From Sedimentimonas flavescens (lineage in GTDB: Bacteria; Pseudomonadota; Alphaproteobacteria; Rhodobacterales; Rhodobacteraceae): 64,000 nt of DNA. The translations under genes were made by a program, and so were the position numbers. How positions within the stretch are numbered: the first letter of the stretch is position 1; the number at the start of each line of letters is the position of its first letter. The notes beneath the pieces are model-generated. The model was not told the origin of the DNA and did not search any database. It saw only the letters and a list, made by a program, of their open reading frames with translations. Shown here piece by piece: positions 1 to 64,000 of this stretch. The stretch covers positions 124,001-188,000 of the forward strand of contig NZ_JAHVAI010000005.1 in NCBI RefSeq assembly GCF_019264375.1. Direction: 5' to 3'.

Positions 1-112
1 TCAGAATCCGGAATGAATGAAGGCGCCTGCGCGGCAAAGCGCCGACCCGCCCAATACGCAGTTGGTGCGCAAGCGCCGCTTTCTTGTGATCTGCGCGAAA
101 CTGCGTTAACAA

Positions 113-127
113 GTTCACTATTCGTTC
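113..127. promoter_or_regulatory. SOS (LexA) box of uvrA
   Basis: The sequence reads GTTC-ACTATTC-GTTC, an exact match to the alphaproteobacterial LexA operator GTTC-N7-GTTC. It lies about 65 bases before the uvrA start, where a LexA site controlling DNA repair is expected. That LexA represses uvrA here is inferred from the motif. Bases 1-112 show no gene and no other motif I can support. Confidence 0.85.
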
Positions 128-191
128 GCGTATTTCGATTGGAGACTCAGCGCGCCTCGCCTATCTAGGGAGGGTGGAAACGGGGGCAGTC

Positions 192-3065
<2,874 letters not shown>

Positions 3066-3100
3066 AGCCGCCGGGCGGTATCCCGCCCGGCGGCTGCTTT
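3066..3100 (+). terminator. Terminator after uvrA
   Basis: A 13-bp perfect stem (3066-3078 with 3083-3095) with loop TATC begins one base after the uvrA stop codon and is followed by GCTTT. The T tract is short. The gene beyond is convergent, so the hairpin may serve both strands. Confidence 0.75.
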
Positions 3101-3121
3101 GACCTATGCGGTATCGGCGCC

Positions 3122-3490
3122 TTAGCGCAGGATTGCCGAAACCGCCCCGATCAGGTCAAGAATCTCACCGGTGCGGCGGTCCACCCGGTAGACGTAGTCG
3201 TCCTTGCTCCAGTAGTCGTAGCGCGGATTGAGGCCGTAACGGTCGGGATTGCGCAAGATGTAGTAATCGTCGCGAATACGATCGCCGATGTTCCAACGAT
3301 GCTTGACCTGACCGGGCGGCATGCAGCCGTTGTTTTTCTTGGCCAGGCCCGGCGGGCAGCCTTTGTTGCCCTTTTCGACCTCAACGAAGCCGCGCGGATA
3401 AACCTTGTCCTTGTTCTTGCCATCGGCGTGGGCCGCCAACGGGCTCAGGATCAGGGCGGTGGCAAACAGAATCTGCGTGAAGTGCTTCAT
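3122..3490 (-). CDS. Small secreted protein of unknown function
   Basis: The 122-residue product has a clear signal peptide (MKHFTQILFATALILSPLAAHA, cleavage near residue 22) followed by a basic, Gly/Pro-rich mature region with two cysteines (GCPPG, GCMPPG). The C-terminal half is rich in Tyr and Asp and recalls short periplasmic RcnB-like proteins, in which a repeated YxI..PxxYGL pattern is common. I cannot assign a function. An AGGAG ribosome-binding site precedes the ATG at normal spacing. The gene is convergent with uvrA and stands alone. Confidence 0.8.
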   Translation of the reverse strand: MKHFTQILFATALILSPLAAHADGKNKDKVYPRGFVEVEKGNKGCPPGLAKKNNGCMPPGQVKHRWNIGDRIRDDYYILRNPDRYGLNPRYDYWSKDDYVYRVDRRTGEILDLIGAVSAILR

Positions 3491-3583
3491 AAAGCTCTCC
3501 TTTCTCTCAACCCGGAGAATGCACCAAAGCGATGCCGGGTTCCATGCCCTGAAATAGGGCTGCGCGGAGTCTTGCCAAGTGCC

Positions 3584-3611
3584 GCGCCCGCCGGGTGTAT
3601 CCGGCGGGCGC
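3584..3611 (-). terminator. Hairpin after the DUF2892 gene
   Basis: An 11-bp perfect GC stem (3584-3594 with 3601-3611), loop GTGTAT, lies nine bases after the stop of the minus-strand DUF2892 gene. There is no T tract, so it may act as an mRNA-stabilising hairpin or a weak terminator. Confidence 0.5.
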
Positions 3612-3620
3612 CATGGTCGC

Positions 3621-3824
3621 TTATTTCTTCATCGGGCAGCTGTTGAACCCGAAGATCGAATAGAGCGGGCAGCTGCCCATCAGGCCGGTCAGCAGCGGCA
3701 CGACGCCGATCAGATAGGCCCAACGATAGCTCGCCTCGGCATTGAGGAAAAAGCCCGCCAGCAGGGCGAGGCCGACGAGGATGCGCAGAACGCGGTCGAT
3801 GCCGCCGACATTGGATTTCAACAT
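3621..3824 (-). CDS. DUF2892 inner-membrane protein
   Basis: This 67-residue protein matches the DUF2892 (YgaP membrane-domain-like) pattern: MLKSNVGGIDRVLRILVG at the start, two hydrophobic helices (about residues 13-30 and 36-55), and the closing CPLYSIFGFNSCP with two cysteines. Family members are small membrane proteins found with rhodanese, persulfide dioxygenase or Crp/Fnr genes and linked to sulfur stress; their exact role is unknown. The gene follows the Crp/Fnr gene on the same strand about 110 bases downstream, so the two may be one unit. A GGGAG site precedes the ATG. Confidence 0.85.
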   Translation of the reverse strand: MLKSNVGGIDRVLRILVGLALLAGFFLNAEASYRWAYLIGVVPLLTGLMGSCPLYSIFGFNSCPMKK

Positions 3825-3914
3825 GATATGCTCCCTTCCCAGGCGCGTTTCGGAAAAATGCGGGCGTTTCCACCCGGCTGATCCGTACTTACGCCGAGTC
3901 GCCTTGCGCTGTCT

Positions 3915-3927
3915 GTGACAAGGTCAC
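3915..3927. promoter_or_regulatory. 13-bp palindrome before the DUF2892 gene
   Basis: GTGAC-AAG-GTCAC is a perfect inverted repeat between the Crp/Fnr gene and the DUF2892 gene. It resembles a CRP site (TGTGA..TCAC) with the spacer one base short. It could be an operator for the downstream gene; which protein binds is unknown. Confidence 0.4.
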
Positions 3928-3933
3928 CTTCAC

Positions 3934-4596
3934 TCAGAGACCCTCGGCGAGGGCAAGTCTGCGCAGGGAGGCGGCGTCGATGATCTCGACCGCACCGCGT
4001 TCTGTGTGCACCCATCCCCGGCGCGCGAAGGCGTCGAGGCGGCGCGAGACGACCTCGCGGGCGGTGCCGATCTGGGCGGCGATCTCGGATTGCGTGGCCT
4101 GCACCCGTCCGCCCTCGGCGCGGTTGCACAGGAAAGCGGCCAGGCGGCACTCGACCGACTGGAATGAGACACGCTCCATCAGCTGGATCATGCCGCCCAT
4201 CCGCTCGGCAAACGCGGTGAAGACGAGTTGGCGAAAAGCCGGGTCGCTGTCCATCAGCGACAGGAAGACCGGGCGGGGGATCACGATCGCGCGCGATTCG
4301 GTCGCGCAAAGCGCCTCGGCGGAATAGCTGGCGTCGCCGCCCAGCAGGCCCAGGGTGGTCTGCACGCAGGTCTGCCCCGGCTCGACCGCATAGAGCAAAA
4401 GCTCGCGCCCGCCGGCGCCGGTCAGGAAGACCTCAATGCGGCCCGAAAGGATGACGGGGAAGCCCGTGACGTCATCGCCGGGGCGGTAGATGACGGCCCC
4501 GCGCGGCAGCGCCATCGGTTGCAATGCACCAAGGCGCGCCTTGCTGGCGGGGGAGAGGGCGCTGAGGCTAGGTGTGTCGGTGATCCAATCGGTCAT
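3934..4596 (-). CDS. Crp/Fnr-family transcriptional regulator
   Basis: A 220-residue regulator with an N-terminal cyclic-nucleotide-binding-like beta barrel (about 25-110), a dimer helix (120-145) and a C-terminal winged helix-turn-helix (about 160-215). The recognition helix reads REVVSRRL, giving the E-x-x-S-R pattern of FNR rather than the E-x-x-G-R of CRP. It lacks the N-terminal cysteine cluster of FNR, so it should not carry the FNR iron-sulfur cluster. Its four cysteines are 77, 97, 150 and 157. The ligand is unknown; thiol or persulfide sensing is a guess from the DUF2892 neighbour. The start has only a weak ribosome-binding site. Confidence 0.85.
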   Translation of the reverse strand: MTDWITDTPSLSALSPASKARLGALQPMALPRGAVIYRPGDDVTGFPVILSGRIEVFLTGAGGRELLLYAVEPGQTCVQTTLGLLGGDASYSAEALCATESRAIVIPRPVFLSLMDSDPAFRQLVFTAFAERMGGMIQLMERVSFQSVECRLAAFLCNRAEGGRVQATQSEIAAQIGTAREVVSRRLDAFARRGWVHTERGAVEIIDAASLRRLALAEGL

Positions 4597-4662
4597 GGAT
4601 AGGTTCTAGCCCACCCGGGCGCAGGTGCAAGAGCGGCGCGCGATGACGCGCGCCGCTTGGGG

Positions 4663-5535
4663 TCAGGAACGGTGGCGCTTTTCGAAGCGCGGCAGCATGG
4701 CCGAGAAATCCATGCCGCGGCCGTCTTCCGTTTCGACGAACTGGGTATAGAGAGCTGCGGCAAGCTGGCCCATCGGCGTGTCGGCATCGGCAGCCTCGGC
4801 CGCCTGCTGGCTAAGCCGCAGATCCTTGAGCATGAGTTCGGCCGCGAAGCCCGGCTTGTAGTCGTTATCGGCGGGGCTTGCCGGGCCGACGCCGGGGGCG
4901 GGGCAGTAAGCGTTCATCGTCCAGCTATAGCCCGACGAGGTCGATACCACGTCAAACATCTTCTGCCGATCAAGGCCGAGCTTGTCGGCCAGTGCAAAAG
5001 CCTCGCAGGTGGCGATCATGGTCACGCCGAGGATCATGTTGTTGCAGATCTTCGCGGCCTGACCGGCGCCAGCGTCGCCGCAATGGACGGCCTTCTGGCC
5101 CATGATGTCAAAAAGCGGTTTGACCTTGTCGAAGGCCTCGGCCGAGCCGCCCACCATGAAGGTCAGCGTGCCGTTGGTCGCACCACCCACGCCACCCGAG
5201 ACCGGGGCGTCGAGCGCACCAAGACCGGCCGCCGCTGCCTGTTCGGCCACGGCACGGGCACTTTCGACATCGACGGTCGAGCAGTCACACAGCACCGCGC
5301 CCGGAGCCATCGCCGGGATCACCTCGGCCGCGACGGCGCGCAGGATCGCGCCGTTGGGCAGCATGGTGATGACCACATCCGCGCCCTGGGCAGTTTCAGC
5401 GGCGCTGGCGGCTTTTCTGACACCCTCGGGCATCGGCGCGGCAAGGTCGAAGCCCGTCACCTCATGGCCCTCGCGCGCAAGGTTCGCGGCCATCGGTCCG
5501 CCCATGTTGCCCAATCCGATAAATCCGACTTTCAT
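4663..5535 (-). CDS. mmsB: 3-hydroxyisobutyrate dehydrogenase
   Basis: This enzyme oxidises 3-hydroxyisobutyrate to methylmalonate semialdehyde with NAD in valine breakdown. The 290-residue product starts with the Rossmann motif GFIGLGNMGGPMA (residues 4-16). It has the substrate-binding DAPVSGG segment near residue 118 and the catalytic-lysine segment GAGQAAKICNN near 170, all typical of the beta-hydroxyacid dehydrogenase family. A longer in-frame reading exists to 5589, but GGGAGGAAAT directly before ATG 5535 fixes the start. It is the last gene of the valine cluster, 29 bases after the hydrolase gene. Confidence 0.93.
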   Translation of the reverse strand: MKVGFIGLGNMGGPMAANLAREGHEVTGFDLAAPMPEGVRKAASAAETAQGADVVITMLPNGAILRAVAAEVIPAMAPGAVLCDCSTVDVESARAVAEQAAAAGLGALDAPVSGGVGGATNGTLTFMVGGSAEAFDKVKPLFDIMGQKAVHCGDAGAGQAAKICNNMILGVTMIATCEAFALADKLGLDRQKMFDVVSTSSGYSWTMNAYCPAPGVGPASPADNDYKPGFAAELMLKDLRLSQQAAEAADADTPMGQLAAALYTQFVETEDGRGMDFSAMLPRFEKRHRS

Positions 5536-5564
5536 ATTTCCTCCCATGGCGTCAGGCGCCAAAA

Positions 5565-6611
5565 TCAATCCTCGAAGGGGATCTTCCATTCCCCTGGCAC
5601 CGGCTCCAGCATGGCCGCAACGACCGCCTCCGACAGGGTCTCATGCGTGTATTTCCAACGCGGGTTGCGGTCCTTGTCGATGATCTGGGCGCGGATCCCC
5701 TCAAGGAAATCGCCGTCCTTCGCCGCGCGCAGGGTAAAGCGGAATTCGTTTTCAAGCGCGGTGCGAATGTCGGGCGACTGGCGCGTCATGCGGATCAGAC
5801 GCAGGGTCGCCTCTTCCGACAGGGCCGAGTTGCGGCGCAAAATCGCCAGCGTATCGGCGGCGAAATCGCCCTCCATTCCCGCAAGGGCCTGCATGATCTC
5901 CGGCACAGTGGCGCCGGCAAAGGCCGCGTCGATCACCGGGCGCTGGTCGTGCAGATAGCCGGCTTTAGGGGGCACAATGCCCTTGGGCAGAACCCCCGGA
6001 TCGCCGGTCTCACAAAGCGCGAGTTTGAGCGCCTCCCACTCGGCCTCTGGAACATAGAGATCTGCAAAGCCCGTGTAGATCGCATCCGCCGCTCCGATCC
6101 GGGTGCCGGTGACGCCCAGATATTCGCCGACACGGCCGGGCGCTTTGGCCAGAATCATCGTGCCGCCCACGTCGGGGATCAGGCCGATGCCGGTTTCGGG
6201 CATGGCAATCTGCGTCGTATCTCCGACAATCCGGTGCGCGGCATGGCTACCCACACCCACGCCGCCGCCCATCACGAAGCCCTGCATAAAGGCGACAATG
6301 GGCTTGCGATATTCGGCCACCGTCGCATTCATGCGGTATTCTTCGCGCCAGAAAGTCGGGCCGGTGGTGAAATCGCCCTGCAACCCCATGTGATAGATCT
6401 TGGCGATGTCGCCGCCCGCGCAAAAGGCGCGCTCGCCCGCGCCGTCAATGATCACCACCGCGACCTCGGGATCGTCGCGCCAGGCCAGCAGGGCATTCTC
6501 GATCCCCATCGACATCTCGTAGTCGAGTGCATTGAGCGCCTTGGGACGATTCAGCGTGATCCAGCCGGCGCGGCCCTCTTTGCGGGCGATGATGGTCGGA
6601 AGATCAGTCAT
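5565..6611 (-). CDS. 3-hydroxyisobutyryl-CoA hydrolase (crotonase fold)
   Basis: A 348-residue crotonase-superfamily protein. The oxyanion-hole segments are visible (AFCAGGDI near residue 63; FVMGGGVGVGSHAAHRI near 111), and the C-terminal part is longer than in ordinary enoyl-CoA hydratases, as in HIBCH-type hydrolases. In this cluster it would release 3-hydroxyisobutyrate from its CoA ester, feeding mmsB. Its ATG shares one base with the upstream acyl-CoA dehydrogenase stop (TGATG), so translation is coupled. Plain enoyl-CoA hydratase is the alternative, but length and context favour the hydrolase. Confidence 0.88.
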   Translation of the reverse strand: MTDLPTIIARKEGRAGWITLNRPKALNALDYEMSMGIENALLAWRDDPEVAVVIIDGAGERAFCAGGDIAKIYHMGLQGDFTTGPTFWREEYRMNATVAEYRKPIVAFMQGFVMGGGVGVGSHAAHRIVGDTTQIAMPETGIGLIPDVGGTMILAKAPGRVGEYLGVTGTRIGAADAIYTGFADLYVPEAEWEALKLALCETGDPGVLPKGIVPPKAGYLHDQRPVIDAAFAGATVPEIMQALAGMEGDFAADTLAILRRNSALSEEATLRLIRMTRQSPDIRTALENEFRFTLRAAKDGDFLEGIRAQIIDKDRNPRWKYTHETLSEAVVAAMLEPVPGEWKIPFED

Positions 6612-7756
6612 CAGCCGCGCTCCGCCAGCAAGGCGCGGCCAACGATCAGCCGCATGATCTCGTTCGTGCCTTCAAGGATCTGGTGCACCCGCAGGTCGCG
6701 GACGATCTTTTCGATCCCGTAATCGGCCAGATAGCCATAGCCACCGTGCAACTGGAGGCACTGGTTGGCAACCTCGAAGGCCGAGTCGGTGACGTAAAGC
6801 TTGGCCATCGCGCAGAACTTGGTCGCGTCGGGCGCTTTGTTATCAAGCTTCCACGCCGCCTGACGCAGGAAGGTGCGGGCCGATTGCAGCTTGACCTCCA
6901 TCTCAGCCAGCCGGAATTGCAGCGCCTGGAACTGGTCGATGGATTTGCCGAAGGCCTTGCGCTCGCCCATGTAGGTCAGGGTGGCGTTCAGGGCCGCCTG
7001 CGCGCCGCCAAGGGCCGAGGCCGCGATGTTCAGCCGCCCGCCGTCAAGCCCGGCCATCGCATAGGCGAAGCCTTTGCCTTCCTCGCCCAGAAGGTTGTCC
7101 GCGGGGATCACGCAGTCGTCGAACTGGACCTGCGCGGTCGGTTGCGCGCGCCAGCCCATCTTGTCTTCCAGCCCGCCAAAGCTCAGCCCCGGCGCGCCAT
7201 CCTCGACGATGACGGTCGAGATGCCCTTGGGGCTGTTGTCGCCGGTGCGCACCATGGTGACATAGACGTCGGAATAACCGCCACCCGAGATGAAGGCCTT
7301 GTTGCCGTTCAGCTTCCAGCCGTCATTCGTGCGCTCGGCGCGGGTGCGCAGCGCGGCCGCGTCCGAGCCGGAACCCGGTTCCGTCAGGCAGTAGGAGAAG
7401 ATCTTTTCCATCGAGCACAGCGCCGGAAGCCAGCGTGCCTTGGTCTCCTCGCTGCCGAACTTGTCGATCATGCCGCCGCACATGTTGTGGATCGACAGGA
7501 ACGAGCCGACCGCCGGGCAGGACATCGCCAGCGCCTCGAAGACCAGCGTCGCATCAAGCCGCGAAAGGCCCGAGCCGCCGTATTCCTCGGCGACGTAGAT
7601 GCCGCCAAGGCCCAGCTCGGCCACCTTGGGCCACAGCTCTTTCGGGATCGTGCCAGCGGCTTCCCATTCGCGGGCAAAGGGGGCGATGTTCTCTTGGCCG
7701 AATGCCAGGGCCATGTCGAAGATGGCCTGCTGCTCTTCGCTCAGAGCAAAATCCAT
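6611..7756 (-). CDS. Acyl-CoA dehydrogenase, probably isobutyryl-CoA dehydrogenase
   Basis: A 381-residue FAD enzyme of the acyl-CoA dehydrogenase family. It carries the signatures CLTEPGSGSDAA (near residue 128) and QLHGGYGYLADYGIEKIVRDLRV (split here as QLHGGYGY and RDLRVHQI). The catalytic glutamate lies in LEGTNEIMR near the C terminus, the position used by short-chain enzymes. Between mmsA and the 3-hydroxyisobutyryl-CoA hydrolase, it most likely makes methacrylyl-CoA from isobutyryl-CoA. No separate methacrylyl-CoA hydratase is present, so that step must be encoded elsewhere. An operator-like repeat lies 50-70 bases upstream. Confidence 0.9.
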   Translation of the reverse strand: MDFALSEEQQAIFDMALAFGQENIAPFAREWEAAGTIPKELWPKVAELGLGGIYVAEEYGGSGLSRLDATLVFEALAMSCPAVGSFLSIHNMCGGMIDKFGSEETKARWLPALCSMEKIFSYCLTEPGSGSDAAALRTRAERTNDGWKLNGNKAFISGGGYSDVYVTMVRTGDNSPKGISTVIVEDGAPGLSFGGLEDKMGWRAQPTAQVQFDDCVIPADNLLGEEGKGFAYAMAGLDGGRLNIAASALGGAQAALNATLTYMGERKAFGKSIDQFQALQFRLAEMEVKLQSARTFLRQAAWKLDNKAPDATKFCAMAKLYVTDSAFEVANQCLQLHGGYGYLADYGIEKIVRDLRVHQILEGTNEIMRLIVGRALLAERG

Positions 7757-7804
7757 GGTTTCCTCCCCGAAACGCGTGAATTGAACGTCTGTTTAGTTGT
7801 GAAA

Positions 7805-7825
7805 CCTTGCAAGAATTTTGCAAGG
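7805..7825. promoter_or_regulatory. TTGCAA inverted repeat before the acyl-CoA dehydrogenase gene
   Basis: The sequence is CCTTGCAA-GAATT-TTGCAAGG, an 8-bp perfect inverted repeat containing two TTGCAA cores 11 bp apart. It sits about 50 bases upstream of the gene starting at 7756. It resembles the paired TTTGCAAA sites of the ScfR/PccR/RamB short-chain fatty-acyl regulators. Assignment to that family is inference. Confidence 0.55.
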
Positions 7826-7887
7826 GGCCGATCCGGGGCAACTGAATCCGGATGGCATGCAGGCCGTGGCGACCCGCCGGGAGGGCT

Positions 7888-7907
7888 GGGGGCGCCGCAG
7901 CGCCCCC
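7888..7907 (-). terminator. Hairpin after mmsA
   Basis: GGGGGCGC-CGCA-GCGCCCCC forms an 8-bp stem just beyond the mmsA stop (7915) on the minus strand. It has no T tract, so it may only partly stop transcription into the acyl-CoA dehydrogenase gene. Confidence 0.45.
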
Positions 7908-7914
7908 GAACCGA

Positions 7915-9414
7915 TCAGTCCATTGCCTTGAAGTTGAAGGCCGAGCCTTCCTTGATGCCCGACGGCCAGCGCGAGGTGATCGTCTTGGTGCGGGTGTAGA
8001 AGCGGAACCCGTCCGGGCCGTGCTGGTTCAGATCCCCAAAGCCCGACTTTTTCCAGCCGCCAAAGGTGTGGTAGGCCAGCGGAACCGGGATCGGAACGTT
8101 GATGCCGACCATGCCGATGTTGATGCGGTTGGCAAAGTCGCGCGCGGTGTCGCCGTCACGGGTGAAGATCGCGGTGCCGTTGCCATATTCATGGTCCATG
8201 GCGTAGCTCAGCGCTTCTTCGTAGGTCTTGGCGCGGACGGTCGAAAGCACGGGTCCGAAGATCTCCTGCTTGTAGATCTCCATGTCGCGGGTGACGTTGT
8301 CGAAGAGGGTCGGGCCGACGAAGAAGCCGTTCTCGTAGCCCTGCAGGCTGAAGTCACGACCGTCGCAGACCAGCGTCGCACCTTGCTCGACGCCCGAGCC
8401 GATGAGGCCCTTGATGCGCTCGGCGGCGGCGGCGGTCACGACCGGGCCGTAATCGACGTCATCGCCAGCGGTGTAGGGGCCGACCTTCAGCTTTTCGATG
8501 CGCGGTACCAGCTTTTCGATCAGGCGGTCGGCGGTTTCGTCGCCTACCGGAACGGCGACCGAGATCGCCATGCAGCGCTCGCCCGCTGCGCCGAAGCCTG
8601 CGCCAACCAGCGCGTCGGCGGCCTGATCCATGTCGGCGTCCGGCATGATGATCATGTGGTTCTTCGCACCGCCGAAGCACTGCGCACGCTTGCCGGTCGC
8701 GGCGGCACGCTCATAGATATACTGCGCGATCGGGGTCGAACCGACGAAGCCCACCGCTTGGATGATTTCGCTGTCGAGGATCGCGTCCACCGACTCCTTG
8801 TCGCCGTTGACGACCTGCAGAACGCCGTCGGGAAGGCCCGCTTCCTGGCAGAGTTCGGCCAGCATCAGCGGGACCGAAGGGTCACGCTCGGACGGCTTGA
8901 GGATCATCGCGTTGCCCGAGCTGAGCGCGGGGCCCATTTTCCACAGCGGGATCATGGCGGGGAAGTTGAACGGCGTGATGCCGGCGACGACGCCAAGCGG
9001 CTGGCGCATCGAGTACATGTCGATGCCGGGGCCGGCGCTGTCGGTGAACTCACCCTTGAGCATCTGCGGCGCGCCGATGCAGAACTCGATCACTTCGAGG
9101 CCGCGCTGCACGTCGCCCTTCGCGTCGGGGAAGGTCTTGCCGTGCTCGGACGAGAGCGCCTCGGCCAGCTTGTCCATGTCGCGGTTGATCAGGCGCACCA
9201 GTTCCATCATGACGCGGGCGCGCTTTTGCGGGTTGGTGGCACCCCAGGCCTTCTGGGCCTCGGCGGCGGCGGCGATGGCCGCGTCCAGTTCCGCCTTGGT
9301 GGCAAGCGCGACCTTGGCCTGCACTTCGCCGGTGGCGGGGTTGTAAACGTCGGCAAAGCGGCCCGAAGTGCCCGCAACATGTTTGCCGTTGATCCAGTGA
9401 CCGATCTCTTTCAT
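7915..9414 (-). CDS. mmsA: Methylmalonate-semialdehyde dehydrogenase (CoA-acylating)
   Basis: This enzyme converts methylmalonate semialdehyde to propionyl-CoA with NAD and CoA, the last step of valine degradation. The 499-residue product is a full-length aldehyde dehydrogenase. It starts MKEIGHWINGKH; the catalytic cysteine is in GERCMAIS (near residue 287) and the segment GITPFNFPAMIPLWK is typical of MmsA. The ATG at 9414 has a GGGAGG site just upstream (read on the minus strand). It is divergent from a LysR gene across a 106-base gap that holds TTGCA-type repeats, and it heads the valine cluster. Confidence 0.95.
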   Translation of the reverse strand: MKEIGHWINGKHVAGTSGRFADVYNPATGEVQAKVALATKAELDAAIAAAAEAQKAWGATNPQKRARVMMELVRLINRDMDKLAEALSSEHGKTFPDAKGDVQRGLEVIEFCIGAPQMLKGEFTDSAGPGIDMYSMRQPLGVVAGITPFNFPAMIPLWKMGPALSSGNAMILKPSERDPSVPLMLAELCQEAGLPDGVLQVVNGDKESVDAILDSEIIQAVGFVGSTPIAQYIYERAAATGKRAQCFGGAKNHMIIMPDADMDQAADALVGAGFGAAGERCMAISVAVPVGDETADRLIEKLVPRIEKLKVGPYTAGDDVDYGPVVTAAAAERIKGLIGSGVEQGATLVCDGRDFSLQGYENGFFVGPTLFDNVTRDMEIYKQEIFGPVLSTVRAKTYEEALSYAMDHEYGNGTAIFTRDGDTARDFANRINIGMVGINVPIPVPLAYHTFGGWKKSGFGDLNQHGPDGFRFYTRTKTITSRWPSGIKEGSAFNFKAMD

Positions 9415-9493
9415 CGCATCCTCCCGTGGATTGATTGGCGACACATTAGCCTTGCGAAAATGCCAGAAAAAGAGGAAGTCTGGCAAAGGTGTT

Positions 9494-9507
9494 TTGCATT
9501 ATTGCAA
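9494..9507. promoter_or_regulatory. TTGCA-type repeat in the mmsA/LysR gap
   Basis: TTGCAT-TA-TTGCAA lies 14 bases before the LysR start and 80 bases before mmsA. It shares the TTGCAA core with the site before the acyl-CoA dehydrogenase gene (7805-7825), though the spacing differs (8 rather than 11 bp). It is a candidate operator for the divergent genes. Confidence 0.4.
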
Positions 9508-9520
9508 AGGTTGGTCGAAG

Positions 9521-10420
9521 ATGGACTGGGACGATCTGCGTGTTTTCCTTGCTGTCGCGCGGGCGGAAAGCCTGTCTGGGGCGGGCAGGGCGCTCAAATG
9601 CGATGCGGCCACGGTCGGGCGACGGATCGCGCGGCTCGAGGAAGCCTTCGGCGCCAAGCTTTTCGTGAAATCGCCGCAGGGCTATGCGCTGACCGAGGCC
9701 GGCTCGCGGCTGCTGCCTCATGCCGAGCAGGCCGAGCAGGCGATGGCGGGCGCGGCCGAGGAATTGGGCGGTTCGGCCGGAAGGCTGACAGGGCAATTGC
9801 GGATCGGCGCACCGGATGGTTGCGCGAACTACCTGCTTCCGCAGGTCTGCGCGGCGATCTGCGACGCGAACCCCGGGCTTGAGATCCACATCGTTGCCCT
9901 GCCGCGCGTGTTTAACCTGTCCAAGCGCGAGGCTGACATGGCCATTGCCGTGTCGCGCCCCACGGCCGGGCGGCTGACGGTGCAGAAGCTGACCGACTAC
10001 CAGCTGCATCTCGCGGCGCATGAAGACTACCTTGGCCAGGTCGGCCCGATCACCACTCGTTCGGACCTCAAGGCGCATCGGATGATCGGCTATATCCCCG
10101 ACATGATCTTCGACAAGGAGTTGGACTATTTCGCAGAGACCGGGGGCGAGGCGGTTGGCCTCGCATCGAACTCGGTCTCGGTGCAGATGCAGATGGTGCG
10201 GGCGGGGGCAGGGGTCGGCATCGTCCATGACTTCGCGATTCCGTTTTGCCCCGGCGTACGGCGCATTCTGTTGGATCAGGTCTCGCTCAGCCGCACCTTC
10301 TGGCTGATCCGCCATGCGGACGATCGCCGCTCGGAGCGACTGACGCGCCTTGCCGATGCGCTTGGGCAGGGGTTACGCGCCGAGGTGACCCGGCTTGAGG
10401 CCCTCGCAGCAAGCTATTGA
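9521..10420 (+). CDS. LysR-family transcriptional regulator
   Basis: A 299-residue LysR-type regulator. It has an N-terminal helix-turn-helix (residues 1-60; LAVARAESLSGAGRAL, then VGRRIARLEEAFGAKLF) and an effector-binding domain of periplasmic-binding fold from about residue 90. ATG 9521 was chosen because MDWDDLRVFLAVA is the normal family start; upstream in-frame sequence looks non-coding. It is transcribed away from mmsA, the classic LysR layout, so it is likely to control valine catabolism and itself. The effector is unknown. Confidence 0.9.
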   Translation: MDWDDLRVFLAVARAESLSGAGRALKCDAATVGRRIARLEEAFGAKLFVKSPQGYALTEAGSRLLPHAEQAEQAMAGAAEELGGSAGRLTGQLRIGAPDGCANYLLPQVCAAICDANPGLEIHIVALPRVFNLSKREADMAIAVSRPTAGRLTVQKLTDYQLHLAAHEDYLGQVGPITTRSDLKAHRMIGYIPDMIFDKELDYFAETGGEAVGLASNSVSVQMQMVRAGAGVGIVHDFAIPFCPGVRRILLDQVSLSRTFWLIRHADDRRSERLTRLADALGQGLRAEVTRLEALAASY

Positions 10421-10500
10421 GTTCGCAACCGCAAAGCAGTCTTGACAGGCGTCCATCGCGCGGTGACGCTGCGAGTCAGACAAGCGATTGGGAGGTTGCG

Positions 10501-10935
10501 ATGCAGGTTCTGCAAATTCTGAAAACGAAGGGCGATGAAACCGTGGCGACGATTGCGCCCGGCTCGACCGTTGCGGCGGTGGCCGAGGTCTTGTCGCAGC
10601 GCCGCATCGGTGCCCTGATCGTTTCGCGGGACGGCAAGCATGTCGAGGGTATCGTGTCCGAGCGCGACGTGGTGCGCGAGCTTGGGCGCCGCGGCCCCTC
10701 GGTGCTGAACCTCCCCGTCGATGAGATCATGACCAGGAACGCTGTCGGCTGCGCGCGCACCGATACCACCGATCAGGTGATGGAGCGCATGAGCGACGGC
10801 CGCTTCCGCCACATGCCCGTCATGGAAGGCGACGAGATGATCGGCCTCGTGTCGATCGGCGACGTCGTGAAGGCCCGCCTGTCCGAGCTGCAACTTGAGA
10901 AAGAAGCGCTCACCGGCATGATTATGGGCAATTAA
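10501..10935 (+). CDS. CBS-domain pair protein
   Basis: A 144-residue protein made almost wholly of two CBS domains (about residues 8-65 and 75-130), with the recurring pattern GALIVSRDGKHVEGIVSERD and HMPVMEGDEMIGLVSIGDVV. Such stand-alone pairs bind adenosine nucleotides and act as energy sensors, or as partners of other proteins; the partner here is unknown. GGGAGG seven bases before ATG 10501 fixes the start. A terminator follows, so it appears to be a single-gene unit. Confidence 0.88.
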   Translation: MQVLQILKTKGDETVATIAPGSTVAAVAEVLSQRRIGALIVSRDGKHVEGIVSERDVVRELGRRGPSVLNLPVDEIMTRNAVGCARTDTTDQVMERMSDGRFRHMPVMEGDEMIGLVSIGDVVKARLSELQLEKEALTGMIMGN

Positions 10936-10966
10936 TTCTGCGCCGCGGCAAGAGATGCTTGCAAAT

Positions 10967-10999
10967 GGGCACGCAATATTGTTGCGTGCCCTAAACATT
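10967..10999 (+). terminator. Terminator between the CBS gene and coaD
   Basis: GGGCACGCAA-TATTG-TTGCGTGCCC is a perfect 10-bp stem followed by TAAACATTT. It separates the CBS gene from coaD, 37 bases before the coaD start. Confidence 0.7.
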
Positions 11000-11027
11000 T
11001 CGTGAGCGGCAAGTGAGGAGTTCGCCC

Positions 11028-11525
11028 ATGCGCATCGGCCTGTACCCCGGCACGTTCGACCCTGTGACACTCGGGCATATCGACATCATTCAGCGAGCGC
11101 TGGCGCTCGTGGATCGATTGGTGATCGGCGTGGCGATCAACCGCGACAAGGGCCCGATGTTCACGCTCGAAGAGCGCGTCGAGATGATCGAGACCGAATG
11201 CGCCCAGATCACCGCGCGGTGCGGAGGCGAGATCCAGGTGCACCCGTTCGAGAACCTGCTGATCAACTGCGCGCGCGACGTCGGCGCGAACGTGATCATC
11301 CGCGGCCTGCGCGCCGTGGCAGATTTCGAGTACGAATTCCAGATGGTCGGGATGAACCGCGCCCTCGATTCGAGCGTCGAGACGGTCTTCCTGATGGCCG
11401 ACGCACGGCGCCAGGCGATAGCTTCGAAGCTGGTGAAGGAAATCGCCCGTCTCGACGGCGATGTGACACGCTTCGTCACCCCCGCGGTCAAGGATCGGTT
11501 GATGGAGCGTCTCGGCAAGGTCTGA
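11028..11525 (+). CDS. coaD: Phosphopantetheine adenylyltransferase
   Basis: CoaD joins ATP and 4'-phosphopantetheine to make dephospho-CoA, the fourth step of coenzyme A synthesis. The 165-residue product has the nucleotidyltransferase motif YPGTFDPVTLGHIDII at residues 5-20 and the RGLRAVADFEYEFQM segment near residue 90, with the usual family length. AGTGAGGAG lies upstream of ATG 11028, which fits better than an in-frame codon 15 bases earlier. It is convergent with gap1. Confidence 0.95.
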   Translation: MRIGLYPGTFDPVTLGHIDIIQRALALVDRLVIGVAINRDKGPMFTLEERVEMIETECAQITARCGGEIQVHPFENLLINCARDVGANVIIRGLRAVADFEYEFQMVGMNRALDSSVETVFLMADARRQAIASKLVKEIARLDGDVTRFVTPAVKDRLMERLGKV

Positions 11526-11533
11526 CGACCGGC

Positions 11534-11557
11534 TGGCGCGGCGGGGGGGCCGCGCCA
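11534..11557. terminator. Hairpin between coaD and gap1
   Basis: A 9-bp GC-rich perfect stem (TGGCGCGGC with GCCGCGCCA) with a six-G loop lies between the two convergent stop codons. Being symmetric, it could end transcription from both sides, although no T tract is present. Confidence 0.55.
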
Positions 11558-11564
11558 AATGCCG

Positions 11565-12566
11565 TCAGATGAGCTTGCCCATGGCAACAGCGGTATCCGC
11601 CATGCGGTTGGAAAAGCCCCACTCGTTGTCATACCAGCTCAGGATACGCACCATGGTGCCCTCCATGACCTTGGTCTGATCCATGTGGAAGACCGAGGAA
11701 TGGCTGTCATGGTTAAAGTCCATGCTGACATTCTTGAATTTTGTGTAGCCCAGAACGCCCTTGAGCGGGCCTTCGGCGGCGGCGCGGATCGCCTCGTTCA
11801 CCTCTTCGACGGTGGTCGGGCGGGCGGCCTCGAAGACCAGATCGACGACCGAGACGTTCGGGGTCGGAACCCGGATCGCGACGCCGTCGAGCTTGCCCTT
11901 CAGTTCCGGCAGAACCAGTCCGACCGCCTTGGCGGCGCCTGTCGAGGTCGGGATCATGCTCAGCGCGGCGGCACGGGCGCGGTAGAGATCCTTGTGGAAG
12001 GTGTCGAGCGTCGGCTGGTCGCCGGTGTAGCTGTGGATCGTGGTCATGAAGCCCTTCACGATCCCGATTGCGTCGTTCAGCGTCTTTGCGACGGGCGACA
12101 GGCAGTTCGTCGTGCAACTCGCGTTCGACACGACGATGTCGTCCTTAGTCAGCGTGCCATGGTTGACGCCGAAAACGATGGTCTTGTCGGCACCTTCGCC
12201 GGGCGCCGAGATCAGCACGCGCTTCGAGCCATTCTCGAGATGCGGCTGGCACTTCTCCTTCGAGGTGAAGATGCCTGTGCATTCGAGCACGACGTCCACA
12301 TCCGACCAGGGCAGATCGGCGGGGTTGCGCATCGCGGTGCAGCGGATCGGTCCGCGCCCGACATCGATCCAGTCCTCGCCGGTGGTCACCTCGGCAGGAA
12401 AGCGGCCATGCACCGAATCGAAGCGCAGCAGATGCGCGCTGGTTTCGACCGGGCCCAGATCGTTGATCGCGACGACTTCGATATCGGTGCGGCCCGATTC
12501 GATGATGGCGCGCAGGATGTTGCGCCCGATACGTCCGAACCCGTTGATTGCTACCTTGACCGCCAT
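11565..12566 (-). CDS. gap: Glyceraldehyde-3-phosphate dehydrogenase 1 (NAD-type)
   Basis: This 333-residue enzyme interconverts glyceraldehyde 3-phosphate and 1,3-bisphosphoglycerate in glycolysis or gluconeogenesis. The Rossmann motif NGFGRIGRN starts at residue 8, the catalytic cysteine is C151 (SCTTNC) and H178 is its base. The cofactor position is Asp36 (AINDL), as in NAD-dependent enzymes. The start [10 protein letters not shown] has an AGGAGG-like site upstream (CAGGAGGCTGAA). A LacI-type operator lies 33-48 bases before the start codon. It is the first of two adjacent gap paralogues. Confidence 0.95.
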
Positions 12567-12598
12567 TTCAGCCTCCTGTGACTCTGCACCGCAGCGCA

Positions 12599-12614
12599 AG
12601 TTTAGCGCTAACAT
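12599..12614. promoter_or_regulatory. LacI-type operator before gap1
   Basis: AGTTTAGCGCTAACAT has the core TTAGCGCTAA, a perfect palindrome centred on CG, and is close to the CceR operator TGTTAGCGCTAACA known in Rhodobacter relatives. It lies between the promoter region and the gap1 start (12566). Similar sites precede gap2 and tkt. Confidence 0.65.
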
Positions 12615-12654
12615 CGCGATTTCGAGCCAAAGGTCAACAGAAAGGTGGGCCCGT

Positions 12655-12798
12655 TCAGCGCCAGAATTCGACCCAATCGATCAATTCGACGGTCTTGCGG
12701 GCCAGAAAAAGGAAAACGCCCCAGTCGTTGGCGAAGCCATCGACCAGGGCGGCAAGGATAATCAGTGTGGAAAGCCCGACGGCGACAGAGGTATTCAT
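12655..12798 (-). CDS. 47-residue single-pass membrane protein between the gap genes
   Basis: A short reading frame with a good ribosome-binding site (AGGGAG, five bases before ATG 12798). It encodes a protein with a hydrophobic segment at about residues 5-22 ([18 protein letters not shown]), then [14 protein letters not shown] and a C-terminal EFWR tail. It lies between the two GAPDH genes on the same strand, 37 bases after gap2. The composition is membrane-like rather than random. I do not recognise a family; GAPDH anchoring or regulation is only a guess from position. Confidence 0.7.
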
Positions 12799-12835
12799 AC
12801 CACTCCCTTGCGCGTCGGGGCCGTCCCGGAGCGCC

Positions 12836-13837
12836 TTACAGCAGGCGACCCATCGCGCCGGCCACGTCGGCCATGCGGCACGAGAAGCCCCATTCGTTGT
12901 CGTACCACGCCAGAACGCGCACCAGCTTGCCGCCGGTGACCTTGGTCTGGTCGGGGGCGAAGATGGACGAGTAGGGCGTGTGGTTGAAGTCGATCGAGAC
13001 CTTCGGCTCGGGGTCATAGGCCAGAACCATGCCCATGTAGCCCTGCGCGGCTTCGCGCACGATCTCGTTCACCTCGTCCTTGGTCACCGATTTGTTGGCG
13101 ATGAACGTCAGGTCAACGGCCGAGACGTTCGGGGTGGGGACGCGCATCGCGGTGCCGTCGAGTTTGCCAGCCAGTTCCGGCATCACTTCGCCGATGGCTT
13201 TCGCGGCGCCGGTCGAGGTCGGGATCATCGCCATGGCGGCGGCGCGGGCGCGATACAGATCCTTGTGGCGGCGGTCCAGCGTCGGCTGATCACCGGTGTA
13301 GGAGTGGATCGTGGTCATGATGCCCGACTCGATGCCGATCGCGTCGTGCAGAACCTTGGCCAGCGGCGCGAGGCAGTTCGTGGTGCACGAGCCGTTCGAC
13401 ACGACATGGTGGTCGGTCTTCAACTCGCGGTGGTTCACGCCATAGACGATGGTCTTGTCGGCGTTCTTGGCCGGGGCCGAGACCAGCACGCGCTTGGCGC
13501 CGCGGCCCAGGTGGACGGCGGCCTTGGCGCGGTCATTGAACTTGCCGGTGCATTCCAGCACGACGTCAACACCATCCCAGTCCAGCTCGTCGGGGTTGTA
13601 GGTGGACATCACTTCGATCGGGCCGTGGCCGAGGTCAAGCGTCTTGCCTTCGACCTTCACCGGGCCACCGAAACGGCCGTGAACCGAGTCGTATTTCAGC
13701 AGGTGGGCGTTGGTCTCGATCGGGCCGGTCGCGTTGATCTTGACCACCTGCACGTCATTGCGCGCGGCTTCCGCGATATGGGCGAGGGTGCAGCGGCCGA
13801 TACGACCAAAGCCGTTGATCCCGATGGTGACGGTCAT
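12836..13837 (-). CDS. gap: Glyceraldehyde-3-phosphate dehydrogenase 2, possibly NADP-preferring
   Basis: A second 333-residue GAPDH with NGFGRIGRC from residue 8, catalytic C151 (SCTTNC) and H178. It differs from gap1 at the cofactor-specificity sites: Ala36 (KINAT) replaces the Asp that selects NAD, and Arg189-Arg190 (TLDRRHKD) replace the Leu-Pro found in NAD enzymes. In other GAPDHs such changes accompany use of NADP, so a biosynthetic role is likely. AGGAGAGC precedes ATG 13837. Two operator-like repeats lie about 100-140 bases upstream. Confidence 0.93.
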   Translation of the reverse strand: MTVTIGINGFGRIGRCTLAHIAEAARNDVQVVKINATGPIETNAHLLKYDSVHGRFGGPVKVEGKTLDLGHGPIEVMSTYNPDELDWDGVDVVLECTGKFNDRAKAAVHLGRGAKRVLVSAPAKNADKTIVYGVNHRELKTDHHVVSNGSCTTNCLAPLAKVLHDAIGIESGIMTTIHSYTGDQPTLDRRHKDLYRARAAAMAMIPTSTGAAKAIGEVMPELAGKLDGTAMRVPTPNVSAVDLTFIANKSVTKDEVNEIVREAAQGYMGMVLAYDPEPKVSIDFNHTPYSSIFAPDQTKVTGGKLVRVLAWYDNEWGFSCRMADVAGAMGRLL

Positions 13838-13939
13838 AGCGCTCTCCTGAACTGGCGAAATGAGGCGGCCTTCGTGCGATGAGTGCCGATCGCATGGCGA
13901 TACCACGCTCTGTGCCCTCGGAAAACCCGGCGTTTCGGG

Positions 13940-13978
13940 ATGATAGCGGAAACATGCGCTGATGGCGGTAACGTTAGC
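13940..13978. promoter_or_regulatory. Two LacI-type operator-like sites before gap2
   Basis: ATGATAGCGGAAACAT (13940-13955) and GGTAACGTTAGC (13967-13978) each match 8 of the 10 fixed positions of GTTANCGNTAAC. Their centres are 25 bp apart. They lie in the 292-base gap 13838-14129, which otherwise holds no recognisable gene and is the probable gap2 promoter region. Confidence 0.5.
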
Positions 13979-14129
13979 GATGGTAATTGGCCCGGATTGC
14001 AGACCAGTTGTGCATTTGGCGCGGCAATGGCGGGGCCGAGCCAAGCGCTGAGTCGGGCGCTCACGCGGCGCAACGCCCCCTGAACGGCGTCTGCGGCGCG
14101 GGTCGTCCGGGCGCGCCCGCAGGCGGGTG

Positions 14130-15182
14130 TCATTCCTCCTCCGGGGTGATCAGAGTGATCTCGCCTGCCATTTGCAACGTGCGGATTGCGGCGACCACCG
14201 CGGCCATGGCCTCCTCGGCATCGCGCGGTTTGACCGATCCGCGCGCCTCGATCTCTTCGCGCAGTGTTGCGGCCATGCGCTGCGAGATATTCGCCAGAAT
14301 GAAGGAGGCTGACGGATCCTCGGCCCCGGCGGCGGTCAGGGCCGTCACGAGGCGCGGCTGCTCGACCGCGCGCAGGATCTTGGGGATGTCGCGCGGCTCG
14401 ATCCGGGCGGGGATATTGGCGAAGGTGAAGATCGCCTTGCGCACCTGCTCGGCGAAGGCGGCATCCTGTTCGTCCAGACCGCTCAGCACATCGTCGCGTG
14501 TCCCCGCTGCGGCATGGTTGAGGATGGCGCCGACCCGCTCGACCGGGCCGCTGACGAAGGCCTTCGGAGGCACGGCATCAAGCTGTTGGATCAGCGCAAG
14601 CCCGATCCGTCGCACGGTTTCGGGCGCCACGTTTCCGGTCAGCGAAACGAGATAGGCCACCCGCCGCGCCTTGTCGCCGGGCAGCTTGCCAAGCACCTCG
14701 GCGGCCTTCGCTACCGAAAGCTTGGACAGGACAACGGCGCAGACCTCGGCGCTTTCGGCTTGCAAGAGCGGCTCGATTGCCTCGGAGGGCAGCGCCGCGA
14801 TCCGCTCCCACGGGTCGGCCGAGGGGCTGGCGGCGGCGATCCGGCGCAGGCGGCTGGCGGCAGAAACCGAGATTTGCCCGTCGAGGAGCGACAGCGCGCC
14901 CTCCAACCCGCCCGGAAAGGCAAGGCCGACCGCGCCGATCTCGGCGCAGAATTCTTCGACCACCTCGCGCAGCGTGTCCTTGCCGATCAGGCTGAGCGCG
15001 GCGATCTGTTCGGTCAGAATAGTTTGCTGATCTTCGCTTAGCTGCGCGAGGGGCAGGCGCGCCCCCTCGGACGACAGAAGGCGCACGATGATCGCTGCCT
15101 TCTGCTGCTTGCTCAGCTTGACTGCCCCGGCGCGCGCCTTTTCGGGCGCAGCCGTCGGCTCGATCTGTGCGATCGCGTTCAC
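14130..15182 (-). CDS. fliG: FliG-like flagellar motor switch protein
   Basis: FliG sits in the C-ring rotor, where its C-terminal domain meets the stator. The 350-residue product has the FliG order: N-terminal LSKQQKAAIIVRLL (about residue 24), a middle domain (about 110-200) and a C-terminal domain (230-345). The torque helix ISQRMAATLREEIEARG keeps its charged residues. The EHPQ motif of the middle domain is not conserved (QAESAEVCAVVLSKL). I chose GTG 15182 because GGAGG lies five bases before it; ATG 15218 has no such site. No other flagellar gene is near. Confidence 0.85.
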   Translation of the reverse strand: MNAIAQIEPTAAPEKARAGAVKLSKQQKAAIIVRLLSSEGARLPLAQLSEDQQTILTEQIAALSLIGKDTLREVVEEFCAEIGAVGLAFPGGLEGALSLLDGQISVSAASRLRRIAAASPSADPWERIAALPSEAIEPLLQAESAEVCAVVLSKLSVAKAAEVLGKLPGDKARRVAYLVSLTGNVAPETVRRIGLALIQQLDAVPPKAFVSGPVERVGAILNHAAAGTRDDVLSGLDEQDAAFAEQVRKAIFTFANIPARIEPRDIPKILRAVEQPRLVTALTAAGAEDPSASFILANISQRMAATLREEIEARGSVKPRDAEEAMAAVVAAIRTLQMAGEITLITPEEE

Positions 15183-15229
15183 CCCAACCTCCGATTCCTG
15201 CTTGTGGCAGGCTGGCATGGGGCGGGTTA

Positions 15230-15250
15230 AGGGCCGGTTACGCCGGCCCT
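15230..15250 (-). terminator. Hairpin after the 49-residue gene
   Basis: AGGGCCGG-TTACG-CCGGCCCT forms an 8-bp stem eight bases beyond the minus-strand stop at 15258, followed on that strand by TAACCC. It probably ends that short transcript. Confidence 0.5.
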
Positions 15251-15257
15251 GTTTCGC

Positions 15258-15407
15258 TTAGCTCGACTGGATCACACAGGCCTTGGCCTGTGCATCCCAT
15301 GCCTGCCCCTGCGGGCAGCTCATGGCGGTCTTGTCTTTCCAGGGGCACTCGGCCAGTGCCGCGACCGGCAGAAGGGCCAAGGCGATGGAAGCGAGGATCG
15401 TCTTCAT
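15258..15407 (-). CDS. 49-residue secreted three-cysteine protein
   Basis: The frame encodes a signal peptide (MKTILASIALALLPVAALA, cleavage after residue 19) and a 30-residue mature part with cysteines at 21, 31 and 44, the pattern C-x9-C-x12-C. An excellent ribosome-binding site (GGAAAGGAG) lies upstream. Spacing and aromatics recall a minimal chitin-binding-like fold, and I recall similar small proteins next to purB in related genomes. It is too short for certain family assignment; function unknown. Confidence 0.75.
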   Translation of the reverse strand: MKTILASIALALLPVAALAECPWKDKTAMSCPQGQAWDAQAKACVIQSS

Positions 15408-15476
15408 GGTCGGCTCCTTTCCTTAAAGGAACAGCAGACCACGAATCAGGCCGATCCCCGCTTCACGGATGCGTGA

Positions 15477-16781
15477 TTACTCGCCGAAGACGCGGCGGAA
15501 GATCGTGTCCACGTGCTTGGTGTGGTAGCCGAGGTCGAACTTTTCCTCGATCTCCGCCGGGGAAAGCGCGGCGGTCACTTCGGCGTCTTTCAGGAGCTCT
15601 TCCTTGAAATCCGCACCCTGTTCCCAGACCTTCATCGCGTTGCGCTGCACCAGACGATACGAGTCCTCACGCGACACACCGGCTTGGGTCAGCGCCAGCA
15701 GAACCCGCTGCGACATGACCAAACCTTTGAACTTGTTCATGTTGCGCAGCATGTTGTCGGGGTAGATCACCAGGTTCTCGATCACGCCCGCCAGACGGTT
15801 CAGTGCGAAGTCGAGGGTGATCGTCGCATCCGGACCGATACCGCGCTCAACCGAGCTGTGCGAGATGTCGCGCTCATGCCAAAGCGCTACGTTCTCCATC
15901 GCGGGCGCGACGCACATGCGCACGAGACGCGCGAGGCCGGTGAGGTTCTCGGTCAGCACCGGGTTGCGCTTGTGCGGCATCGCCGACGAGCCCTTCTGGC
16001 CCTTCGAGAAGAACTCTTCGGCCTCAAGAACCTCGGTGCGCTGCATGTGGCGGATCTCGATGGCGACATTCTCGATCGACGAGGCGATGACGCCGAGCGT
16101 GGCGAAGAACATCGCGTGACGGTCGCGCGGGATCACCTGCGTGCTGATCGGTTCGGGGCGCAGGCCCAGTTTCTCGCAGACATGCTCTTCGACCGCCGGG
16201 TCGATGTTGGCGAAGGTGCCGACCGCGCCCGAGATCGCGCCGGTGGCGATTTCCCAACGGGCTTTTTCGAGGCGGTTCTTGTTGCGATCCATTTCGGCGT
16301 AGAAGCGCGCGAAGGTCAGGCCCATGGTGGTCGGCTCGGCGTGGATGCCGTGCGAGCGGCCGATGCGGACGGTGTCCTTGTGCTCGTAGGCGCGCTTCTT
16401 CAGCGCGGCCAGAACGCGGTCCATGTCCTTCAGCAGGATGTCGGCGGCGCGCACCAGTTGCACGTTCAGCGTGGTGTCGAGCACGTCCGACGAGGTCATG
16501 CCCTGGTGGACAAAGCGCGCCTCGGTCGAGCCGATATGCTCGGCCAGGTGGGTCAGGAAGGCGATGACGTCATGCTTGGTGACGGCCTCGATCTCGTCGA
16601 TGCGGGCAACGTCGAATTCCACGTCCTTGGCGGTCCAGACCGCCTCGGCGCTGGCCTTCGGGATCACGCCCAGTTCGGCCTGCGCGTCGCAGGCATGGGC
16701 CTCGATCTCGTACCAGATCTTGAACTTGGTGGCGGGTTCCCAGATGTCGACCATCTCTTTGCGGGCATAACGCGGGATCAT
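15477..16781 (-). CDS. purB: Adenylosuccinate lyase
   Basis: PurB removes fumarate from SAICAR and from adenylosuccinate in purine synthesis. The 434-residue protein carries the lyase signature GSSAMPHKRNP (near residue 264), the histidine segment TKHDVIAF (near 68) and SSDVLDT (near 95). It begins MIPRYARKEMVDIWEP, the usual short-form PurB start, and ends at normal length. It stands upstream of the 49-residue gene on the same strand. Confidence 0.96.
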   Translation of the reverse strand: MIPRYARKEMVDIWEPATKFKIWYEIEAHACDAQAELGVIPKASAEAVWTAKDVEFDVARIDEIEAVTKHDVIAFLTHLAEHIGSTEARFVHQGMTSSDVLDTTLNVQLVRAADILLKDMDRVLAALKKRAYEHKDTVRIGRSHGIHAEPTTMGLTFARFYAEMDRNKNRLEKARWEIATGAISGAVGTFANIDPAVEEHVCEKLGLRPEPISTQVIPRDRHAMFFATLGVIASSIENVAIEIRHMQRTEVLEAEEFFSKGQKGSSAMPHKRNPVLTENLTGLARLVRMCVAPAMENVALWHERDISHSSVERGIGPDATITLDFALNRLAGVIENLVIYPDNMLRNMNKFKGLVMSQRVLLALTQAGVSREDSYRLVQRNAMKVWEQGADFKEELLKDAEVTAALSPAEIEEKFDLGYHTKHVDTIFRRVFGE

Positions 16782-16859
16782 CGGAGGCCTCTTGCTTGTG
16801 ACGGGTTTGGCGGGCTTCTAGACTGCGGGGGCCTGTGGGGCAAGGCGGAGGGAAGCGCG

Positions 16860-17267
16860 ATGGCGCCAAAACTGGCGGATTTTGAGGGAGAATGGCGCAT
16901 CGAGCGCGTCATTCGCGCAGTCGGCCGGCCCGAGGCGCGGTTTTCCGGCCATGCGGTCTTTCGCCCCGAAGGCGCGGGGCTGCTTTACCGCGAGGAGGGG
17001 GAGCTGACCATGCCCGGAGCGCCCCCGATGCGGGCCGAGCGCACCTATCGCTGGTCCGAAGGCGGGGCAGGGATCGTCGTGACCTTCGCGGACGGACGGG
17101 CGTTTCATGATTTCGATCCCGCTGCGCCCAGGGCCACGCATTGGTGCGACCCCGATGACTATCGCGTGGCCTATGATTTTTCGGGCTGGCCGGTGTGGCG
17201 GGCCGAGTGGCGGGTGCGCGGTCCGCGCAAGGATTACGTGATGGTCTCCGACTACCGCCGTGCCTGA
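16860..17267 (+). CDS. DUF6314 family protein
   Basis: A 135-residue cytosolic protein matching the DUF6314 type: an N-terminal FEGEWRIERVI, central GLLYREEGELTMPG, and HDFDPAAPRATHWCDPDDYRV near the C terminus. The strand-rich pattern suggests a small beta-barrel, lipocalin- or nitrobindin-like. Function unknown. ATG 16860 follows GGCGGAGGGAAGCG; a longer upstream extension would run antisense through purB and is rejected. It is divergent from purB and followed 61 bases later by the demethylase-like gene. Confidence 0.82.
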   Translation: MAPKLADFEGEWRIERVIRAVGRPEARFSGHAVFRPEGAGLLYREEGELTMPGAPPMRAERTYRWSEGGAGIVVTFADGRAFHDFDPAAPRATHWCDPDDYRVAYDFSGWPVWRAEWRVRGPRKDYVMVSDYRRA

Positions 17268-17328
17268 GGTGCAATGTGCCGCAGTGCGGGGGCTTGCTTT
17301 GGCGTATGAACAGCGGCAGCGTGGCACC

Positions 17329-18114
17329 ATGAGCGATATCCGTCAGAAAAGCCTGCCCTTCGCCCCCTGGGTCGATCCGCGCACCCGCCGACTGCCGGGG
17401 ATCATGCCGATTTCCATGGAGGACTGGCTGCAGATCGACGACGCCTATGCCGCGCAGATGGCGCTGCGCGAGCGGTTGATCTCGGAAAGCCCCGAACGGG
17501 TTCTGGCCCTGTCCGAGGCCGCGCGTCCTGCGGCGGAAGAGCTTTATGATCTGGTGCTGCCTCTTCTGCCAGCCTTGGGCTTCACGATTACGGCGACAGA
17601 GGCCACGCGGCCCGATGGGGTGAGTGTCGCACTGGACCGCGAAAACCCTCTCGCCACGCTTGGGCGGCTGGTGCAGGAAGACCTGTGCCTGATGGAGGAT
17701 GGCCCCGACGGCCATCTCCTGACCGGCGCGGTGCTGTGCTTTCCCGCGGGCTGGACGCTGACCGAGAAATTCGGCCGCGCGATGTTCGGCATTCACAAGC
17801 CCGTCAAGGTCTACACCGAGGATATTGGCAGCCGGGTCCAGCGCTTGATGGATGGTGTGCAGCCCGGACGCCCGCTGATGCGCGGCACGGCACATCACTC
17901 GAACGCGCCGCTGTTCAATCCGCGCCGGGAAGAGCAGGGCCGCGCGCCCGAGGGCGAGTTGCCCTTCATCCGGGTTGAGCGGCAGGGCCTCGTGCGCCTG
18001 CCGCAGACACGCGCCGTGGCCTTCTCGATCCACACATATGTGGTGGAGCCCTCGGCGCTCAGCCCCGAACAGGCGGAGCTGCTGGCCGAGTTCCCGATCC
18101 GCGATGCCGCCTGA
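17329..18114 (+). CDS. Haem-dependent oxidative N-demethylase-like protein (DUF3445)
   Basis: The 261-residue protein resembles the alpha subunit of haem-dependent oxidative N-demethylase (DUF3445). Recognisable parts are an early PFAPWVDPRTRRLPGIMPI, a central VQEDLCLME.., FPAGWTLTEKFGRAMFGIHKPV, and a late SNAPLFNPRREE and FSIHTY. Known members bind haem in a PAS-like fold and demethylate amines such as dimethylamine. The reductase subunits are not adjacent, so the substrate and activity are open. ATG 17329 was chosen over codons nearer the DUF6314 stop because homology starts here. Confidence 0.8.
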   Translation: MSDIRQKSLPFAPWVDPRTRRLPGIMPISMEDWLQIDDAYAAQMALRERLISESPERVLALSEAARPAAEELYDLVLPLLPALGFTITATEATRPDGVSVALDRENPLATLGRLVQEDLCLMEDGPDGHLLTGAVLCFPAGWTLTEKFGRAMFGIHKPVKVYTEDIGSRVQRLMDGVQPGRPLMRGTAHHSNAPLFNPRREEQGRAPEGELPFIRVERQGLVRLPQTRAVAFSIHTYVVEPSALSPEQAELLAEFPIRDAA

Positions 18115-18426
18115 TCAGGGCAGTTCGCGCGCCAATTGCCAGCGCAGGTCGTCGTTGTCGCGCTCGATCATGCCGGGGATCAGGAAGGCGTCGATCAGCC
18201 ACCACAGGCCCACAACCGCCAGCGGCAGGTAGCCCACAAGGATGACGCTTAGCGCCGAGCCGATCCCGAACAGGATCAGCATCAAAAGCGCCGACCCCCA
18301 CCGCCCCAGATAAAAGCGGTGTGCGCCAAGCATGCCGAGGAAGAACCACAGCAGATAGGCAACGAAGGGGGAGCTTGCTTCGTTCGCGACGCGTTGCTCG
18401 ATGTAAAGGGCGCGGGTGTCTGTCAT
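18115..18426 (-). CDS. TM2-domain membrane protein
   Basis: A 103-residue protein with the TM2 signature: FVAYLLWFFLGMLGAHRFYLGRW (first helix and GAHRFYLG motif), then two further hydrophobic stretches ending LWWLIDAFLIPGMI. TM2 proteins are small inner-membrane proteins of unknown role. It is tail-to-tail with the preceding gene: its stop begins at the base directly after that gene's stop. Upstream is a 55-base gap to the acyltransferase stop. Confidence 0.87.
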   Translation of the reverse strand: MTDTRALYIEQRVANEASSPFVAYLLWFFLGMLGAHRFYLGRWGSALLMLILFGIGSALSVILVGYLPLAVVGLWWLIDAFLIPGMIERDNDDLRWQLARELP

Positions 18427-18481
18427 GTTAACCTCCGTAACATGACGCGATATGGGGGTTGCTGCGCGCCGTTCAAGGGGC

Positions 18482-19462
18482 TCAGAACAGCTTCTTGTCG
18501 AGCCGCAGCCAGATCAGCACCTGCGTAATCGCCAGCGCGCCGATGACGGCGATCAGGAAGACCTCGGCGCGGGGTAGGGTGAAGTGCTTGCTGAGCGTGA
18601 TGACAAAGCCGACATGGATGAAGTAGATGCCGGTCGAGTAGGTGCCAAGCGGCAGTCGTGCAACCCAGCCGGGCAGGGCGGGGGCCTTGACTGCGGCGAT
18701 GATCAGCATCGGGCAGGCAAGCAACGCGGCGATCAGCGTCTCGGGCGCCAGCGGGAATTGCGGGTGCGCGAACTGGCGCAGCGTCCAGGATTCGAGCATC
18801 ACAAGGCCAAGCCCGGCAAGGCCAAGCGTCAGTGCCGTGCCAAAGCCCACCCGCGCGGTCAGGCCCGCGCGGCGCACGACGTAGCCCAGTAGGAAGAAGG
18901 GCAGCCCCAGAAGGATGCCGTTGCGCACCTCGGCGGGCCAGCAGCCGCGCGGGATGATGCGCAGCATGATCGCCTCCTGAATGCCGTAGCCGATCAGGAA
19001 GGTGGCCGCGCTAAGCGCGATGATTGACCCCAGCCGCCAGCGCCACACCAGCGAGGCGGCCAGCACCGTCACCGCCAGACCGGTCAGGAACCACAGGTGC
19101 CACCAGCCGAAGATCCACCAGTTCAGGTATTGCTTCAGCCCGCCCGCCGCGACCGAGGGCCACCAGAAATAGATATAAAGCGTCAGCCAGATCAGGTGCA
19201 GCTTGAGATAGCGCCAGACGAGCCGCGCTGAGCGACCCGGAACCTCGGGGCGGAAGTTGAACCCGGCGATCACGAAAAAGCCGGGCACCGCGACCCGCGC
19301 AACGCCGTTCCCGAGCAGCCAGGTGCCGATCTCGGACACATCCCTGAGCGGGTTTGCGTGGATCGTCACGACCAGCAGAGCAAGGCAGAACTTGAGCAGA
19401 TCCAACGCGACCAGGCGCTTGCCGGGATCGTTCGGGGGGAGAGGGGACGACATGGCCGCCAC
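18482..19462 (-). CDS. Acyltransferase-3 family membrane protein
   Basis: A 326-residue multi-spanning protein starting KRLVALDLLKFCLALLVVTIHANPL, the AT3 pattern whose histidine (here in TIHAN) is thought catalytic, followed by about ten hydrophobic helices and VAVPGFFVIAGF. Such proteins add acetyl or other acyl groups to exopolysaccharide, O-antigen or peptidoglycan sugars at the inner membrane. No polysaccharide gene is adjacent, so the substrate is unknown. Start is GTG 19462 (AGGTG seven bases before) or ATG 19453. Confidence 0.85.
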   Translation of the reverse strand: MAAMSSPLPPNDPGKRLVALDLLKFCLALLVVTIHANPLRDVSEIGTWLLGNGVARVAVPGFFVIAGFNFRPEVPGRSARLVWRYLKLHLIWLTLYIYFWWPSVAAGGLKQYLNWWIFGWWHLWFLTGLAVTVLAASLVWRWRLGSIIALSAATFLIGYGIQEAIMLRIIPRGCWPAEVRNGILLGLPFFLLGYVVRRAGLTARVGFGTALTLGLAGLGLVMLESWTLRQFAHPQFPLAPETLIAALLACPMLIIAAVKAPALPGWVARLPLGTYSTGIYFIHVGFVITLSKHFTLPRAEVFLIAVIGALAITQVLIWLRLDKKLF

Positions 19463-19522
19463 GATGCACCTGAGAGTACGGCCCGCGGGCCATTGCGAGA
19501 AACGTGAGGGGGATCCCCTACG

Positions 19523-19552
19523 AAAAAAGGCCCCGCGAGAACGGGGCCTTTT
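19523..19552 (-). terminator. Terminator of acnA
   Basis: An 11-bp perfect stem (AAAAGGCCCCG with CGGGGCCTTTT) with loop CGAGAA lies 18 bases beyond the acnA stop. On the minus strand it runs into TTTTTT, a classic intrinsic terminator. The plus strand also has a short T run, but the plus strand has no gene ending here. Confidence 0.92.
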
Positions 19553-19569
19553 CCTTATATGTCAGTCGA

Positions 19570-22320
<2,751 letters not shown>

Positions 22321-22408
22321 CAGATGGCCTCCCTTTGGCTGTGTCGGGTGTCGTTGGCCAGTTCTTGCCCCATCGAAAAGAGTCGATCAAGGTCGGGAAG
22401 GCACCTAC

Positions 22409-22426
22409 TGTATACTGTGGTATACA
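22409..22426. promoter_or_regulatory. Inverted repeat in the acnA / DUF1223 gap
   Basis: TGTATAC-TGTG-GTATACA is a perfect 7-bp inverted repeat about 90 bases before acnA and 135 before the DUF1223 gene. It looks like a dimeric repressor operator; TGTATACA-type halves are typical of GntR-family proteins, but the binder is unknown. The rest of the 241-base gap shows no gene. Confidence 0.55.
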
Positions 22427-22561
22427 ATTTTCCGTGTCTTCCCACGCGTCCGACTTCCTTGGAGCCCGAGTTCGGGCGCAAACATGGTCAAGATCGCAAA
22501 ACCTTGATTGGCAAAGGCAGGGATCGCGTCATAGGAAAGAAAGGAACCTGGACGGGGCGGC

Positions 22562-23506
22562 ATGACACCGACGATCATCAGCATATCACGCGCGGCGACC
22601 TTGAGCATGGTGTTTAGCCTTGCACTGTCGTCTTTTTCCTTCGCGCAGGTGGTGCCCGGCGAGGCAGCCGACCCGGGGCTTGCAGGGGCTGCTGGTGCTC
22701 GTATCCAGTCTTTTGCCGCGACCGCTCAGAATGGGGCCACCGATATCGCCGAGGCAGCGCGCGTCGGCGCCGAGGCTCTGGCGGGGGCGCTGGCGGCTGA
22801 AACGGCGTTGGTTCTCAAGGCAAATCCGGCGGCGGCTGCCGCGCCAGCGCAACCCAGCCCGGTCGTGATCGAGCTTTTCACCTCGCAGGGCTGTTCATCA
22901 TGCCCTCCGGCGGATGAGCTGCTGGCGCAAATCGCGCCGCGCCAGGATATCATCGCGCTCGCTCTGCATGTGGATTACTGGGACTACCTGGGTTGGGAAG
23001 ACCCGTTCGCGCAGCCCGCCTTCACCGCCCGCCAAAAGGCCTATGCCCGCGCTGCGGGGGAGCGGATGATCTACACCCCTCAAATGATCATCGGTGGAAG
23101 CGAGACGCTTGTGGGTCCGTCCGCCGAGGCGCTTGAAGCAGCTATCGCCAGCCAGGCATCGGTCAAGCAGCCGGTCGCCATGACCATCAGCGGGGGCGGT
23201 GGGCAGTATGAGATAGAACTGCACGCCGATCCGCCGCTGGAGCAGGGCACCATCGTGCAGATCGTGCGTTATGCCCCGCAGGCCCGTGTCGAGATCCTGC
23301 GCGGCGAGAATGCCGGGCTTGAGATGGACTACGCCAATGTGGTCACGGCCTGGCATGCGGTCGCCGAGTGGGACGGTCGCAAGCCGACTCGTCTGACCGC
23401 GAAGATCCAGGGCGAGGAGCCCGCCGTGGTGATCGTGCAATCCGCTCGCCCCTCCAAATCCGCTCCTCTGCCCGGTACGATCCTTGCTGCGGGACGTCTG
23501 AACTGA
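22562..23506 (+). CDS. DUF1223 secreted thioredoxin-like protein
   Basis: The 314-residue product has a signal peptide (to about residue 29), an Ala/Gly-rich linker to about residue 100, and a DUF1223 domain. That domain opens VVIELFTSQGCSSCPPADELL with the redox-type pair C111-x2-C114 followed by PP. Later come HVDYWDYLGWEDPFA and YTPQMIIGG, both DUF1223 marks. The family is predicted periplasmic with a thioredoxin fold; its role is unknown. Tail-to-tail with the lipid acyltransferase gene with no gap. No strong ribosome-binding site is seen before ATG 22562. Confidence 0.88.
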   Translation: MTPTIISISRAATLSMVFSLALSSFSFAQVVPGEAADPGLAGAAGARIQSFAATAQNGATDIAEAARVGAEALAGALAAETALVLKANPAAAAAPAQPSPVVIELFTSQGCSSCPPADELLAQIAPRQDIIALALHVDYWDYLGWEDPFAQPAFTARQKAYARAAGERMIYTPQMIIGGSETLVGPSAEALEAAIASQASVKQPVAMTISGGGGQYEIELHADPPLEQGTIVQIVRYAPQARVEILRGENAGLEMDYANVVTAWHAVAEWDGRKPTRLTAKIQGEEPAVVIVQSARPSKSAPLPGTILAAGRLN

Positions 23507-24397
23507 TCAGCCGCGCGGCGCGCGCTTCTTCCAGCGGCGGTGGATCCAGAACCACTGATCCATATGTGCGCGCACCTTGCGCTCAAGCGCATCGTTGAAG
23601 AGCTGAGACATGGTTTCGGCGCCCGACGGGGGGATCGCTTCCTCAACCTCGATGGAGAACGACAGGCCGTCCTCTTGCCGCACGGCGAAGATCGGGATCA
23701 TCGGCACATCGTATTTCAGCGCAAGCTCGGCTGCGGAGAGCGGTGTCTTGGCCTCCAGCCCGAAAAAGGTGCAAGGGGCGCCTGCCTTGAAATACTGATC
23801 GATGGCAAGGCCGACCATCCCGCCATCGCGCAGGTAGCGCAGCATTCGCGCCATGCCACGCTTGTCGCGGGAGAAAAGCGGCTCGGCGATCCCCTCGATC
23901 GCCTCCACATATTGCGCATTAAAGGCGCGGTTATTCATTGGCCGATAAAGCGCGCCGATGCGGTAGCCCCGTGCATGGAGCGCGCCGCGCCAGGCGTCGT
24001 AGTTTCCGAAATGCCCGGTCACCAGAACGGCCGACTTGCCCTCGGCGCGCAGGGCCTCGAGATGCGCGGCGCCGGGCCCGGTCAGGGGCAGGTCCCGCAC
24101 ACGTTCAAGAAACTCATCGCCCGAGTAAATCTCGGCCAGCGAGCGGCCGATGTTGTCGGGGACCCGACGGACCAGGCGTTCGACCTCGGAAGCGGGAAGA
24201 TCGGGGCAGGCCATGCCAAGGTTGACGCGAACGCGCCTCCTCCAGCCGGCAAGCGGCGCGATCACGCCCGACATCGCCCGACCTGCCAGAGCAACGCGCC
24301 GCTCATAGGGCAGGGCGCGCAATACGCGCATCAACCCGGAGAAGACCGAGGCGCTGATACGGTCGGAGAGGGTCGGGCTTTCTTCGGTGTCGTTCAT
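23507..24397 (-). CDS. Lysophospholipid/lipid A acyltransferase (LpxL/HtrB family)
   Basis: A 296-residue member of the LpxL/HtrB acyltransferase family, which adds secondary acyl chains to lipid A at the inner membrane. The expected order is present: NLGMACPDLP (near 58), the catalytic H-x4-D type block VLVTGHFGNYDAWR (near 125), YRPMNNRAFN (near 150), RDKRGMARMLRYLRDGG, and DQYFKAGAPCTFFGLEAKTP. Its ATG overlaps the stop of the EamA gene (ATGA), so it is translationally coupled as the third gene of the tkt-eamA unit. Confidence 0.87.
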   Translation of the reverse strand: MNDTEESPTLSDRISASVFSGLMRVLRALPYERRVALAGRAMSGVIAPLAGWRRRVRVNLGMACPDLPASEVERLVRRVPDNIGRSLAEIYSGDEFLERVRDLPLTGPGAAHLEALRAEGKSAVLVTGHFGNYDAWRGALHARGYRIGALYRPMNNRAFNAQYVEAIEGIAEPLFSRDKRGMARMLRYLRDGGMVGLAIDQYFKAGAPCTFFGLEAKTPLSAAELALKYDVPMIPIFAVRQEDGLSFSIEVEEAIPPSGAETMSQLFNDALERKVRAHMDQWFWIHRRWKKRAPRG

Positions 24398-25326
24398 TGG
24401 ATCGGTTCGGATTTCGCCGCCGCGCGGTGTTCTCTGGCCCAGACATAAAGCCCGGCCGCCACGATCACAAGCGCGCCGCTGATCGTCCAGCGATCGGGAA
24501 GCTGGTCAAAGAACAGCCAGCCCCAGATGCTTGAGAAGATCAGACCGAGATAACCGAAGGGCGCAAGGGTGCCGGCCTCGGCCATGCTGAAGGCGCGGAT
24601 CAGCAGCGCCTGACCAACGGTGCCTAGCGCGCCGCATGCGACGAAGGCCCATAGATCCTGCACCTCGATCGGGGTCCAGACGAAGGGCAGGGCGAGTGAG
24701 GTGACGATGCTGCCTACCAGCGCAGACCAGATCAGCGAGGTCGCCGTGCTGTCGAACCGCACGGCGCGGGTCAGCAACGCACCGCCGGCATAGGTGAAGG
24801 CTGCAGCCAGCGCCAGAAGGGCAGCAGGCTCGAACACGCCCGCCCCGGGGCGGATGATGATCATCGCGCCGACGAACGAGACGGCGATGCCGATCAGGCG
24901 GCGCGGCCCGAGCTTTTCGCCCAAGAAAAGCGCCGCGCCGAGGGTGATCAGAACGGGGTTGAGGTCGGTTAGTGCAGCAGCCTCGGCCAGACCGATGTGG
25001 CGGATGGCCCAGAAGAACAGGATCACAGTGGCCAGCTGCATCAGGGCGCGGGCCAGTTGCAGCCCCGGCTGGCGCGCGCGGATCAGGCGCGGCAGGCGCG
25101 CGCGGAAGATCAGCGCCAGCAAGGCCGCGTTGACGACGAAGCGCGCCCAGACGACCTGCGCCGGGTGATAGCCCGTGCCCAGATGCTTGGCCGCCGCATC
25201 CATCAGCGTGAAGAACCCGAGCGCACCGATCAGCAGCGCGATCCCGAGGCCCGGCCGGTTGACCGGAATGACAGAGGGGGCCGCGACCGGCCCCCCCTCG
25301 ATAATCTGGCTGGTCTCCCGCCTCAC
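24394..25326 (-). CDS. EamA/DMT-superfamily transporter
   Basis: A 310-residue protein with ten predicted helices in two EamA repeats (about 28-155 and 170-295); [20 protein letters not shown] and [27 protein letters not shown] are typical. Substrates of this superfamily vary (amino acids, metabolites, drugs), so none is assigned. Start: GTG 25326, whose GTGA overlaps the tkt stop. A longer reading frame upstream runs through tkt in another frame and is not coding. It is coupled both to tkt upstream and to the lipid A acyltransferase downstream. Confidence 0.86.
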
Positions 25327-27341
25327 AGCAGGCTCTTGACCTTCTCGGCGACCGCCTCGGGGGTGATGCCGAACTCGGCATAAAGCCGCTCGGCCGGGGC
25401 CGAGGCGCCGAAGCTGTCCATGCCGACGAAGCCCGCTTTCTTCTCGGTGCCGCGCTCGCCCAGAAGCCAGCGATCCCAGGGCTGACGCACGGCGGCCTCG
25501 ACGGCCACGCGCACCGCGCCGGGCGGCAGGATCTTGCGGCGGTAGGCCTCGTCCTGCGCTGCGAACAGCTCCATGCAGGGCATGGAAACCACGCGCGTGC
25601 CGATGGCCTGAGCTTGCAGGATGTCGCGGGCCTTGAGCGCGATCTCGACCTCGGAACCGGTGGCCATGATGATCGCCTGACGCTTGCCCGCGGCCTCTTC
25701 GATCACATATGCGCCCTTGGCGACCATGTTCGAGTTGGTGTGGGTCTTGCGCAGCGTCGGCAGGTTCTGACGGCTGAGCGCCAGCACCGACGGGGTCTTC
25801 TCGGCCGAGATGGCCAGCTCCCACGCCTCGGCGGTTTCGATCACGTCGGCGGGGCGGAAGGTCCAGGTGTTGGGTGTCGCGCGGCAGATCGCCAGATGCT
25901 CGACCGGCTGGTGCGTCGGGCCGTCTTCGCCCAGACCGATCGAGTCATGGGTCATGACATAGACCGCCGGAACGCCCATCAGCGCAGACAGGCGCATCGC
26001 GCCGCGGGCGTAATCGGTGAAGCAGAAGAAGGTGCCGCCATAGGGGCGGGCGCCACCGTGCAGCCACAGCCCGTTCATCGCCGCGGCCATGCCGTGCTCA
26101 CGGATGCCGTAGCGCACGTAACGGCCCTTGCGGTTGTCGGGCATGAAGTCCGACATATCGGCGGTCTTGGTCAGGTTCGAACCGGTCAGGTCCGCCGAGC
26201 CGCCGATGGTTTCCGGCACGACCGGGTTGATCGCGGCCAGCACCATTTCCGAGGCCTTGCGGGTCGCAACCTTCGGCGCGGCTTCCGAGTTGGCCTTCTT
26301 GAAGGCGCGGATCGCCGAGGCGAGCTTTTTCGGCACGCCGCCCGCCATCTGGCGCTCGAACTCGGCCTTCTTGGCAGCCGAAAGGCCGTTCAGCCGGGCT
26401 TCCCACTCGGCGCGATCGGAAGCGCCCTTGGAACCAATGGCTTCCCACTCGGCCTTGATTTCCACCGGGATCTCGAACGGGCCATAGCCCCAGCCATAAA
26501 CCTCGCGGGTCAGCGCGATCTCGGCATCGCCAAGCGGCGAGCCGTGGACCGAGTAGCTGTCGGCCTTGTTGGGCGAGCCGAAGCCAATGATGGTCTTGCA
26601 GTCTACCAGAACCGGGCCCTTGGCCTTCTTGGCCTCGGTCAGCGCGCGGTCGATATCGGCGGGGTCGTGACCGTCGCAAGCAAGCGTGGTCCAGCCCGAG
26701 GCCTCGAAACGCTTGTGCTGGTCGGTGATGTCCGAAACCGTCACGCGGCCGTCGATGGTGATGTTGTTGTTGTCCCAAAGGACGATCAGGTTATCGAGTT
26801 CCTGCTTGCCCGCCAGGCCGATCGCCTCTTGGCTGATACCTTCCATCAGGCAGCCGTCACCGGCGATGACCCAGATCTTGTGATCGACGACCTTCTTGCC
26901 AAAGCGCGCGGCCATCGACTTTTCCGCAATCGCCATGCCGACGGCGGTCGAGATACCCTGGCCGAGCGGGCCGGTGGTGGTCTCGACGCCTTCGAGGTGG
27001 CCGTATTCCGGGTGACCCGCCATGCGCGAGCCCCACTGGCGGAAGTTCTTCACTTCGTCCAGCGTCGCCTGTTTGTAGCCGGTCAGGTGCAGCAGCGCGT
27101 AAAGCAGCATCGAGCCATGGCCCGCCGAGAGGATGAAACGGTCACGGTCGGCCCAGTTCGGCGCCGAGGCGTCGAATTTCAGGTGGTTGCGATAAAGGAC
27201 GGTTGCCACGTCGGCCATGCCCATCGGCATCCCGGGGTGGCCCGAATTTGCCGCCTGCACGGCGTCCATCGCCAGCGCGCGGATCGCGGTGGCAAGCTTC
27301 CAGTGGTCGGGGTGATTGGCGCGCAGCGTAGCGATGTCCAA
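25323..27341 (-). CDS. tkt: Transketolase
   Basis: Transketolase moves two-carbon units between sugar phosphates in the pentose phosphate pathway using thiamine diphosphate. The 672-residue product shows [24 protein letters not shown], the [16 protein letters not shown] cofactor motif, and [17 protein letters not shown]. Length is standard if translation starts at TTG 27341, preceded by GAGGACAG eight bases away; no ATG or GTG fits better. A LacI-type operator overlaps the leader. First gene of a coupled tkt-eamA-lpxL-like unit. Confidence 0.95.
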
Positions 27342-27360
27342 GGCTCTGTCCTCTTCGCTA

Positions 27361-27376
27361 TTGATAACGGTAACTT
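27361..27376. promoter_or_regulatory. LacI-type operator before tkt
   Basis: On the minus strand this reads AAGTTACCGTTATCAA, whose core GTTACCGTTATC matches 9 of 10 fixed positions of GTTANCGNTAAC. It is 20 bases before the tkt start, so bound repressor would block the transcript start or leader. The rest of the 203-base gap to the next gene shows no other feature I can name. Confidence 0.6.
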
Positions 27377-27544
27377 GCGCCCCTGATAGCAGGGATCGGG
27401 GCAAGATCAAGCGCAGCACCCAAGTCATTGATGCAAAAGGGTGGGCTATCCCCCCGTATGTTGGGTAAACTTGCGCAATAAGGGCAGGCGCGCGATTCGG
27501 TCGCGCAGACGATTTCATCAGGGACTTACGGACGGGGCGGGCAG

Positions 27545-28081
27545 ATGACAGATATTGCCGAGTATGAACGCCGGATCAGTTTCGCGCTGGAGCGGATCGC
27601 GCGCGGGGTCGAGACTTTGACGGCGGGCGGCGGTGTTTCGATCAGCGAAAGCCTTGTGGTCGAAGTTCCCGAAGACGATGCCAGCGCCGCCCAGATCGCG
27701 GAACTGCGCGACGCGCTGGAGGCAGAGCGCACCGCCAATGCGCAACTTTCCGAGCGCGTGCGCGCGATCCGCGAAAAGCAGGAAACCACGCTTTCGACGA
27801 TGGAAAAGCGTCTGGCACAGGCCACGCGCAGTTATGAAGGCGCGCAGGTTGAACTGGCGCGGCTCAAGCGGGCCAATGCCGATCTGGCCGAAGCCAATCG
27901 TGCGTTGATCGAGGCGGGCAATGATCTTGCCCCGCATCTGATCAACCGCGCGCTTCAGGCCGAGCTGGAATCGCTACGCGCCGCGCGCGCGGCCGAAGTG
28001 GCGGAGCTTGGCGACATTCTCGACAGTATCGAGCCGCTAATCGAGGCGCAGGAACAGATGGGGGCCGGGGACCATGCCTGA
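27545..28081 (+). CDS. Coiled-coil protein upstream of zapA
   Basis: A 178-residue, acidic, soluble protein with no signal peptide. Residues about 55-130 and 140-165 show heptad-rich coiled coil ([20 protein letters not shown], then [20 protein letters not shown]), with little other recognisable structure. It overlaps zapA by eight bases, so the two are made together. Position and coiled-coil make-up suggest a division-ring partner functionally like ZapB, but I see no clear sequence match to ZapB. It is divergent from tkt. Confidence 0.75.
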
Positions 28082-28451
28082 GATGAAAGTTACCATCGGG
28101 GGGCGCGAGTTCGACGTGGCCTGCCAGCCCGGAGAGGAACATTTCCTGAGCGCCGCGGCGTCGCTGCTCGACGCAGAGGCCAGCGTTCTGATCAACCAGA
28201 TCGGCCGGATGCCTGAGGCGCGGATGCTGCTGATGTCGGGCCTCATGCTGGCCGACAAGACGGCGGGGGTCGAGGATCAGTTGCGCGCAGCGCTCGCACG
28301 CGTGGCCGAACTGGAGGTCGAGATTGCTGAGGCGCGCGAAAACCCGGCCATGGTCGAAGTGCCGGTGATTCCGACCGCCGTGTCGGATACGCTGGCCGAG
28401 ATCGCCGCGCGTGCCGAGGCGCTGGCCGACAAGGTCGAAGAGACGCTGTGA
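28074..28451 (+). CDS. zapA: Cell division protein ZapA
   Basis: ZapA bundles FtsZ filaments at the division ring. The 125-residue product fits the family: N-terminal VTIGGREFDVACQPGEEHFLSAAASLLD (head domain), then AEARMLLMSGLMLADK and a long C-terminal helix for dimerisation. Typical length is 100-130. It overlaps the coiled-coil gene upstream by eight bases and the MliC-like gene downstream by four (GTGA), forming a three-gene unit. Confidence 0.9.
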   Translation: MPEMKVTIGGREFDVACQPGEEHFLSAAASLLDAEASVLINQIGRMPEARMLLMSGLMLADKTAGVEDQLRAALARVAELEVEIAEARENPAMVEVPVIPTAVSDTLAEIAARAEALADKVEETL

Positions 28452-28786
28452 AACGGGTCGCGGCCCTGATGGCGTCGGGCGCGCTTGCCTCGGGGGCCTG
28501 GGCGCAGGAGCCTGCGACGGTTCCCCTTGATTACCAATGCGAGAACGGGGCGCGCTTTGCCCTTGCGCTGGATCGACAGGACGACCTGATTTACGGCGCG
28601 ATCCTCGGGCGCCCGGTGTTGCTGGAGCATGTCATCTCGGGCTCGGGCGCGCGCTACGCCGAACGCGACGCCGCTGATCGCGGAGGACGATACGAGTTGT
28701 GGATGAAGGGCGATGAGGCGATGCTGAACTGGACGACCGGGGAAGACAGCCTCACCTTGCTCAGCGGCTGCCGGATCGTCGAATAA
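28448..28786 (+). CDS. MliC-like secreted lysozyme-inhibitor domain protein
   Basis: A 112-residue protein with a signal peptide (MKRVAALMASGALASGAWA) and a small beta-barrel domain resembling MliC/PliC C-type lysozyme inhibitors. It has paired cysteines C31 (YQCENGARF) and C107 (LSGCRIVE) and the Y-C-x-x-G..F start of that fold. GTG 28448 overlaps the zapA stop. Whether it inhibits lysozyme is untested; the basic inhibitor loop is not obvious. Confidence 0.75.
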   Translation: MKRVAALMASGALASGAWAQEPATVPLDYQCENGARFALALDRQDDLIYGAILGRPVLLEHVISGSGARYAERDAADRGGRYELWMKGDEAMLNWTTGEDSLTLLSGCRIVE

Positions 28787-28844
28787 GGCTCATCAACGCA
28801 AAACGCGCGGACTGTGCCGCGCGTTCTCGTTTTTCGCCAGTGCC

Positions 28845-30317
28845 TTACTCGGCGGCTTTCATCTCGAAGCCCTGCGCAATCTTGTCCGAAGGGGCAATCG
28901 GATATTCGCCCGAGAAGCAGGCGTCGCAATACTGCGGGCAGTTCTTGTCGCGCCCCTGCGCCTCACCGGCCGCGCGGTACAGACCGTCGAGCGAGATGAA
29001 CTTGAGGCTATCCACCCCGATCCAGTCGCGCATCTCTTCTTCACTCATGCGCGCGGCCAGCAGTTTCTCGCGGTCGGGCGTATCGACACCGTAGAAGCAC
29101 GGCCAGGCGGTCGGCGGGGAGGCGATGCGGAAGTGCACCTCGGCGGCGCCCGCATCGAGGATCATCTCCTTGATCTTGCGCGAGGTGGTGCCGCGTACGA
29201 CCGAGTCATCGACCAGGATCACGCGCTTGCCCTTGATCAGGCCCTTGTTGACGTTGAGCTTGAGGCGCACGCCCATGTTGCGGATCTGCTCGGTCGGCTC
29301 GATGAAGGTGCGACCCATGTATTGGTTGCGCGTGATGCCAAGCGCGAAGGGGATGCCCGAGGCATGGCTGTAACCGATGGCCGCGGGCGTGCCTGAATCC
29401 GGCACCGGGCAGACGAGATCGGCCTCGACCGGTGCTTCGGCAGCCAGTTCCACGCCGATCTGATAGCGCGTCTCATAGACCGAGCGGCCGCCGATGATGC
29501 TGTCGGGGCGCGAGAAATAGACGTGCTCGAAAATGCAGAAGCGGCCTTTCGACGGGCCGAAGGGGCGCGAGCTTTCGATCTTGCCAGCCTGAATGACGAC
29601 CATTTCGCCCGGCTCGATCTCACGCACGAAATCGGCGCCGATGATGTCGAGGCCACAGGTCTCGGACGACAGCACGTAACCATTGTCGCCCAGTCGGCCG
29701 AGCACCAGCGGGCGCACGCCAAGCGGGTCGCGGACACCGATCAGCTTGGTGCGCGTCATCGCCACCACAGAGAAGGCGCCCTCGACGCGGCGCAGCGCAT
29801 CGGCGATCCGGTCGGCGTGATGCTTCTGGATCGAGCGGGCCATGAGGTGGATGATGCATTCCGAATCCGAGCTGGACTGGAAGATCGCGCCGCGTTCGAT
29901 CAGTTCCATCCGCAGCGCGTCGGCATTGGTCAGGTTGCCGTTATGCGCAATCGCGGCGCCACCCATCGAGAACTCGCCGAAGAAGGGCTGCACGTCGCGG
30001 ATCACGGCGGCCTTCGAACCAGCGGTCGAGTAGCGCACATGGCCGATCGCCAGCGGACCCGGCAGGGTCTCCATCAGCGAGGCTTTGGTGAAATTGTCGC
30101 GCACATAGCCGAAACGATGGGCGGAGTTGAAACCCTTCTCGGGGTGGTGGGCCACGATACCGCCCGCCTCTTGCCCGCGATGTTGTAGCGCGTGCAGGCC
30201 AAGGGCCACGAAGTTCGCGGCATCCGCCACGCCGATCACGCCGAAAACGCCGCATTCTTCCTTGAGCTTGTCGTCGTCGAACGGATGCGAAAGGAAGGGC
30301 TTGGCCGGTTGGGTCAT
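28845..30317 (-). CDS. purF: Amidophosphoribosyltransferase
   Basis: PurF makes phosphoribosylamine from PRPP and glutamine, the committed step of purine synthesis. The 490-residue precursor has a 21-residue propeptide before the catalytic cysteine (EECGVFGVIG, C22). It has the PRPP loop VILVDDSVVRGTTSRK and the iron-sulfur cysteines near the end (NCPQYCDACFSG), making it the Bacillus-type Fe-S enzyme. ATG 30317 (MTQPAKP) has AAGGA upstream; an in-frame ATG at 30356 lacks one. Two hairpins lie in the gap before it. Confidence 0.96.
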   Translation of the reverse strand: MTQPAKPFLSHPFDDDKLKEECGVFGVIGVADAANFVALGLHALQHRGQEAGGIVAHHPEKGFNSAHRFGYVRDNFTKASLMETLPGPLAIGHVRYSTAGSKAAVIRDVQPFFGEFSMGGAAIAHNGNLTNADALRMELIERGAIFQSSSDSECIIHLMARSIQKHHADRIADALRRVEGAFSVVAMTRTKLIGVRDPLGVRPLVLGRLGDNGYVLSSETCGLDIIGADFVREIEPGEMVVIQAGKIESSRPFGPSKGRFCIFEHVYFSRPDSIIGGRSVYETRYQIGVELAAEAPVEADLVCPVPDSGTPAAIGYSHASGIPFALGITRNQYMGRTFIEPTEQIRNMGVRLKLNVNKGLIKGKRVILVDDSVVRGTTSRKIKEMILDAGAAEVHFRIASPPTAWPCFYGVDTPDREKLLAARMSEEEMRDWIGVDSLKFISLDGLYRAAGEAQGRDKNCPQYCDACFSGEYPIAPSDKIAQGFEMKAAE

Positions 30318-30366
30318 GGGAGGTGTCCTTGGTCCGGTGGGGCTTGCGTGGCCCATTTACTGCGAA

Positions 30367-30433
30367 ACGGGAGGGGTGTTAAGCCCTCCCGTCCCGAAAA
30401 CCGTCATCTGGATGTCACTATTTCGAATAGTGA
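30367..30433 (-). other. Two hairpins between cvpA and purF
   Basis: The cvpA stop is followed at once by an 8-bp perfect hairpin (TCACTATT-TCG-AATAGTGA, 30415-30433). Then comes a 9-bp hairpin (ACGGGAGGG with CCCTCCCGT, 30367-30392) that on the minus strand runs into TTTCG. The second is terminator-like, so purF expression may be limited by attenuation or have its own promoter beyond it. Confidence 0.55.
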
Positions 30434-31036
30434 TCAGTTCGACGCTGCCGCAGGGGCAGGCGCGGCGGCCGGTGCCTCGCCCGTGGCCGAGCATTTCGCC
30501 ACCAGTTCCTCGTAGCGGGCGACAATCCAGCCGGGCGCATCGGCGGGCATGGTTTCGTCCATCTGGCCGCTCAGGCGCTGGAAGACCGAGGCCGAGCGCG
30601 AGCTGTCGATCATCGGTATCGAGTCGTCCACCATCACGCGGTCATAGACCACGAATGCGACGGCCACGATCACGATGCCGCGCAGCACCCCGAACAGGAA
30701 GCCCAGGCCCTGGTCGATCCCGCCAAGCGCCGAGCGTTGCACGACCGACGAAAACAGCGGCGTGATTATCGAGAACACAATCAGCGCCAGCGCGAAGACC
30801 GCTGCGAATCCGGCGATCGTTGCCAGTTCGCAGCTATCGGCCAGAAACTTGTTGAGCACCGGCAGCTGCGCGATCAGCGGGCGCGCGGCATCGGCGAAGA
30901 TATAGGCGACGACCGCCGAGGCGATCCAACCCGCGATTGCAAGCCCCTCGCGGACAAAGCCGCGGCTATAGGCGAGAATTGCCGACAGAATAATGACGGC
31001 CGCCACAATGGCATCTACGATGGTAAAACCTTCCAT
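30434..31036 (-). CDS. cvpA: CvpA family membrane protein
   Basis: The 200-residue product has four hydrophobic helices and the CvpA pattern FTIVDAIVAAVIILSAILAYSRGFVREGL at the start and LGGIDQGLGFLFGVLRG in the second half. CvpA was linked in E. coli to colicin V production and to purine genes by location, and elsewhere to envelope stress. A Pro/Ala-rich tail follows residue 180. It sits between radA and purF, an order conserved in this family. Confidence 0.9.
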   Translation of the reverse strand: MEGFTIVDAIVAAVIILSAILAYSRGFVREGLAIAGWIASAVVAYIFADAARPLIAQLPVLNKFLADSCELATIAGFAAVFALALIVFSIITPLFSSVVQRSALGGIDQGLGFLFGVLRGIVIVAVAFVVYDRVMVDDSIPMIDSSRSASVFQRLSGQMDETMPADAPGWIVARYEELVAKCSATGEAPAAAPAPAAASN

Positions 31037-31060
31037 GCGTTCCTGCGTCCCTTTGTGGCG

Positions 31061-32428
31061 CTAGCCTGCGCCGAACATGTCCCCAACGAATGTCACAAGA
31101 TCAGGCAGCTTGCGCAACCGCATCCCGGCGCCGCCTTCGACCTTGGTCCCTTGCGGCGCGATCGCCTGTGAGAAACCAAGTTTCTCGGCCTCTTTCAACC
31201 TGTTTTCCGCCTGACCTACGGGCCGCAGCGCCGCAGACAGGCTGATTTCGCCGAAAATCACCAGATCGGGCGGAAGTGCCACATCTTCGCGTGCCGAAAG
31301 CAGGGCGGCGGCCAGCGCCAGATCGGCTGCGGGTTCCAGAACCTTCATGCCGCCCGCGACGTTAAGGAAGACATCGAGCCCGGTGAAGGGAATCCCACAG
31401 CGGCTTTCAAGCACGGCAAGGATCGTGGACACGCGCCCCGAGTCGAGGCCTACCACCGTGCGCCGCGGGCTTGCTAGCGACGAGGGCGCGACCAGCGCCT
31501 GGATCTCGGTCAGAACGGGCCGGGTACCCTCGATCCCGGCGAAAACGGCCGAGCCGGGCGCGGCCTGTCCGCGCTCGGACAGGAACAGCGCCGATGGGTT
31601 CGCGACCTCGGCCAGACCCGCGCCGGTCATCTCGAAGACGCCGATCTCGGAGGCCGGGCCGAAGCGGTTTTTGACCGCGCGCAGGATGCGGAATTGGTGG
31701 CCGCGCTCGCCCTCGAAATAGAGAACGGTATCGACCATGTGCTCGACCACGCGAGGGCCGGCGATCTGGCCTTCCTTGGTGACGTGCCCCACGAGGATGA
31801 CCGAGACGCCACGGGTCTTGGCGAAGGTCACCAACTCATGCGCGGCGGCCCGCACCTGACTGACCGAGCCGGGCGCGGCCTCGACCATATCCGCCCACAT
31901 CGTCTGGATCGAATCGATCACGACCAGATCGGGCCGCTCGGCTTCCAGCGTGGTCAGGATATTGCGCAGGTTCGTTTCGGCGCCCAGTTGCACGGGGGCC
32001 TCAGACAGGCCAAGTCGCCCGGCGCGCATCCGTACCTGCGCCGAGGCTTCCTCGCCAGAGATATACAGGCATTTCAATCCGCTACGGGCGAAATTTGCCA
32101 CGGCTTGCAGCAGCAGCGTGGATTTGCCGATGCCCGGATCGCCGCCGACAAGAATGGCCGAAGCCGGAACCAGCCCGCCGCCCAGAACCCGGTCGAACTC
32201 GATCATCCCCGAGCGCGTGCGCGGCGGCGGAGCCTCATCCGCGGCCAGCGTGCTCAGCTCGATCCGGCGGCCCTTGGCCGCGCCGAGCGTTTTCGACGCC
32301 GGGCCGGTGGACAGCGGCGCTTCCTCGACGACCGAATTCCACGCCCCGCAGGTATCGCATTTGCCCGCCCATTTCTTGTGGGCGGCGCCGCATTCGGTGC
32401 AGGTGAATTGGGGGGATGCTTTGGCCAT
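31061..32428 (-). CDS. radA: DNA repair protein RadA
   Basis: RadA is a RecA-like DnaB-type helicase that drives branch migration during recombination. The 455-residue protein has the N-terminal four-cysteine zinc finger (CTECGAAHKKWAGKCDTCGAW, residues 10-30). It also has Walker A GGDPGIGKST (near 94), the RadA-specific KNRFGPASEIGVFEM (near 255) and a C-terminal Lon-protease-like domain without catalytic function. It lies 24 bases upstream of cvpA. Confidence 0.97.
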   Translation of the reverse strand: MAKASPQFTCTECGAAHKKWAGKCDTCGAWNSVVEEAPLSTGPASKTLGAAKGRRIELSTLAADEAPPPRTRSGMIEFDRVLGGGLVPASAILVGGDPGIGKSTLLLQAVANFARSGLKCLYISGEEASAQVRMRAGRLGLSEAPVQLGAETNLRNILTTLEAERPDLVVIDSIQTMWADMVEAAPGSVSQVRAAAHELVTFAKTRGVSVILVGHVTKEGQIAGPRVVEHMVDTVLYFEGERGHQFRILRAVKNRFGPASEIGVFEMTGAGLAEVANPSALFLSERGQAAPGSAVFAGIEGTRPVLTEIQALVAPSSLASPRRTVVGLDSGRVSTILAVLESRCGIPFTGLDVFLNVAGGMKVLEPAADLALAAALLSAREDVALPPDLVIFGEISLSAALRPVGQAENRLKEAEKLGFSQAIAPQGTKVEGGAGMRLRKLPDLVTFVGDMFGAG

Positions 32429-32472
32429 GGCTCTTTGTGTCAGAGCTTGCCGCGCGCGACAAGGGCGCCCGC

Positions 32473-32919
32473 TCAGCGCCCGCGTTCGGCCCTGTGGGAA
32501 AGGGCCAGCGAGGCGAGAATGCAGAAGGTGAAGAGGTAAAGCCCCCAGCCGGTCTCAACCCGCCCGAGGCCGACGCCCTTGGCCAGCACGATGTAAAGTG
32601 CGATCAGGAAGATATCGGCCATTGCAAGGCGGCCCATGGCCTTAAGTACGGGCAGATAGCGCGCCGAGGTCACGCCAAACTGGATCAGCGCCAGCCCGGC
32701 GATCTTCGCGAGCGGCGCGACAAGGGCGAAGAAGGTCACAAGGGCGGCAAGGAAGATGTCCTTCTCCCACAGCGCCACAAGGCCGGACATGACCGAGATC
32801 GCATCGAGATCGAAGAACGGCAGCAGCCCCGCGCGCAGAAGCGGCGCGAACCAAGAGACAGGCAGCAGGACCAACAGTGCGAGGTTGGCGTACTTCAGAA
32901 TCTCTGCCCGCTGGTTCAT
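32473..32919 (-). CDS. PqiA-like membrane protein
   Basis: A 148-residue membrane protein matching one paraquat-inducible protein A domain: four helices with the segment PFFDLDAISVMSGLVALWEKDIF (split in loops) and FFALVAPLAKIAGLALI. It lacks the cysteine motifs of the longer two-domain PqiA. PqiA/YebS proteins work with MCE proteins in lipid movement across the envelope, which fits its position 15 bases after mlaF. Confidence 0.82.
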   Translation of the reverse strand: MNQRAEILKYANLALLVLLPVSWFAPLLRAGLLPFFDLDAISVMSGLVALWEKDIFLAALVTFFALVAPLAKIAGLALIQFGVTSARYLPVLKAMGRLAMADIFLIALYIVLAKGVGLGRVETGWGLYLFTFCILASLALSHRAERGR

Positions 32920-32934
32920 CCCGCCACTCCCGGC

Positions 32935-33681
32935 TCAGCGCAGCGCCGCAATCGGGCCCTCAGCGCGGCCGTGGATGAACTGCTGCACGTAAGGGTCTGA
33001 TGTCGTGTCCATTTCAGCGATGCTGCCTGCCCATTGAACGCGCCCGTCATGCAGCATGGCGACCTGATCGGCAATTGCCCGGACCGAGGTCATGTCGTGC
33101 GTGATCGTGATGGCGGTCGCGCCCATCTCGGTCACGATCTCGCGGATAAGTTGGTTGATCACCCCGGCCATGATCGGGTCGAGACCGGTTGTCGGCTCAT
33201 CGAAAAAGATCACCTCGGGGTCGGCGGCGATGGCACGGGCAAGGCTGACGCGCTTTTGCATCCCGCCCGAAAGCTCGGCGGGGTAGAGATCTAGAACCTC
33301 TTCGCCCAGGCCGACCCGGCGCAACTTTTCAAGCGCGATCTCGCGCGCCTCGGCGCGCGGGCGCTTGAGCGAGCCGCGCAGCAGGCGGAAGGCGACGTTT
33401 TGCCAGACCGGCAGGCTGTCGAACAACGCACCGCCCTGAAACAGCATCCCGAAGCGCGCCAGAAAGGCATCGCGCGGGGCCTCACGCACGTCCTGTCCGT
33501 CAAGGCGGATCACCCCATCGTCGGGTTGAATAAGGCCGAGTATGCATTTGAGAAGAACGGATTTTCCGGTGCCGGATCCGCCGATCACGACAAGGCTCTG
33601 GCCGCGCCCGACCGACAGGTTCACGCCGCGCAGAACCTGCTTCCTGCCGAATGCCTTGGTGATGCCCTCTAGCTCGATCAT
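32935..33681 (-). CDS. mlaF: Lipid-transport ABC ATPase MlaF
   Basis: MlaF powers the Mla phospholipid-transport complex that keeps outer-membrane lipid asymmetry. The 248-residue ATPase shows Walker A GGSGTGKSV (near 34), signature LSGGMQKRVSLARA (near 138), Walker B VIFFDEPTTGLDP and the switch histidine in ITITHDM. Its ATG overlaps the mlaE stop (ATGA). mlaD and mlaC are not in the cluster and must lie elsewhere. Confidence 0.92.
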   Translation of the reverse strand: MIELEGITKAFGRKQVLRGVNLSVGRGQSLVVIGGSGTGKSVLLKCILGLIQPDDGVIRLDGQDVREAPRDAFLARFGMLFQGGALFDSLPVWQNVAFRLLRGSLKRPRAEAREIALEKLRRVGLGEEVLDLYPAELSGGMQKRVSLARAIAADPEVIFFDEPTTGLDPIMAGVINQLIREIVTEMGATAITITHDMTSVRAIADQVAMLHDGRVQWAGSIAEMDTTSDPYVQQFIHGRAEGPIAALR

Positions 33682-34457
33682 GCGCTGAAGAATGCCTCCG
33701 TCAGCAGGTAGTTCGCGGCAAGGATAGCGATTGAGGCGGCGACCACGGCGGATTTGGTCGCACGGCCCACACCCTGCGCGCCGCGCTCGGAGTTCATGCC
33801 GTAATAGCAGCCCATCAGCGCAATGATGAAGCCGAAGGCCGCTCCCTTCACGAGGCCCGAGCCGACGTCCCAGAACTCAAGATACTCCCAGGTGTTCTTC
33901 AGATACGTGGTCGAGTTAAACCCGAGGCGCCCAGTGCCGACCATCCAGCCGCCCATGATCCCGATGATATCGCCCACGCCGACCAGTATCGGCACGCTGA
34001 GCGTCGCGGCCAGCAGGCGCGGCGCGGTCAGGTATTTCATCGGATGGGTGGAAAGGGTCACCAATGCGTCGATCTGCTCGGTCACCTTCATCGTGCCGAC
34101 CTCGGCCGCGATCGACGAGGCCACGCGTGCAGCCACCATCAGCCCGCCCAGAACCGGACCCAACTCGCGCACCATGCCGATGGCGGTGATCGAGGGCACC
34201 ACGGATTCCGCCGAGAAGCGGCTCGACCCGGCATAGATCTGCAACGCAAGCGCCGCGCCGGTGAAAACGGCGGTCAGGCCGACGACGGGCAGCGAGAGCC
34301 AGCCGATTTGCAGTAGGGCCTGAAGGAACTCACGCGGGTAATAGGGCGGGCGCAGCAGATGCGCCACGCCCGAGCCAGCATAAAGCGCGATGCGCCCGAT
34401 GCCCGCCAGCGCCGCCAGCGCGCCGCGCCCGAGGGCTGCAAGCGCGTGCGCGATCAT
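33678..34457 (-). CDS. mlaE: Lipid-transport permease MlaE
   Basis: The 259-residue protein is the membrane partner of MlaF: five to six helices and the conserved core IGMVRELGPVLGGLMVAARVASSIAAEVGTMKV (in parts), ALVTLSTHPMKYLTAPR and GLVKGAAFGFIIALMGCYYG. Its start codon overlaps the alr stop by one base, and its stop overlaps mlaF, so alr, mlaE and mlaF are translated as a coupled series. Confidence 0.92.
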   Translation of the reverse strand: MIAHALAALGRGALAALAGIGRIALYAGSGVAHLLRPPYYPREFLQALLQIGWLSLPVVGLTAVFTGAALALQIYAGSSRFSAESVVPSITAIGMVRELGPVLGGLMVAARVASSIAAEVGTMKVTEQIDALVTLSTHPMKYLTAPRLLAATLSVPILVGVGDIIGIMGGWMVGTGRLGFNSTTYLKNTWEYLEFWDVGSGLVKGAAFGFIIALMGCYYGMNSERGAQGVGRATKSAVVAASIAILAANYLLTEAFFSA

Positions 34458-35506
34458 CAGGCCGTCCCCTCGACATACTGGCGCTGATAGCGCTGGCCGA
34501 GCGAGGTGAGGATTTCGTAACCGATGGTGCCTGCCACATCGGCGAGGTCATCGACGCCCTGATGCGGGCCAAGAATGTCCAGCGCGACGGGCGGCTCAGG
34601 CAGGTGCGTCACGTCAACGGTGATCAGGTCCATCGAGACGCGGCCAATGACCGGGCAGGGAGTATCGCCAGCCCAAAGCGTCGCCTTGGAGCTGAGCGTG
34701 CGCATCAGCCCGTCGGCATATCCGGCGGCGATGGTCGCAATACGCGTCTCGGTCTCGGCCTGCCAAGTGTTGGAATAGCCGACGGTTTCGCCCGGCGCGA
34801 CATCGCGCACCTGAACCACCGGCAGCGAGAGGCGCACGACGGGGCGGGCGTCTTCGAACGGCAACCCGCCATAGAGGCCGATCCCCGGCCGCGTGACGTC
34901 GAAATGATATTCGGGGCCAAGCAGGATGCCGCCGGTCGCCGAGAACGAGCGCGCCACGCCGCAACCATCGGTCATGCGCCGGAACTCGGCCAGTTGCCGG
35001 GCGTTCATCGGATGCGCAGGCTCGTCAGCGGAGGCAAGGTGGCTCATGATCAGGCGCGGGTTGGCGCCCAGAACGATCGGCGCCACGGCCTCCCACTCGC
35101 CGGTTTCCATACCCAGACGGTTCATGCCCGTATCAAGCTGCACGCCAAAGGGCGCGCCGGGCAGGGCCTCGAAATGCCGTGTGACCTGCTCAAGCGAGTT
35201 AAGCATCGGCGTCAGGCCGCGTTCGGCGATCATCTGCGTATCGCCAGCCATATGGCCGGAGAAGACGAAGATCTGCGGCCCCTCGCCAAGCGCCTGACGC
35301 ACGGCGGCACCTTCCTCGGCGGCCGCAACGAAGAATTTGCGCACGCCTGCCCGGGCAAGCGCCTGCGCGACGCGCTCAGCCCCAAGCCCGTAGCTGTTTG
35401 CCTTGACCACGGCGCCGGTTTCCGTGGAGGGGCCAGAGAATGCGTCCAGCGCCCGCCAGTTGGCGAGCACAGCGTTAATGTCGATACGAAGAGATGCAGT
35501 AGCCAT
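34457..35506 (-). CDS. alr: Alanine racemase
   Basis: Alr makes D-alanine for peptidoglycan with pyridoxal phosphate. The 349-residue product has the PLP-lysine segment [15 protein letters not shown] (K34 region, usual KADAYGHG) and the catalytic tyrosine in VGYSNTWQ (near 243). Its length is close to the family's. The start [21 protein letters not shown] is standard. It comes after dnaB, from which a terminator separates it, and leads the mlaEF genes. Confidence 0.94.
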
Positions 35507-35596
35507 GGCCGAGTTCTTGAACCCCGCGCTGCCAAGGTCAAGCGCAATCTGGCCACGTGCCGAGCGCCTAAGCGAAAAGTGGCGCTGCGGGCAAGG

Positions 35597-35617
35597 AAAA
35601 GGGGGCCGAAGCCCCCC
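35597..35617 (-). terminator. Terminator of dnaB
   Basis: On the minus strand GGGGGC-TTCG-GCCCCC with flanking AAG and then TTTTCC directly follows the dnaB stop (35618). The UUCG tetraloop makes it very stable. It isolates dnaB from alr, whose promoter should lie in the remaining 90 bases. Confidence 0.85.
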
Positions 35618-37114
35618 TTAGAACCCTTCCTCCCCTTCGCCCTGCCAAGGCCGGGCGAGGTCGGAGAAGCGGGTGAAGCGGCTCTCGAACGCCACTTCGA
35701 CCGTGCCGATCGGACCATGGCGCTGTTTGCCGAGGATAACCTCGGCCTTGCCATGGACACGTTCGGCCTTCTGGAGCCACTCGGCGAACTTCGGGTCGTC
35801 CTCCGGTGGTTTTAGGCGTTCGTGGTAGTATTCGTCGCGATAGACGAACATCACCACGTCGGCGTCCTGCTCGATAGAGCCCGATTCCCGCAGGTCCGAA
35901 AGCTGGGGCCGCTTGTCTTCTCGGCTTTCCACCGTCCGGCTGAGCTGCGAGAGCGCAATAACAGGGATATTCAGTTCCTTTGCGATGGCCTTGAGACCCA
36001 TCGAGATCTCGCCGATCTCCTGCACGCGGTTGTCGGTGCGGCCGGTGCCACGCAAGAGCTGAAGGTAGTCGACGATCACCACATCAAGCCCATGCGTGCG
36101 CTTGAGGCGGCGGCAGCGCGCGGCCACCTGGCTGATCGGCAGGGCCGGGGTGTCGTCGATGTAAAGCGGGCAGGTTTCGAGCGACTTCGCCGCCTCGACG
36201 AAGCGGCGGAACTCGGTCTCGGTCATGTCGCCGCGGCGGATCTGTTCCGAGGGCACCTCGGAGGCTTCCGACAGGATACGCGCGGCCAGCTGTTCGGCCG
36301 ACATTTCCAGCGAGAAGAAGCCGACGACGCCGCCCTCGACCGCGCCTTCCACGCCGTCATGGCGCATCCCGCGCTTGTAGGCCTTGGCGACGTTGAAGGC
36401 GATGTTCGTCGCAAGCGAGGTTTTCCCCATCGACGGACGCCCGGCGAGGATCAGAAGGTCGGACGGGTGCAAGCCGCCCAGTTTCTTGTCGAGATCGCGC
36501 AGCCCGGTCGAAACGCCGGCCAGCCCGCCATCACGCTGATAGGCCGCGTTGGCCGATTGAACTGCCTCAGTTACGGCCTTGAGAAAGCTCACAAAACCCT
36601 TCTCGGCGGTGCCAGTCTCGGCCAGCTTGTAAAGCGCGCCCTCGGTGCGCACGATCAGCTCTTCGGGTTCGGTGCCGACATCAAGCTTGGTGGCCGAGGC
36701 CGACAGATCCTTGCCCAGACGGATCAACTCGCGCCGCAGGGCGAGGTCATGGATCATCTGCGCATAGTCCCGTGCCGCATAGGCCGAGATCGCAGCCCCC
36801 GCGAGGCGCGCGAGATAGGCCGGGCCACCCAGTTCCTTCAGCCCCGGATCGTCCTCAAGATAGCCCTTGAGCGTGACGGGCGAGGCCAGCGCGTTCTTCT
36901 GAATCCGCGCAATCGCGGTTTCATAGATGCGCCGGTGAACGGGTTCGTAGAAATGCTCGGCCCGCACGATCGAGGCGATGCGGTCGTAGATATCGTTATT
37001 GGTCAGGATTGCGCCAAGCAGTTGTTGCTCGGCCTCGATATTGTGCGGGTCGTTGTCTTCCACCCCTGCCGCTGGTTCGGCAGTGTCGTTCTGGATCGCT
37101 GCGACGCTGTTCAT
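35618..37114 (-). CDS. dnaB: Replicative DNA helicase DnaB
   Basis: DnaB is the hexameric helicase that opens the replication fork. The 498-residue protein has an N-terminal helical domain ([15 protein letters not shown] near 29), Walker [13 protein letters not shown] (near 215), Walker [11 protein letters not shown] (near 338) and a C-terminal [20 protein letters not shown]. No intein is present. ATG 37114 has GAAGAGG upstream. The 228-base leader contains two perfect DnaA boxes. Confidence 0.97.
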
Positions 37115-37182
37115 CTCTGCCTCTTCCCCCACAAAGCGCGCTCATAACCGATCTGAGCGGCGCAAAGCTATCGGGATAATTA

Positions 37183-37191
37183 TGTGGATAA
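37183..37191 (-). promoter_or_regulatory. DnaA box 1 before dnaB
   Basis: The plus strand reads TGTGGATAA, so the minus strand carries TTATCCACA, the strongest form of the DnaA box TTATNCACA. It lies 69 bases upstream of the dnaB start codon. Confidence 0.7.
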
Positions 37192-37317
37192 CCGCAGCCT
37201 TCCAGCTACGGTTAGCGCCTTCTTGGTGTCGGGCTTTGGTTAAGCCTACCACATGTTGCGATGCCAAGGGAGGGGGCGCGATTCGACGCGCCAATTGCCC
37301 CCAAGCCGCCCACAGGC

Positions 37318-37326
37318 TTATCCACA
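37318..37326 (+). promoter_or_regulatory. DnaA box 2 before dnaB
   Basis: TTATCCACA on the plus strand, inverted relative to box 1 and 127 bases between them. Both boxes fall in the gap between the pyrE stop (37343) and the dnaB start (37114). Confidence 0.7.
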
Positions 37327-37342
37327 GAAATCTGAAAAGGGC

Positions 37343-38023
37343 TCAGCCCTTCTTGCGCGCTTCCTGCCAGGGGCGCGGATTGGTCAGGAAGGCCTCGACC
37401 TCGTCCAGCGTCTCTTTCGAGAAGTGCCCCTGTTCGCGCGCCTCGGCCAGAACGTCCCACCAGGTGCACAGGTAATGCAGCTTGACGCCATGCGCGTCGA
37501 GGTTCGGGACGGTTTCCGGGAAGATGCCGTAATAGAAGATCACGGCGGTATGGCCGCAGCTGGCGCCGGTGTCGCGGATCGCATCGACGAAGCTCAGCTT
37601 CGAGCCGCCGTCGGTCGTCAGATCCTCGACCAGCAGCACGCGCTGGCCCTCGGTCATGGCACCCTCGATGCGCGCGTTGCGGCCGTAGCCCTTGGGCTTC
37701 TTGCGCACATAGGTCATCGGCAGGGCGAGACGCTCGGCCACCATGGCGGCGAAGGGGATGCCCGCGGTCTCACCGCCCGCGATATTATCAAAGGCCTCGA
37801 AACCCGCCTCGCGCATCACCGTCACCGACAGGAAATCCATCAGGGTCGAGCGGATGCGCGGGAAGCTGATCAGCTTGCGGCAATCGATATAGGTCGGCGA
37901 GGGCAGGCCGGAGGCCAGCGTGAAGGGCTCGTCGGCATTGAAATGCACAGCCTTGATTTCCAGAAGCATCCGCGCGGTGAGGCGGGCGATTTCTTCTTTC
38001 GAGGGGAAGCTGGAAGGGATCAT
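37343..38023 (-). CDS. pyrE: Orotate phosphoribosyltransferase
   Basis: PyrE joins orotate and PRPP to give OMP in pyrimidine synthesis. The 226-residue product carries the PRPP-binding motif [15 protein letters not shown] (near 128), [15 protein letters not shown].. (near 78) and [12 protein letters not shown]. Ribosome-binding signal AAAGGACGCGAGAC precedes ATG 38023. It follows pyrC by 77 bases. A short inverted repeat (AAGGGC..GCCCTT) overlaps its stop codon and may weakly end the transcript. Confidence 0.95.
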
Positions 38024-38100
38024 GTCTCGCGTCCTTTCTTGCTCTCACCCACCCGCTGGCCCGGCGTTCGATCGCGCGCGGCCGCGGGTCGGCGACAAGC

Positions 38101-39141
38101 TTAGTTTTTCACATGCCAGTGGACCGGGAAGCCCGGATTGAAAACGGTGACGGGGCCGGCGCCGGTGATGATCTTCTCGGGCCAAAGCGCGGGCTCGTCG
38201 GTCTTGACCAGCGTCATCTGCTCGGCGTTGACCGGCAGGCGATAGAAACGCGGGCCGTTTTGCGACGCGAAGGCCGCCAGATTGTCCAGCTTGCCCTCTT
38301 CCTCGAAGACATGCGCCAGAAGTTGCATGGTGTTCGTGGCGGTGAAGCACCCCGCACAACCGCAGGCGTTTTCCTTGAGGTGATCGGCATGGGGCGCCGA
38401 GTCGGTGCCCAGGAAGAACCGCGCCTCGCCGCTGGTGGCGGCTTCGCGCAGGGCCAGGCGGTGCTCTTCGCGCTTGGCGACGGGCAGGCAGTAGTAATGC
38501 GGCTTGATCCCGCCCACGAGGATGTGGTTGCGGTTGATGATCAGGTGGTGCGTGGTGATCGTCGCGCCTAGGTCATCGCCTTGCGAGCGCGCGTATTCCA
38601 CGCCATCGCGGGTCGTGATGTGCTCCATCACCACGCGCAGGCCGGGGGTGGCGCGGCGGATCGGGTCGAGCACGGTCTCGATGAACACGGCCTCGCGGTC
38701 GAAGATATCGACCGAGGCGGTCGTGACCTCGCCATGCACGCACAGCGGCAGGCCGATCTCGGCCATCTTTTCCAGCACGCCGCGCACCTTGTCGAAATCG
38801 CGCACGCCCGAGTTCGAGTTGGTCGTGGCCCCCGCCGGATAAAGCTTGACCGCCTTCACCAGACCCGAGGCATGGGCGGCCGCGACATCTGCCGGATCGG
38901 TGTCCTCGGTCAGATATAGCGTCATCAGCGGATCGAACTGCGCGCCCTCGGGCAGGGCCGCCAGAATACGCTCGCGGTAAGCTGCGGCCTGAGCGCCCGT
39001 CACGACCGGCGGCACCAGGTTCGGCATGATGATCGCGCGCGCGAAATGGCGCGTGGTTTCGGGCAGGACACCTTGCAGCATCGCGCCATCGCGCAGATGC
39101 AGGTGCCAATCGTCGGGGCGGGGCAGCGTGATCTGGGTCAT
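38101..39141 (-). CDS. pyrC: Dihydroorotase
   Basis: PyrC closes carbamoyl aspartate to dihydroorotate. This 346-residue class II (E. coli type) zinc enzyme has the H-x-H metal site in [10 protein letters not shown] (residues 10-19), [10 protein letters not shown] (near 167) and the catalytic LGTDSAPH (near 243). It is first in the pyrC-pyrE-dnaB run and divergent from a small lipoprotein gene. Confidence 0.96.
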
Positions 39142-39267
39142 GTGCTTGCCCTACACCGGCTTCGGGGCCAAATCCAGTGGCATGATCGCGCCGATGTGAC
39201 GCCTTGCCCGTTGCGGGCGGCGCGCGGGCGCGGCAGCATTGCAAGAACCCCCTGAGGAGAGCAGTCG

Positions 39268-39570
39268 ATGAAGTCCCTTATGCCACTCGCCGCGGTGCTG
39301 GTGCTGGCGGCCTGTAACGATCCGGGCTTTCGCGGCGTGCCCGAGGTACGCGCCGCTCGTGCCAACGAGGTCGCCGCGTGCCAGTTGGTGTCGAACATCT
39401 CGATGGAGCCCGGTGTTTATGGCCCCGTGCTGGCCGAGCAGGGGCTACGCTATGCGCGCAACAAGGTTATGGAAACCGCCCGTCAGGATGGCGCGAATAC
39501 CGTTGTCTTCGAGCAGGTCGAGCCGGGTAGCGATGTTTATTTGGTGCGCGCTCAGGCCTATCGCTGCTGA
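39268..39570 (+). CDS. Small lipoprotein
   Basis: A 100-residue protein with a lipoprotein signal (LAAVLVLAAC, lipidated cysteine C16). The mature domain has VAACQLVSNISMEPGVYGP and ends QAYRC; the paired cysteines C38 and C100 could form a disulfide. It resembles DUF4156-type small lipoproteins (the QDGANTVVFE pattern). GAGGAGAGC lies before ATG 39268. Function unknown. Confidence 0.8.
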   Translation: MKSLMPLAAVLVLAACNDPGFRGVPEVRAARANEVAACQLVSNISMEPGVYGPVLAEQGLRYARNKVMETARQDGANTVVFEQVEPGSDVYLVRAQAYRC

Positions 39571-39623
39571 GGCCCCGCGTTGATCTTTCCGCAAGGGCGG
39601 TATGCGGCAGGCGGGCTAGCTAA

Positions 39624-39638
39624 GTCAGCATGGCTGAC
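39624..39638. promoter_or_regulatory. Inverted repeat before the DUF1127 gene
   Basis: GTCAGC-ATG-GCTGAC is a perfect 6-bp inverted repeat 54 bases before the start of the DUF1127 gene. It could be an operator or an RNA hairpin. Confidence 0.4.
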
Positions 39639-39691
39639 GTAAGTAGGGGGCATGGGAGGAAACAGACCTGAACCGAAATCAGGAGGTTTCC

Positions 39692-39907
39692 ATGGCTTAC
39701 TCGATCAATGCAAATGCACGCCCGGCAGGGTTTCTGCGCCCGGCTTTCGCTGCCCTTGGCGCGGCGCTGGTGACCTATATGGAGCGCAACACCCGTCTGG
39801 ACGAAATCCGCCGCCTTGAGGCGCTGAGCGACAGCGAACTGGCGGCCCGTGGGATCGCGCGCGACCGGATCGCACATCACGTCTTCCGCGACAAGTTCTA
39901 CGTCTGA
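39692..39907 (+). CDS. DUF1127 family small protein
   Basis: A 71-residue basic protein with the DUF1127 (YjiS-like) motif near the C terminus: TRLDEIRRLEALSDSELAARGIARDRI. In Rhodobacter sphaeroides a DUF1127 protein (CcaF1) binds RNA and affects small-RNA maturation, so an RNA-related role is reasonable but inferred. The strong site AGGAGG, six bases before the ATG, is partly inside a small hairpin (CCTGA with TCAGG, 39667-39683), which could modulate translation. No CcsR-type RNA genes follow. Confidence 0.88.
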   Translation: MAYSINANARPAGFLRPAFAALGAALVTYMERNTRLDEIRRLEALSDSELAARGIARDRIAHHVFRDKFYV

Positions 39908-40030
39908 GCGACCCGAAGCGCGGCGATCGCTATGACCGATTGCCGCGCTTGCGCTTGGTGCTTGCGGTAACGGGGCAGGGGCTAGATACTCGGGGTGCAA
40001 TCCGTCACTTCGCAGACCCGAGGAACTCTC

Positions 40031-40348
40031 ATGCCCCACAGAACCCACGACACGACCCTGATCGAAGTGCGCGGTGACCTGGTGCTTGCTGCGCTCTGCG
40101 TGGGTCAGTTTCGCGCGCCCTGCCAGATCGAGGCCGACCGGCTGATCGTGCGCGCGGGCGAACCGCTGACGCAGGCCCTGAACGCCTTGGGTCTTGTGCT
40201 AAGTGCGGCCGAGGCCGATCCCTTCACGCCCGCACCGCTCTTCGCCCCCGAAAGCGGTCATGCGGGGCGGCATGTGCATACCCATATCTCGCGCTATCAC
40301 GATGACGAGGCCGCCGACGAGGATGACTCGCGCGGCTCGAATGCCTGA
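40031..40348 (+). CDS. Hypothetical protein with acidic tail
   Basis: A 105-residue cytosolic protein. Residues 9-60 (TLIEVRGDLVLAALCVGQF, then ADRLIVRAGEPLTQALNALG) suggest a small mixed alpha/beta domain. The tail is rich in His then Asp/Glu (HVHTHISRYHDDEAADEDD), which could bind metal. I do not recognise a family. GAGGAACTCTC before ATG 40031 fixes the start. It is convergent with the next gene, and a short hairpin (40343-40362) spans both stops. Confidence 0.7.
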   Translation: MPHRTHDTTLIEVRGDLVLAALCVGQFRAPCQIEADRLIVRAGEPLTQALNALGLVLSAAEADPFTPAPLFAPESGHAGRHVHTHISRYHDDEAADEDDSRGSNA

Positions 40349-40356
40349 GGCGCTGA

Positions 40357-41319
40357 TCAGGCGTGAATACGTCTAAGGCCCGGCAGGTCCACGCCTTTCG
40401 CGCGCAGCCCGTCTTCAAGGCTTGTCAGGCGCGCACGGATCCGCAGCCCCTCGAACCGATCAAGCGCATGGCGGCAGACCAGGGCCTCAAGGTAGGGGCG
40501 CTCCTCGGCCTCTAGCCGCGCGATCAATGCGCGCAGATAGCGCGGCATGTCGCGGCGCGCGCGGTAGAGCCGCCAGAAGGCCTGCGCGTCGAACTCCCCT
40601 CGGCAGGCGAGCGTCAAAATCTGGTGCAGGATATCCATCTCGCGCAGCATCCAGCCGACGTGGCTGCCAAGATTGCGGCAGGGCAGCAGCGTGACATGCG
40701 GGCGCGCGAACATCGCGGCATGCATGGCGTCGAGCGTCTCATGCGGGTCGAACAGGATATAGGCCGCGCCGGCGCCGTCGATCATGTCCGGGGCAAAGCC
40801 GTAACGGTCGGTGAAACTTGTGCGCCGCATCCGCGGGAAGCGCGTGTCCCATCCGGTCAGGCGCGGCGAGAGCGTCGCCTGCGGCTGGATCGCGATCACG
40901 GTCGCGCCGGGGGCGGCAACCGCGAAGGCGGCGGCGGCATATCCGCCCGAGCCCTCGCCGTAAAACACGACCCGGTCGAAATCCTCGAAGAACGCCTCAT
41001 CCACGAGCCGGTCCACATAGGCATAGACCGAGGGGTCGCGAAACCAGCTTTCCTCGTCCGAAATCAGCGTCAGGCTCGACCAGCCTTGCGCGCGCGCGAC
41101 GCGGTAGCCGAGTGGTAGTTCGTCAGGCGCTCCGGTGCGGATCGAGGCGCGGGTCTCGAACGTCACCAGCAGGATCGGGCCTTCATCGGACAGCATCGCG
41201 TGGTGACGCTTGCCCAACGGCTCGTAGTATCCGGCCTCTTCGCCGAGTTCCTCGATCCGTTGCAGCCACTCGCCATCTGTCAAATCGCGCATGGGTGAAT
41301 GCATGTCCAATACCGTCAT
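40357..41319 (-). CDS. Hypothetical protein with alpha/beta-hydrolase-like segment
   Basis: A 320-residue soluble protein. Residues about 135-160 read DRVVFYGEGSGGYAAAAFAVA, resembling the nucleophile elbow of alpha/beta hydrolases, but with Glu where the first Gly of G-x-S-x-G belongs. A later HVGWM could hold the histidine. Related proteins in this group are often labelled PAPS reductase, but I see no PAPS-reductase motif. ATG 41319 follows AAGGGAGG; function unknown. It faces the preceding gene tail to tail. Confidence 0.7.
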   Translation of the reverse strand: MTVLDMHSPMRDLTDGEWLQRIEELGEEAGYYEPLGKRHHAMLSDEGPILLVTFETRASIRTGAPDELPLGYRVARAQGWSSLTLISDEESWFRDPSVYAYVDRLVDEAFFEDFDRVVFYGEGSGGYAAAAFAVAAPGATVIAIQPQATLSPRLTGWDTRFPRMRRTSFTDRYGFAPDMIDGAGAAYILFDPHETLDAMHAAMFARPHVTLLPCRNLGSHVGWMLREMDILHQILTLACRGEFDAQAFWRLYRARRDMPRYLRALIARLEAEERPYLEALVCRHALDRFEGLRIRARLTSLEDGLRAKGVDLPGLRRIHA

Positions 41320-41404
41320 CCTGCGCGCCTCCCTTGGCCGTTTTGCCAAAGGTGGCGCACCTTCCTTAATCTAACACTATCACGCGTCGGGGCCAGACGA
41401 AGAA

Positions 41405-41428
41405 AATCCTTGTGATCAAGGGGATTGT
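41405..41428 (-). terminator. Terminator-like hairpin after the glycosyltransferase gene
   Basis: On the minus strand AATCCCCTTG-ATCA-CAAGGATT, with one bulged C, is followed by TTCTT. It lies about 20 bases beyond the stop at 41448. Confidence 0.55.
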
Positions 41429-41447
41429 GCGGGTGGCCTCGGCAATG

Positions 41448-42518
41448 TCACGCGCCGTCACGCATTGTTTCCCGGCCCCGCTCGTGTCGCACGCCACGCA
41501 GGCCCAGGGCGACCATCCGACGCGCTAAAGGTGGCGAAAGCGGCTGTGAGGGGGGGGTGATCAGAAGTCTTCCGAACAGCGCACGGTAGTCTTCGCTCAG
41601 TAACAATTCCTCGATCCGGGCCTTGCGCCAGACAACCGCCTGCGCGTGAAGCGCGCCAAGGGCCGGATCGGCCATCAATTTGCGCAGGATCGGGGCCACG
41701 CGCGAATCATGGCGAAGGATCGACTCGTCGGTTTCGGCGCAGAAATTGCGCTCCACCCAATAGCCCATGTCGAAGGACGCGCCCTCGCGGTTGGCGCGAC
41801 CGCGCGCGCATTTGAGCAGATAGCTCTGCATCGCGCCAAGCGCGTAGTGGTTCAACTGGACCAGTTCGTGGTTGTTCTGACCAAGGGGCGTGAAGATGCG
41901 CCCGCGCCGGTAGCTGGCGGGCAGCTCGCGCCCCGATCCGTCGAACCAGCGGCTTGCGTCAATGCGCTTCGGGTCGGGCTGGCGGGGGCGATGGACGCCC
42001 AGTTTTCCGTAGCTGCCATTGTTGCGAAACAGCGTCTTGAAGAGGCCCGACCGCCAAGGCCAGGCCATGACCGAGGGGGAGGCAAGCCGAAACTGATCGC
42101 GCAGCGGGCGATCTTCATAGTCGATCACGCCCGCATTGCCGAAAAGCCGCCACGTCAGCGTGATCGCGGTGGCCTCGGGCAGAGTGTCGGTCAGTGCCGT
42201 CAGCGTGCCGTCGCCCGTGTGAATGTTGACGAACTCGTCGATGTCGAGCACCGCGATCCAGTCGGCGGTTTGGCGCAGCGGGTGCTTGTCAGCGGCCTTC
42301 AGCGCGGCCCATTGTGGCCCCTCGCGCCAGGGACCGGGATTGCGCACATGCGTCAGCCATCCCAACTGCGCCAGCCGGTCCAGCATGGCATCCGTTCCGT
42401 CGTCGCAATCGTTGGAAAACACGAGGAAATCGGTGAACCCCACCGCGCGGTGGTGGGCCAGCCATTCCAGCAGGAAGGCTGCCTCGTTCTTGACGGTCAG
42501 GATTGCCAGAAAACGCAT
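41448..42518 (-). CDS. Glycosyltransferase, GT2/GT92-like
   Basis: A 356-residue protein of the family annotated as GT2/DUF23 in this group. It has an N-terminal LTVKNEAAFLLEWLAHHRAVG (nucleotide-sugar fold start) and the metal-binding D-x-D in WIAVLDIDEFVNIH (near 92). Further marks are the block GYWVERNFC and a basic C-terminal region. It should transfer a sugar, acceptor unknown. ATG 42518 follows AAGGGTG; it is divergent from the candidate small RNA and shares its upstream region. Confidence 0.83.
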   Translation of the reverse strand: MRFLAILTVKNEAAFLLEWLAHHRAVGFTDFLVFSNDCDDGTDAMLDRLAQLGWLTHVRNPGPWREGPQWAALKAADKHPLRQTADWIAVLDIDEFVNIHTGDGTLTALTDTLPEATAITLTWRLFGNAGVIDYEDRPLRDQFRLASPSVMAWPWRSGLFKTLFRNNGSYGKLGVHRPRQPDPKRIDASRWFDGSGRELPASYRRGRIFTPLGQNNHELVQLNHYALGAMQSYLLKCARGRANREGASFDMGYWVERNFCAETDESILRHDSRVAPILRKLMADPALGALHAQAVVWRKARIEELLLSEDYRALFGRLLITPPSQPLSPPLARRMVALGLRGVRHERGRETMRDGA

Positions 42519-42611
42519 GGCACACCCTTGCACCCTTGGACAGGGATTCGCAAATGCGCGGAGACATCAAGCTGTGCTCGCCAAAATGTCGCAGGCACCG
42601 CCGCAGCGCAA

Positions 42612-42625
42612 TTGACCTAAGTCAA
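42612..42625 (+). promoter_or_regulatory. FNR-type box before the candidate small RNA
   Basis: TTGAC-CTAA-GTCAA is a perfect inverted repeat fitting the FNR/FnrL consensus TTGAY-N4-RTCAA. Its centre (42618.5) is 41.5 bases before base 42660, where the RNA stem begins, and TATCAG at 42648-42653 is placed as a -10. This is the class II FNR activator geometry. Confidence 0.75.
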
Positions 42626-42659
42626 AGAGAATGGACACGCCCAGTCGTATCAGAAGACT

Positions 42660-42787
42660 ATCAGGTTCCTGATCTCCCTGAACCGCGGCCTAGCCGCACG
42701 AACCTGATAAGCGGACCTAGGACGTTCTCCCTCGTCCCGTCCCTAAAATGCGCTGCGGGCCTCCCTCCCGCAGCGCTTTAATTTTTT
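42660..42787 (+). ncRNA. Candidate FNR-controlled small RNA with three CUCCCU motifs
   Basis: No protein is encoded here. The inferred ~128-nt transcript has a 9-10 bp closing stem (42659-42668 with 42700-42709) containing an inner hairpin (GCGGC-CTA-GCCGC, 42685-42697). An unpaired region follows, then a 10-bp terminator hairpin. CUCCCU occurs three times (42674, 42727, 42761): between stems, in the open region and in the terminator loop. Such repeats pair with Shine-Dalgarno sequences in trans-acting sRNAs. Start site and expression are inferred from the promoter layout only. Confidence 0.7.
42750..42787 (+). terminator. Terminator of the candidate small RNA
   Basis: A perfect 10-bp stem, GCGCTGCGGG with CCCGCAGCGC, and loop CCTCCCT are followed by TTTAATTTTTT. 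It is the strongest intrinsic terminator in the window on the plus strand, although no protein gene precedes it. That is why I looked for an RNA gene. Confidence 0.92.
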
Positions 42788-42805
42788 GCGGTGCCCGCGC
42801 AATTT

Positions 42806-43648
42806 TCACTGCCGGTCCGTGCGCTTGTCCTGAGCCATCAATTGGCTGACAAGCGCATCGGGAAGGGCGTCTTGGGCATAATCGAAGGTGCCAGAGTCGC
42901 GCACCTCCTGTGCGGCGCGCATCAGGGCGCCAAGTGCCGCGCGGGCGAAGGAACCGCCGACACTGATCCGCCGAACGCCCGCCTCGGAAAGCTCTTGCAC
43001 CGTGTAGCTCCGGCCCTTCAGGCCCATCACTACGTTAACGGGTTTGTCCACCGCGCGGCACACGGTTCTGATCGCCTCAATGTCCGGCAGACCCGGAGCG
43101 TAAAGCACATCCGCGCCGGCCTCGGAGAAGGCTTGCAGGCGCTTGATCGTGTCGGACAGATCCGGTCGCCCCCAGAGGTAGTTCTCGGCCCGTGCCGTCA
43201 GCAGGAACGGCAGGTCGCGCGCGGCCTCAGCAGCGGCCTGAATGCGCTCAACCGCTTGGGAAAGATCATAAATCGGCGCGTCGTCTGCGCCGGTTGCATC
43301 CTCGATCGAGCCTCCGACGAGGCCGACCTCGCAAGCCATCCGGATCGTCTCGGCGCAGATCTCGGGCTGTGCGCAGAAACCGTCCTCAAGATCGGCCGAC
43401 ACGGGCAGGTCGGTCGCGGCGACGATCTCGGCCGCGTTCGCGATGATCTCGTCGCGCGTCAGGGCAGAGAAGGAATCCCGCTTGCCTTTTGAGAAGGCAT
43501 ATCCGGCGCTGGTGGTCGCAAGTGCTTCAAAGCCCAAACTGGCCAGCAACCGCGCAGAGCCCGCGTCCCAAGGGTTGGGAATGACGAACGCGGAATCGCG
43601 GTGATGCAGTGCTTTCAGGCGTTCGAACTTTGTGCGCTGATCCGGCAT
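42806..43648 (-). CDS. Isocitrate lyase/PEP mutase superfamily enzyme
   Basis: A 280-residue TIM-barrel protein of the PEP mutase/isocitrate lyase superfamily. It opens FERLKALHHRDSAFVIPNPWDAGSARLL (in parts) and has PVSADLEDGF (metal-binding DLED, near 86), GGSIEDATG and LTARAENYLWG. The catalytic K-[KR]-C-G-H of isocitrate lyase is absent, so carboxyPEP-mutase or oxaloacetate/2-methylisocitrate-like activity is possible but unproven. A 29-base inverted repeat covers its ribosome-binding site. It converges on the candidate small RNA. Confidence 0.84.
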   Translation of the reverse strand: MPDQRTKFERLKALHHRDSAFVIPNPWDAGSARLLASLGFEALATTSAGYAFSKGKRDSFSALTRDEIIANAAEIVAATDLPVSADLEDGFCAQPEICAETIRMACEVGLVGGSIEDATGADDAPIYDLSQAVERIQAAAEAARDLPFLLTARAENYLWGRPDLSDTIKRLQAFSEAGADVLYAPGLPDIEAIRTVCRAVDKPVNVVMGLKGRSYTVQELSEAGVRRISVGGSFARAALGALMRAAQEVRDSGTFDYAQDALPDALVSQLMAQDKRTDRQ

Positions 43649-43651
43649 GAC

Positions 43652-43680
43652 ATACTCCGAGGCTGAATTCCTCAGAGTAT
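43652..43680 (-). promoter_or_regulatory. Inverted repeat covering the ribosome-binding site
   Basis: ATACTCCGAGG, a 7-base spacer, then CCTCAGAGTAT: 10 of 11 positions pair. On the mRNA strand the GGAG ribosome-binding site (43658-43655) lies inside the second arm, six bases before the ATG. It could be a repressor operator or an RNA hairpin hiding the site. Confidence 0.6.
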
Positions 43681-43731
43681 AGTCAGTTCAGAACATAACG
43701 CGAACAAATTTTCTCGCTCAGGGACAAGCCG

Positions 43732-44334
43732 CTAGATGATCTTGACCTGCGTGCCTGTCGGGCAAAGGGCGTAGAGCTCTTCGATCTGCTCATTGAAAAG
43801 ACCGATGCAGCCTGACGAGCTCTTGCGGCCGATCTTGCGGGTGTCGTGGGTGCCGTGGATGATATAAGCGGGCCAGCTTAGATAAAGCGCATGGGTGCCA
43901 AGCGGGTTGTCGGGGCCGGGCGGCATGTAGCGCAGGCTCGGGTCGCGTTCGAGCATTGAGGGCGTGGGCGTCCAGTCGGGGCCGACGCGCTTGCGCACGA
44001 TCTCGGTGTAGCCGCGCTTGGTCAGTTCCTCGCTCATCGGAACCGAGGTCGGGTAGAGGCGGTAATCCAACCCATCCTTGGCCCAATAGTGCAGCGCGCG
44101 CGAACTCGTGTCGGCGATCAGGGTGGCGCGGTCGATCTGGTCGAAGTGATCGCGCCAATCGACCAGCCGAAAGGCCGAGATGTTGCGCCGTTCGGACGGG
44201 GCCACGATGGCGGGTTGCAGGGCCATGGGCGTGTCTTGCGTTGCCGCGCGGGCCAGGGCGGGGCTGAGCAGGGCGGCCCCGCCGGCAAATATCGCGGCGC
44301 GTCGGCTCAGCATCGGTGCGCGTGGGGTGGTCAT
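43732..44334 (-). CDS. L,D-transpeptidase (YkuD), Tat-exported
   Basis: A 200-residue periplasmic enzyme of the YkuD family, which makes L,D cross-links in peptidoglycan or attaches proteins to it. It has a twin-arginine signal (LSRRAAIFAGGAALL, residues 9-23) and the catalytic block IHGTHDTRKIGRKSSSGCIG with H160 and C176. The usual SHGC is SSGC here. ATG 44334 has AGGAGCCG before it; the upstream in-frame ATG does not. Downstream of infC on the same strand, but a terminator lies between. Confidence 0.88.
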   Translation of the reverse strand: MTTPRAPMLSRRAAIFAGGAALLSPALARAATQDTPMALQPAIVAPSERRNISAFRLVDWRDHFDQIDRATLIADTSSRALHYWAKDGLDYRLYPTSVPMSEELTKRGYTEIVRKRVGPDWTPTPSMLERDPSLRYMPPGPDNPLGTHALYLSWPAYIIHGTHDTRKIGRKSSSGCIGLFNEQIEELYALCPTGTQVKII

Positions 44335-44426
44335 CGGGTCGGCTCCTGTTTCCTGTTCGAGGCAGAATCCCATCCCGATGCCGCAGGTGCAAATCACGGC
44401 TGCTCACGCTTGGGCGAGCGCGCAAG

Positions 44427-44455
44427 AAAAAACCCTCCCGCAGGGGGAGGGTTTT
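44427..44455 (-). terminator. Terminator of infC
   Basis: An 11-bp perfect stem (AAAACCCTCCC with GGGAGGGTTTT), five-base loop, lies 22 bases beyond the infC stop. On the minus strand it ends in TTTTTT. Confidence 0.93.
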
Positions 44456-44476
44456 GAAATCTAGACTGTCGGCCGA

Positions 44477-45016
44477 TTACTTCGGCGCGATCATCATGAT
44501 CATCTGGCGGCCTTCGAGCTTGGGCATCGACTCGATCTTGCCGGCATCGCCCACGTCATCCTTGACGCGGTTGAGCAGTTCCAGGCCAAGCTGCTGGTGC
44601 GCCATCTCGCGGCCGCGGAAGCGCAGGGTGATCTTGACCTTGTCGCCGCCCTCAAGGAACTTCATGACCGAGCGCATCTTGACCTCATAGTCATGTGTGT
44701 CGGTGCCGGGGCGGAATTTGACTTCCTTGATCTCGATGATGTGCTGCTTCTTGCGGGCCTCGGCCTCGCGCTTCTGCTGCTCATATTTGAACTTGCCATA
44801 GTCCATGATCTTGCAGACCGGCGGTACGGCCGTCGGCGAGATCTCCACGAGGTCCAGCCCGGCCTCATCGGCCATCATCATCGCGCGCGCGGGGGTCACG
44901 ACTCCGACGTTCTCACCATCCGCGCCGATCAGACGGATCTCGGGGGCACGGATACGGTCATTGACGCGGGGGCCGGTGTCGCGTTGCGGCGGGGCGTTGT
45001 GCGGTCTGCGGGCTAT
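44477..45016 (-). CDS. infC: Translation initiation factor IF-3 with ATA start
   Basis: IF-3 keeps the 30S subunit free and checks the start codon and initiator tRNA. The 179-residue product is complete only if translation starts at ATA 45016. GAAGGAACACAGCC precedes it and the encoded start (M)[20 protein letters not shown] matches IF-3 of relatives. The first ATG/GTG downstream would remove about 40 residues of the N domain. A rare start codon is the known basis of IF-3 self-control. Later motifs include [17 protein letters not shown] and [12 protein letters not shown]. Confidence 0.93.
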
Positions 45017-45229
45017 GGCTGTGTTCCTTCTGTGGCCATCTCTGATTGGCGCGCAAAATAGTTCCGGGTTTCTCAGCTTTCAACCGGAATCGCGGGGTGC
45101 AGGGGCGCATCCGGTGGCAATCTTGCCGATTAGGGGGAAAAGCCGGGCTTTCTACACCTTCCATCTGGCGCAGATCCCTCCCATATGGTGGCCACGAGCA
45201 CGATCCGTGCCGACATTGGGAGAAAAAGT

Positions 45230-45769
45230 ATGAACAACAAGGTTCTTGGTCTGGTCGTCGCCATCGCTGCCGTTGCGGCCGGGGCGTGGTATTTCACTCG
45301 CTCGCCCGAAGTGCAGCCCGAGGCAACCGCCACCACCGAGGCGCCCGCCGCCGAGACGAGCGCCACCGATGCCGCGGCGCAAGCCGCCGCCGAGGCTGCC
45401 GCCGCAGCCACCGAGGCTGCGCAGGCTGCCGGTGAAGCCGCGAAGGCCGCGGCCGATGCTGCCGCAGAGGCGGTGAACCAGGCCGCGACCGATGCGGCTG
45501 CCGCTGCGGCCGAAGCCGTCAACAACGCGGCCGCCGCCGCGTCCGATGCCGCCAATGCTGCCGTCGAAGGCGCAGGCGAGATGATGGACTCCACCAAGGC
45601 GCTGACGGTCGAAAGCTTCGACGCCGACAAGGTGATCGAGATGATCGAGACCTCGACGCTGGCCGAGGAAAGCAAGGCCGCGCTCAAGGCCGTGGTCGAA
45701 GGCGCGCGCGCCAATCCGGGCCTGGTCTCGGGTGCGATCGAGCAGGTCAAGGCGGCGCTTGGCCACTGA
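45230..45769 (+). CDS. Ala-rich membrane-anchored protein
   Basis: A 179-residue protein with one N-terminal membrane helix (KVLGLVVAIAAVAAGAWYF, residues 4-22). A low-complexity Ala/Glu/Thr helix-forming region (about 30-115) in apolipoprotein-like repeats follows, then a folded C-terminal domain (VESFDADKVIEMIETSTLAEE, then NPGLVSGAIEQVKAALG). It is probably anchored with the repeat in the periplasm. The family is unknown to me. GGGAGAAAAAGT before ATG 45230 fixes the start. It is divergent from infC. Confidence 0.78.
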   Translation: MNNKVLGLVVAIAAVAAGAWYFTRSPEVQPEATATTEAPAAETSATDAAAQAAAEAAAAATEAAQAAGEAAKAAADAAAEAVNQAATDAAAAAAEAVNNAAAAASDAANAAVEGAGEMMDSTKALTVESFDADKVIEMIETSTLAEESKAALKAVVEGARANPGLVSGAIEQVKAALGH

Positions 45770-45794
45770 CGCCGGGCCGATCAGCCAAAACGAC

Positions 45795-45823
45795 AAAAGG
45801 CCGCGATCGCTCGCGGCCTTTTT
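45795..45823. terminator. Two-way terminator between the Ala-rich gene and fpr
   Basis: AAAAGGCCGCG-ATCGCT-CGCGGCCTTTT: an 11-bp perfect stem with T runs on both strands, between convergent genes. Confidence 0.93.
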
Positions 45824-45843
45824 CATTTGCTGTGCAGCAGGTC

Positions 45844-46656
45844 TTAGATGCCGTCGCCGACGAAGGCTTTCTCGACCACGTATTCGCGCGGCTCCGAGTT
45901 CGCGCCTTCGCGCAGGCCAAAGCTTTCCAGCACCGCCATCACGTCCTTGTTGAACGCAAGCGAGCCGCAGACCATGGCGCGGTCATGCTCGGCGTCCATC
46001 GGCGCGATGCCCAGATCCTCGAACACCTTGCCCGAGCTGAGGTTGTCGGTGATCCGGCCCATGTGGTGGAACTCTTCGCGCGTGGTGGTGGGGTAGTATT
46101 TCAGCTTGCCCTCGACCATCTCGCCGATCAGCGGGTCGTTCACCAGATCCTCCACCAGCTTGCGGCCGTATTCGAGTTCCTCGACGGTGCGGCAGGTGTG
46201 CATCATGATGACCTCTTCGAATTTCTCGTAGGTCTCGGGTTCGCGCATCAGCGAGGCGAAGGGCGCGATGCCGGTGCCGGTGGCCAGGAACCACACGCGC
46301 TTGCCGGGCAGGAGCGCGTCGATCACCAGCGTGCCGACGGGCTTGGGACGCAGGATGATCTCGTCGCCCACCTCGATGTGCTGAAGGCGCGAGGTCAGCG
46401 GGCCATCGGGCACCTTGATCGAGTAGAACTCAAGCTCTTCGTCCCAGGCGGGCGAGGCGATCGAATAGGCGCGCAGAAGCGGTTTGCCCCTGTCGTCCAG
46501 CAGACCAATCATCACGAACTCACCCGAGCGGAAGCGCAGGGTTTGCGGGCGGGTCACGCGGAACGAAAACAGCCGGTCGGTCCAGTGCTTGACCTCGGTC
46601 ACGGTCTGCGCGTCGGGCAGGTGCTTGGGGGCAGGGATGGTGGCGGTCTGGGTCAC
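45844..46656 (-). CDS. fpr: Ferredoxin/flavodoxin-NADP reductase
   Basis: Fpr passes electrons between NADPH and ferredoxin or flavodoxin through FAD, feeding Fe-S synthesis and stress defence. The 270-residue bacterial-type enzyme has the FAD motif LRAYSIASP (near 62), NADP-binding FLATGTGIAPFASL (near 123) and MVCGSLAFNKDV (near 228). The C terminus extends beyond the aromatic end of plant enzymes (FVGDGI), as in Rhodobacter Fpr. An FNR-type box lies about 115 bases upstream. Confidence 0.94.
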   Translation of the reverse strand: MTQTATIPAPKHLPDAQTVTEVKHWTDRLFSFRVTRPQTLRFRSGEFVMIGLLDDRGKPLLRAYSIASPAWDEELEFYSIKVPDGPLTSRLQHIEVGDEIILRPKPVGTLVIDALLPGKRVWFLATGTGIAPFASLMREPETYEKFEEVIMMHTCRTVEELEYGRKLVEDLVNDPLIGEMVEGKLKYYPTTTREEFHHMGRITDNLSSGKVFEDLGIAPMDAEHDRAMVCGSLAFNKDVMAVLESFGLREGANSEPREYVVEKAFVGDGI

Positions 46657-46763
46657 GTCGATCTCGTTTTGTCAAAGGCCCCGGAGAGGGGGGGCGATGC
46701 GGGCCCGGCGAAGGGGCGGCGTAAATATGCACCGCAAATACCTCTTCGCCGAGCGCAGGTTCC

Positions 46764-46777
46764 TTGATTTGGCTCAA
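46764..46777 (-). promoter_or_regulatory. FNR-type box before fpr
   Basis: TTGAT-TTGG-CTCAA matches TTGAT-N4-ATCAA at 9 of 10 fixed positions. A TATTTG at the -10 position (46740-46735, minus strand) gives nearly class II spacing for fpr, whose start is at 46656. Confidence 0.55.
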
Positions 46778-46829
46778 GTCGGCTTGAATTTGGGTTCTAA
46801 GCCGGTTCGTCCGGGCTGAAAAGCGACAA

Positions 46830-47201
46830 TCAGCCGCGCAGGCGGGCGCGATATTCATGCGCCTGCCAGTCGGCACGGGCTTTCCACTGCGCCTCGGGCT
46901 GGCGCGCGGCCAGCTCGTCCGAGATCTCGACCTCGTCGAAGCCCGAGCGGCGCGCCATCGCGTATTGATCCGCGATGACGTGGCCCGCGGCGCGCAGGCG
47001 CCCGGTGAAGCCAAGCGCGCGCAGGCGCCGCCCAAGGGTAAAGCCGCGCCCGTCCGAGAAGGCCGGGAAGGCCACGCGCACCAGCTCCGCACCCGCCGTC
47101 AGCACGGCCAGCTCGCCCGCATCGGTATCGGGCGCAAGCTCGACCACCGCGCCTGCCCAGTCCTCGGCATGAAAGCCGTCGTCACGCACGATCACGCTCA
47201 T
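46830..47201 (-). CDS. DUF934 protein of the sulfite-reduction cluster
   Basis: A 123-residue cytosolic protein with the DUF934 signature: GRGFTLGRRLRALGFTGRLRAAGHVIADQYAMARRSGFDEVEIS (in parts). Family members regularly lie beside cysH/cysI and are thought to be an accessory of sulfite reduction; mechanism unknown. Its ATG overlaps the cysH stop (ATGA), making it the last gene of the cluster. Confidence 0.87.
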   Translation of the reverse strand: MSVIVRDDGFHAEDWAGAVVELAPDTDAGELAVLTAGAELVRVAFPAFSDGRGFTLGRRLRALGFTGRLRAAGHVIADQYAMARRSGFDEVEISDELAARQPEAQWKARADWQAHEYRARLRG

Positions 47202-47947
47202 GCCACTTTCTCCTCGGTCTCGATGTCGGTCTTCACGCGCACCGGCTTGCCGCCGATGAAGTGGATGCCGCATTCGGTCTTGGTCTGGCCGCGCCAGCGG
47301 CCCGCGCGGGGGTCCTCGCCGGGTTTCACGGGGCTGGTGCAGGGGGCGCAGCCGATCGACGGATAGCCCTTGGCCACCAGCGGGTGACGGGGCAGGCGGT
47401 TCTGGACGATGTATTCCTCCAGATCCTCGCGGCCCCAATGCGCCAGCGGGTTGATCTTCATGCGGGTGGGGGTTTCCACCTCGAAGAAGTCGATGGTCGA
47501 GCGGGTGTCGCCCTGATACCGCTTGCGGCCCGTGATCCAGGCGTCATAGCCCGAGAGCGCGGTTTCCAGCGGCACCGTCTTGCGCAGGTTGCAGCAGGCG
47601 TCGGTGTTGAACTGGTGCAGCGTCCCGTCCGGGTCGTCGAGCTTCAGCGCAGCCTCGCTGGCGGTGATGTTGCGCACATTGGTCAGGCCCAGCTTGGCGG
47701 CCACATCGCGCTGATAGTCCAGCGTTTCCTGGAACAGCATCAGCGTGTCGATGAACAGCACCGGAGTGCCCGGCGCGATGATCGAAACCATGTGCAGCAG
47801 CACGACCGATTCCGCCCCGAAGGACGAAACCAGCGCAACCTCGCCCGTATCGGCGTCTTTCAGGGCCTTTTCCATGACCGAGACCGCCGCGTGGTGGCGG
47901 TAGCGATCATTCAGCGCGGCAACCCGCAGTTCGATATCAGGCAGCAT
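47198..47947 (-). CDS. cysH: Adenylyl-sulfate (APS) reductase, assimilatory
   Basis: CysH reduces activated sulfate to sulfite. The 249-residue product has SSFGAESVVLLH (near 41) and the catalytic cysteine in TECGIH (C226). Two cysteine pairs, C118-C119 (DACCNLRK) and C200-x2-C203 (GCAPC), bind a [4Fe-4S] cluster and mark enzymes using APS rather than PAPS. ATG 47947 overlaps the end of cysI by 11 bases. A longer reading frame upstream is antisense-like and rejected. Confidence 0.93.
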   Translation of the reverse strand: MLPDIELRVAALNDRYRHHAAVSVMEKALKDADTGEVALVSSFGAESVVLLHMVSIIAPGTPVLFIDTLMLFQETLDYQRDVAAKLGLTNVRNITASEAALKLDDPDGTLHQFNTDACCNLRKTVPLETALSGYDAWITGRKRYQGDTRSTIDFFEVETPTRMKINPLAHWGREDLEEYIVQNRLPRHPLVAKGYPSIGCAPCTSPVKPGEDPRAGRWRGQTKTECGIHFIGGKPVRVKTDIETEEKVA

Positions 47948-49598
47948 CACGGGCCTCGCTATAGAGCGCTTCCTTGAACGGCGCGGGGCCGAGGCGGCGG
48001 AAGGTCTCGATAAAGGTTTCCTCGCGGTCCGCGCGGATCGCCAGATAGGCGCGCAGGATGCGCTCGATCGCCGGGACGACCTCGTCATAGGCAAAGCCGG
48101 GGCCCGCGCGCTCGCCGATGGCGGCCAGCGGACCGGCGTCACCGCCGAGCGTGATCTGGTAGTTCTCGACGCCAGCGCGGTCGAGCCCGAGGATGCCGAT
48201 ATGGCCCACGTGGTGGTGGCCGCAGGCGTTGATGCAGCCCGAGATCTTGATCTTGATCCCGCCGATCTCTTCCTCAAGGCCAAGCGCCTTGAAATGGGTA
48301 GCGATCTCCTGCGCGACCGGGATCGCGCGGGCCGTTGCCAGCGCGCAGTAATCCATGCCGGGGCAGGCGATGATGTCCGAGATCAGCCCGACATTCGCGG
48401 TGGCAAGGCCGGCGCGCAGCAACTCGGCATGGATCGCGGGCAGATCGGCCTTGGCGACATGCGGCAGCACGACGTTCTGCTCGTGGCTGATGCGCAGCTC
48501 GCCATAGCCGTAACGGTCCGCCAGATCGGCCAGCAGGCGCATCTGATCGGCCGAGGCGTCGCCCGGCGTCGCGCCATGCTCCTTGATCGAGACGGTGACG
48601 ATGGCGTGGTTCTCGACCTTGTGGGCGGCCAGGTTCTGCTTGGCCCAGGTCTTGAACAGGGGATCGACCTCAAGGCTCTTTTCATAGAACTCGACAGGCG
48701 TGTTCTTGAAGGCGGGCGGCGCGAATTGCGCCTCAATCCCGGCCAGAACGTCCTGGTCCACACCCGAGAACGCGGGGCGGATGCGGGCGAATTCTTCCTC
48801 GACCGCGGCGCGGAAGGTGTCGAGACCGTTCTCGAAGACGGTGATCTTGATGCGCGCCTTGTACTTGTTGTCGCGGCGGCCCATCAGGTTGTAGGTCGAG
48901 ACGATCGCCTCAAGATAGGGCAGCAGGTCGGCCTTGGGCAGGAACTCGCGGATCACCGGGGCCAGCATGGGCGTGCGGCCAAGACCGCCGCCAACCAGCA
49001 CCTTGAAGCCGATCTCGTCGCCGCGCTTGACCAGTTCGAGGCCCACGTCATGGGCGCGGATCACCGCGCGATCCTCGGCCGAGCCGGTGATCGCGATCTT
49101 GAACTTGCGCGGCAGGAACTGGAACTCGGCATGGTCGGTGGACCACTGACGGATCAGTTCGGCCACCGGGCGCGGGTCGGCGACCTCATCGGCGGCGGCA
49201 CCGGCGAAAGCGTCGGTGGTCACGTTGCGGATCGTGTTGCCCGAGGTCTGGATCGCGTGCATCTGCACATCGGCCAGCGCGTCGATGATGTCCGGAATAT
49301 CGGTCAGCTTCGGCCAGTTGAACTGGATGTTCTGGCGCGTGGTGAAGTGGCCGTAGCCCTTGTCATAGGTCTCGGCGATATGGGCGAGCTGGCGCATCTG
49401 GTCGGCGCGCAGCGTGCCGTAGGGGATGGCCACGCGCAGCATGTAGGCGTGCAGCTGCAGATAGACGCCGTTCATCAGGCGCAGCGGGCGGAATTCGTCT
49501 TCCGTCAGCGAGCCGTCCAGACGGCGCTCGACCTGTGCGCGGAACTGCGCGGCACGGGTGCGGACAAAAGCCTCATCGAAGTCGGAATAGTTATACAT
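47937..49598 (-). CDS. cysI: Sulfite reductase haemoprotein (nitrite/sulfite reductase family)
   Basis: This enzyme takes sulfite to sulfide with six electrons. The 553-residue protein has two ferredoxin-like halves (VYLQLHAYMLRVAIPYG near 45; LRISHEQNVVLPHV near 368). The siroheme/[4Fe-4S] ligands are C412 and C418 (ACPGMDYC) and C455 and C459 (SGCINACGHHH). Single-subunit, ferredoxin-type length; no cysJ flavoprotein is adjacent, so fpr-supplied ferredoxin is a plausible donor. Start ATG 49598 overlaps the DUF2849 stop. Confidence 0.92.
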   Translation of the reverse strand: MYNYSDFDEAFVRTRAAQFRAQVERRLDGSLTEDEFRPLRLMNGVYLQLHAYMLRVAIPYGTLRADQMRQLAHIAETYDKGYGHFTTRQNIQFNWPKLTDIPDIIDALADVQMHAIQTSGNTIRNVTTDAFAGAAADEVADPRPVAELIRQWSTDHAEFQFLPRKFKIAITGSAEDRAVIRAHDVGLELVKRGDEIGFKVLVGGGLGRTPMLAPVIREFLPKADLLPYLEAIVSTYNLMGRRDNKYKARIKITVFENGLDTFRAAVEEEFARIRPAFSGVDQDVLAGIEAQFAPPAFKNTPVEFYEKSLEVDPLFKTWAKQNLAAHKVENHAIVTVSIKEHGATPGDASADQMRLLADLADRYGYGELRISHEQNVVLPHVAKADLPAIHAELLRAGLATANVGLISDIIACPGMDYCALATARAIPVAQEIATHFKALGLEEEIGGIKIKISGCINACGHHHVGHIGILGLDRAGVENYQITLGGDAGPLAAIGERAGPGFAYDEVVPAIERILRAYLAIRADREETFIETFRRLGPAPFKEALYSEARDAA

Positions 49599-49896
49599 TT
49601 GCCGCCTCCTGCTTGCCGTGGGCGTAGTTGGACGGGCCGCGGGTGCGGAACACCTCGCGGAAGTGGATGGGTTCAGGGCCTTTGAGGCCGGGCTTTGCAT
49701 CGGCCAGATAGGCGCCAACGATGCGGTCGCCTTGGCCAAGCGCCTTGAGCAGGCGCAGCTCGGCAATCGCCTCGTCTTCGATCAGCTCGGCCTCATGGTG
49801 ATGCATCGACCAGGAGCCGGTCTCGGTCATGTAAATCACGCAGCCCTCGCGCAGATCATTCGCGGTAACGACTTTGGGCGTGAACTTGCGGCTCAT
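49591..49896 (-). CDS. DUF2849 protein of the sulfite-reduction cluster
   Basis: A 101-residue protein starting FTPKVVTANDLREGCVIYMT, the DUF2849 pattern, followed by HHHEAELIEDEAIAELRLL. DUF2849 genes usually sit between siroheme synthase (cysG) and cysI; here cysG is absent from the cluster. Its role is unknown. ATG 49896 has a GGAGGCCGCC site. Its stop overlaps the cysI start by eight bases, so the four genes to DUF934 form one coupled operon. Confidence 0.87.
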   Translation of the reverse strand: MSRKFTPKVVTANDLREGCVIYMTETGSWSMHHHEAELIEDEAIAELRLLKALGQGDRIVGAYLADAKPGLKGPEPIHFREVFRTRGPSNYAHGKQEAANV

Positions 49897-49933
49897 GGCG
49901 GCCTCCGGCAGGTGATTTCTGTTCTGTAATATA

Positions 49934-49944
49934 GGAAATTTTCC
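49934..49944. promoter_or_regulatory. Palindrome in the cys operon promoter
   Basis: GGAAA-T-TTTCC lies next to a possible -10 (TATATT on the minus strand) for the cys operon. Being in the shared gap with the lrp-type gene, it is a candidate site for that regulator. Confidence 0.4.
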
Positions 49945-50037
49945 CCTGTTTTCGCCATACACCCTTGCGAATAAGGATCATTGTTCTATCCTGCCCGAGC
50001 TTTGGAGCGATTTTCCCGCCAAGAGGAGGAAATGCGG

Positions 50038-50499
50038 ATGGCTGTCCGTCTTGATGATATGGATCGAAAAATCCTCTCCCATCTGCAAGAGGATGCCAGC
50101 CAGTCGCTGGACGAGATCGCGCGCAAGGTGGGCTCGTCCAAGACCCCGGTCTGGAACCGAATCCGCAAGATGAAAGACCTTGGCGTGATCGGCCGTCAGA
50201 CCGTCCTGCTCGATGCAGAATCACTGGGGCTGGAGGCCTGTTTCTTCGTGCTGATCCGCACCTCCGAGCACGAGGCCGAATGGCAGCAGAAATTCCTTGC
50301 CACGCTGCGCGCCCGTCCCGAGGTGCTTGAAGCGCACCGGCTGGCCGGCGACATCGACTATATCCTCAAGGTCCGGGTCAAGAACGCCCGCGCCTACGAT
50401 CAGTTCTACCAGGCGCTGATTTCAGAGGTGAAGATCCACAACGTCACCGCGCTCTTGTCGATGGAAGAGATCAAATCGACGACGCTGCTGCCGCTCTGA
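50038..50499 (+). CDS. Lrp/AsnC-family regulator
   Basis: A 153-residue regulator with an N-terminal helix-turn-helix (DDMDRKILSHLQEDASQSLDEIARKVGSSKTPVWNRI, in parts, residues 5-45) and a C-terminal RAM ligand domain (LAGDIDYILKVRVKNARAYDQFY near 100). Divergent from the sulfite/APS reduction operon, which it probably controls, perhaps with a sulfur amino acid as ligand; this is inference. Start: ATG 50038 has GGAGG eight bases upstream; the ATG at 50032 would be only two bases from it. Confidence 0.9.
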   Translation: MAVRLDDMDRKILSHLQEDASQSLDEIARKVGSSKTPVWNRIRKMKDLGVIGRQTVLLDAESLGLEACFFVLIRTSEHEAEWQQKFLATLRARPEVLEAHRLAGDIDYILKVRVKNARAYDQFYQALISEVKIHNVTALLSMEEIKSTTLLPL

Positions 50500-50504
50500 G
50501 GCGC

Positions 50505-51686
50505 TCAGTAGCGGACCAGCAGCCGCTCCAACCCGTGGAAATGGTAGAGGTTCGCGTAGCGCGGGGCCTCGGCCAGGCGCAGCTCTGGTAGGCGCTGGAA
50601 TAGGATCGGCAAGCTGGCGGCCAGTTCCAGCCGCGCAAGCGGTGCGCCGATGCAAAAATGCGCGCCCGCCCCGAAGGCGAAATGCGTCTGCACCGGGCGG
50701 GCAGGGTTGAAGCGCGCGGGTTCCTCCCAGGGGCCGGGGTCGCGATTGGCGCCTGCCAGTAGCAGCCCCACGCGATCGCCGCGCTTGAATTCGGTTCCGG
50801 CAAGGCTGAGGTCTTCATAGACCCACCGGGTGAACAGGTGCAGCGGCGGGTCGTGGCGCAGGATTTCCTCGACCGTGCCATCGACGCGGCTTTTCGTCAG
50901 CCAATAGCCACCGAAGCCGCCTTCGAGCAAGGCCTTGATCCCGTTACCAATCGTATGCACCGTGGCCTCGTGCCCGGCATTGAGCAGCAGGATGCAGGTG
51001 GTGATCATCTCGTCGGTGCTCAGATGCTCACCCGCCTCTTCCACCGCGATCAGATGCGAGATGAGATCATCGGCGGGGCGCGAGCGGCGCTCGGCGATAT
51101 AGAGGCGCAGGAAATCCACGAACTCCTCGGTGGCGCGGACGGCGGCATCCTCGGTCGCGCGGGTGCGGCCCGCCTGATACATGCCGACCATGGCGTTCGA
51201 CCAGCGCAGCAGGTCCGGTGCGCGGTCCTCGGGCACGCCCAAAAGCCGCGCGATGATGATGACGGGCAGGGGCTTGGCGAAATACTCCAGCAGGTCGCAA
51301 CCGCCGGGGGGCATGCGGTCTATGAGGGTGTTTGTAAGTTCGGCGATCTCGGGGGCGAGGGCGGTAATCCGGGCAGATGTGAAGGCGCGTAGCACCAGCC
51401 GCCGCAGGCGGGTGTGGCGTGGGGCCTCCAGTTCCAGCATCGAGTGTTCCTCGACCGCGTAGAAGGGGGCAAGATGCGGCGGGATCGCGGGGGCGAATTC
51501 GGGCGGAGCCTCGCGGCCAAGGCGCCGGTCACGCAGCGCCGCGCCGACAACGGTCGCACGTGCGGTGACGGGGATGCCGTATTCCTCCCACAGGACAAAG
51601 GCGCCCTCGGCCCGCACCGCGTCGTAAAACGGGTAGGGGTTCTGTACGAAGCCTGCTTCGGTCGGCGATTGGGAAAGGCGGCGCAT
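50505..51686 (-). CDS. Cytochrome P450
   Basis: A 393-residue soluble bacterial P450. The I-helix oxygen-activation motif is AGHEAT, the K-helix E-x-x-R is EEILR (followed by HDPPLHLFTRW), and the haem cysteine is in FGAGAHFCIGAPLARLE. No ferredoxin or ferredoxin reductase gene is adjacent, so partners must come from elsewhere, and the substrate is unknown. It is tail-to-tail with the Lrp gene (five bases apart). Confidence 0.92.
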   Translation of the reverse strand: MRRLSQSPTEAGFVQNPYPFYDAVRAEGAFVLWEEYGIPVTARATVVGAALRDRRLGREAPPEFAPAIPPHLAPFYAVEEHSMLELEAPRHTRLRRLVLRAFTSARITALAPEIAELTNTLIDRMPPGGCDLLEYFAKPLPVIIIARLLGVPEDRAPDLLRWSNAMVGMYQAGRTRATEDAAVRATEEFVDFLRLYIAERRSRPADDLISHLIAVEEAGEHLSTDEMITTCILLLNAGHEATVHTIGNGIKALLEGGFGGYWLTKSRVDGTVEEILRHDPPLHLFTRWVYEDLSLAGTEFKRGDRVGLLLAGANRDPGPWEEPARFNPARPVQTHFAFGAGAHFCIGAPLARLELAASLPILFQRLPELRLAEAPRYANLYHFHGLERLLVRY

Positions 51687-51796
51687 CGGGTCACTCCTCC
51701 GTCACGCCCAGAAAAGAACGAGAGTTCAGGTGCTTGCAAGCCCCCGCTTGATTTATCCCGCCGATTGCTGTGCTACTGGCTCAAAGGAGTTCGCCG

Positions 51797-52240
51797 ATGA
51801 GCATCACAATCCGTCCGGTCGCGCCCTCCGATCGCGCCGCCTGGGAGGCCCTGTTTCGTGGCTATGCCGCCTTCTATCGGACCGATCCGGCCCCGGCGAT
51901 CGAGAAGGTCTGGGCCTGGATCAACGACGCTAACGAGGACTACTGGGCCGATATCGCCTGGGGGGCGGATGGCATGGCGCTTGGCCTGGTGCAGTATTCG
52001 CTGATGCACCGCTCGCTTTCGGGTGCGCAGGTGGTTTACCTCTCCGACCTCTTCACCGTGCCCGAAGCGCGTGGGCAGGGCGTAGGCCGCGCGCTGATAG
52101 AGCATGTGCGCGCCTTCGCACGTGCGCGGGGCTATAGTTCCGTGCGCTGGCTCACCGCCGAGACGAACGAGGCCGCGCGCAAGCTGTACGATACTTATAC
52201 CCCAGCCAGTGGGTTCATCCTTTATGCCATCAGCCCCTGA
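51797..52240 (+). CDS. GNAT-family N-acetyltransferase
   Basis: A 147-residue acetyltransferase with the acetyl-CoA loop VPEARGQGVGRALIEHV (near 88) and LTAETNEAARKLYD (near 120), both GNAT marks. The acceptor is unknown. ATG 51797 has AAAGGAG upstream. The end overlaps the dctB start by 17 bases, an unexpected pairing with a two-component system. Confidence 0.88.
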   Translation: MSITIRPVAPSDRAAWEALFRGYAAFYRTDPAPAIEKVWAWINDANEDYWADIAWGADGMALGLVQYSLMHRSLSGAQVVYLSDLFTVPEARGQGVGRALIEHVRAFARARGYSSVRWLTAETNEAARKLYDTYTPASGFILYAISP

Positions 52241-54002
52241 TAACGCGCGCACGTCAGAACCAATCGTCCAGCGCCTGCTCGTCCTAGTGCTGGCGCTTGG
52301 TGCGATCCTGTGGGTGGCGGTCGTGGTATGGCAATCGGCCTTGCACACGGGGCTTGCGCAACTGGCCGAGCGCGGGCGGGCAGACCTGCGGTTAGCCTCG
52401 GACCGAATGGTATCCTCGATGCTCAGCTTCCGCGAAGCAGCGGTGATGACGGCGGACCATCCCTTTGTCGTTGCGCTCGCGCAGGGTAGCGACGGCGCCG
52501 ATCCGCCCGCTGTGTCAGAGGTTTTGCGGCGGATTTCGGATCTGACGGGTGTGCAGGAGTTGTCGCTGGTGGATCGTGCAGGCCGCGTTCTGGCCAGCTC
52601 GACCGAGCGGCTGGGGGTTCTTGATCCGGCCCCTGATCTGGACCGCGCGGCACGGGGAGCCACGGGGTCGTTTCATCTGATCGACCGGCAGACGGGCGAA
52701 CGGATGTTCCGCTACGCCGCGCCGGTCTTTGCCTCCGACGGCCCGGTGCTCGGCGCCATCGTACTCAGCTTCGATGCCGAAAAGGTCGAGGCTCCGGGGC
52801 GCGGCGATCCGGTCCCGGTCTGGTTCGTCGATGACGATCTCGTCGTTTTTGTCGCCAACCGCTCCGAGATGGTTTTCGAGACCACCACGGGCGCGACACC
52901 CGACAGCCGGATCTATCCTGCCGGCACCGACCTGCATCCCGGCCGTATTCGCCCCTCCAATCTGGGGTCCGGGCTTGTGCGCGGCGGCGCCTATCTGCCC
53001 GAGATCGGGCTGCCCGTCACGCTCCCTCTGCCGGTGATCGGCATGACCGGTCACGCGCTGGTCGATGCCGGGCCGGTCCTGCGGATCGCGCGCGCACAAG
53101 CGGTTTCCGTGGCGCTTGCGCTTATCGGGTTCGGCGCGGTCATCCTGGCGCTGTGGGAGCGGCGGCGCACCCTGGCAGATCAACTCGCCGCCGAAGCGCG
53201 TGCCAATGCCGAACTTGAGCACCGCGTGGCCGAGCGCACCACCGAGCTGCGCGAGACCAACGAACAGCTGCGCCGCACGCAGGCCGAACTGGTGCAGGCG
53301 GGCAAGATGTCTGCGCTTGGCCAGATGTCGGCGGGCATCAGCCATGAGTTGAACCAGCCGCTGATGGCGATCCGCTCTTTTGCCGATAACGCCGAGTTGC
53401 TACTGGAACGCGGCCGGACCGAGGAGGCCGGGCAGACCCTCGGGCGGATCTCGGAGATGGCGCGGCGCATGGGGCGCATCATCAAGAACCTCCGCGCCTT
53501 CGCCCGTGCGGAGACCGAACCCGCCAGCCGCGTGGGCCTTGCCTCGGTCGTCGAGCAGGCGCTGGAGCTGCTGGAGGCGCGCATCGCGCAAGAACACGTG
53601 ACGATCGACTGGCAGCGCCCCGAGGCCCCGGCAATCGTCATGGGCGGCGAGGTGCGACTGGCGCAGGTGGTGGTCAACCTGCTCTCGAACGCGATCGACG
53701 CGATGGAGGGGCAGGAACGCAAGCGCATCACCATCCGCATTCACCCCGAGGGCGCGCGCACCGTGCTGACCTTGCAAGACACCGGCCCCGGCATCGCCGA
53801 GCCTGACCGGATTTTCGACCCGTTCTACTCGACCAAGGAGGTCGGCAGCGCCGAGGGCATGGGCCTTGGCCTGTCGATTTCCTATGGACTGGTGCAGGGC
53901 TTCGGCGGCACCCTGAGTGGCGGCAACGCCCCCGAGGGCGGCGCCATTTTCACCGTCGCGCTGCGCGCGGCGCCCCAGCCCGGAAACGGCGGCAAGGTTT
54001 GA
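52224..54002 (+). CDS. dctB: C4-dicarboxylate sensor histidine kinase DctB-like
   Basis: A 592-residue sensor kinase: membrane helix 1 (about 16-37), a periplasmic double-PAS sensing domain (40-285) and helix 2 (291-311). A coiled linker leads to the DHp domain with phospho-His374 (GISHELNQPL), then the ATPase domain (N box NLLSNAID near 484, DTGPGI near 519, GLGLS near 547). HELNQPL and the layout are typical of DctB, and a DctD-like partner and TRAP genes follow. It would sense C4-dicarboxylates outside the cell. ATG 52224 is preferred over an upstream frame inside the GNAT gene. Confidence 0.9.
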   Translation: MPSAPDNARTSEPIVQRLLVLVLALGAILWVAVVVWQSALHTGLAQLAERGRADLRLASDRMVSSMLSFREAAVMTADHPFVVALAQGSDGADPPAVSEVLRRISDLTGVQELSLVDRAGRVLASSTERLGVLDPAPDLDRAARGATGSFHLIDRQTGERMFRYAAPVFASDGPVLGAIVLSFDAEKVEAPGRGDPVPVWFVDDDLVVFVANRSEMVFETTTGATPDSRIYPAGTDLHPGRIRPSNLGSGLVRGGAYLPEIGLPVTLPLPVIGMTGHALVDAGPVLRIARAQAVSVALALIGFGAVILALWERRRTLADQLAAEARANAELEHRVAERTTELRETNEQLRRTQAELVQAGKMSALGQMSAGISHELNQPLMAIRSFADNAELLLERGRTEEAGQTLGRISEMARRMGRIIKNLRAFARAETEPASRVGLASVVEQALELLEARIAQEHVTIDWQRPEAPAIVMGGEVRLAQVVVNLLSNAIDAMEGQERKRITIRIHPEGARTVLTLQDTGPGIAEPDRIFDPFYSTKEVGSAEGMGLGLSISYGLVQGFGGTLSGGNAPEGGAIFTVALRAAPQPGNGGKV

Positions 54003-55228
54003 TCCGCAAGGTGCTCTTGGTCGATGATGATCGCGCGGTGCGCGAGGCTCTGGGGCAGACGCTCGATCTGGCCGGGTTCTCGCCCATTCTGGCCTCAAGC
54101 TATATCGAGGCCAAAGATCATGTCGGCTTGGATTTTCCCGGTGTTGTCGTGTCGGATATCCGGATGCCGGGCAAGGATGGTTTTGCCCTTCTGGATCTGG
54201 TGCGAAAGCGCGACCCGGAACTGCCGGTGATCTTGCTGACCGGTGAGGGCGATGTGCCCATGGCGGTGCGCGGAATGGCGGGCGGTGCCTTTGATTTTCT
54301 AGAGAAACCCTGCGGCCCCAAAGAGTTGCTCGCTGTTGTTGAGAAGGCGTTGCAAACGCGCGCCTGGGTGATGGAGAACCGCGCCCTGCGCCGGGAGGCC
54401 AAGCGCGGCGATGCGGCGACACGGCTTCTGGTGGGCGCTTCGCCGGTGGCCGAAGCGCTGCGCGAGTCTGCGCGGGCAGCGGCGCGCTCGGGTGCCGAGG
54501 TTCTGATCACCGGGGCGCCGGGTGCGGGCAATTCCAAGGTGGCCGAGGTGATCCACCTTCTGTCGGCCGCCGCACCGCGCGCCTTCGTCAAGCTGCCCGC
54601 GGCAGGGCTGACGCCAGAGGCGCTAGAGCAGGGATTCGCGCGCGCTGATGGCGGGACGCTTTATCTCGACGAGGTTGCCGACCTGCCGCAACCGGCGCAG
54701 TTTGCGCTGATCGAATTGCTCGAGGCACTCCCCTCGACCCGGCTGATCGCCGGCACCTATCGCGATCTGGCTGCCGAGGCACGCGGGGGCCGCTTCCATC
54801 CGGATCTTTACTGGAAGCTTGAAGGTGTCAAGCTGCGCATCCCCTCGCTGTCCGAGCGGCCCGAAGACATTCCGATACTGTTTCGTCACTACGTTCAGCT
54901 TGTCTGCGAACAGTCGAACCTTCCGATGCCCGAGATCACCCCCGCCGTCGCTGCACGCCTTATGGCGCGCGAATGGCCGGGCAATGCGCGGGCGCTGATG
55001 TCCGAGGCCCTGCGTTTCGCCACCGGGATGGGTGCAGAGCCAGAAGAAGAAAGCCTCGGTCTGGCGGAACGCATGGCGCGGGTCGAGCGGTCGCTTCTGG
55101 CCGAGGCGCTCCAGCGCGCCGGGGGCAACGCGACCGAAGCCGCGGCGCAACTCAAGCTGCCGCGCAAGACCTTCTACGACAAGCTCGCGCGCCACGGCCT
55201 GCGCCCCGAGGATTTCCGCGACGCCTGA
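53999..55228 (+). CDS. dctD: DctD-like response regulator without GAFTGA
   Basis: A 409-residue regulator: receiver domain (1-120, phospho-Asp53 in VVSDIRMPG), AAA+ domain (about 143-335) and a Fis-type helix-turn-helix (375-400). The AAA+ domain is degenerate. Walker A reads GAPGAGNS with Asn178 for the lysine, and about 20 residues between Walker A and B (GGTLYLDEV, 218-226) are missing, including the GAFTGA loop that touches sigma-54. It may therefore act without sigma-54. TTG start overlaps the dctB stop (TTGA). Confidence 0.87.
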   Translation: MIRKVLLVDDDRAVREALGQTLDLAGFSPILASSYIEAKDHVGLDFPGVVVSDIRMPGKDGFALLDLVRKRDPELPVILLTGEGDVPMAVRGMAGGAFDFLEKPCGPKELLAVVEKALQTRAWVMENRALRREAKRGDAATRLLVGASPVAEALRESARAAARSGAEVLITGAPGAGNSKVAEVIHLLSAAAPRAFVKLPAAGLTPEALEQGFARADGGTLYLDEVADLPQPAQFALIELLEALPSTRLIAGTYRDLAAEARGGRFHPDLYWKLEGVKLRIPSLSERPEDIPILFRHYVQLVCEQSNLPMPEITPAVAARLMAREWPGNARALMSEALRFATGMGAEPEEESLGLAERMARVERSLLAEALQRAGGNATEAAAQLKLPRKTFYDKLARHGLRPEDFRDA

Positions 55229-55249
55229 GGCACTGAGTCCATTGCCAAC

Positions 55250-55296
55250 GTGCGACATTTCGCCCGAACGGCGCTAACAGCTGTGCGGATTTTCGC
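55250..55296. promoter_or_regulatory. Two GTGCGNNNTTTCGC repeats before dctP
   Basis: GTGCGACATTTCGC (55250-55263) and GTGCGGATTTTCGC (55283-55296) lie 33 bp apart, close to three helical turns. The second is inside CTGTGCG-N6-CGCACAG, a perfect 7-bp inverted repeat. They are good candidates for the DctD binding sites. The rest of the 232-base gap is AT-rich from 55320 to 55370, a likely promoter region. Confidence 0.6.
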
Positions 55297-55460
55297 ACAG
55301 CAAGAACTTATCCGTCCGATCAAGAAATCTATAATGCATTGTAATATAGTAATAAAATAGACATTTTCGCGAGCTATCACGAAATTGTTGATCGGGTATG
55401 CGTTAAGCGGTTGGCTTGTTCTGGGCGCCCGAGGGGGGCGCAGATACCGGGAGGACATCC

Positions 55461-56462
55461 ATGAAACGCTTTACCGCCGCTATGACGGCTCTTGCCCTTG
55501 TAACCTCGGCCAGCGCCGCGATGGCGCAGTGCGACGAAGGTGAGATGGTCGTCAAGTTCGCGCATGTGACGAACGCCGACAAGCATCCCAAGGGGATTGC
55601 CGCCAGCCTCTTCGCCGAGCGCGTCAACACCGAGATGAACGGCAAGGTCTGTGTCGAGGTCTATCCGAACTCGACCCTTTATGATGACGACCAGGTGCTG
55701 GAAGCGATGCTTCAGGGCGACGTGCAGATGGCTGCGCCTTCGCTGTCGAAGTTCGAGGCCTTCACCAAGGTCTTCAACATTTTCGACCTTCCGTTCATGT
55801 TCAAGAACATGGCCGCGGTCGATGCCTTCCAGAACTCGGACACCGGTCAGGCGATGAAGGGCTCGATGGAGCGCCGCGGCCTGAAAGGGCTGGAGTTCTG
55901 GCATTCGGGTATGAAGCAGTTCTCGGCCAAGAAGCCGTTGCTGATGCCGGAAGACGCCAAGGGCCTGAAGTTCCGCGTTCAGCCTTCCGACGTGCTCGTT
56001 GCGCAGATGCAGGCGCTCGGCGCCTCGCCGCAGCCGATGGCCTTCTCGGAAGTTTACGGCGCGCTGCAGACCGGCGTTGTCGATGGTCAGGAAAACACCT
56101 GGTCGAACTCCTACGGTCAGAAATACTACGAGGTGCAGGACTCGATCACCGAGACCAACCACGGTGTGCTTGACTACCTGGTCGTCACTTCGACCGACTG
56201 GTGGGACAGCCTCGACCCGGCAGTCGCCGAGCAACTGGCAACCATCATGCACGAAGTCTCTGTCGAGCGGAACGCCGCCGTCAGCGACGTCGAGATGCAG
56301 GCGCGTCAGTCGATCCTCGACGCGGGCGGCAAGATCAACGAGCTGACCCCCGAGCAGCGCGAAGCCTGGGTCACCGCGATGAAGCCGGTCTGGGCACAGT
56401 TCGTGGATGGTATTGGCCAAGAGAACATCGACGCGGCGCAGGCGATCAACGCCCAAAACTGA
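55461..56462 (+). CDS. dctP: TRAP transporter substrate-binding protein DctP
   Basis: A 333-residue periplasmic protein with a signal peptide (MKRFTAAMTALALVTSASAAMA) and the DctP fold marks: VKFAHVTNADKHPKG (near 30), VLEAMLQGDVQMAAPSLSKF (near 75) and GLKFRVQPSDVL with the carboxylate-binding arginine (R174). ALQTGVVDGQENTWSN is the family signature. It captures C4-dicarboxylates such as succinate or malate and hands them to DctQM. GGGAGGACATCC precedes ATG 55461. Confidence 0.95.
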   Translation: MKRFTAAMTALALVTSASAAMAQCDEGEMVVKFAHVTNADKHPKGIAASLFAERVNTEMNGKVCVEVYPNSTLYDDDQVLEAMLQGDVQMAAPSLSKFEAFTKVFNIFDLPFMFKNMAAVDAFQNSDTGQAMKGSMERRGLKGLEFWHSGMKQFSAKKPLLMPEDAKGLKFRVQPSDVLVAQMQALGASPQPMAFSEVYGALQTGVVDGQENTWSNSYGQKYYEVQDSITETNHGVLDYLVVTSTDWWDSLDPAVAEQLATIMHEVSVERNAAVSDVEMQARQSILDAGGKINELTPEQREAWVTAMKPVWAQFVDGIGQENIDAAQAINAQN

Positions 56463-56537
56463 TCGTCTGATCCCGTGTGCGCGCGCGGAAGCCCATATCT
56501 GCGCGCGCATCCATTCAACCATGTAGAGGGACTGACC

Positions 56538-57218
56538 ATGAGCGCGAAATATGCGCCGAAAACAGCCTTTGGCTGGGCTGTCCATCACGCCGAAGAGACT
56601 GCGATTGCAGTGACGCTCGGGGTGATGACGCTGATTACCTTCGTGAACGTGGTGCTGCGCTACGTCTTCGCCCACTCGATGATCTGGGGGCTCGAGGCGA
56701 CGCTGATCCTGTTCGCGTGGCTTGTGCTGCTTGGCATGTCCTACGCCGTCAAGGTGACCGCCCATCTGGGCGTCGACGCGGTTCTGGGCTTGGTGGGGCC
56801 GGGGATGCGCCGCATCCTGGCAATCGCCTCGGCGGTGCTTTGTCTCATCTATGCGTTCCTTCTTCTGAAAGGCGCATGGGATTACTGGGCCCCCTTTGGC
56901 GGGTTCGAGCAGACCGGCGGGCGCTGGTTCCCCGAGGGTTTCATCAAGACCCGGGATCAGGCCTGGTATGAGACCGAGACTATCCCGATGCCGGACTGGC
57001 TGCGCTTCATCGAAGGCCCGATGAACCAGGGAGAGGCCTACAACAAGCTTCCGCGCTTCATCCCTTACTTCATTCTGCCGTTCGGTACGGCGCTGCTGTT
57101 CTTCCGGATTGCTCAGGCAAGCTGGGACATCCTGCGCGGCCGCCGTGAAGCGCTGATCGTCAGCCACGAAGCCGAAGAAGCCGTCGCCGAAGTGCGCCAC
57201 ATGAACGCCGAGGACTGA
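56538..57218 (+). CDS. dctQ: TRAP transporter small permease DctQ
   Basis: A 226-residue membrane protein with four helices. VVLRYVFAHSMIWGLEATLILFAWLVLLGMSYAVK (in parts, near 40) and the extra segment between helices 3 and 4 (about 115-170) are typical of DctQ of the dctPQM type. Start MSAKYAPKTAFGWAVHH at ATG 56538 after AGAGGGACTGACC. It lies between dctP and dctM on one transcript. Confidence 0.93.
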   Translation: MSAKYAPKTAFGWAVHHAEETAIAVTLGVMTLITFVNVVLRYVFAHSMIWGLEATLILFAWLVLLGMSYAVKVTAHLGVDAVLGLVGPGMRRILAIASAVLCLIYAFLLLKGAWDYWAPFGGFEQTGGRWFPEGFIKTRDQAWYETETIPMPDWLRFIEGPMNQGEAYNKLPRFIPYFILPFGTALLFFRIAQASWDILRGRREALIVSHEAEEAVAEVRHMNAED

Positions 57219-57221
57219 TCC

Positions 57222-58610
57222 ATGGAAACCGTCATTCTCTTCACCATGGTGGTCGGCTTCATGCTGATCGGCGTTCCGATCGCCATCTCGCTCGGCCTCA
57301 GCTCGATCCTGTTCCTTCTGTGGTATTCTGATACCTCGCTGGCCTCGGTCGCGCAAACGCTTTACCAGTCGATGGAAGGGCACGCGACGCTGCTGGCAAT
57401 TCCGTTCTTCATCCTGGCCTCCAGCTTCATGTCCACCGGGGGCGTGGCGAAACGGATCATCCGCTTTGCGATCGCCTGCGTCGGGCACCTGCCGGGCGGC
57501 CTGGCCATCGCGGGCGTCTTCGCCTGTATGCTCTTCGCGGCGCTTTCTGGTTCGTCGCCCGCGACCGTGGTTGCCATCGGTTCCATCGTCATCGCGGCGA
57601 TGCGTCAGGTGGGCTACTCCAAGGACTTCGCGGCAGGCGTGATCTGTAACGCCGGTACGCTCGGCATCCTGATCCCGCCCTCGATCGTGATGGTGGTCTA
57701 TGCCTCGGCCACTGACGTTTCGGTCGGGCGCATGTTCCTTGCCGGCGTCATTCCGGGCCTTCTCGCAGGCTTCATGCTGATGGCGACGATCCTGATCATC
57801 GCGATCCGCAAGAACCTGCCCAAGGGCGAGTGGCAGGGCTGGGGCGAGATATTCGACTCGTTCAAGGATGCCTTCTGGGGTCTGATGCTGATCGTCATCA
57901 TCATGGTGGGCCTCTACGGCATCCCGGGCATCACCGCGGGTATCTTCACTCCGACCGAGGCCGCCGCCGTCGCCGCCGTCTACGCCTTCTTCGTCGCGAA
58001 CTTCATCTACCGCGACATGGGGCCGCTGGACGAGGGCGAACAGAAGCTGCCGCTGTGGAGAAAACCGCAGGCGATCATCACCGCCTTCTTCCACCCGGCA
58101 ACCAAGGCGACCCTGTTCGAGGCCGGCAAGCTGACCGTCACCTTGATGTTCATCATCGCCAACGCCCTGATCCTCAAGCACGTCCTGACCGACGAGCAGA
58201 TCCCGCAAAAGATCACCGAGGCGCTTCTGGGCGCGGGTCTGGGTAAGATCATGTTCCTCGTGATCGTGAACGTGATCCTGCTGATCGGCGGTCAGTTCAT
58301 GGAACCCTCGGGGCTGATCCTGATCGTCGCGCCGCTGGTCTTCCCAATTGCGATCGAACTGGGCGTGGACCCGATTCACCTCGGCATCATCATGGTGGTG
58401 AACATGGAGATCGGGATGATCACGCCGCCCGTGGGCCTCAACCTCTTCGTGACCTCGGGCGTGGCCGGCATGCCGATCATGCGGGTCGTGAAGGCGGCGC
58501 TGCCCTTCCTTGCGGTGCTCTTCGTCTTCCTGATCCTGATCACCTATGTACCCTGGCTCAGCACGGTGCTGCCGACGGCCGTCATGGGACCCGAAGTGAT
58601 CGTGAAATAA
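57222..58610 (+). CDS. dctM: TRAP transporter large permease DctM
   Basis: The 462-residue protein is the sodium-coupled translocating subunit, with twelve or more helices. Visible marks are LLAIPFFILASSFMSTGGVAKRII (in parts, near 58), LSGSSPATVVAIGSIV (near 108), GTLGILIPPSIVMVVYA (near 147) and EIGMITPPVGLNLFVTSGVAG near the C terminus. It begins three bases after the dctQ stop and ends the operon; a terminator follows 30 bases later. Confidence 0.95.
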   Translation: METVILFTMVVGFMLIGVPIAISLGLSSILFLLWYSDTSLASVAQTLYQSMEGHATLLAIPFFILASSFMSTGGVAKRIIRFAIACVGHLPGGLAIAGVFACMLFAALSGSSPATVVAIGSIVIAAMRQVGYSKDFAAGVICNAGTLGILIPPSIVMVVYASATDVSVGRMFLAGVIPGLLAGFMLMATILIIAIRKNLPKGEWQGWGEIFDSFKDAFWGLMLIVIIMVGLYGIPGITAGIFTPTEAAAVAAVYAFFVANFIYRDMGPLDEGEQKLPLWRKPQAIITAFFHPATKATLFEAGKLTVTLMFIIANALILKHVLTDEQIPQKITEALLGAGLGKIMFLVIVNVILLIGGQFMEPSGLILIVAPLVFPIAIELGVDPIHLGIIMVVNMEIGMITPPVGLNLFVTSGVAGMPIMRVVKAALPFLAVLFVFLILITYVPWLSTVLPTAVMGPEVIVK

Positions 58611-58640
58611 GGCTCCGCACCCGCGAGCTTCAAGAAAAGG

Positions 58641-58675
58641 AAAGGGCCCCGGCGCGAAACCGGGGCCCTTTCTCC
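58641..58675 (+). terminator. Terminator of dctPQM
   Basis: A perfect 12-bp stem, AAAGGGCCCCGG with CCGGGGCCCTTT, and a seven-base loop, lie 31 bases beyond the dctM stop. Confidence 0.88.
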
Positions 58676-58728
58676 TTGTCCAAATACCTCGGGGGTGAGG
58701 CCCGCAGGGCCGAGGGGGCAGCGCCCCC
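58676..58728 (-). repeat. Rhodobacteraceae-type intergenic repeat after tpiA
   Basis: On the minus strand this reads GGGGGCGCTGCCCCC, then a GGCCCTGCGGGCC hairpin, then CCCCCGAGGTATTTGGA. From memory, CCCGGAGTATTTGGA-type elements occur many times between genes of this family. It lies just beyond the tpiA stop and may end that transcript. Only one full copy is in the window (a fragment, CAAATACCTC, recurs at 46735). Confidence 0.45.
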
Positions 58729-58734
58729 TTTCCC

Positions 58735-59478
58735 TCAGGCGCGCTCCAGCGCGCCGATGATCGCCCCGAAATCGGCAGCCTTCAGCGAGGCGCCGCCTAC
58801 CAGTGCCCCATCGACATTCGAGGTCGCAAAAATCTCGGCCGCGTTCGAGGGCTTGACCGAACCGCCATAGAGCAGCCGGATCTGCGCGCCCTCCGACCCG
58901 AAACGACCGTTCAACTCCGAGCGCATGAAATCATGCACCTCGGCGATCTGCTCCAGCGTCGGCGTGCGGCCGGTTCCGATCGCCCAGACGGGTTCATAGG
59001 CAATGACAGTATTGACCCCGGTCGCCCCGTCGGGGGTCGAGCCGAACAGCTGCCGCCCGATCACTTCAAGCGTGGTTCCCGCGTCGCGCTCGGCCTCGGT
59101 CTCGCCAATGCAGATCACGGCTACCAGCCCTTGGGCGCGCGCGGCCTCGGCCTTGGCGCGGATCATCGCGTCGCTCTCGCCATGATCGGCGCGGCGCTCG
59201 GAATGGCCAACGATCACATGGCTTGCGCCCGCATCGGCCAGCATCTGGGCCGAGATGTCACCGGTATGCGCGCCCGTGAGTTCCATGTGACAATCCTGCC
59301 CACCCACCGAGACACGACCGGCAGCCGTCGCAGCCATCGCCGAAACCAGGGTTGCCGGGGGGCAGAGCAGCACGTCGCAAGCCGGATTGGGATGGGCCGC
59401 GATCAGTGCCTCGACCTCGGACAGGCTGGCCGCCAGCCCGTTCATCTTCCAGTTGCCCGCCGCGAGTTTCTTGCGCAT
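58735..59478 (-). CDS. tpiA: Triosephosphate isomerase
   Basis: TpiA interconverts dihydroxyacetone phosphate and glyceraldehyde 3-phosphate. The 247-residue barrel has the active residues Lys11 (AGNWKMNG), His in VIVGHSERR (near 92) and Glu in [11 protein letters not shown] (near 163), with the phosphate loop [11 protein letters not shown] (near 206). GGGAGGGGCAC precedes ATG 59478, whereas a longer frame upstream has no such site. Confidence 0.97.
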
Positions 59479-59542
59479 GTGCCCCTCCCATCGTTTGCGC
59501 CACATTAGGGCAGCGCGCGGGCGGGCGCAAAGGGCAATTGGA

Positions 59543-59905
59543 TCAGCCCGCCTCGGGCATGTCCTTGAACTTGATGGATTCCCCGCACCCGCAGGCCTCG
59601 GCCACATTCGGGTTGCGGAACTTGAAGCCGGATTCGAGCAGGCCGACCTCATAGTCGATCTCGGTGCCCAGAAGGAACATCTGCGCCATGGGCGCGATCA
59701 GAACGCGCGCCGGGCCTTCCTCGACCACCATATCCATGGGGCCAGCCTCTTGCGCGACTTCCATGGTATATTCCATGCCCGCGCAGCCGCCCTTCTTGAC
59801 GCCGATGCGGAAGCCCGCAGCGTGCTCGCGCTCCATCAGCCGGGCAATTTGCTGCACGGCGGCCGAGGTGAGCGTAACGGGCGGTTTGCCGGGAATGGCG
59901 AACAT
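59543..59905 (-). CDS. A-type iron-sulfur carrier (IscA/SufA/HesB family)
   Basis: A 120-residue protein with the three A-type cysteines: [10 protein letters not shown] (near 44) and EACGCGES near the C terminus. [16 protein letters not shown] is the family start. It carries Fe-S clusters to target enzymes. It lies 73 bases downstream of the sufT-like gene on the same strand; the sufBCDS genes are not in the window. CAGGAGACCGCC precedes ATG 59905. Confidence 0.9.
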
Positions 59906-59978
59906 GGCGGTCTCCTGAGGTCCAGCGCCAAAGATAGGGGCCGGGGTGGGGCGCGGCAAGGTGCGCGCCCGGATGCGC

Positions 59979-60344
59979 TTACATGAAGCCCAGTTCCAGC
60001 CGCGCTTCGTCGGACATCATGTCCATGCCCCATTGCGGGTCGAAGGTCATCTCGACATCGACGGACTTGATACCATCGACACATTCGACCGCATCCTGCA
60101 CCCAAGTCGGCATCTCGCCGGCCACCGGGCAGCCGGGCGCCGTCAGCGTCATAATGATCTTCACATCGTTCTCGCCGCTGATCTCGATCGTGTAGATCAG
60201 CCCGAGGTCATAGATGTTCACCGGAATCTCGGGGTCGAAGACCGAGCGGCAAGCCTCGACCACGCTATCGTGCAGCGGGTGCTCGGTCGTCGAAGGCTTG
60301 ATCAGAGGAGTGCCTTCAAGGGGGGGCTGGGCATCGGTTGTCAT
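59979..60344 (-). CDS. sufT: SufT-like DUF59 protein
   Basis: A 121-residue protein with a DUF59/MIP18 domain: [22 protein letters not shown] (near 33), [15 protein letters not shown] with the conserved cysteine (near 70), and [19 protein letters not shown] at the end. This matches SufT, which helps mature Fe-S proteins, and the IscA-type gene next door supports it. Start ATG 60344 has a poor ribosome-binding site. Divergent from prfA. Confidence 0.9.
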
Positions 60345-60460
60345 GGAAAAGTCCGGTTCTCGCGAAAGTCGAGAGTTTATATAGGGAATGGCGCGGCCAA
60401 GGTAAAGGCAGCGATTGCCGCAGGCTTGACCGCAGCGCACTTCCGCGCCAAACCGCTGGC

Positions 60461-61516
60461 ATGGTTCCGTTCGACAAACTCGCCCAGATCACGCAGCGCT
60501 TCGAGTATCTCGAGGCCAGGCTGAACTCATCCGCAGCGCCCGCTGAGATCGCGGCGCTGTCGCGCGAATATTCCGAACTGCGCCCCGTGGTCGAGGAAAT
60601 CGCCGCCTACCGGCAGGCGCTTGACGACGTGCGCGAGGCCGAGGGCTGGCTGTGCGACCCTGAGATGAAGGATCTGGCCGAGGAAGAACTGCCGCGCCTG
60701 CGCGCCCGCATCCCGGAGATGGAGCAGGCCCTGCGCCTGGCCCTTCTGCCCAAGGATGCCGCCGACGCGCGCCCCGCGATCTTGGAAATCCGCCCCGGCA
60801 CCGGTGGCGAAGAGGCTGCGCTGTTCGCGGGCGACCTGCTGCGGATGTATCAGCGCCACGCCGAAAGCCACGGCTGGCGGTTCGAACTGATGGACTTCAC
60901 CGAGACCGAACTTGGCGGCGTCAAGGAGGCCGTCGCGCGGATTGAGGGCGAGGGGGTCTTTGCCCGCCTGAAATACGAATCCGGCGTCCACCGCGTACAG
61001 CGCGTCCCCGAGACCGAAGCCGGCGGGCGCATCCATACCTCGGCCGCGACTGTCGCCGTGCTGCCCGAGGCCGCCGATGTGGACATCGACATTCCCGCCT
61101 CGGACATCCGGATCGACACGATGCGCAGCTCGGGCGCGGGCGGGCAGCACGTCAACACCACCGACTCGGCCGTGCGCATCACCCATATCCCGACCGGGAT
61201 CGTCGTGACCTCGTCCGAGAAATCCCAACACCAGAACCGTGCCAATGCCATGGCCGTTCTGCGTGCCCGGCTTTATGAGGCCGAGCGCGAACGGTTGGCG
61301 ACCGAGCGTGCGGCCGACCGCAAGGCGCAGGTCGGCTCGGGCGACCGGTCCGAACGGATCCGCACCTACAACTTCCCGCAGGGCCGGATGACCGATCACC
61401 GCATCAACCTGACGCTTTACGCGCTGGCCCAGATCATGAACGGCGACCTCGATGAGGTGATCGACGCGCTGACCGCGCATGATCAGGCCGAGAAGCTGGC
61501 GGAGATGGAAGCGTGA
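60461..61516 (+). CDS. prfA: Peptide chain release factor 1
   Basis: RF1 ends translation at UAA and UAG. The 351-residue protein has the catalytic GGQ in [16 protein letters not shown] (near 224). In the stop-codon-reading region a P-x-T-like tripeptide is followed by [20 protein letters not shown], and the C terminus is [12 protein letters not shown]. It starts [21 protein letters not shown] at ATG 60461. The prmC gene that methylates the GGQ glutamine overlaps its stop. Confidence 0.96.
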
Positions 61517-62370
61517 AGGCGCAGGCCGCCCTTGTTCATGGCACCCGGCGGCTTGTCGCAGCGGGGATTGAGGGAGCGGCGCTCGATGCGCGCCGCCTGA
61601 TGGCCCATGCTCTGAATGAGGCACCCGACCGGCTGACGCTGCGCCTTCAGGACGATCTGACCGAGACCGAGCAAGCGGCCTTTGACCGCGCCATCACCGC
61701 GCGCGAGGCCCGTCAGCCGGTCGCGCAGATCACCGGGCGCCGGCTTTTCTGGGGGCATGAGTTTCGCGTGACGCGCGACACGCTCGATCCGCGGCCCGAG
61801 ACCGAGATTCTTGTGGCCGCGGCCATTGAAGAGCCATTCGCCAAGGTGCTCGACCTTGGCACCGGGACCGGCTGCATCCTGATCTCCTGCCTGAAGGGGA
61901 TGCCCTTCGCCGTCGGCACCGGCACCGATGTCTCGCCCGCCGCACTTGCTGTTGCACAAGACAACGCCACCCGGCTTGGCGTCGAGAAACGCGCGCGTTT
62001 CGCGGCGTCCGACTGGTTCGCGGCGATCAACGGGGTCTTCGACCTGATCGTCTCGAACCCGCCCTATATCGCCGAAGACGAGATGGCGGGCCTGTCGGTC
62101 GATGTGCGCGAATGGGAGCCCCTTGGCGCGCTGACCCCCGGCGGTGATGGGCTTGATGCCTACCGCGCTATCGCGCGTGGCGCCGCGCCGCGCCTGATGC
62201 CGGGCGGGCGGGTCTTGCTGGAGATCGGCCCGACACAGGCGCAGCAGGTCAGCGATCTGCTGGCCGCGCAGGGGCTTGAGCGGGTCGAGGTGCGCCAGGA
62301 TCTCGATGGCCGCGACCGCGTGGTGATCGCGCGCAAACCGCTCGAGGGCGGGGGCTGCGGCTGCGCCTGA
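61513..62370 (+). CDS. prmC: Release-factor glutamine methyltransferase PrmC
   Basis: PrmC methylates the GGQ glutamine of RF1/RF2. The 285-residue enzyme has the SAM-binding [16 protein letters not shown] (near 113) and the glutamine-binding NPPY motif in [13 protein letters not shown] (near 178), with an N-terminal helical domain. GTG 61513 overlaps the prfA stop (GTGA), coupling the two. The C terminus is rich in Gly and Cys (GGGCGCA). Confidence 0.95.
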
Positions 62371-62400
62371 TCGGCCGGCTGTGGCACGTCTGCGCATATC

Positions 62401-62417
62401 GGCGGGAAAAACCCGCC
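62401..62417 (+). terminator. Hairpin after prmC
   Basis: GGCGGG-AAAAA-CCCGCC lies 30 bases after the prmC stop, followed by AATTCG. It is a weak terminator candidate. The remaining bases to 62656 (the 286-base gap 62371-62656) show no gene I can support. Confidence 0.5.
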
Positions 62418-62656
62418 AATTCGCGTCCTCGGTGCAGATTTTTGCTTGCGAGTCCTGCCATCCCATGATTAGTCAAACTTGTGCAGGGCGGATGTCGATC
62501 CACCGCACGGCTCAGCTTCACACTGCGGGTCACTTGGTTTCAGGCGGGCACTTGCCCGGTTTCCGAAGGACCAGCCCGCAAGGAACGGCCAGTATCCGCT
62601 TTCCGGATCGCAGCCCAGACGTCAGCAGCCCCACGGGGCAAAACGAACGAAAGCTC

Positions 62657-63241
62657 ATGAGATCTTCGAAATCCCGTTCGCGCAACAAGTCGAACCGCCA
62701 ACGCTCGATCGGCAATATCATCAACCGGGTTTTTGATAGCTCGGGCCCCGAGGGCAAGGTGCGCGGCACGCCGCAGCAGATCATCGACAAGTATCTGATG
62801 CTTGCTCGCGATGCGCAGCTGTCGAACGACCGCGTGGCCGAACAGAACTTCCTTCAGCACGCCGAGCATTACACCCGTATGCTGGGCGAGGCGCAGCGCG
62901 AAATGGCGCGCGAGCAGGAAGAGCGTCAGCGTCAGAACCAGCAAAACGGCCATGGCCAGCGCGAGCGCGGTGAGAACCGCAGCGACGATCAGCCGCGCGA
63001 GGACCAGCCCGAGCCGCAGCCCGCCGCCGCCCCCGAACCGCAGGAGCAACCGGACGAAGGCTCGACCCTGGTCGAAACGCCGGAGATGCGCGCCGAGGCG
63101 GTGATTGCTGCGGCGCCTCCTGCCGCCGAGGGCAAACCGGCCAAGCCGCGCAACCGTCGTGCGCCTCGCAAGCCGCGCGAGCCGAAGGGTGAGGATGCGC
63201 CCACGCCCGAAGCGCCGAGCGAAGCCCCGATCGAAGAATGA
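62657..63241 (+). CDS. DUF4167 protein with low-complexity tail
   Basis: A 194-residue protein. Residues 1-90 match DUF4167: an Arg/Ser/Asn-rich start, GNIINRVFDSSGPEGKVRGTPQQIIDKYLMLARDAQ (in parts), then QNFLQHAEHYTRML. The rest is Gln/Glu/Pro/Ala-rich with a basic AKPRNRRAPRKPREPK patch, likely disordered. The basic N terminus suggests RNA or ribosome association, but function is unknown. ATG 62657 begins the conserved domain; a longer frame upstream looks non-coding. Confidence 0.85.
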   Translation: MRSSKSRSRNKSNRQRSIGNIINRVFDSSGPEGKVRGTPQQIIDKYLMLARDAQLSNDRVAEQNFLQHAEHYTRMLGEAQREMAREQEERQRQNQQNGHGQRERGENRSDDQPREDQPEPQPAAAPEPQEQPDEGSTLVETPEMRAEAVIAAAPPAAEGKPAKPRNRRAPRKPREPKGEDAPTPEAPSEAPIEE

Positions 63242-63288
63242 ATGCCAGAACCGCGCCCCAACCGGCGCGGTTCGCATTTTCAGGGTGC

Positions 63289-64000
63289 TCAGCTGCGCGC
63301 CGCTGCGACCAGGCGCGCGAGGTGGCAAAATTGCTCAAGGCTGACCCGCTCCGCGCGTTCCGTCGGCGCGATACCTGCCTCTTCCAGCAGGCTCTCGATT
63401 TGCGGATGAATACCCTTCAGCGAGGCGCGCAGCATCTTGCGGCGCTGGTTGAAGCCCGCCGCGACCACCCGTTCCAACACCTTCGGATCGGCCGGAAAAC
63501 GCGGCTCGGGCAGGGCGCGCAGATGCACGACGGCGGAATGCACCTTGGGCGCGGGCGTGAAAGCCTCCGGCGGCAGGATCATCACGATCTTCGCCTCACA
63601 GCGCCACTGCGCCAGAAGCGCCAGGCGCCCGTAATGGTTCGAGCCGGGCTTGGCCACGATCCGCTCGGCCACTTCTTTCTGGAACATGAGCGTCAGGCTC
63701 TCCCAGAACGGCGGCCATTCCTTGGGCGTGAGCCAGCGCACCAGAAGCTCGGTCCCGACATTATAGGGCAGGTTGGCCGCAATCCGGATCGGCGGGGTCA
63801 GATGCGCGCGCACATCGACTTCCAGCGCGTCTCCGTTGATCACCTCCAGCCGCCCGGGATAATGCGCGGCAATCTCGGCCAGCGCAGGCAGGCAGCGCGC
63901 ATCCTTCTCGACGGCGAGCACCTTGCGCGCCCCTTCCGCGAGCAATCCGCGCGTCAGCCCGCCCGGTCCCGGCCCGACCTCCAGCACATCATGCCCGGTC
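63289..64000 (-). CDS. rsmA: 16S rRNA dimethyladenosine transferase (3' part; gene runs off the window)
   Basis: RsmA (KsgA) dimethylates two adjacent adenines near the 3' end of 16S rRNA. The visible 237 residues start inside the SAM motif ([18 protein letters not shown]) and include the catalytic [17 protein letters not shown] (near 96 of the visible part). [16 protein letters not shown] and the C-terminal domain with [14 protein letters not shown] follow. The N-terminal part lies beyond base 64000. pdxA often neighbours it in relatives but is not visible here. Confidence 0.94.

Follow-up and report, generated by a model that had tools for sequence, protein, structure and literature searches.

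The intergenic locus and its promoter

The window, i.e. the whole 64-kb stretch of DNA analysed here, belongs to a genome of 3.38 Mb in 62 contigs. Within it, a gap separates two minus-strand genes, one for a glycosyltransferase and one of the PEP-mutase type. The initial annotation had described this gap as holding an ordered set of signals for a small RNA, and the sequence, the predicted fold and a terminator scan agree that all the named features are present and correctly placed, see Table 1. The RNA is encoded on the plus strand, so that it points away from the glycosyltransferase gene and heads toward the end of the PEP-mutase-type gene; it is therefore the leader of neither. A short coding RNA was considered and rejected: the ATG seen in the transcript (42748) is part of the terminator base, and many homologues have ACG there. 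In a DNA search with positions 42580–42800 the closest genome, G006, matches with 94% identity over 207 of 221 bases.

Table 1. Features of the small RNA locus (positions in the window).
Feature	Positions	Strand	Evidence and remarks
RegA/PrrA-type box TCGCCAAAATGTCGC	42578–42592	+	RegA ChIP matrix; TGTCGCA spacing fixed in 22 of 22 strong homologues
FNR/FnrL box TTGACCTAAGTCAA	42612–42625	+	centred at -41.5; exact match; kept in 22 of 22 strong homologues
-10-like element TATCAG	42648–42653	+	-12 to -7 for the predicted start 42660
Small RNA gene, predicted transcript about 127 nt	42660–42786	+	fold z -6.9; 112.7 bits; homologues
Hairpin 1	42660–42708	+	long stem 42660–42668 with 42700–42708; inner hairpin 42685–42697; fold and covariation
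CUCCCU copy 1	42674–42679	+	internal loop of hairpin 1
Hairpin 2, loop UUCUCCCU	42710–42744	+	fold; covariation in two helices
CUCCCU copy 2	42727–42732	+	loop of hairpin 2
Intrinsic terminator and T tract	42750–42787	+	hairpin 42750–42776, loop CCUCCCU; fold, terminator scan
CUCCCU copy 3	42761–42766	+	terminator loop

The FNR box is, as had been noticed, a perfect palindrome, and it is the sole exact TTGACN4GTCAA in the 64 kb; with at most one mismatch, 4 such sites are found in the window against 0.85 expected. Its centre is at 42618.5, and class II spacing then gives a +1 at 42660, for which the -10-like element stands in the class II position that had been claimed for it. The TA of this element recurs in most of 20 aligned upstream regions. 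No sigma-70 consensus promoter was found in 42500–42830, which fits an activator-dependent promoter. The box lies at the class II position in front of a stand-alone RNA gene, the arrangement expected of an FNR-activated small RNA. Under a matrix built from the FnrL sites tabulated in PMC4634722 (29 distinct of 32 rows) the box is the second-ranked place in the window. The top score goes to an FNR-like site at 58143, but this site was rejected as it lies inside a long frame, 57222–58610, by eye a TRAP permease.

The initial annotation overlooked a putative RegA-type box further upstream (42578–42592). Under a matrix made from the 33 R. capsulatus RegA ChIP sequences listed in Table 2 of PMC5359404, this box is the best of 127,972 window positions. 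Its core, CAAAATGTCGC, is present in 2 of these 33 sequences and once in the window, and most of the 20 aligned regions have CCAAAATGTCGCA or a near form at this place. The host genome has a RegA protein (323.9 bits in the family search, cut-off 250) as well as an FNR-type protein whose cysteines, judged by eye, fit FnrL. Elsewhere in the window, a Crp/FNR-type DNA-binding domain is encoded on the minus strand at 3955–4146 (55.4 bits).

A conserved RNA gene family in relatives

The predicted RNA represents a gene family that is conserved in relatives and reaches no Rfam threshold. The DNA search found a match in 18 of 101 genomes, the host included. Among the 18 genomes of the same genus 15 have a match, and the other 3 gave none in this search.

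More distant homologues were sought with a covariance model, R2, which covers the RNA only, has a hand-set three-hairpin structure and was built from 10 of 19 loci, the window's own RNA not among them. Left out were five loci that MAFFT had misaligned (L001, L002, L010, L013 and L017), two that are identical to L006 (L008 and L009), the fragment L019, and L018, which lacks the word used for cutting out the RNA. A first model, R1, was set aside as the MAFFT consensus fold missed the long stems at misplaced gaps. Under R2 the window RNA scores the 112.7 bits given in Table 1, although its sequence took no part in building the model. At E 0.001 the model matches 20 of 295 family genomes, 9 of the 20 above 60 bits, i.e., the family is patchy. 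The 11 weaker matches (27.8–40.4 bits) are insecure, and several of them resemble ordinary terminators. The reason for caution is a model search of 68 loci, in which some of the 86 matches fall on the opposite strand of the same, true terminator and score as high as 27.3 bits.

An exact pattern consisting of the FNR box, the spacing and the terminator loop is present in 40 named records. Their titles refer to Rhodobacteraceae, Paracoccaceae, Rhodobacterales or their genera, apart from one Alphaproteobacteria bin and one Sphingomonadales. The named carriers include R. capsulatus, R. viridis, R. aestuarii, R. maris, several Thioclava, Phaeovulum, Frigidibacter, Defluviimonas and Actibacterium. 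A looser pattern hits 15 of 394 family genomes, while the same pattern reversed hits 0. The gene infC is usually convergent: 25 of the 40 named loci have it downstream in convergent orientation, at 70–2,064 bases, 1 has it on the opposite side, and the examined stretch of the remaining 14 showed none. Three genomes with diverged candidates (G041, G406 and G419) have an FNR box and several CTCCC convergent with infC, at a distance of 5.4–8.9 kb that makes the support weak. Among 20 infC-adjacent regions examined, 3, preselected by pattern hits, have an FNR box followed by several CTCCC and 17 do not. One of the loci of G406 (L234:5423–5831) contains an FNR box, then several CUCCC and three consecutive model matches, an arrangement that looks like an array expanded from the single RNA.

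The RNA is not described in the literature searched, which was mostly open-access and covered in its main text; an unnamed entry in an R. capsulatus transcriptome table is possible. Many small RNAs of R. capsulatus await study according to a passage in PMC11089165.

Conservation in relatives had been named in the initial annotation as a check on its reading, and this check turned out in its favour, as box, spacing, stems and loops are all kept, with compensatory changes. TTGA-N6-TCAA is found 32–34 nt and TGTCGCA 71–73 nt before the model start in 22 of 22 homologues above 60 bits. These 22 strong loci, from the DNA search and the RNA model, were examined together with 11 weak ones, 33 in all. 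The clean part of the count is smaller because the DNA query (42580–42800) included the promoter: 11 of the 22, the host's own included, were found by the RNA alone, i.e., 9 (again with the own locus) from the covariance model and 2 more (G010 and G005) whose alignments start at base 81, past both boxes. Only 4 of the 11 weak loci have an exact TTGA-N6-TCAA.

The RNA folds at -54.5 kcal/mol, compared with -31.7 for shuffled sequences. The long stem with its 5' arm at the predicted start 42660 and the inner hairpin, both proposed before, are seen in the fold and kept in relatives; the perfect 10-bp terminator with its T tract likewise held up, its ten pairs closing a loop of 7 nt and being followed by TTTAATTTTTT. 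For the study of covariation we used an alignment, A4, of 32 rows from 32 loci among the 68, without loci duplicated across collections and without any match weaker than E 1e-10. Twelve of these rows came from the pattern search that demands an FNR box, and the promoter count above was made without them. Over the 32 homologues, pair counting finds 95.6% of the cells paired, and both partners change in 17 of the 32 base pairs. None of 500 shuffles is as high on any of five pairing measures, and control structures slid by 1–3 columns have only 36–49% of their cells paired. The alignment was fitted to the structure under test and so favours it; still, the long stems are very variable, for example with GC in 19 and AU in 12 rows at one pair. 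Both-sided changes are found in 8 of 9 pairs of the long stem of hairpin 1 and in 7 of 10 pairs of the two helices of hairpin 2, while the terminator has 100% of its cells paired.

These hairpins leave the same motif exposed. Three CUCCCU are found in 27 of the 32 homologues, two in 3 and four in 2. The mean unpaired values over the homologues are 0.85, 0.99 and 1.00 for the three copies and 0.31 for the remaining RNA. All three therefore occupy unpaired places, the terminator loop among them, as had been predicted, with the first, in an internal loop, slightly less open. In the window as a whole CTCCCT is not enriched (16 found, 27.7 expected), yet 3 of the 16 fall within 93 nt here. The comparison of relatives shows the predicted gene, its structure, the open motifs and the two conserved boxes. 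In 10 of the 32 homologues (L017, L022, L025, L026, L028, L046, L055, L056, L062 and L071) the inner hairpin of the first stem also has a CTCCC in or near its loop.

Proposed regulation and target leads

Judging from these features, we consider it likely that the locus encodes, as a gene of its own, a non-coding small RNA that acts by base pairing, is controlled by FnrL and RegA, and represses mRNAs with an AGGGAG site at low oxygen. AGGGAG is a Shine-Dalgarno sequence and the partner of CUCCCU, so that the RNA has a conserved single-stranded motif complementary to ribosome-binding sites, as a seed would. We infer the following course of events. When oxygen falls, FnrL would bind the box at -41.5 and RegA (PrrA) the other box, whose start is further upstream by 34 bp; jointly they would activate the gene, with a transcript running from about 42660 to the terminator at 42776–42786. 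The hairpins would keep the three CUCCCU motifs open, and these may then pair with Shine-Dalgarno sequences of the AGGGAG type and so prevent certain mRNAs from being translated. The RNA would in this way probably turn off selected proteins when oxygen is low, and the repressed set probably includes genes of aerobic or carbon metabolism.

Leads to such targets come from TCAGGGAGA, the partner of the hairpin 1 loop. Followed by an ATG after 2–11 bases, it occurs 96 times in the 18 genus genomes and 2 times for the reversed pattern, which was the sole control, and this excess mostly shows that AGGGAG is used as a Shine-Dalgarno sequence; moreover, 14 of the 96 sites are the RNA gene itself and two were counted twice. 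Sixty of the 96 places were examined, and for each shared group a family search identified one member. The shared sites precede genes for an NADP-dependent malic enzyme (4 genomes), RpoH (3), a UbiH/UbiF hydroxylase (3) and a DapA-type enzyme (3). UbiH-type hydroxylation uses oxygen, which would fit a shut-off at low oxygen. The host genome has only 5 sites, among them those of an acyl-CoA dehydrogenase, a TRAP binding protein and an ion-channel-type protein, and none of the five lies before the four gene types shared by the other species. The list is to be read as leads, because Shine-Dalgarno sites are conserved for their own sake too.

A wider interpretation can also be proposed, which we regard as quite possible without quite favouring it. 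The RNA would then represent an oxygen-controlled small RNA family, undescribed in the searched literature, in which FnrL and RegA inputs meet at one promoter and three identical anti-Shine-Dalgarno loops silence oxygen-dependent and carbon metabolism mRNAs. In part of the Rhodobacter group, including a species that lacks a photosynthetic reaction centre, it would correspond to FnrS, and its candidate mRNAs, taken from the relatives, would be those of the UbiH-type ubiquinone hydroxylase, the NADP malic enzyme and RpoH.

FNR-controlled small RNAs are known in enterobacteria and Neisseria. FnrS presumably has an Rfam family, and no FnrS-type family was matched in the Rfam search of the window. 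In the passages of PMC8139620 and PMC5362039, FnrS of Escherichia coli and AniS/FnrS of Neisseria are small RNAs made through FNR or under oxygen limitation; they belong to other host classes. In Rhodobacter, the direct link of PcrZ to FnrL is in doubt, as stated in PMC8139620. The presence of the gene in R. capsulatus, a classic model of redox control with published ChIP-seq for FnrL (82 peaks, PMC4634722) and RegA (61 peaks, PMC5359404), makes the claim testable in existing data and in a strain that is easily handled in the laboratory. The family could also account for some unexplained FnrL binding: passages in PMC4263372 report 13 R. sphaeroides FnrL sites outside the upstream regions of annotated genes, and passages in PMC4634722 report 34 R. 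capsulatus FnrL peaks without a change in neighbouring expression.

Other readings and known small RNAs

The alternative that survives best, although we think it unlikely, is that the RNA is a member of the ar14/CcsR family, with its CCUCCUCCC loops, that has come under FNR control. NfeR1 of Sinorhizobium meliloti (ar14, RF02344) is described in PMC10746234 as an RNA of 123 nt with three hairpins, each with an unpaired anti-Shine-Dalgarno motif. The window RNA has three such hairpins, and their loops recall both NfeR1 (PMC10746234) and SmelA075 in the account of PMC3927594. The U tail at the end of the ar14 Rfam model counts as a further likeness, and the ar14 match is full-length and in the right place. 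However, it is weak, with 26.1 bits here and 31.5 in a Thioclava homologue, far from the gathering score of 58.8. The unpaired motif of the three hairpins is CUCCCU rather than CCUCCUCCC, and simple membership was rejected on score (26.1, homologues up to 31.5) and loop. The control differs as well, with LsrB and NtrC acting on NfeR1, while FNR and RegA boxes precede the window RNA. GC hairpins with C-rich loops could moreover have two independent origins. At E 1 the ar14 model has a match in 38 of 61 genomes searched, and 10 are over the threshold, mostly with tandem copies.

The host genome itself has a separate ar14-like array on contig 3 (L239, 86415–86877), whose best copy reaches 57.9 bits. 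Its loops are CCUCCUCCCU, which favours the ar14/CcsR reading, but the array has no FNR box in the 1.5 kb examined. It has ten CCTCCTCC/CTCCCT motifs and lies behind a small frame that, by eye, looks like ccaF1. We take these copies to be the counterpart of CcsR1-4 (RSs0680) of Rhodobacter sphaeroides, and CUCCCU is common to this presumed counterpart and the window RNA. The passages on CcsR used for the counterpart reading are those in PMC8307010 and PMC3927594. CcsR1-4 resemble the window RNA in their anti-Shine-Dalgarno loops and their Rhodobacter-type host; they differ in being transcribed with ccaF1 and processed from that transcript (PMC8307010), while the window RNA stands as one gene behind an FNR promoter of its own. 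It is present as one DNA copy in the host genome, between the glycosyltransferase and PEP-mutase-type genes, and not as copies behind and processed with a ccaF1-type gene. From the likeness in layout and these differences from both definitions, we conclude that the RNA probably works like these families but stands outside them. In G262 a further ar14-like RNA (L029:1501–1616, 54.2 bits) has three loops reading UCCUCCC, and its 130 upstream bases contain no FNR box.

A second alternative, slightly more doubtful than membership of ar14/CcsR, gives the RNA a single main mRNA target, or another RNA or a protein as its partner, in place of many Shine-Dalgarno sites. GATCTCCCTGA is invariant in 15 homologues, if not in all the distant ones, and this exceeds the length required for a plain Shine-Dalgarno match. 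PMC12559287 describes a sponge RNA of Caulobacter that captures UUUCCUCCCU RNAs. Against this, the same motif stands in three copies in three loops, which speaks for several targets, as in the preferred reading of a repressor of AGGGAG-site mRNAs.

It is very improbable that only the end hairpin matters, as a terminator for the convergent neighbour, with the remainder being drift. Such a role would agree with the 8 of 10 terminator pairs that never vary and with an L,D-transpeptidase gene match that ends 12–145 nt beyond the RNA in 9 of the 40 named loci; but hairpins 1 and 2 covary strongly, two promoter boxes are kept at fixed spacing, and the terminator scan gives no minus-strand terminator at the end hairpin.

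Finally, the initial annotation had left open a relation to PcrZ, the low-oxygen RNA of R. sphaeroides that tunes photosynthesis genes, and the sequence, the motif, the upstream box and the model search now answer that the RNA is no PcrZ homologue. According to passages of PMC8139620, the low-oxygen induction of PcrZ depends on both PrrA and FnrL, and the promoter of PcrZ is reported to contain a PrrA site; the same two regulators are suggested by the RegA/PrrA-type and FNR boxes of the window RNA. The comparison was made in G107, an R. sphaeroides-like genome with a PufX gene, which we take to be R. sphaeroides 2.4.1 or a near twin. The published 5' end of PcrZ is 2,565,820 (PMC6238624), and in G107 a CATAAT lies about ten bases upstream of it, which fits a transcription start at this coordinate. 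The 136 bases from this 5' end contain no CUCCC, the PcrZ region has 4.7 bits under the RNA model, which is noise level, and no TTGAYNNNNRTCAA is found in the 1 kb upstream. The best model match anywhere in G107 has 17.4 bits (E 0.46), and a missed homologue beside infC was rejected, as the 14 kb there have neither an FNR box nor a model match. PcrZ acts on photosynthesis genes, whereas the family search finds no reaction-centre match in the host genome, so the RNA can hardly serve photosynthesis there. A local form of PcrZ is thus the least credible reading of all, and homology is refuted if G107 is indeed R. sphaeroides 2.4.1 or a near twin and if the published coordinate fits its contig. 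The sole TTGAYNNNNRTCAA in the 2.2-kb stretch around PcrZ is downstream, an FNR box (L092:1207–1220) 186 bases after the PcrZ start and in front of a short membrane-protein-like frame.
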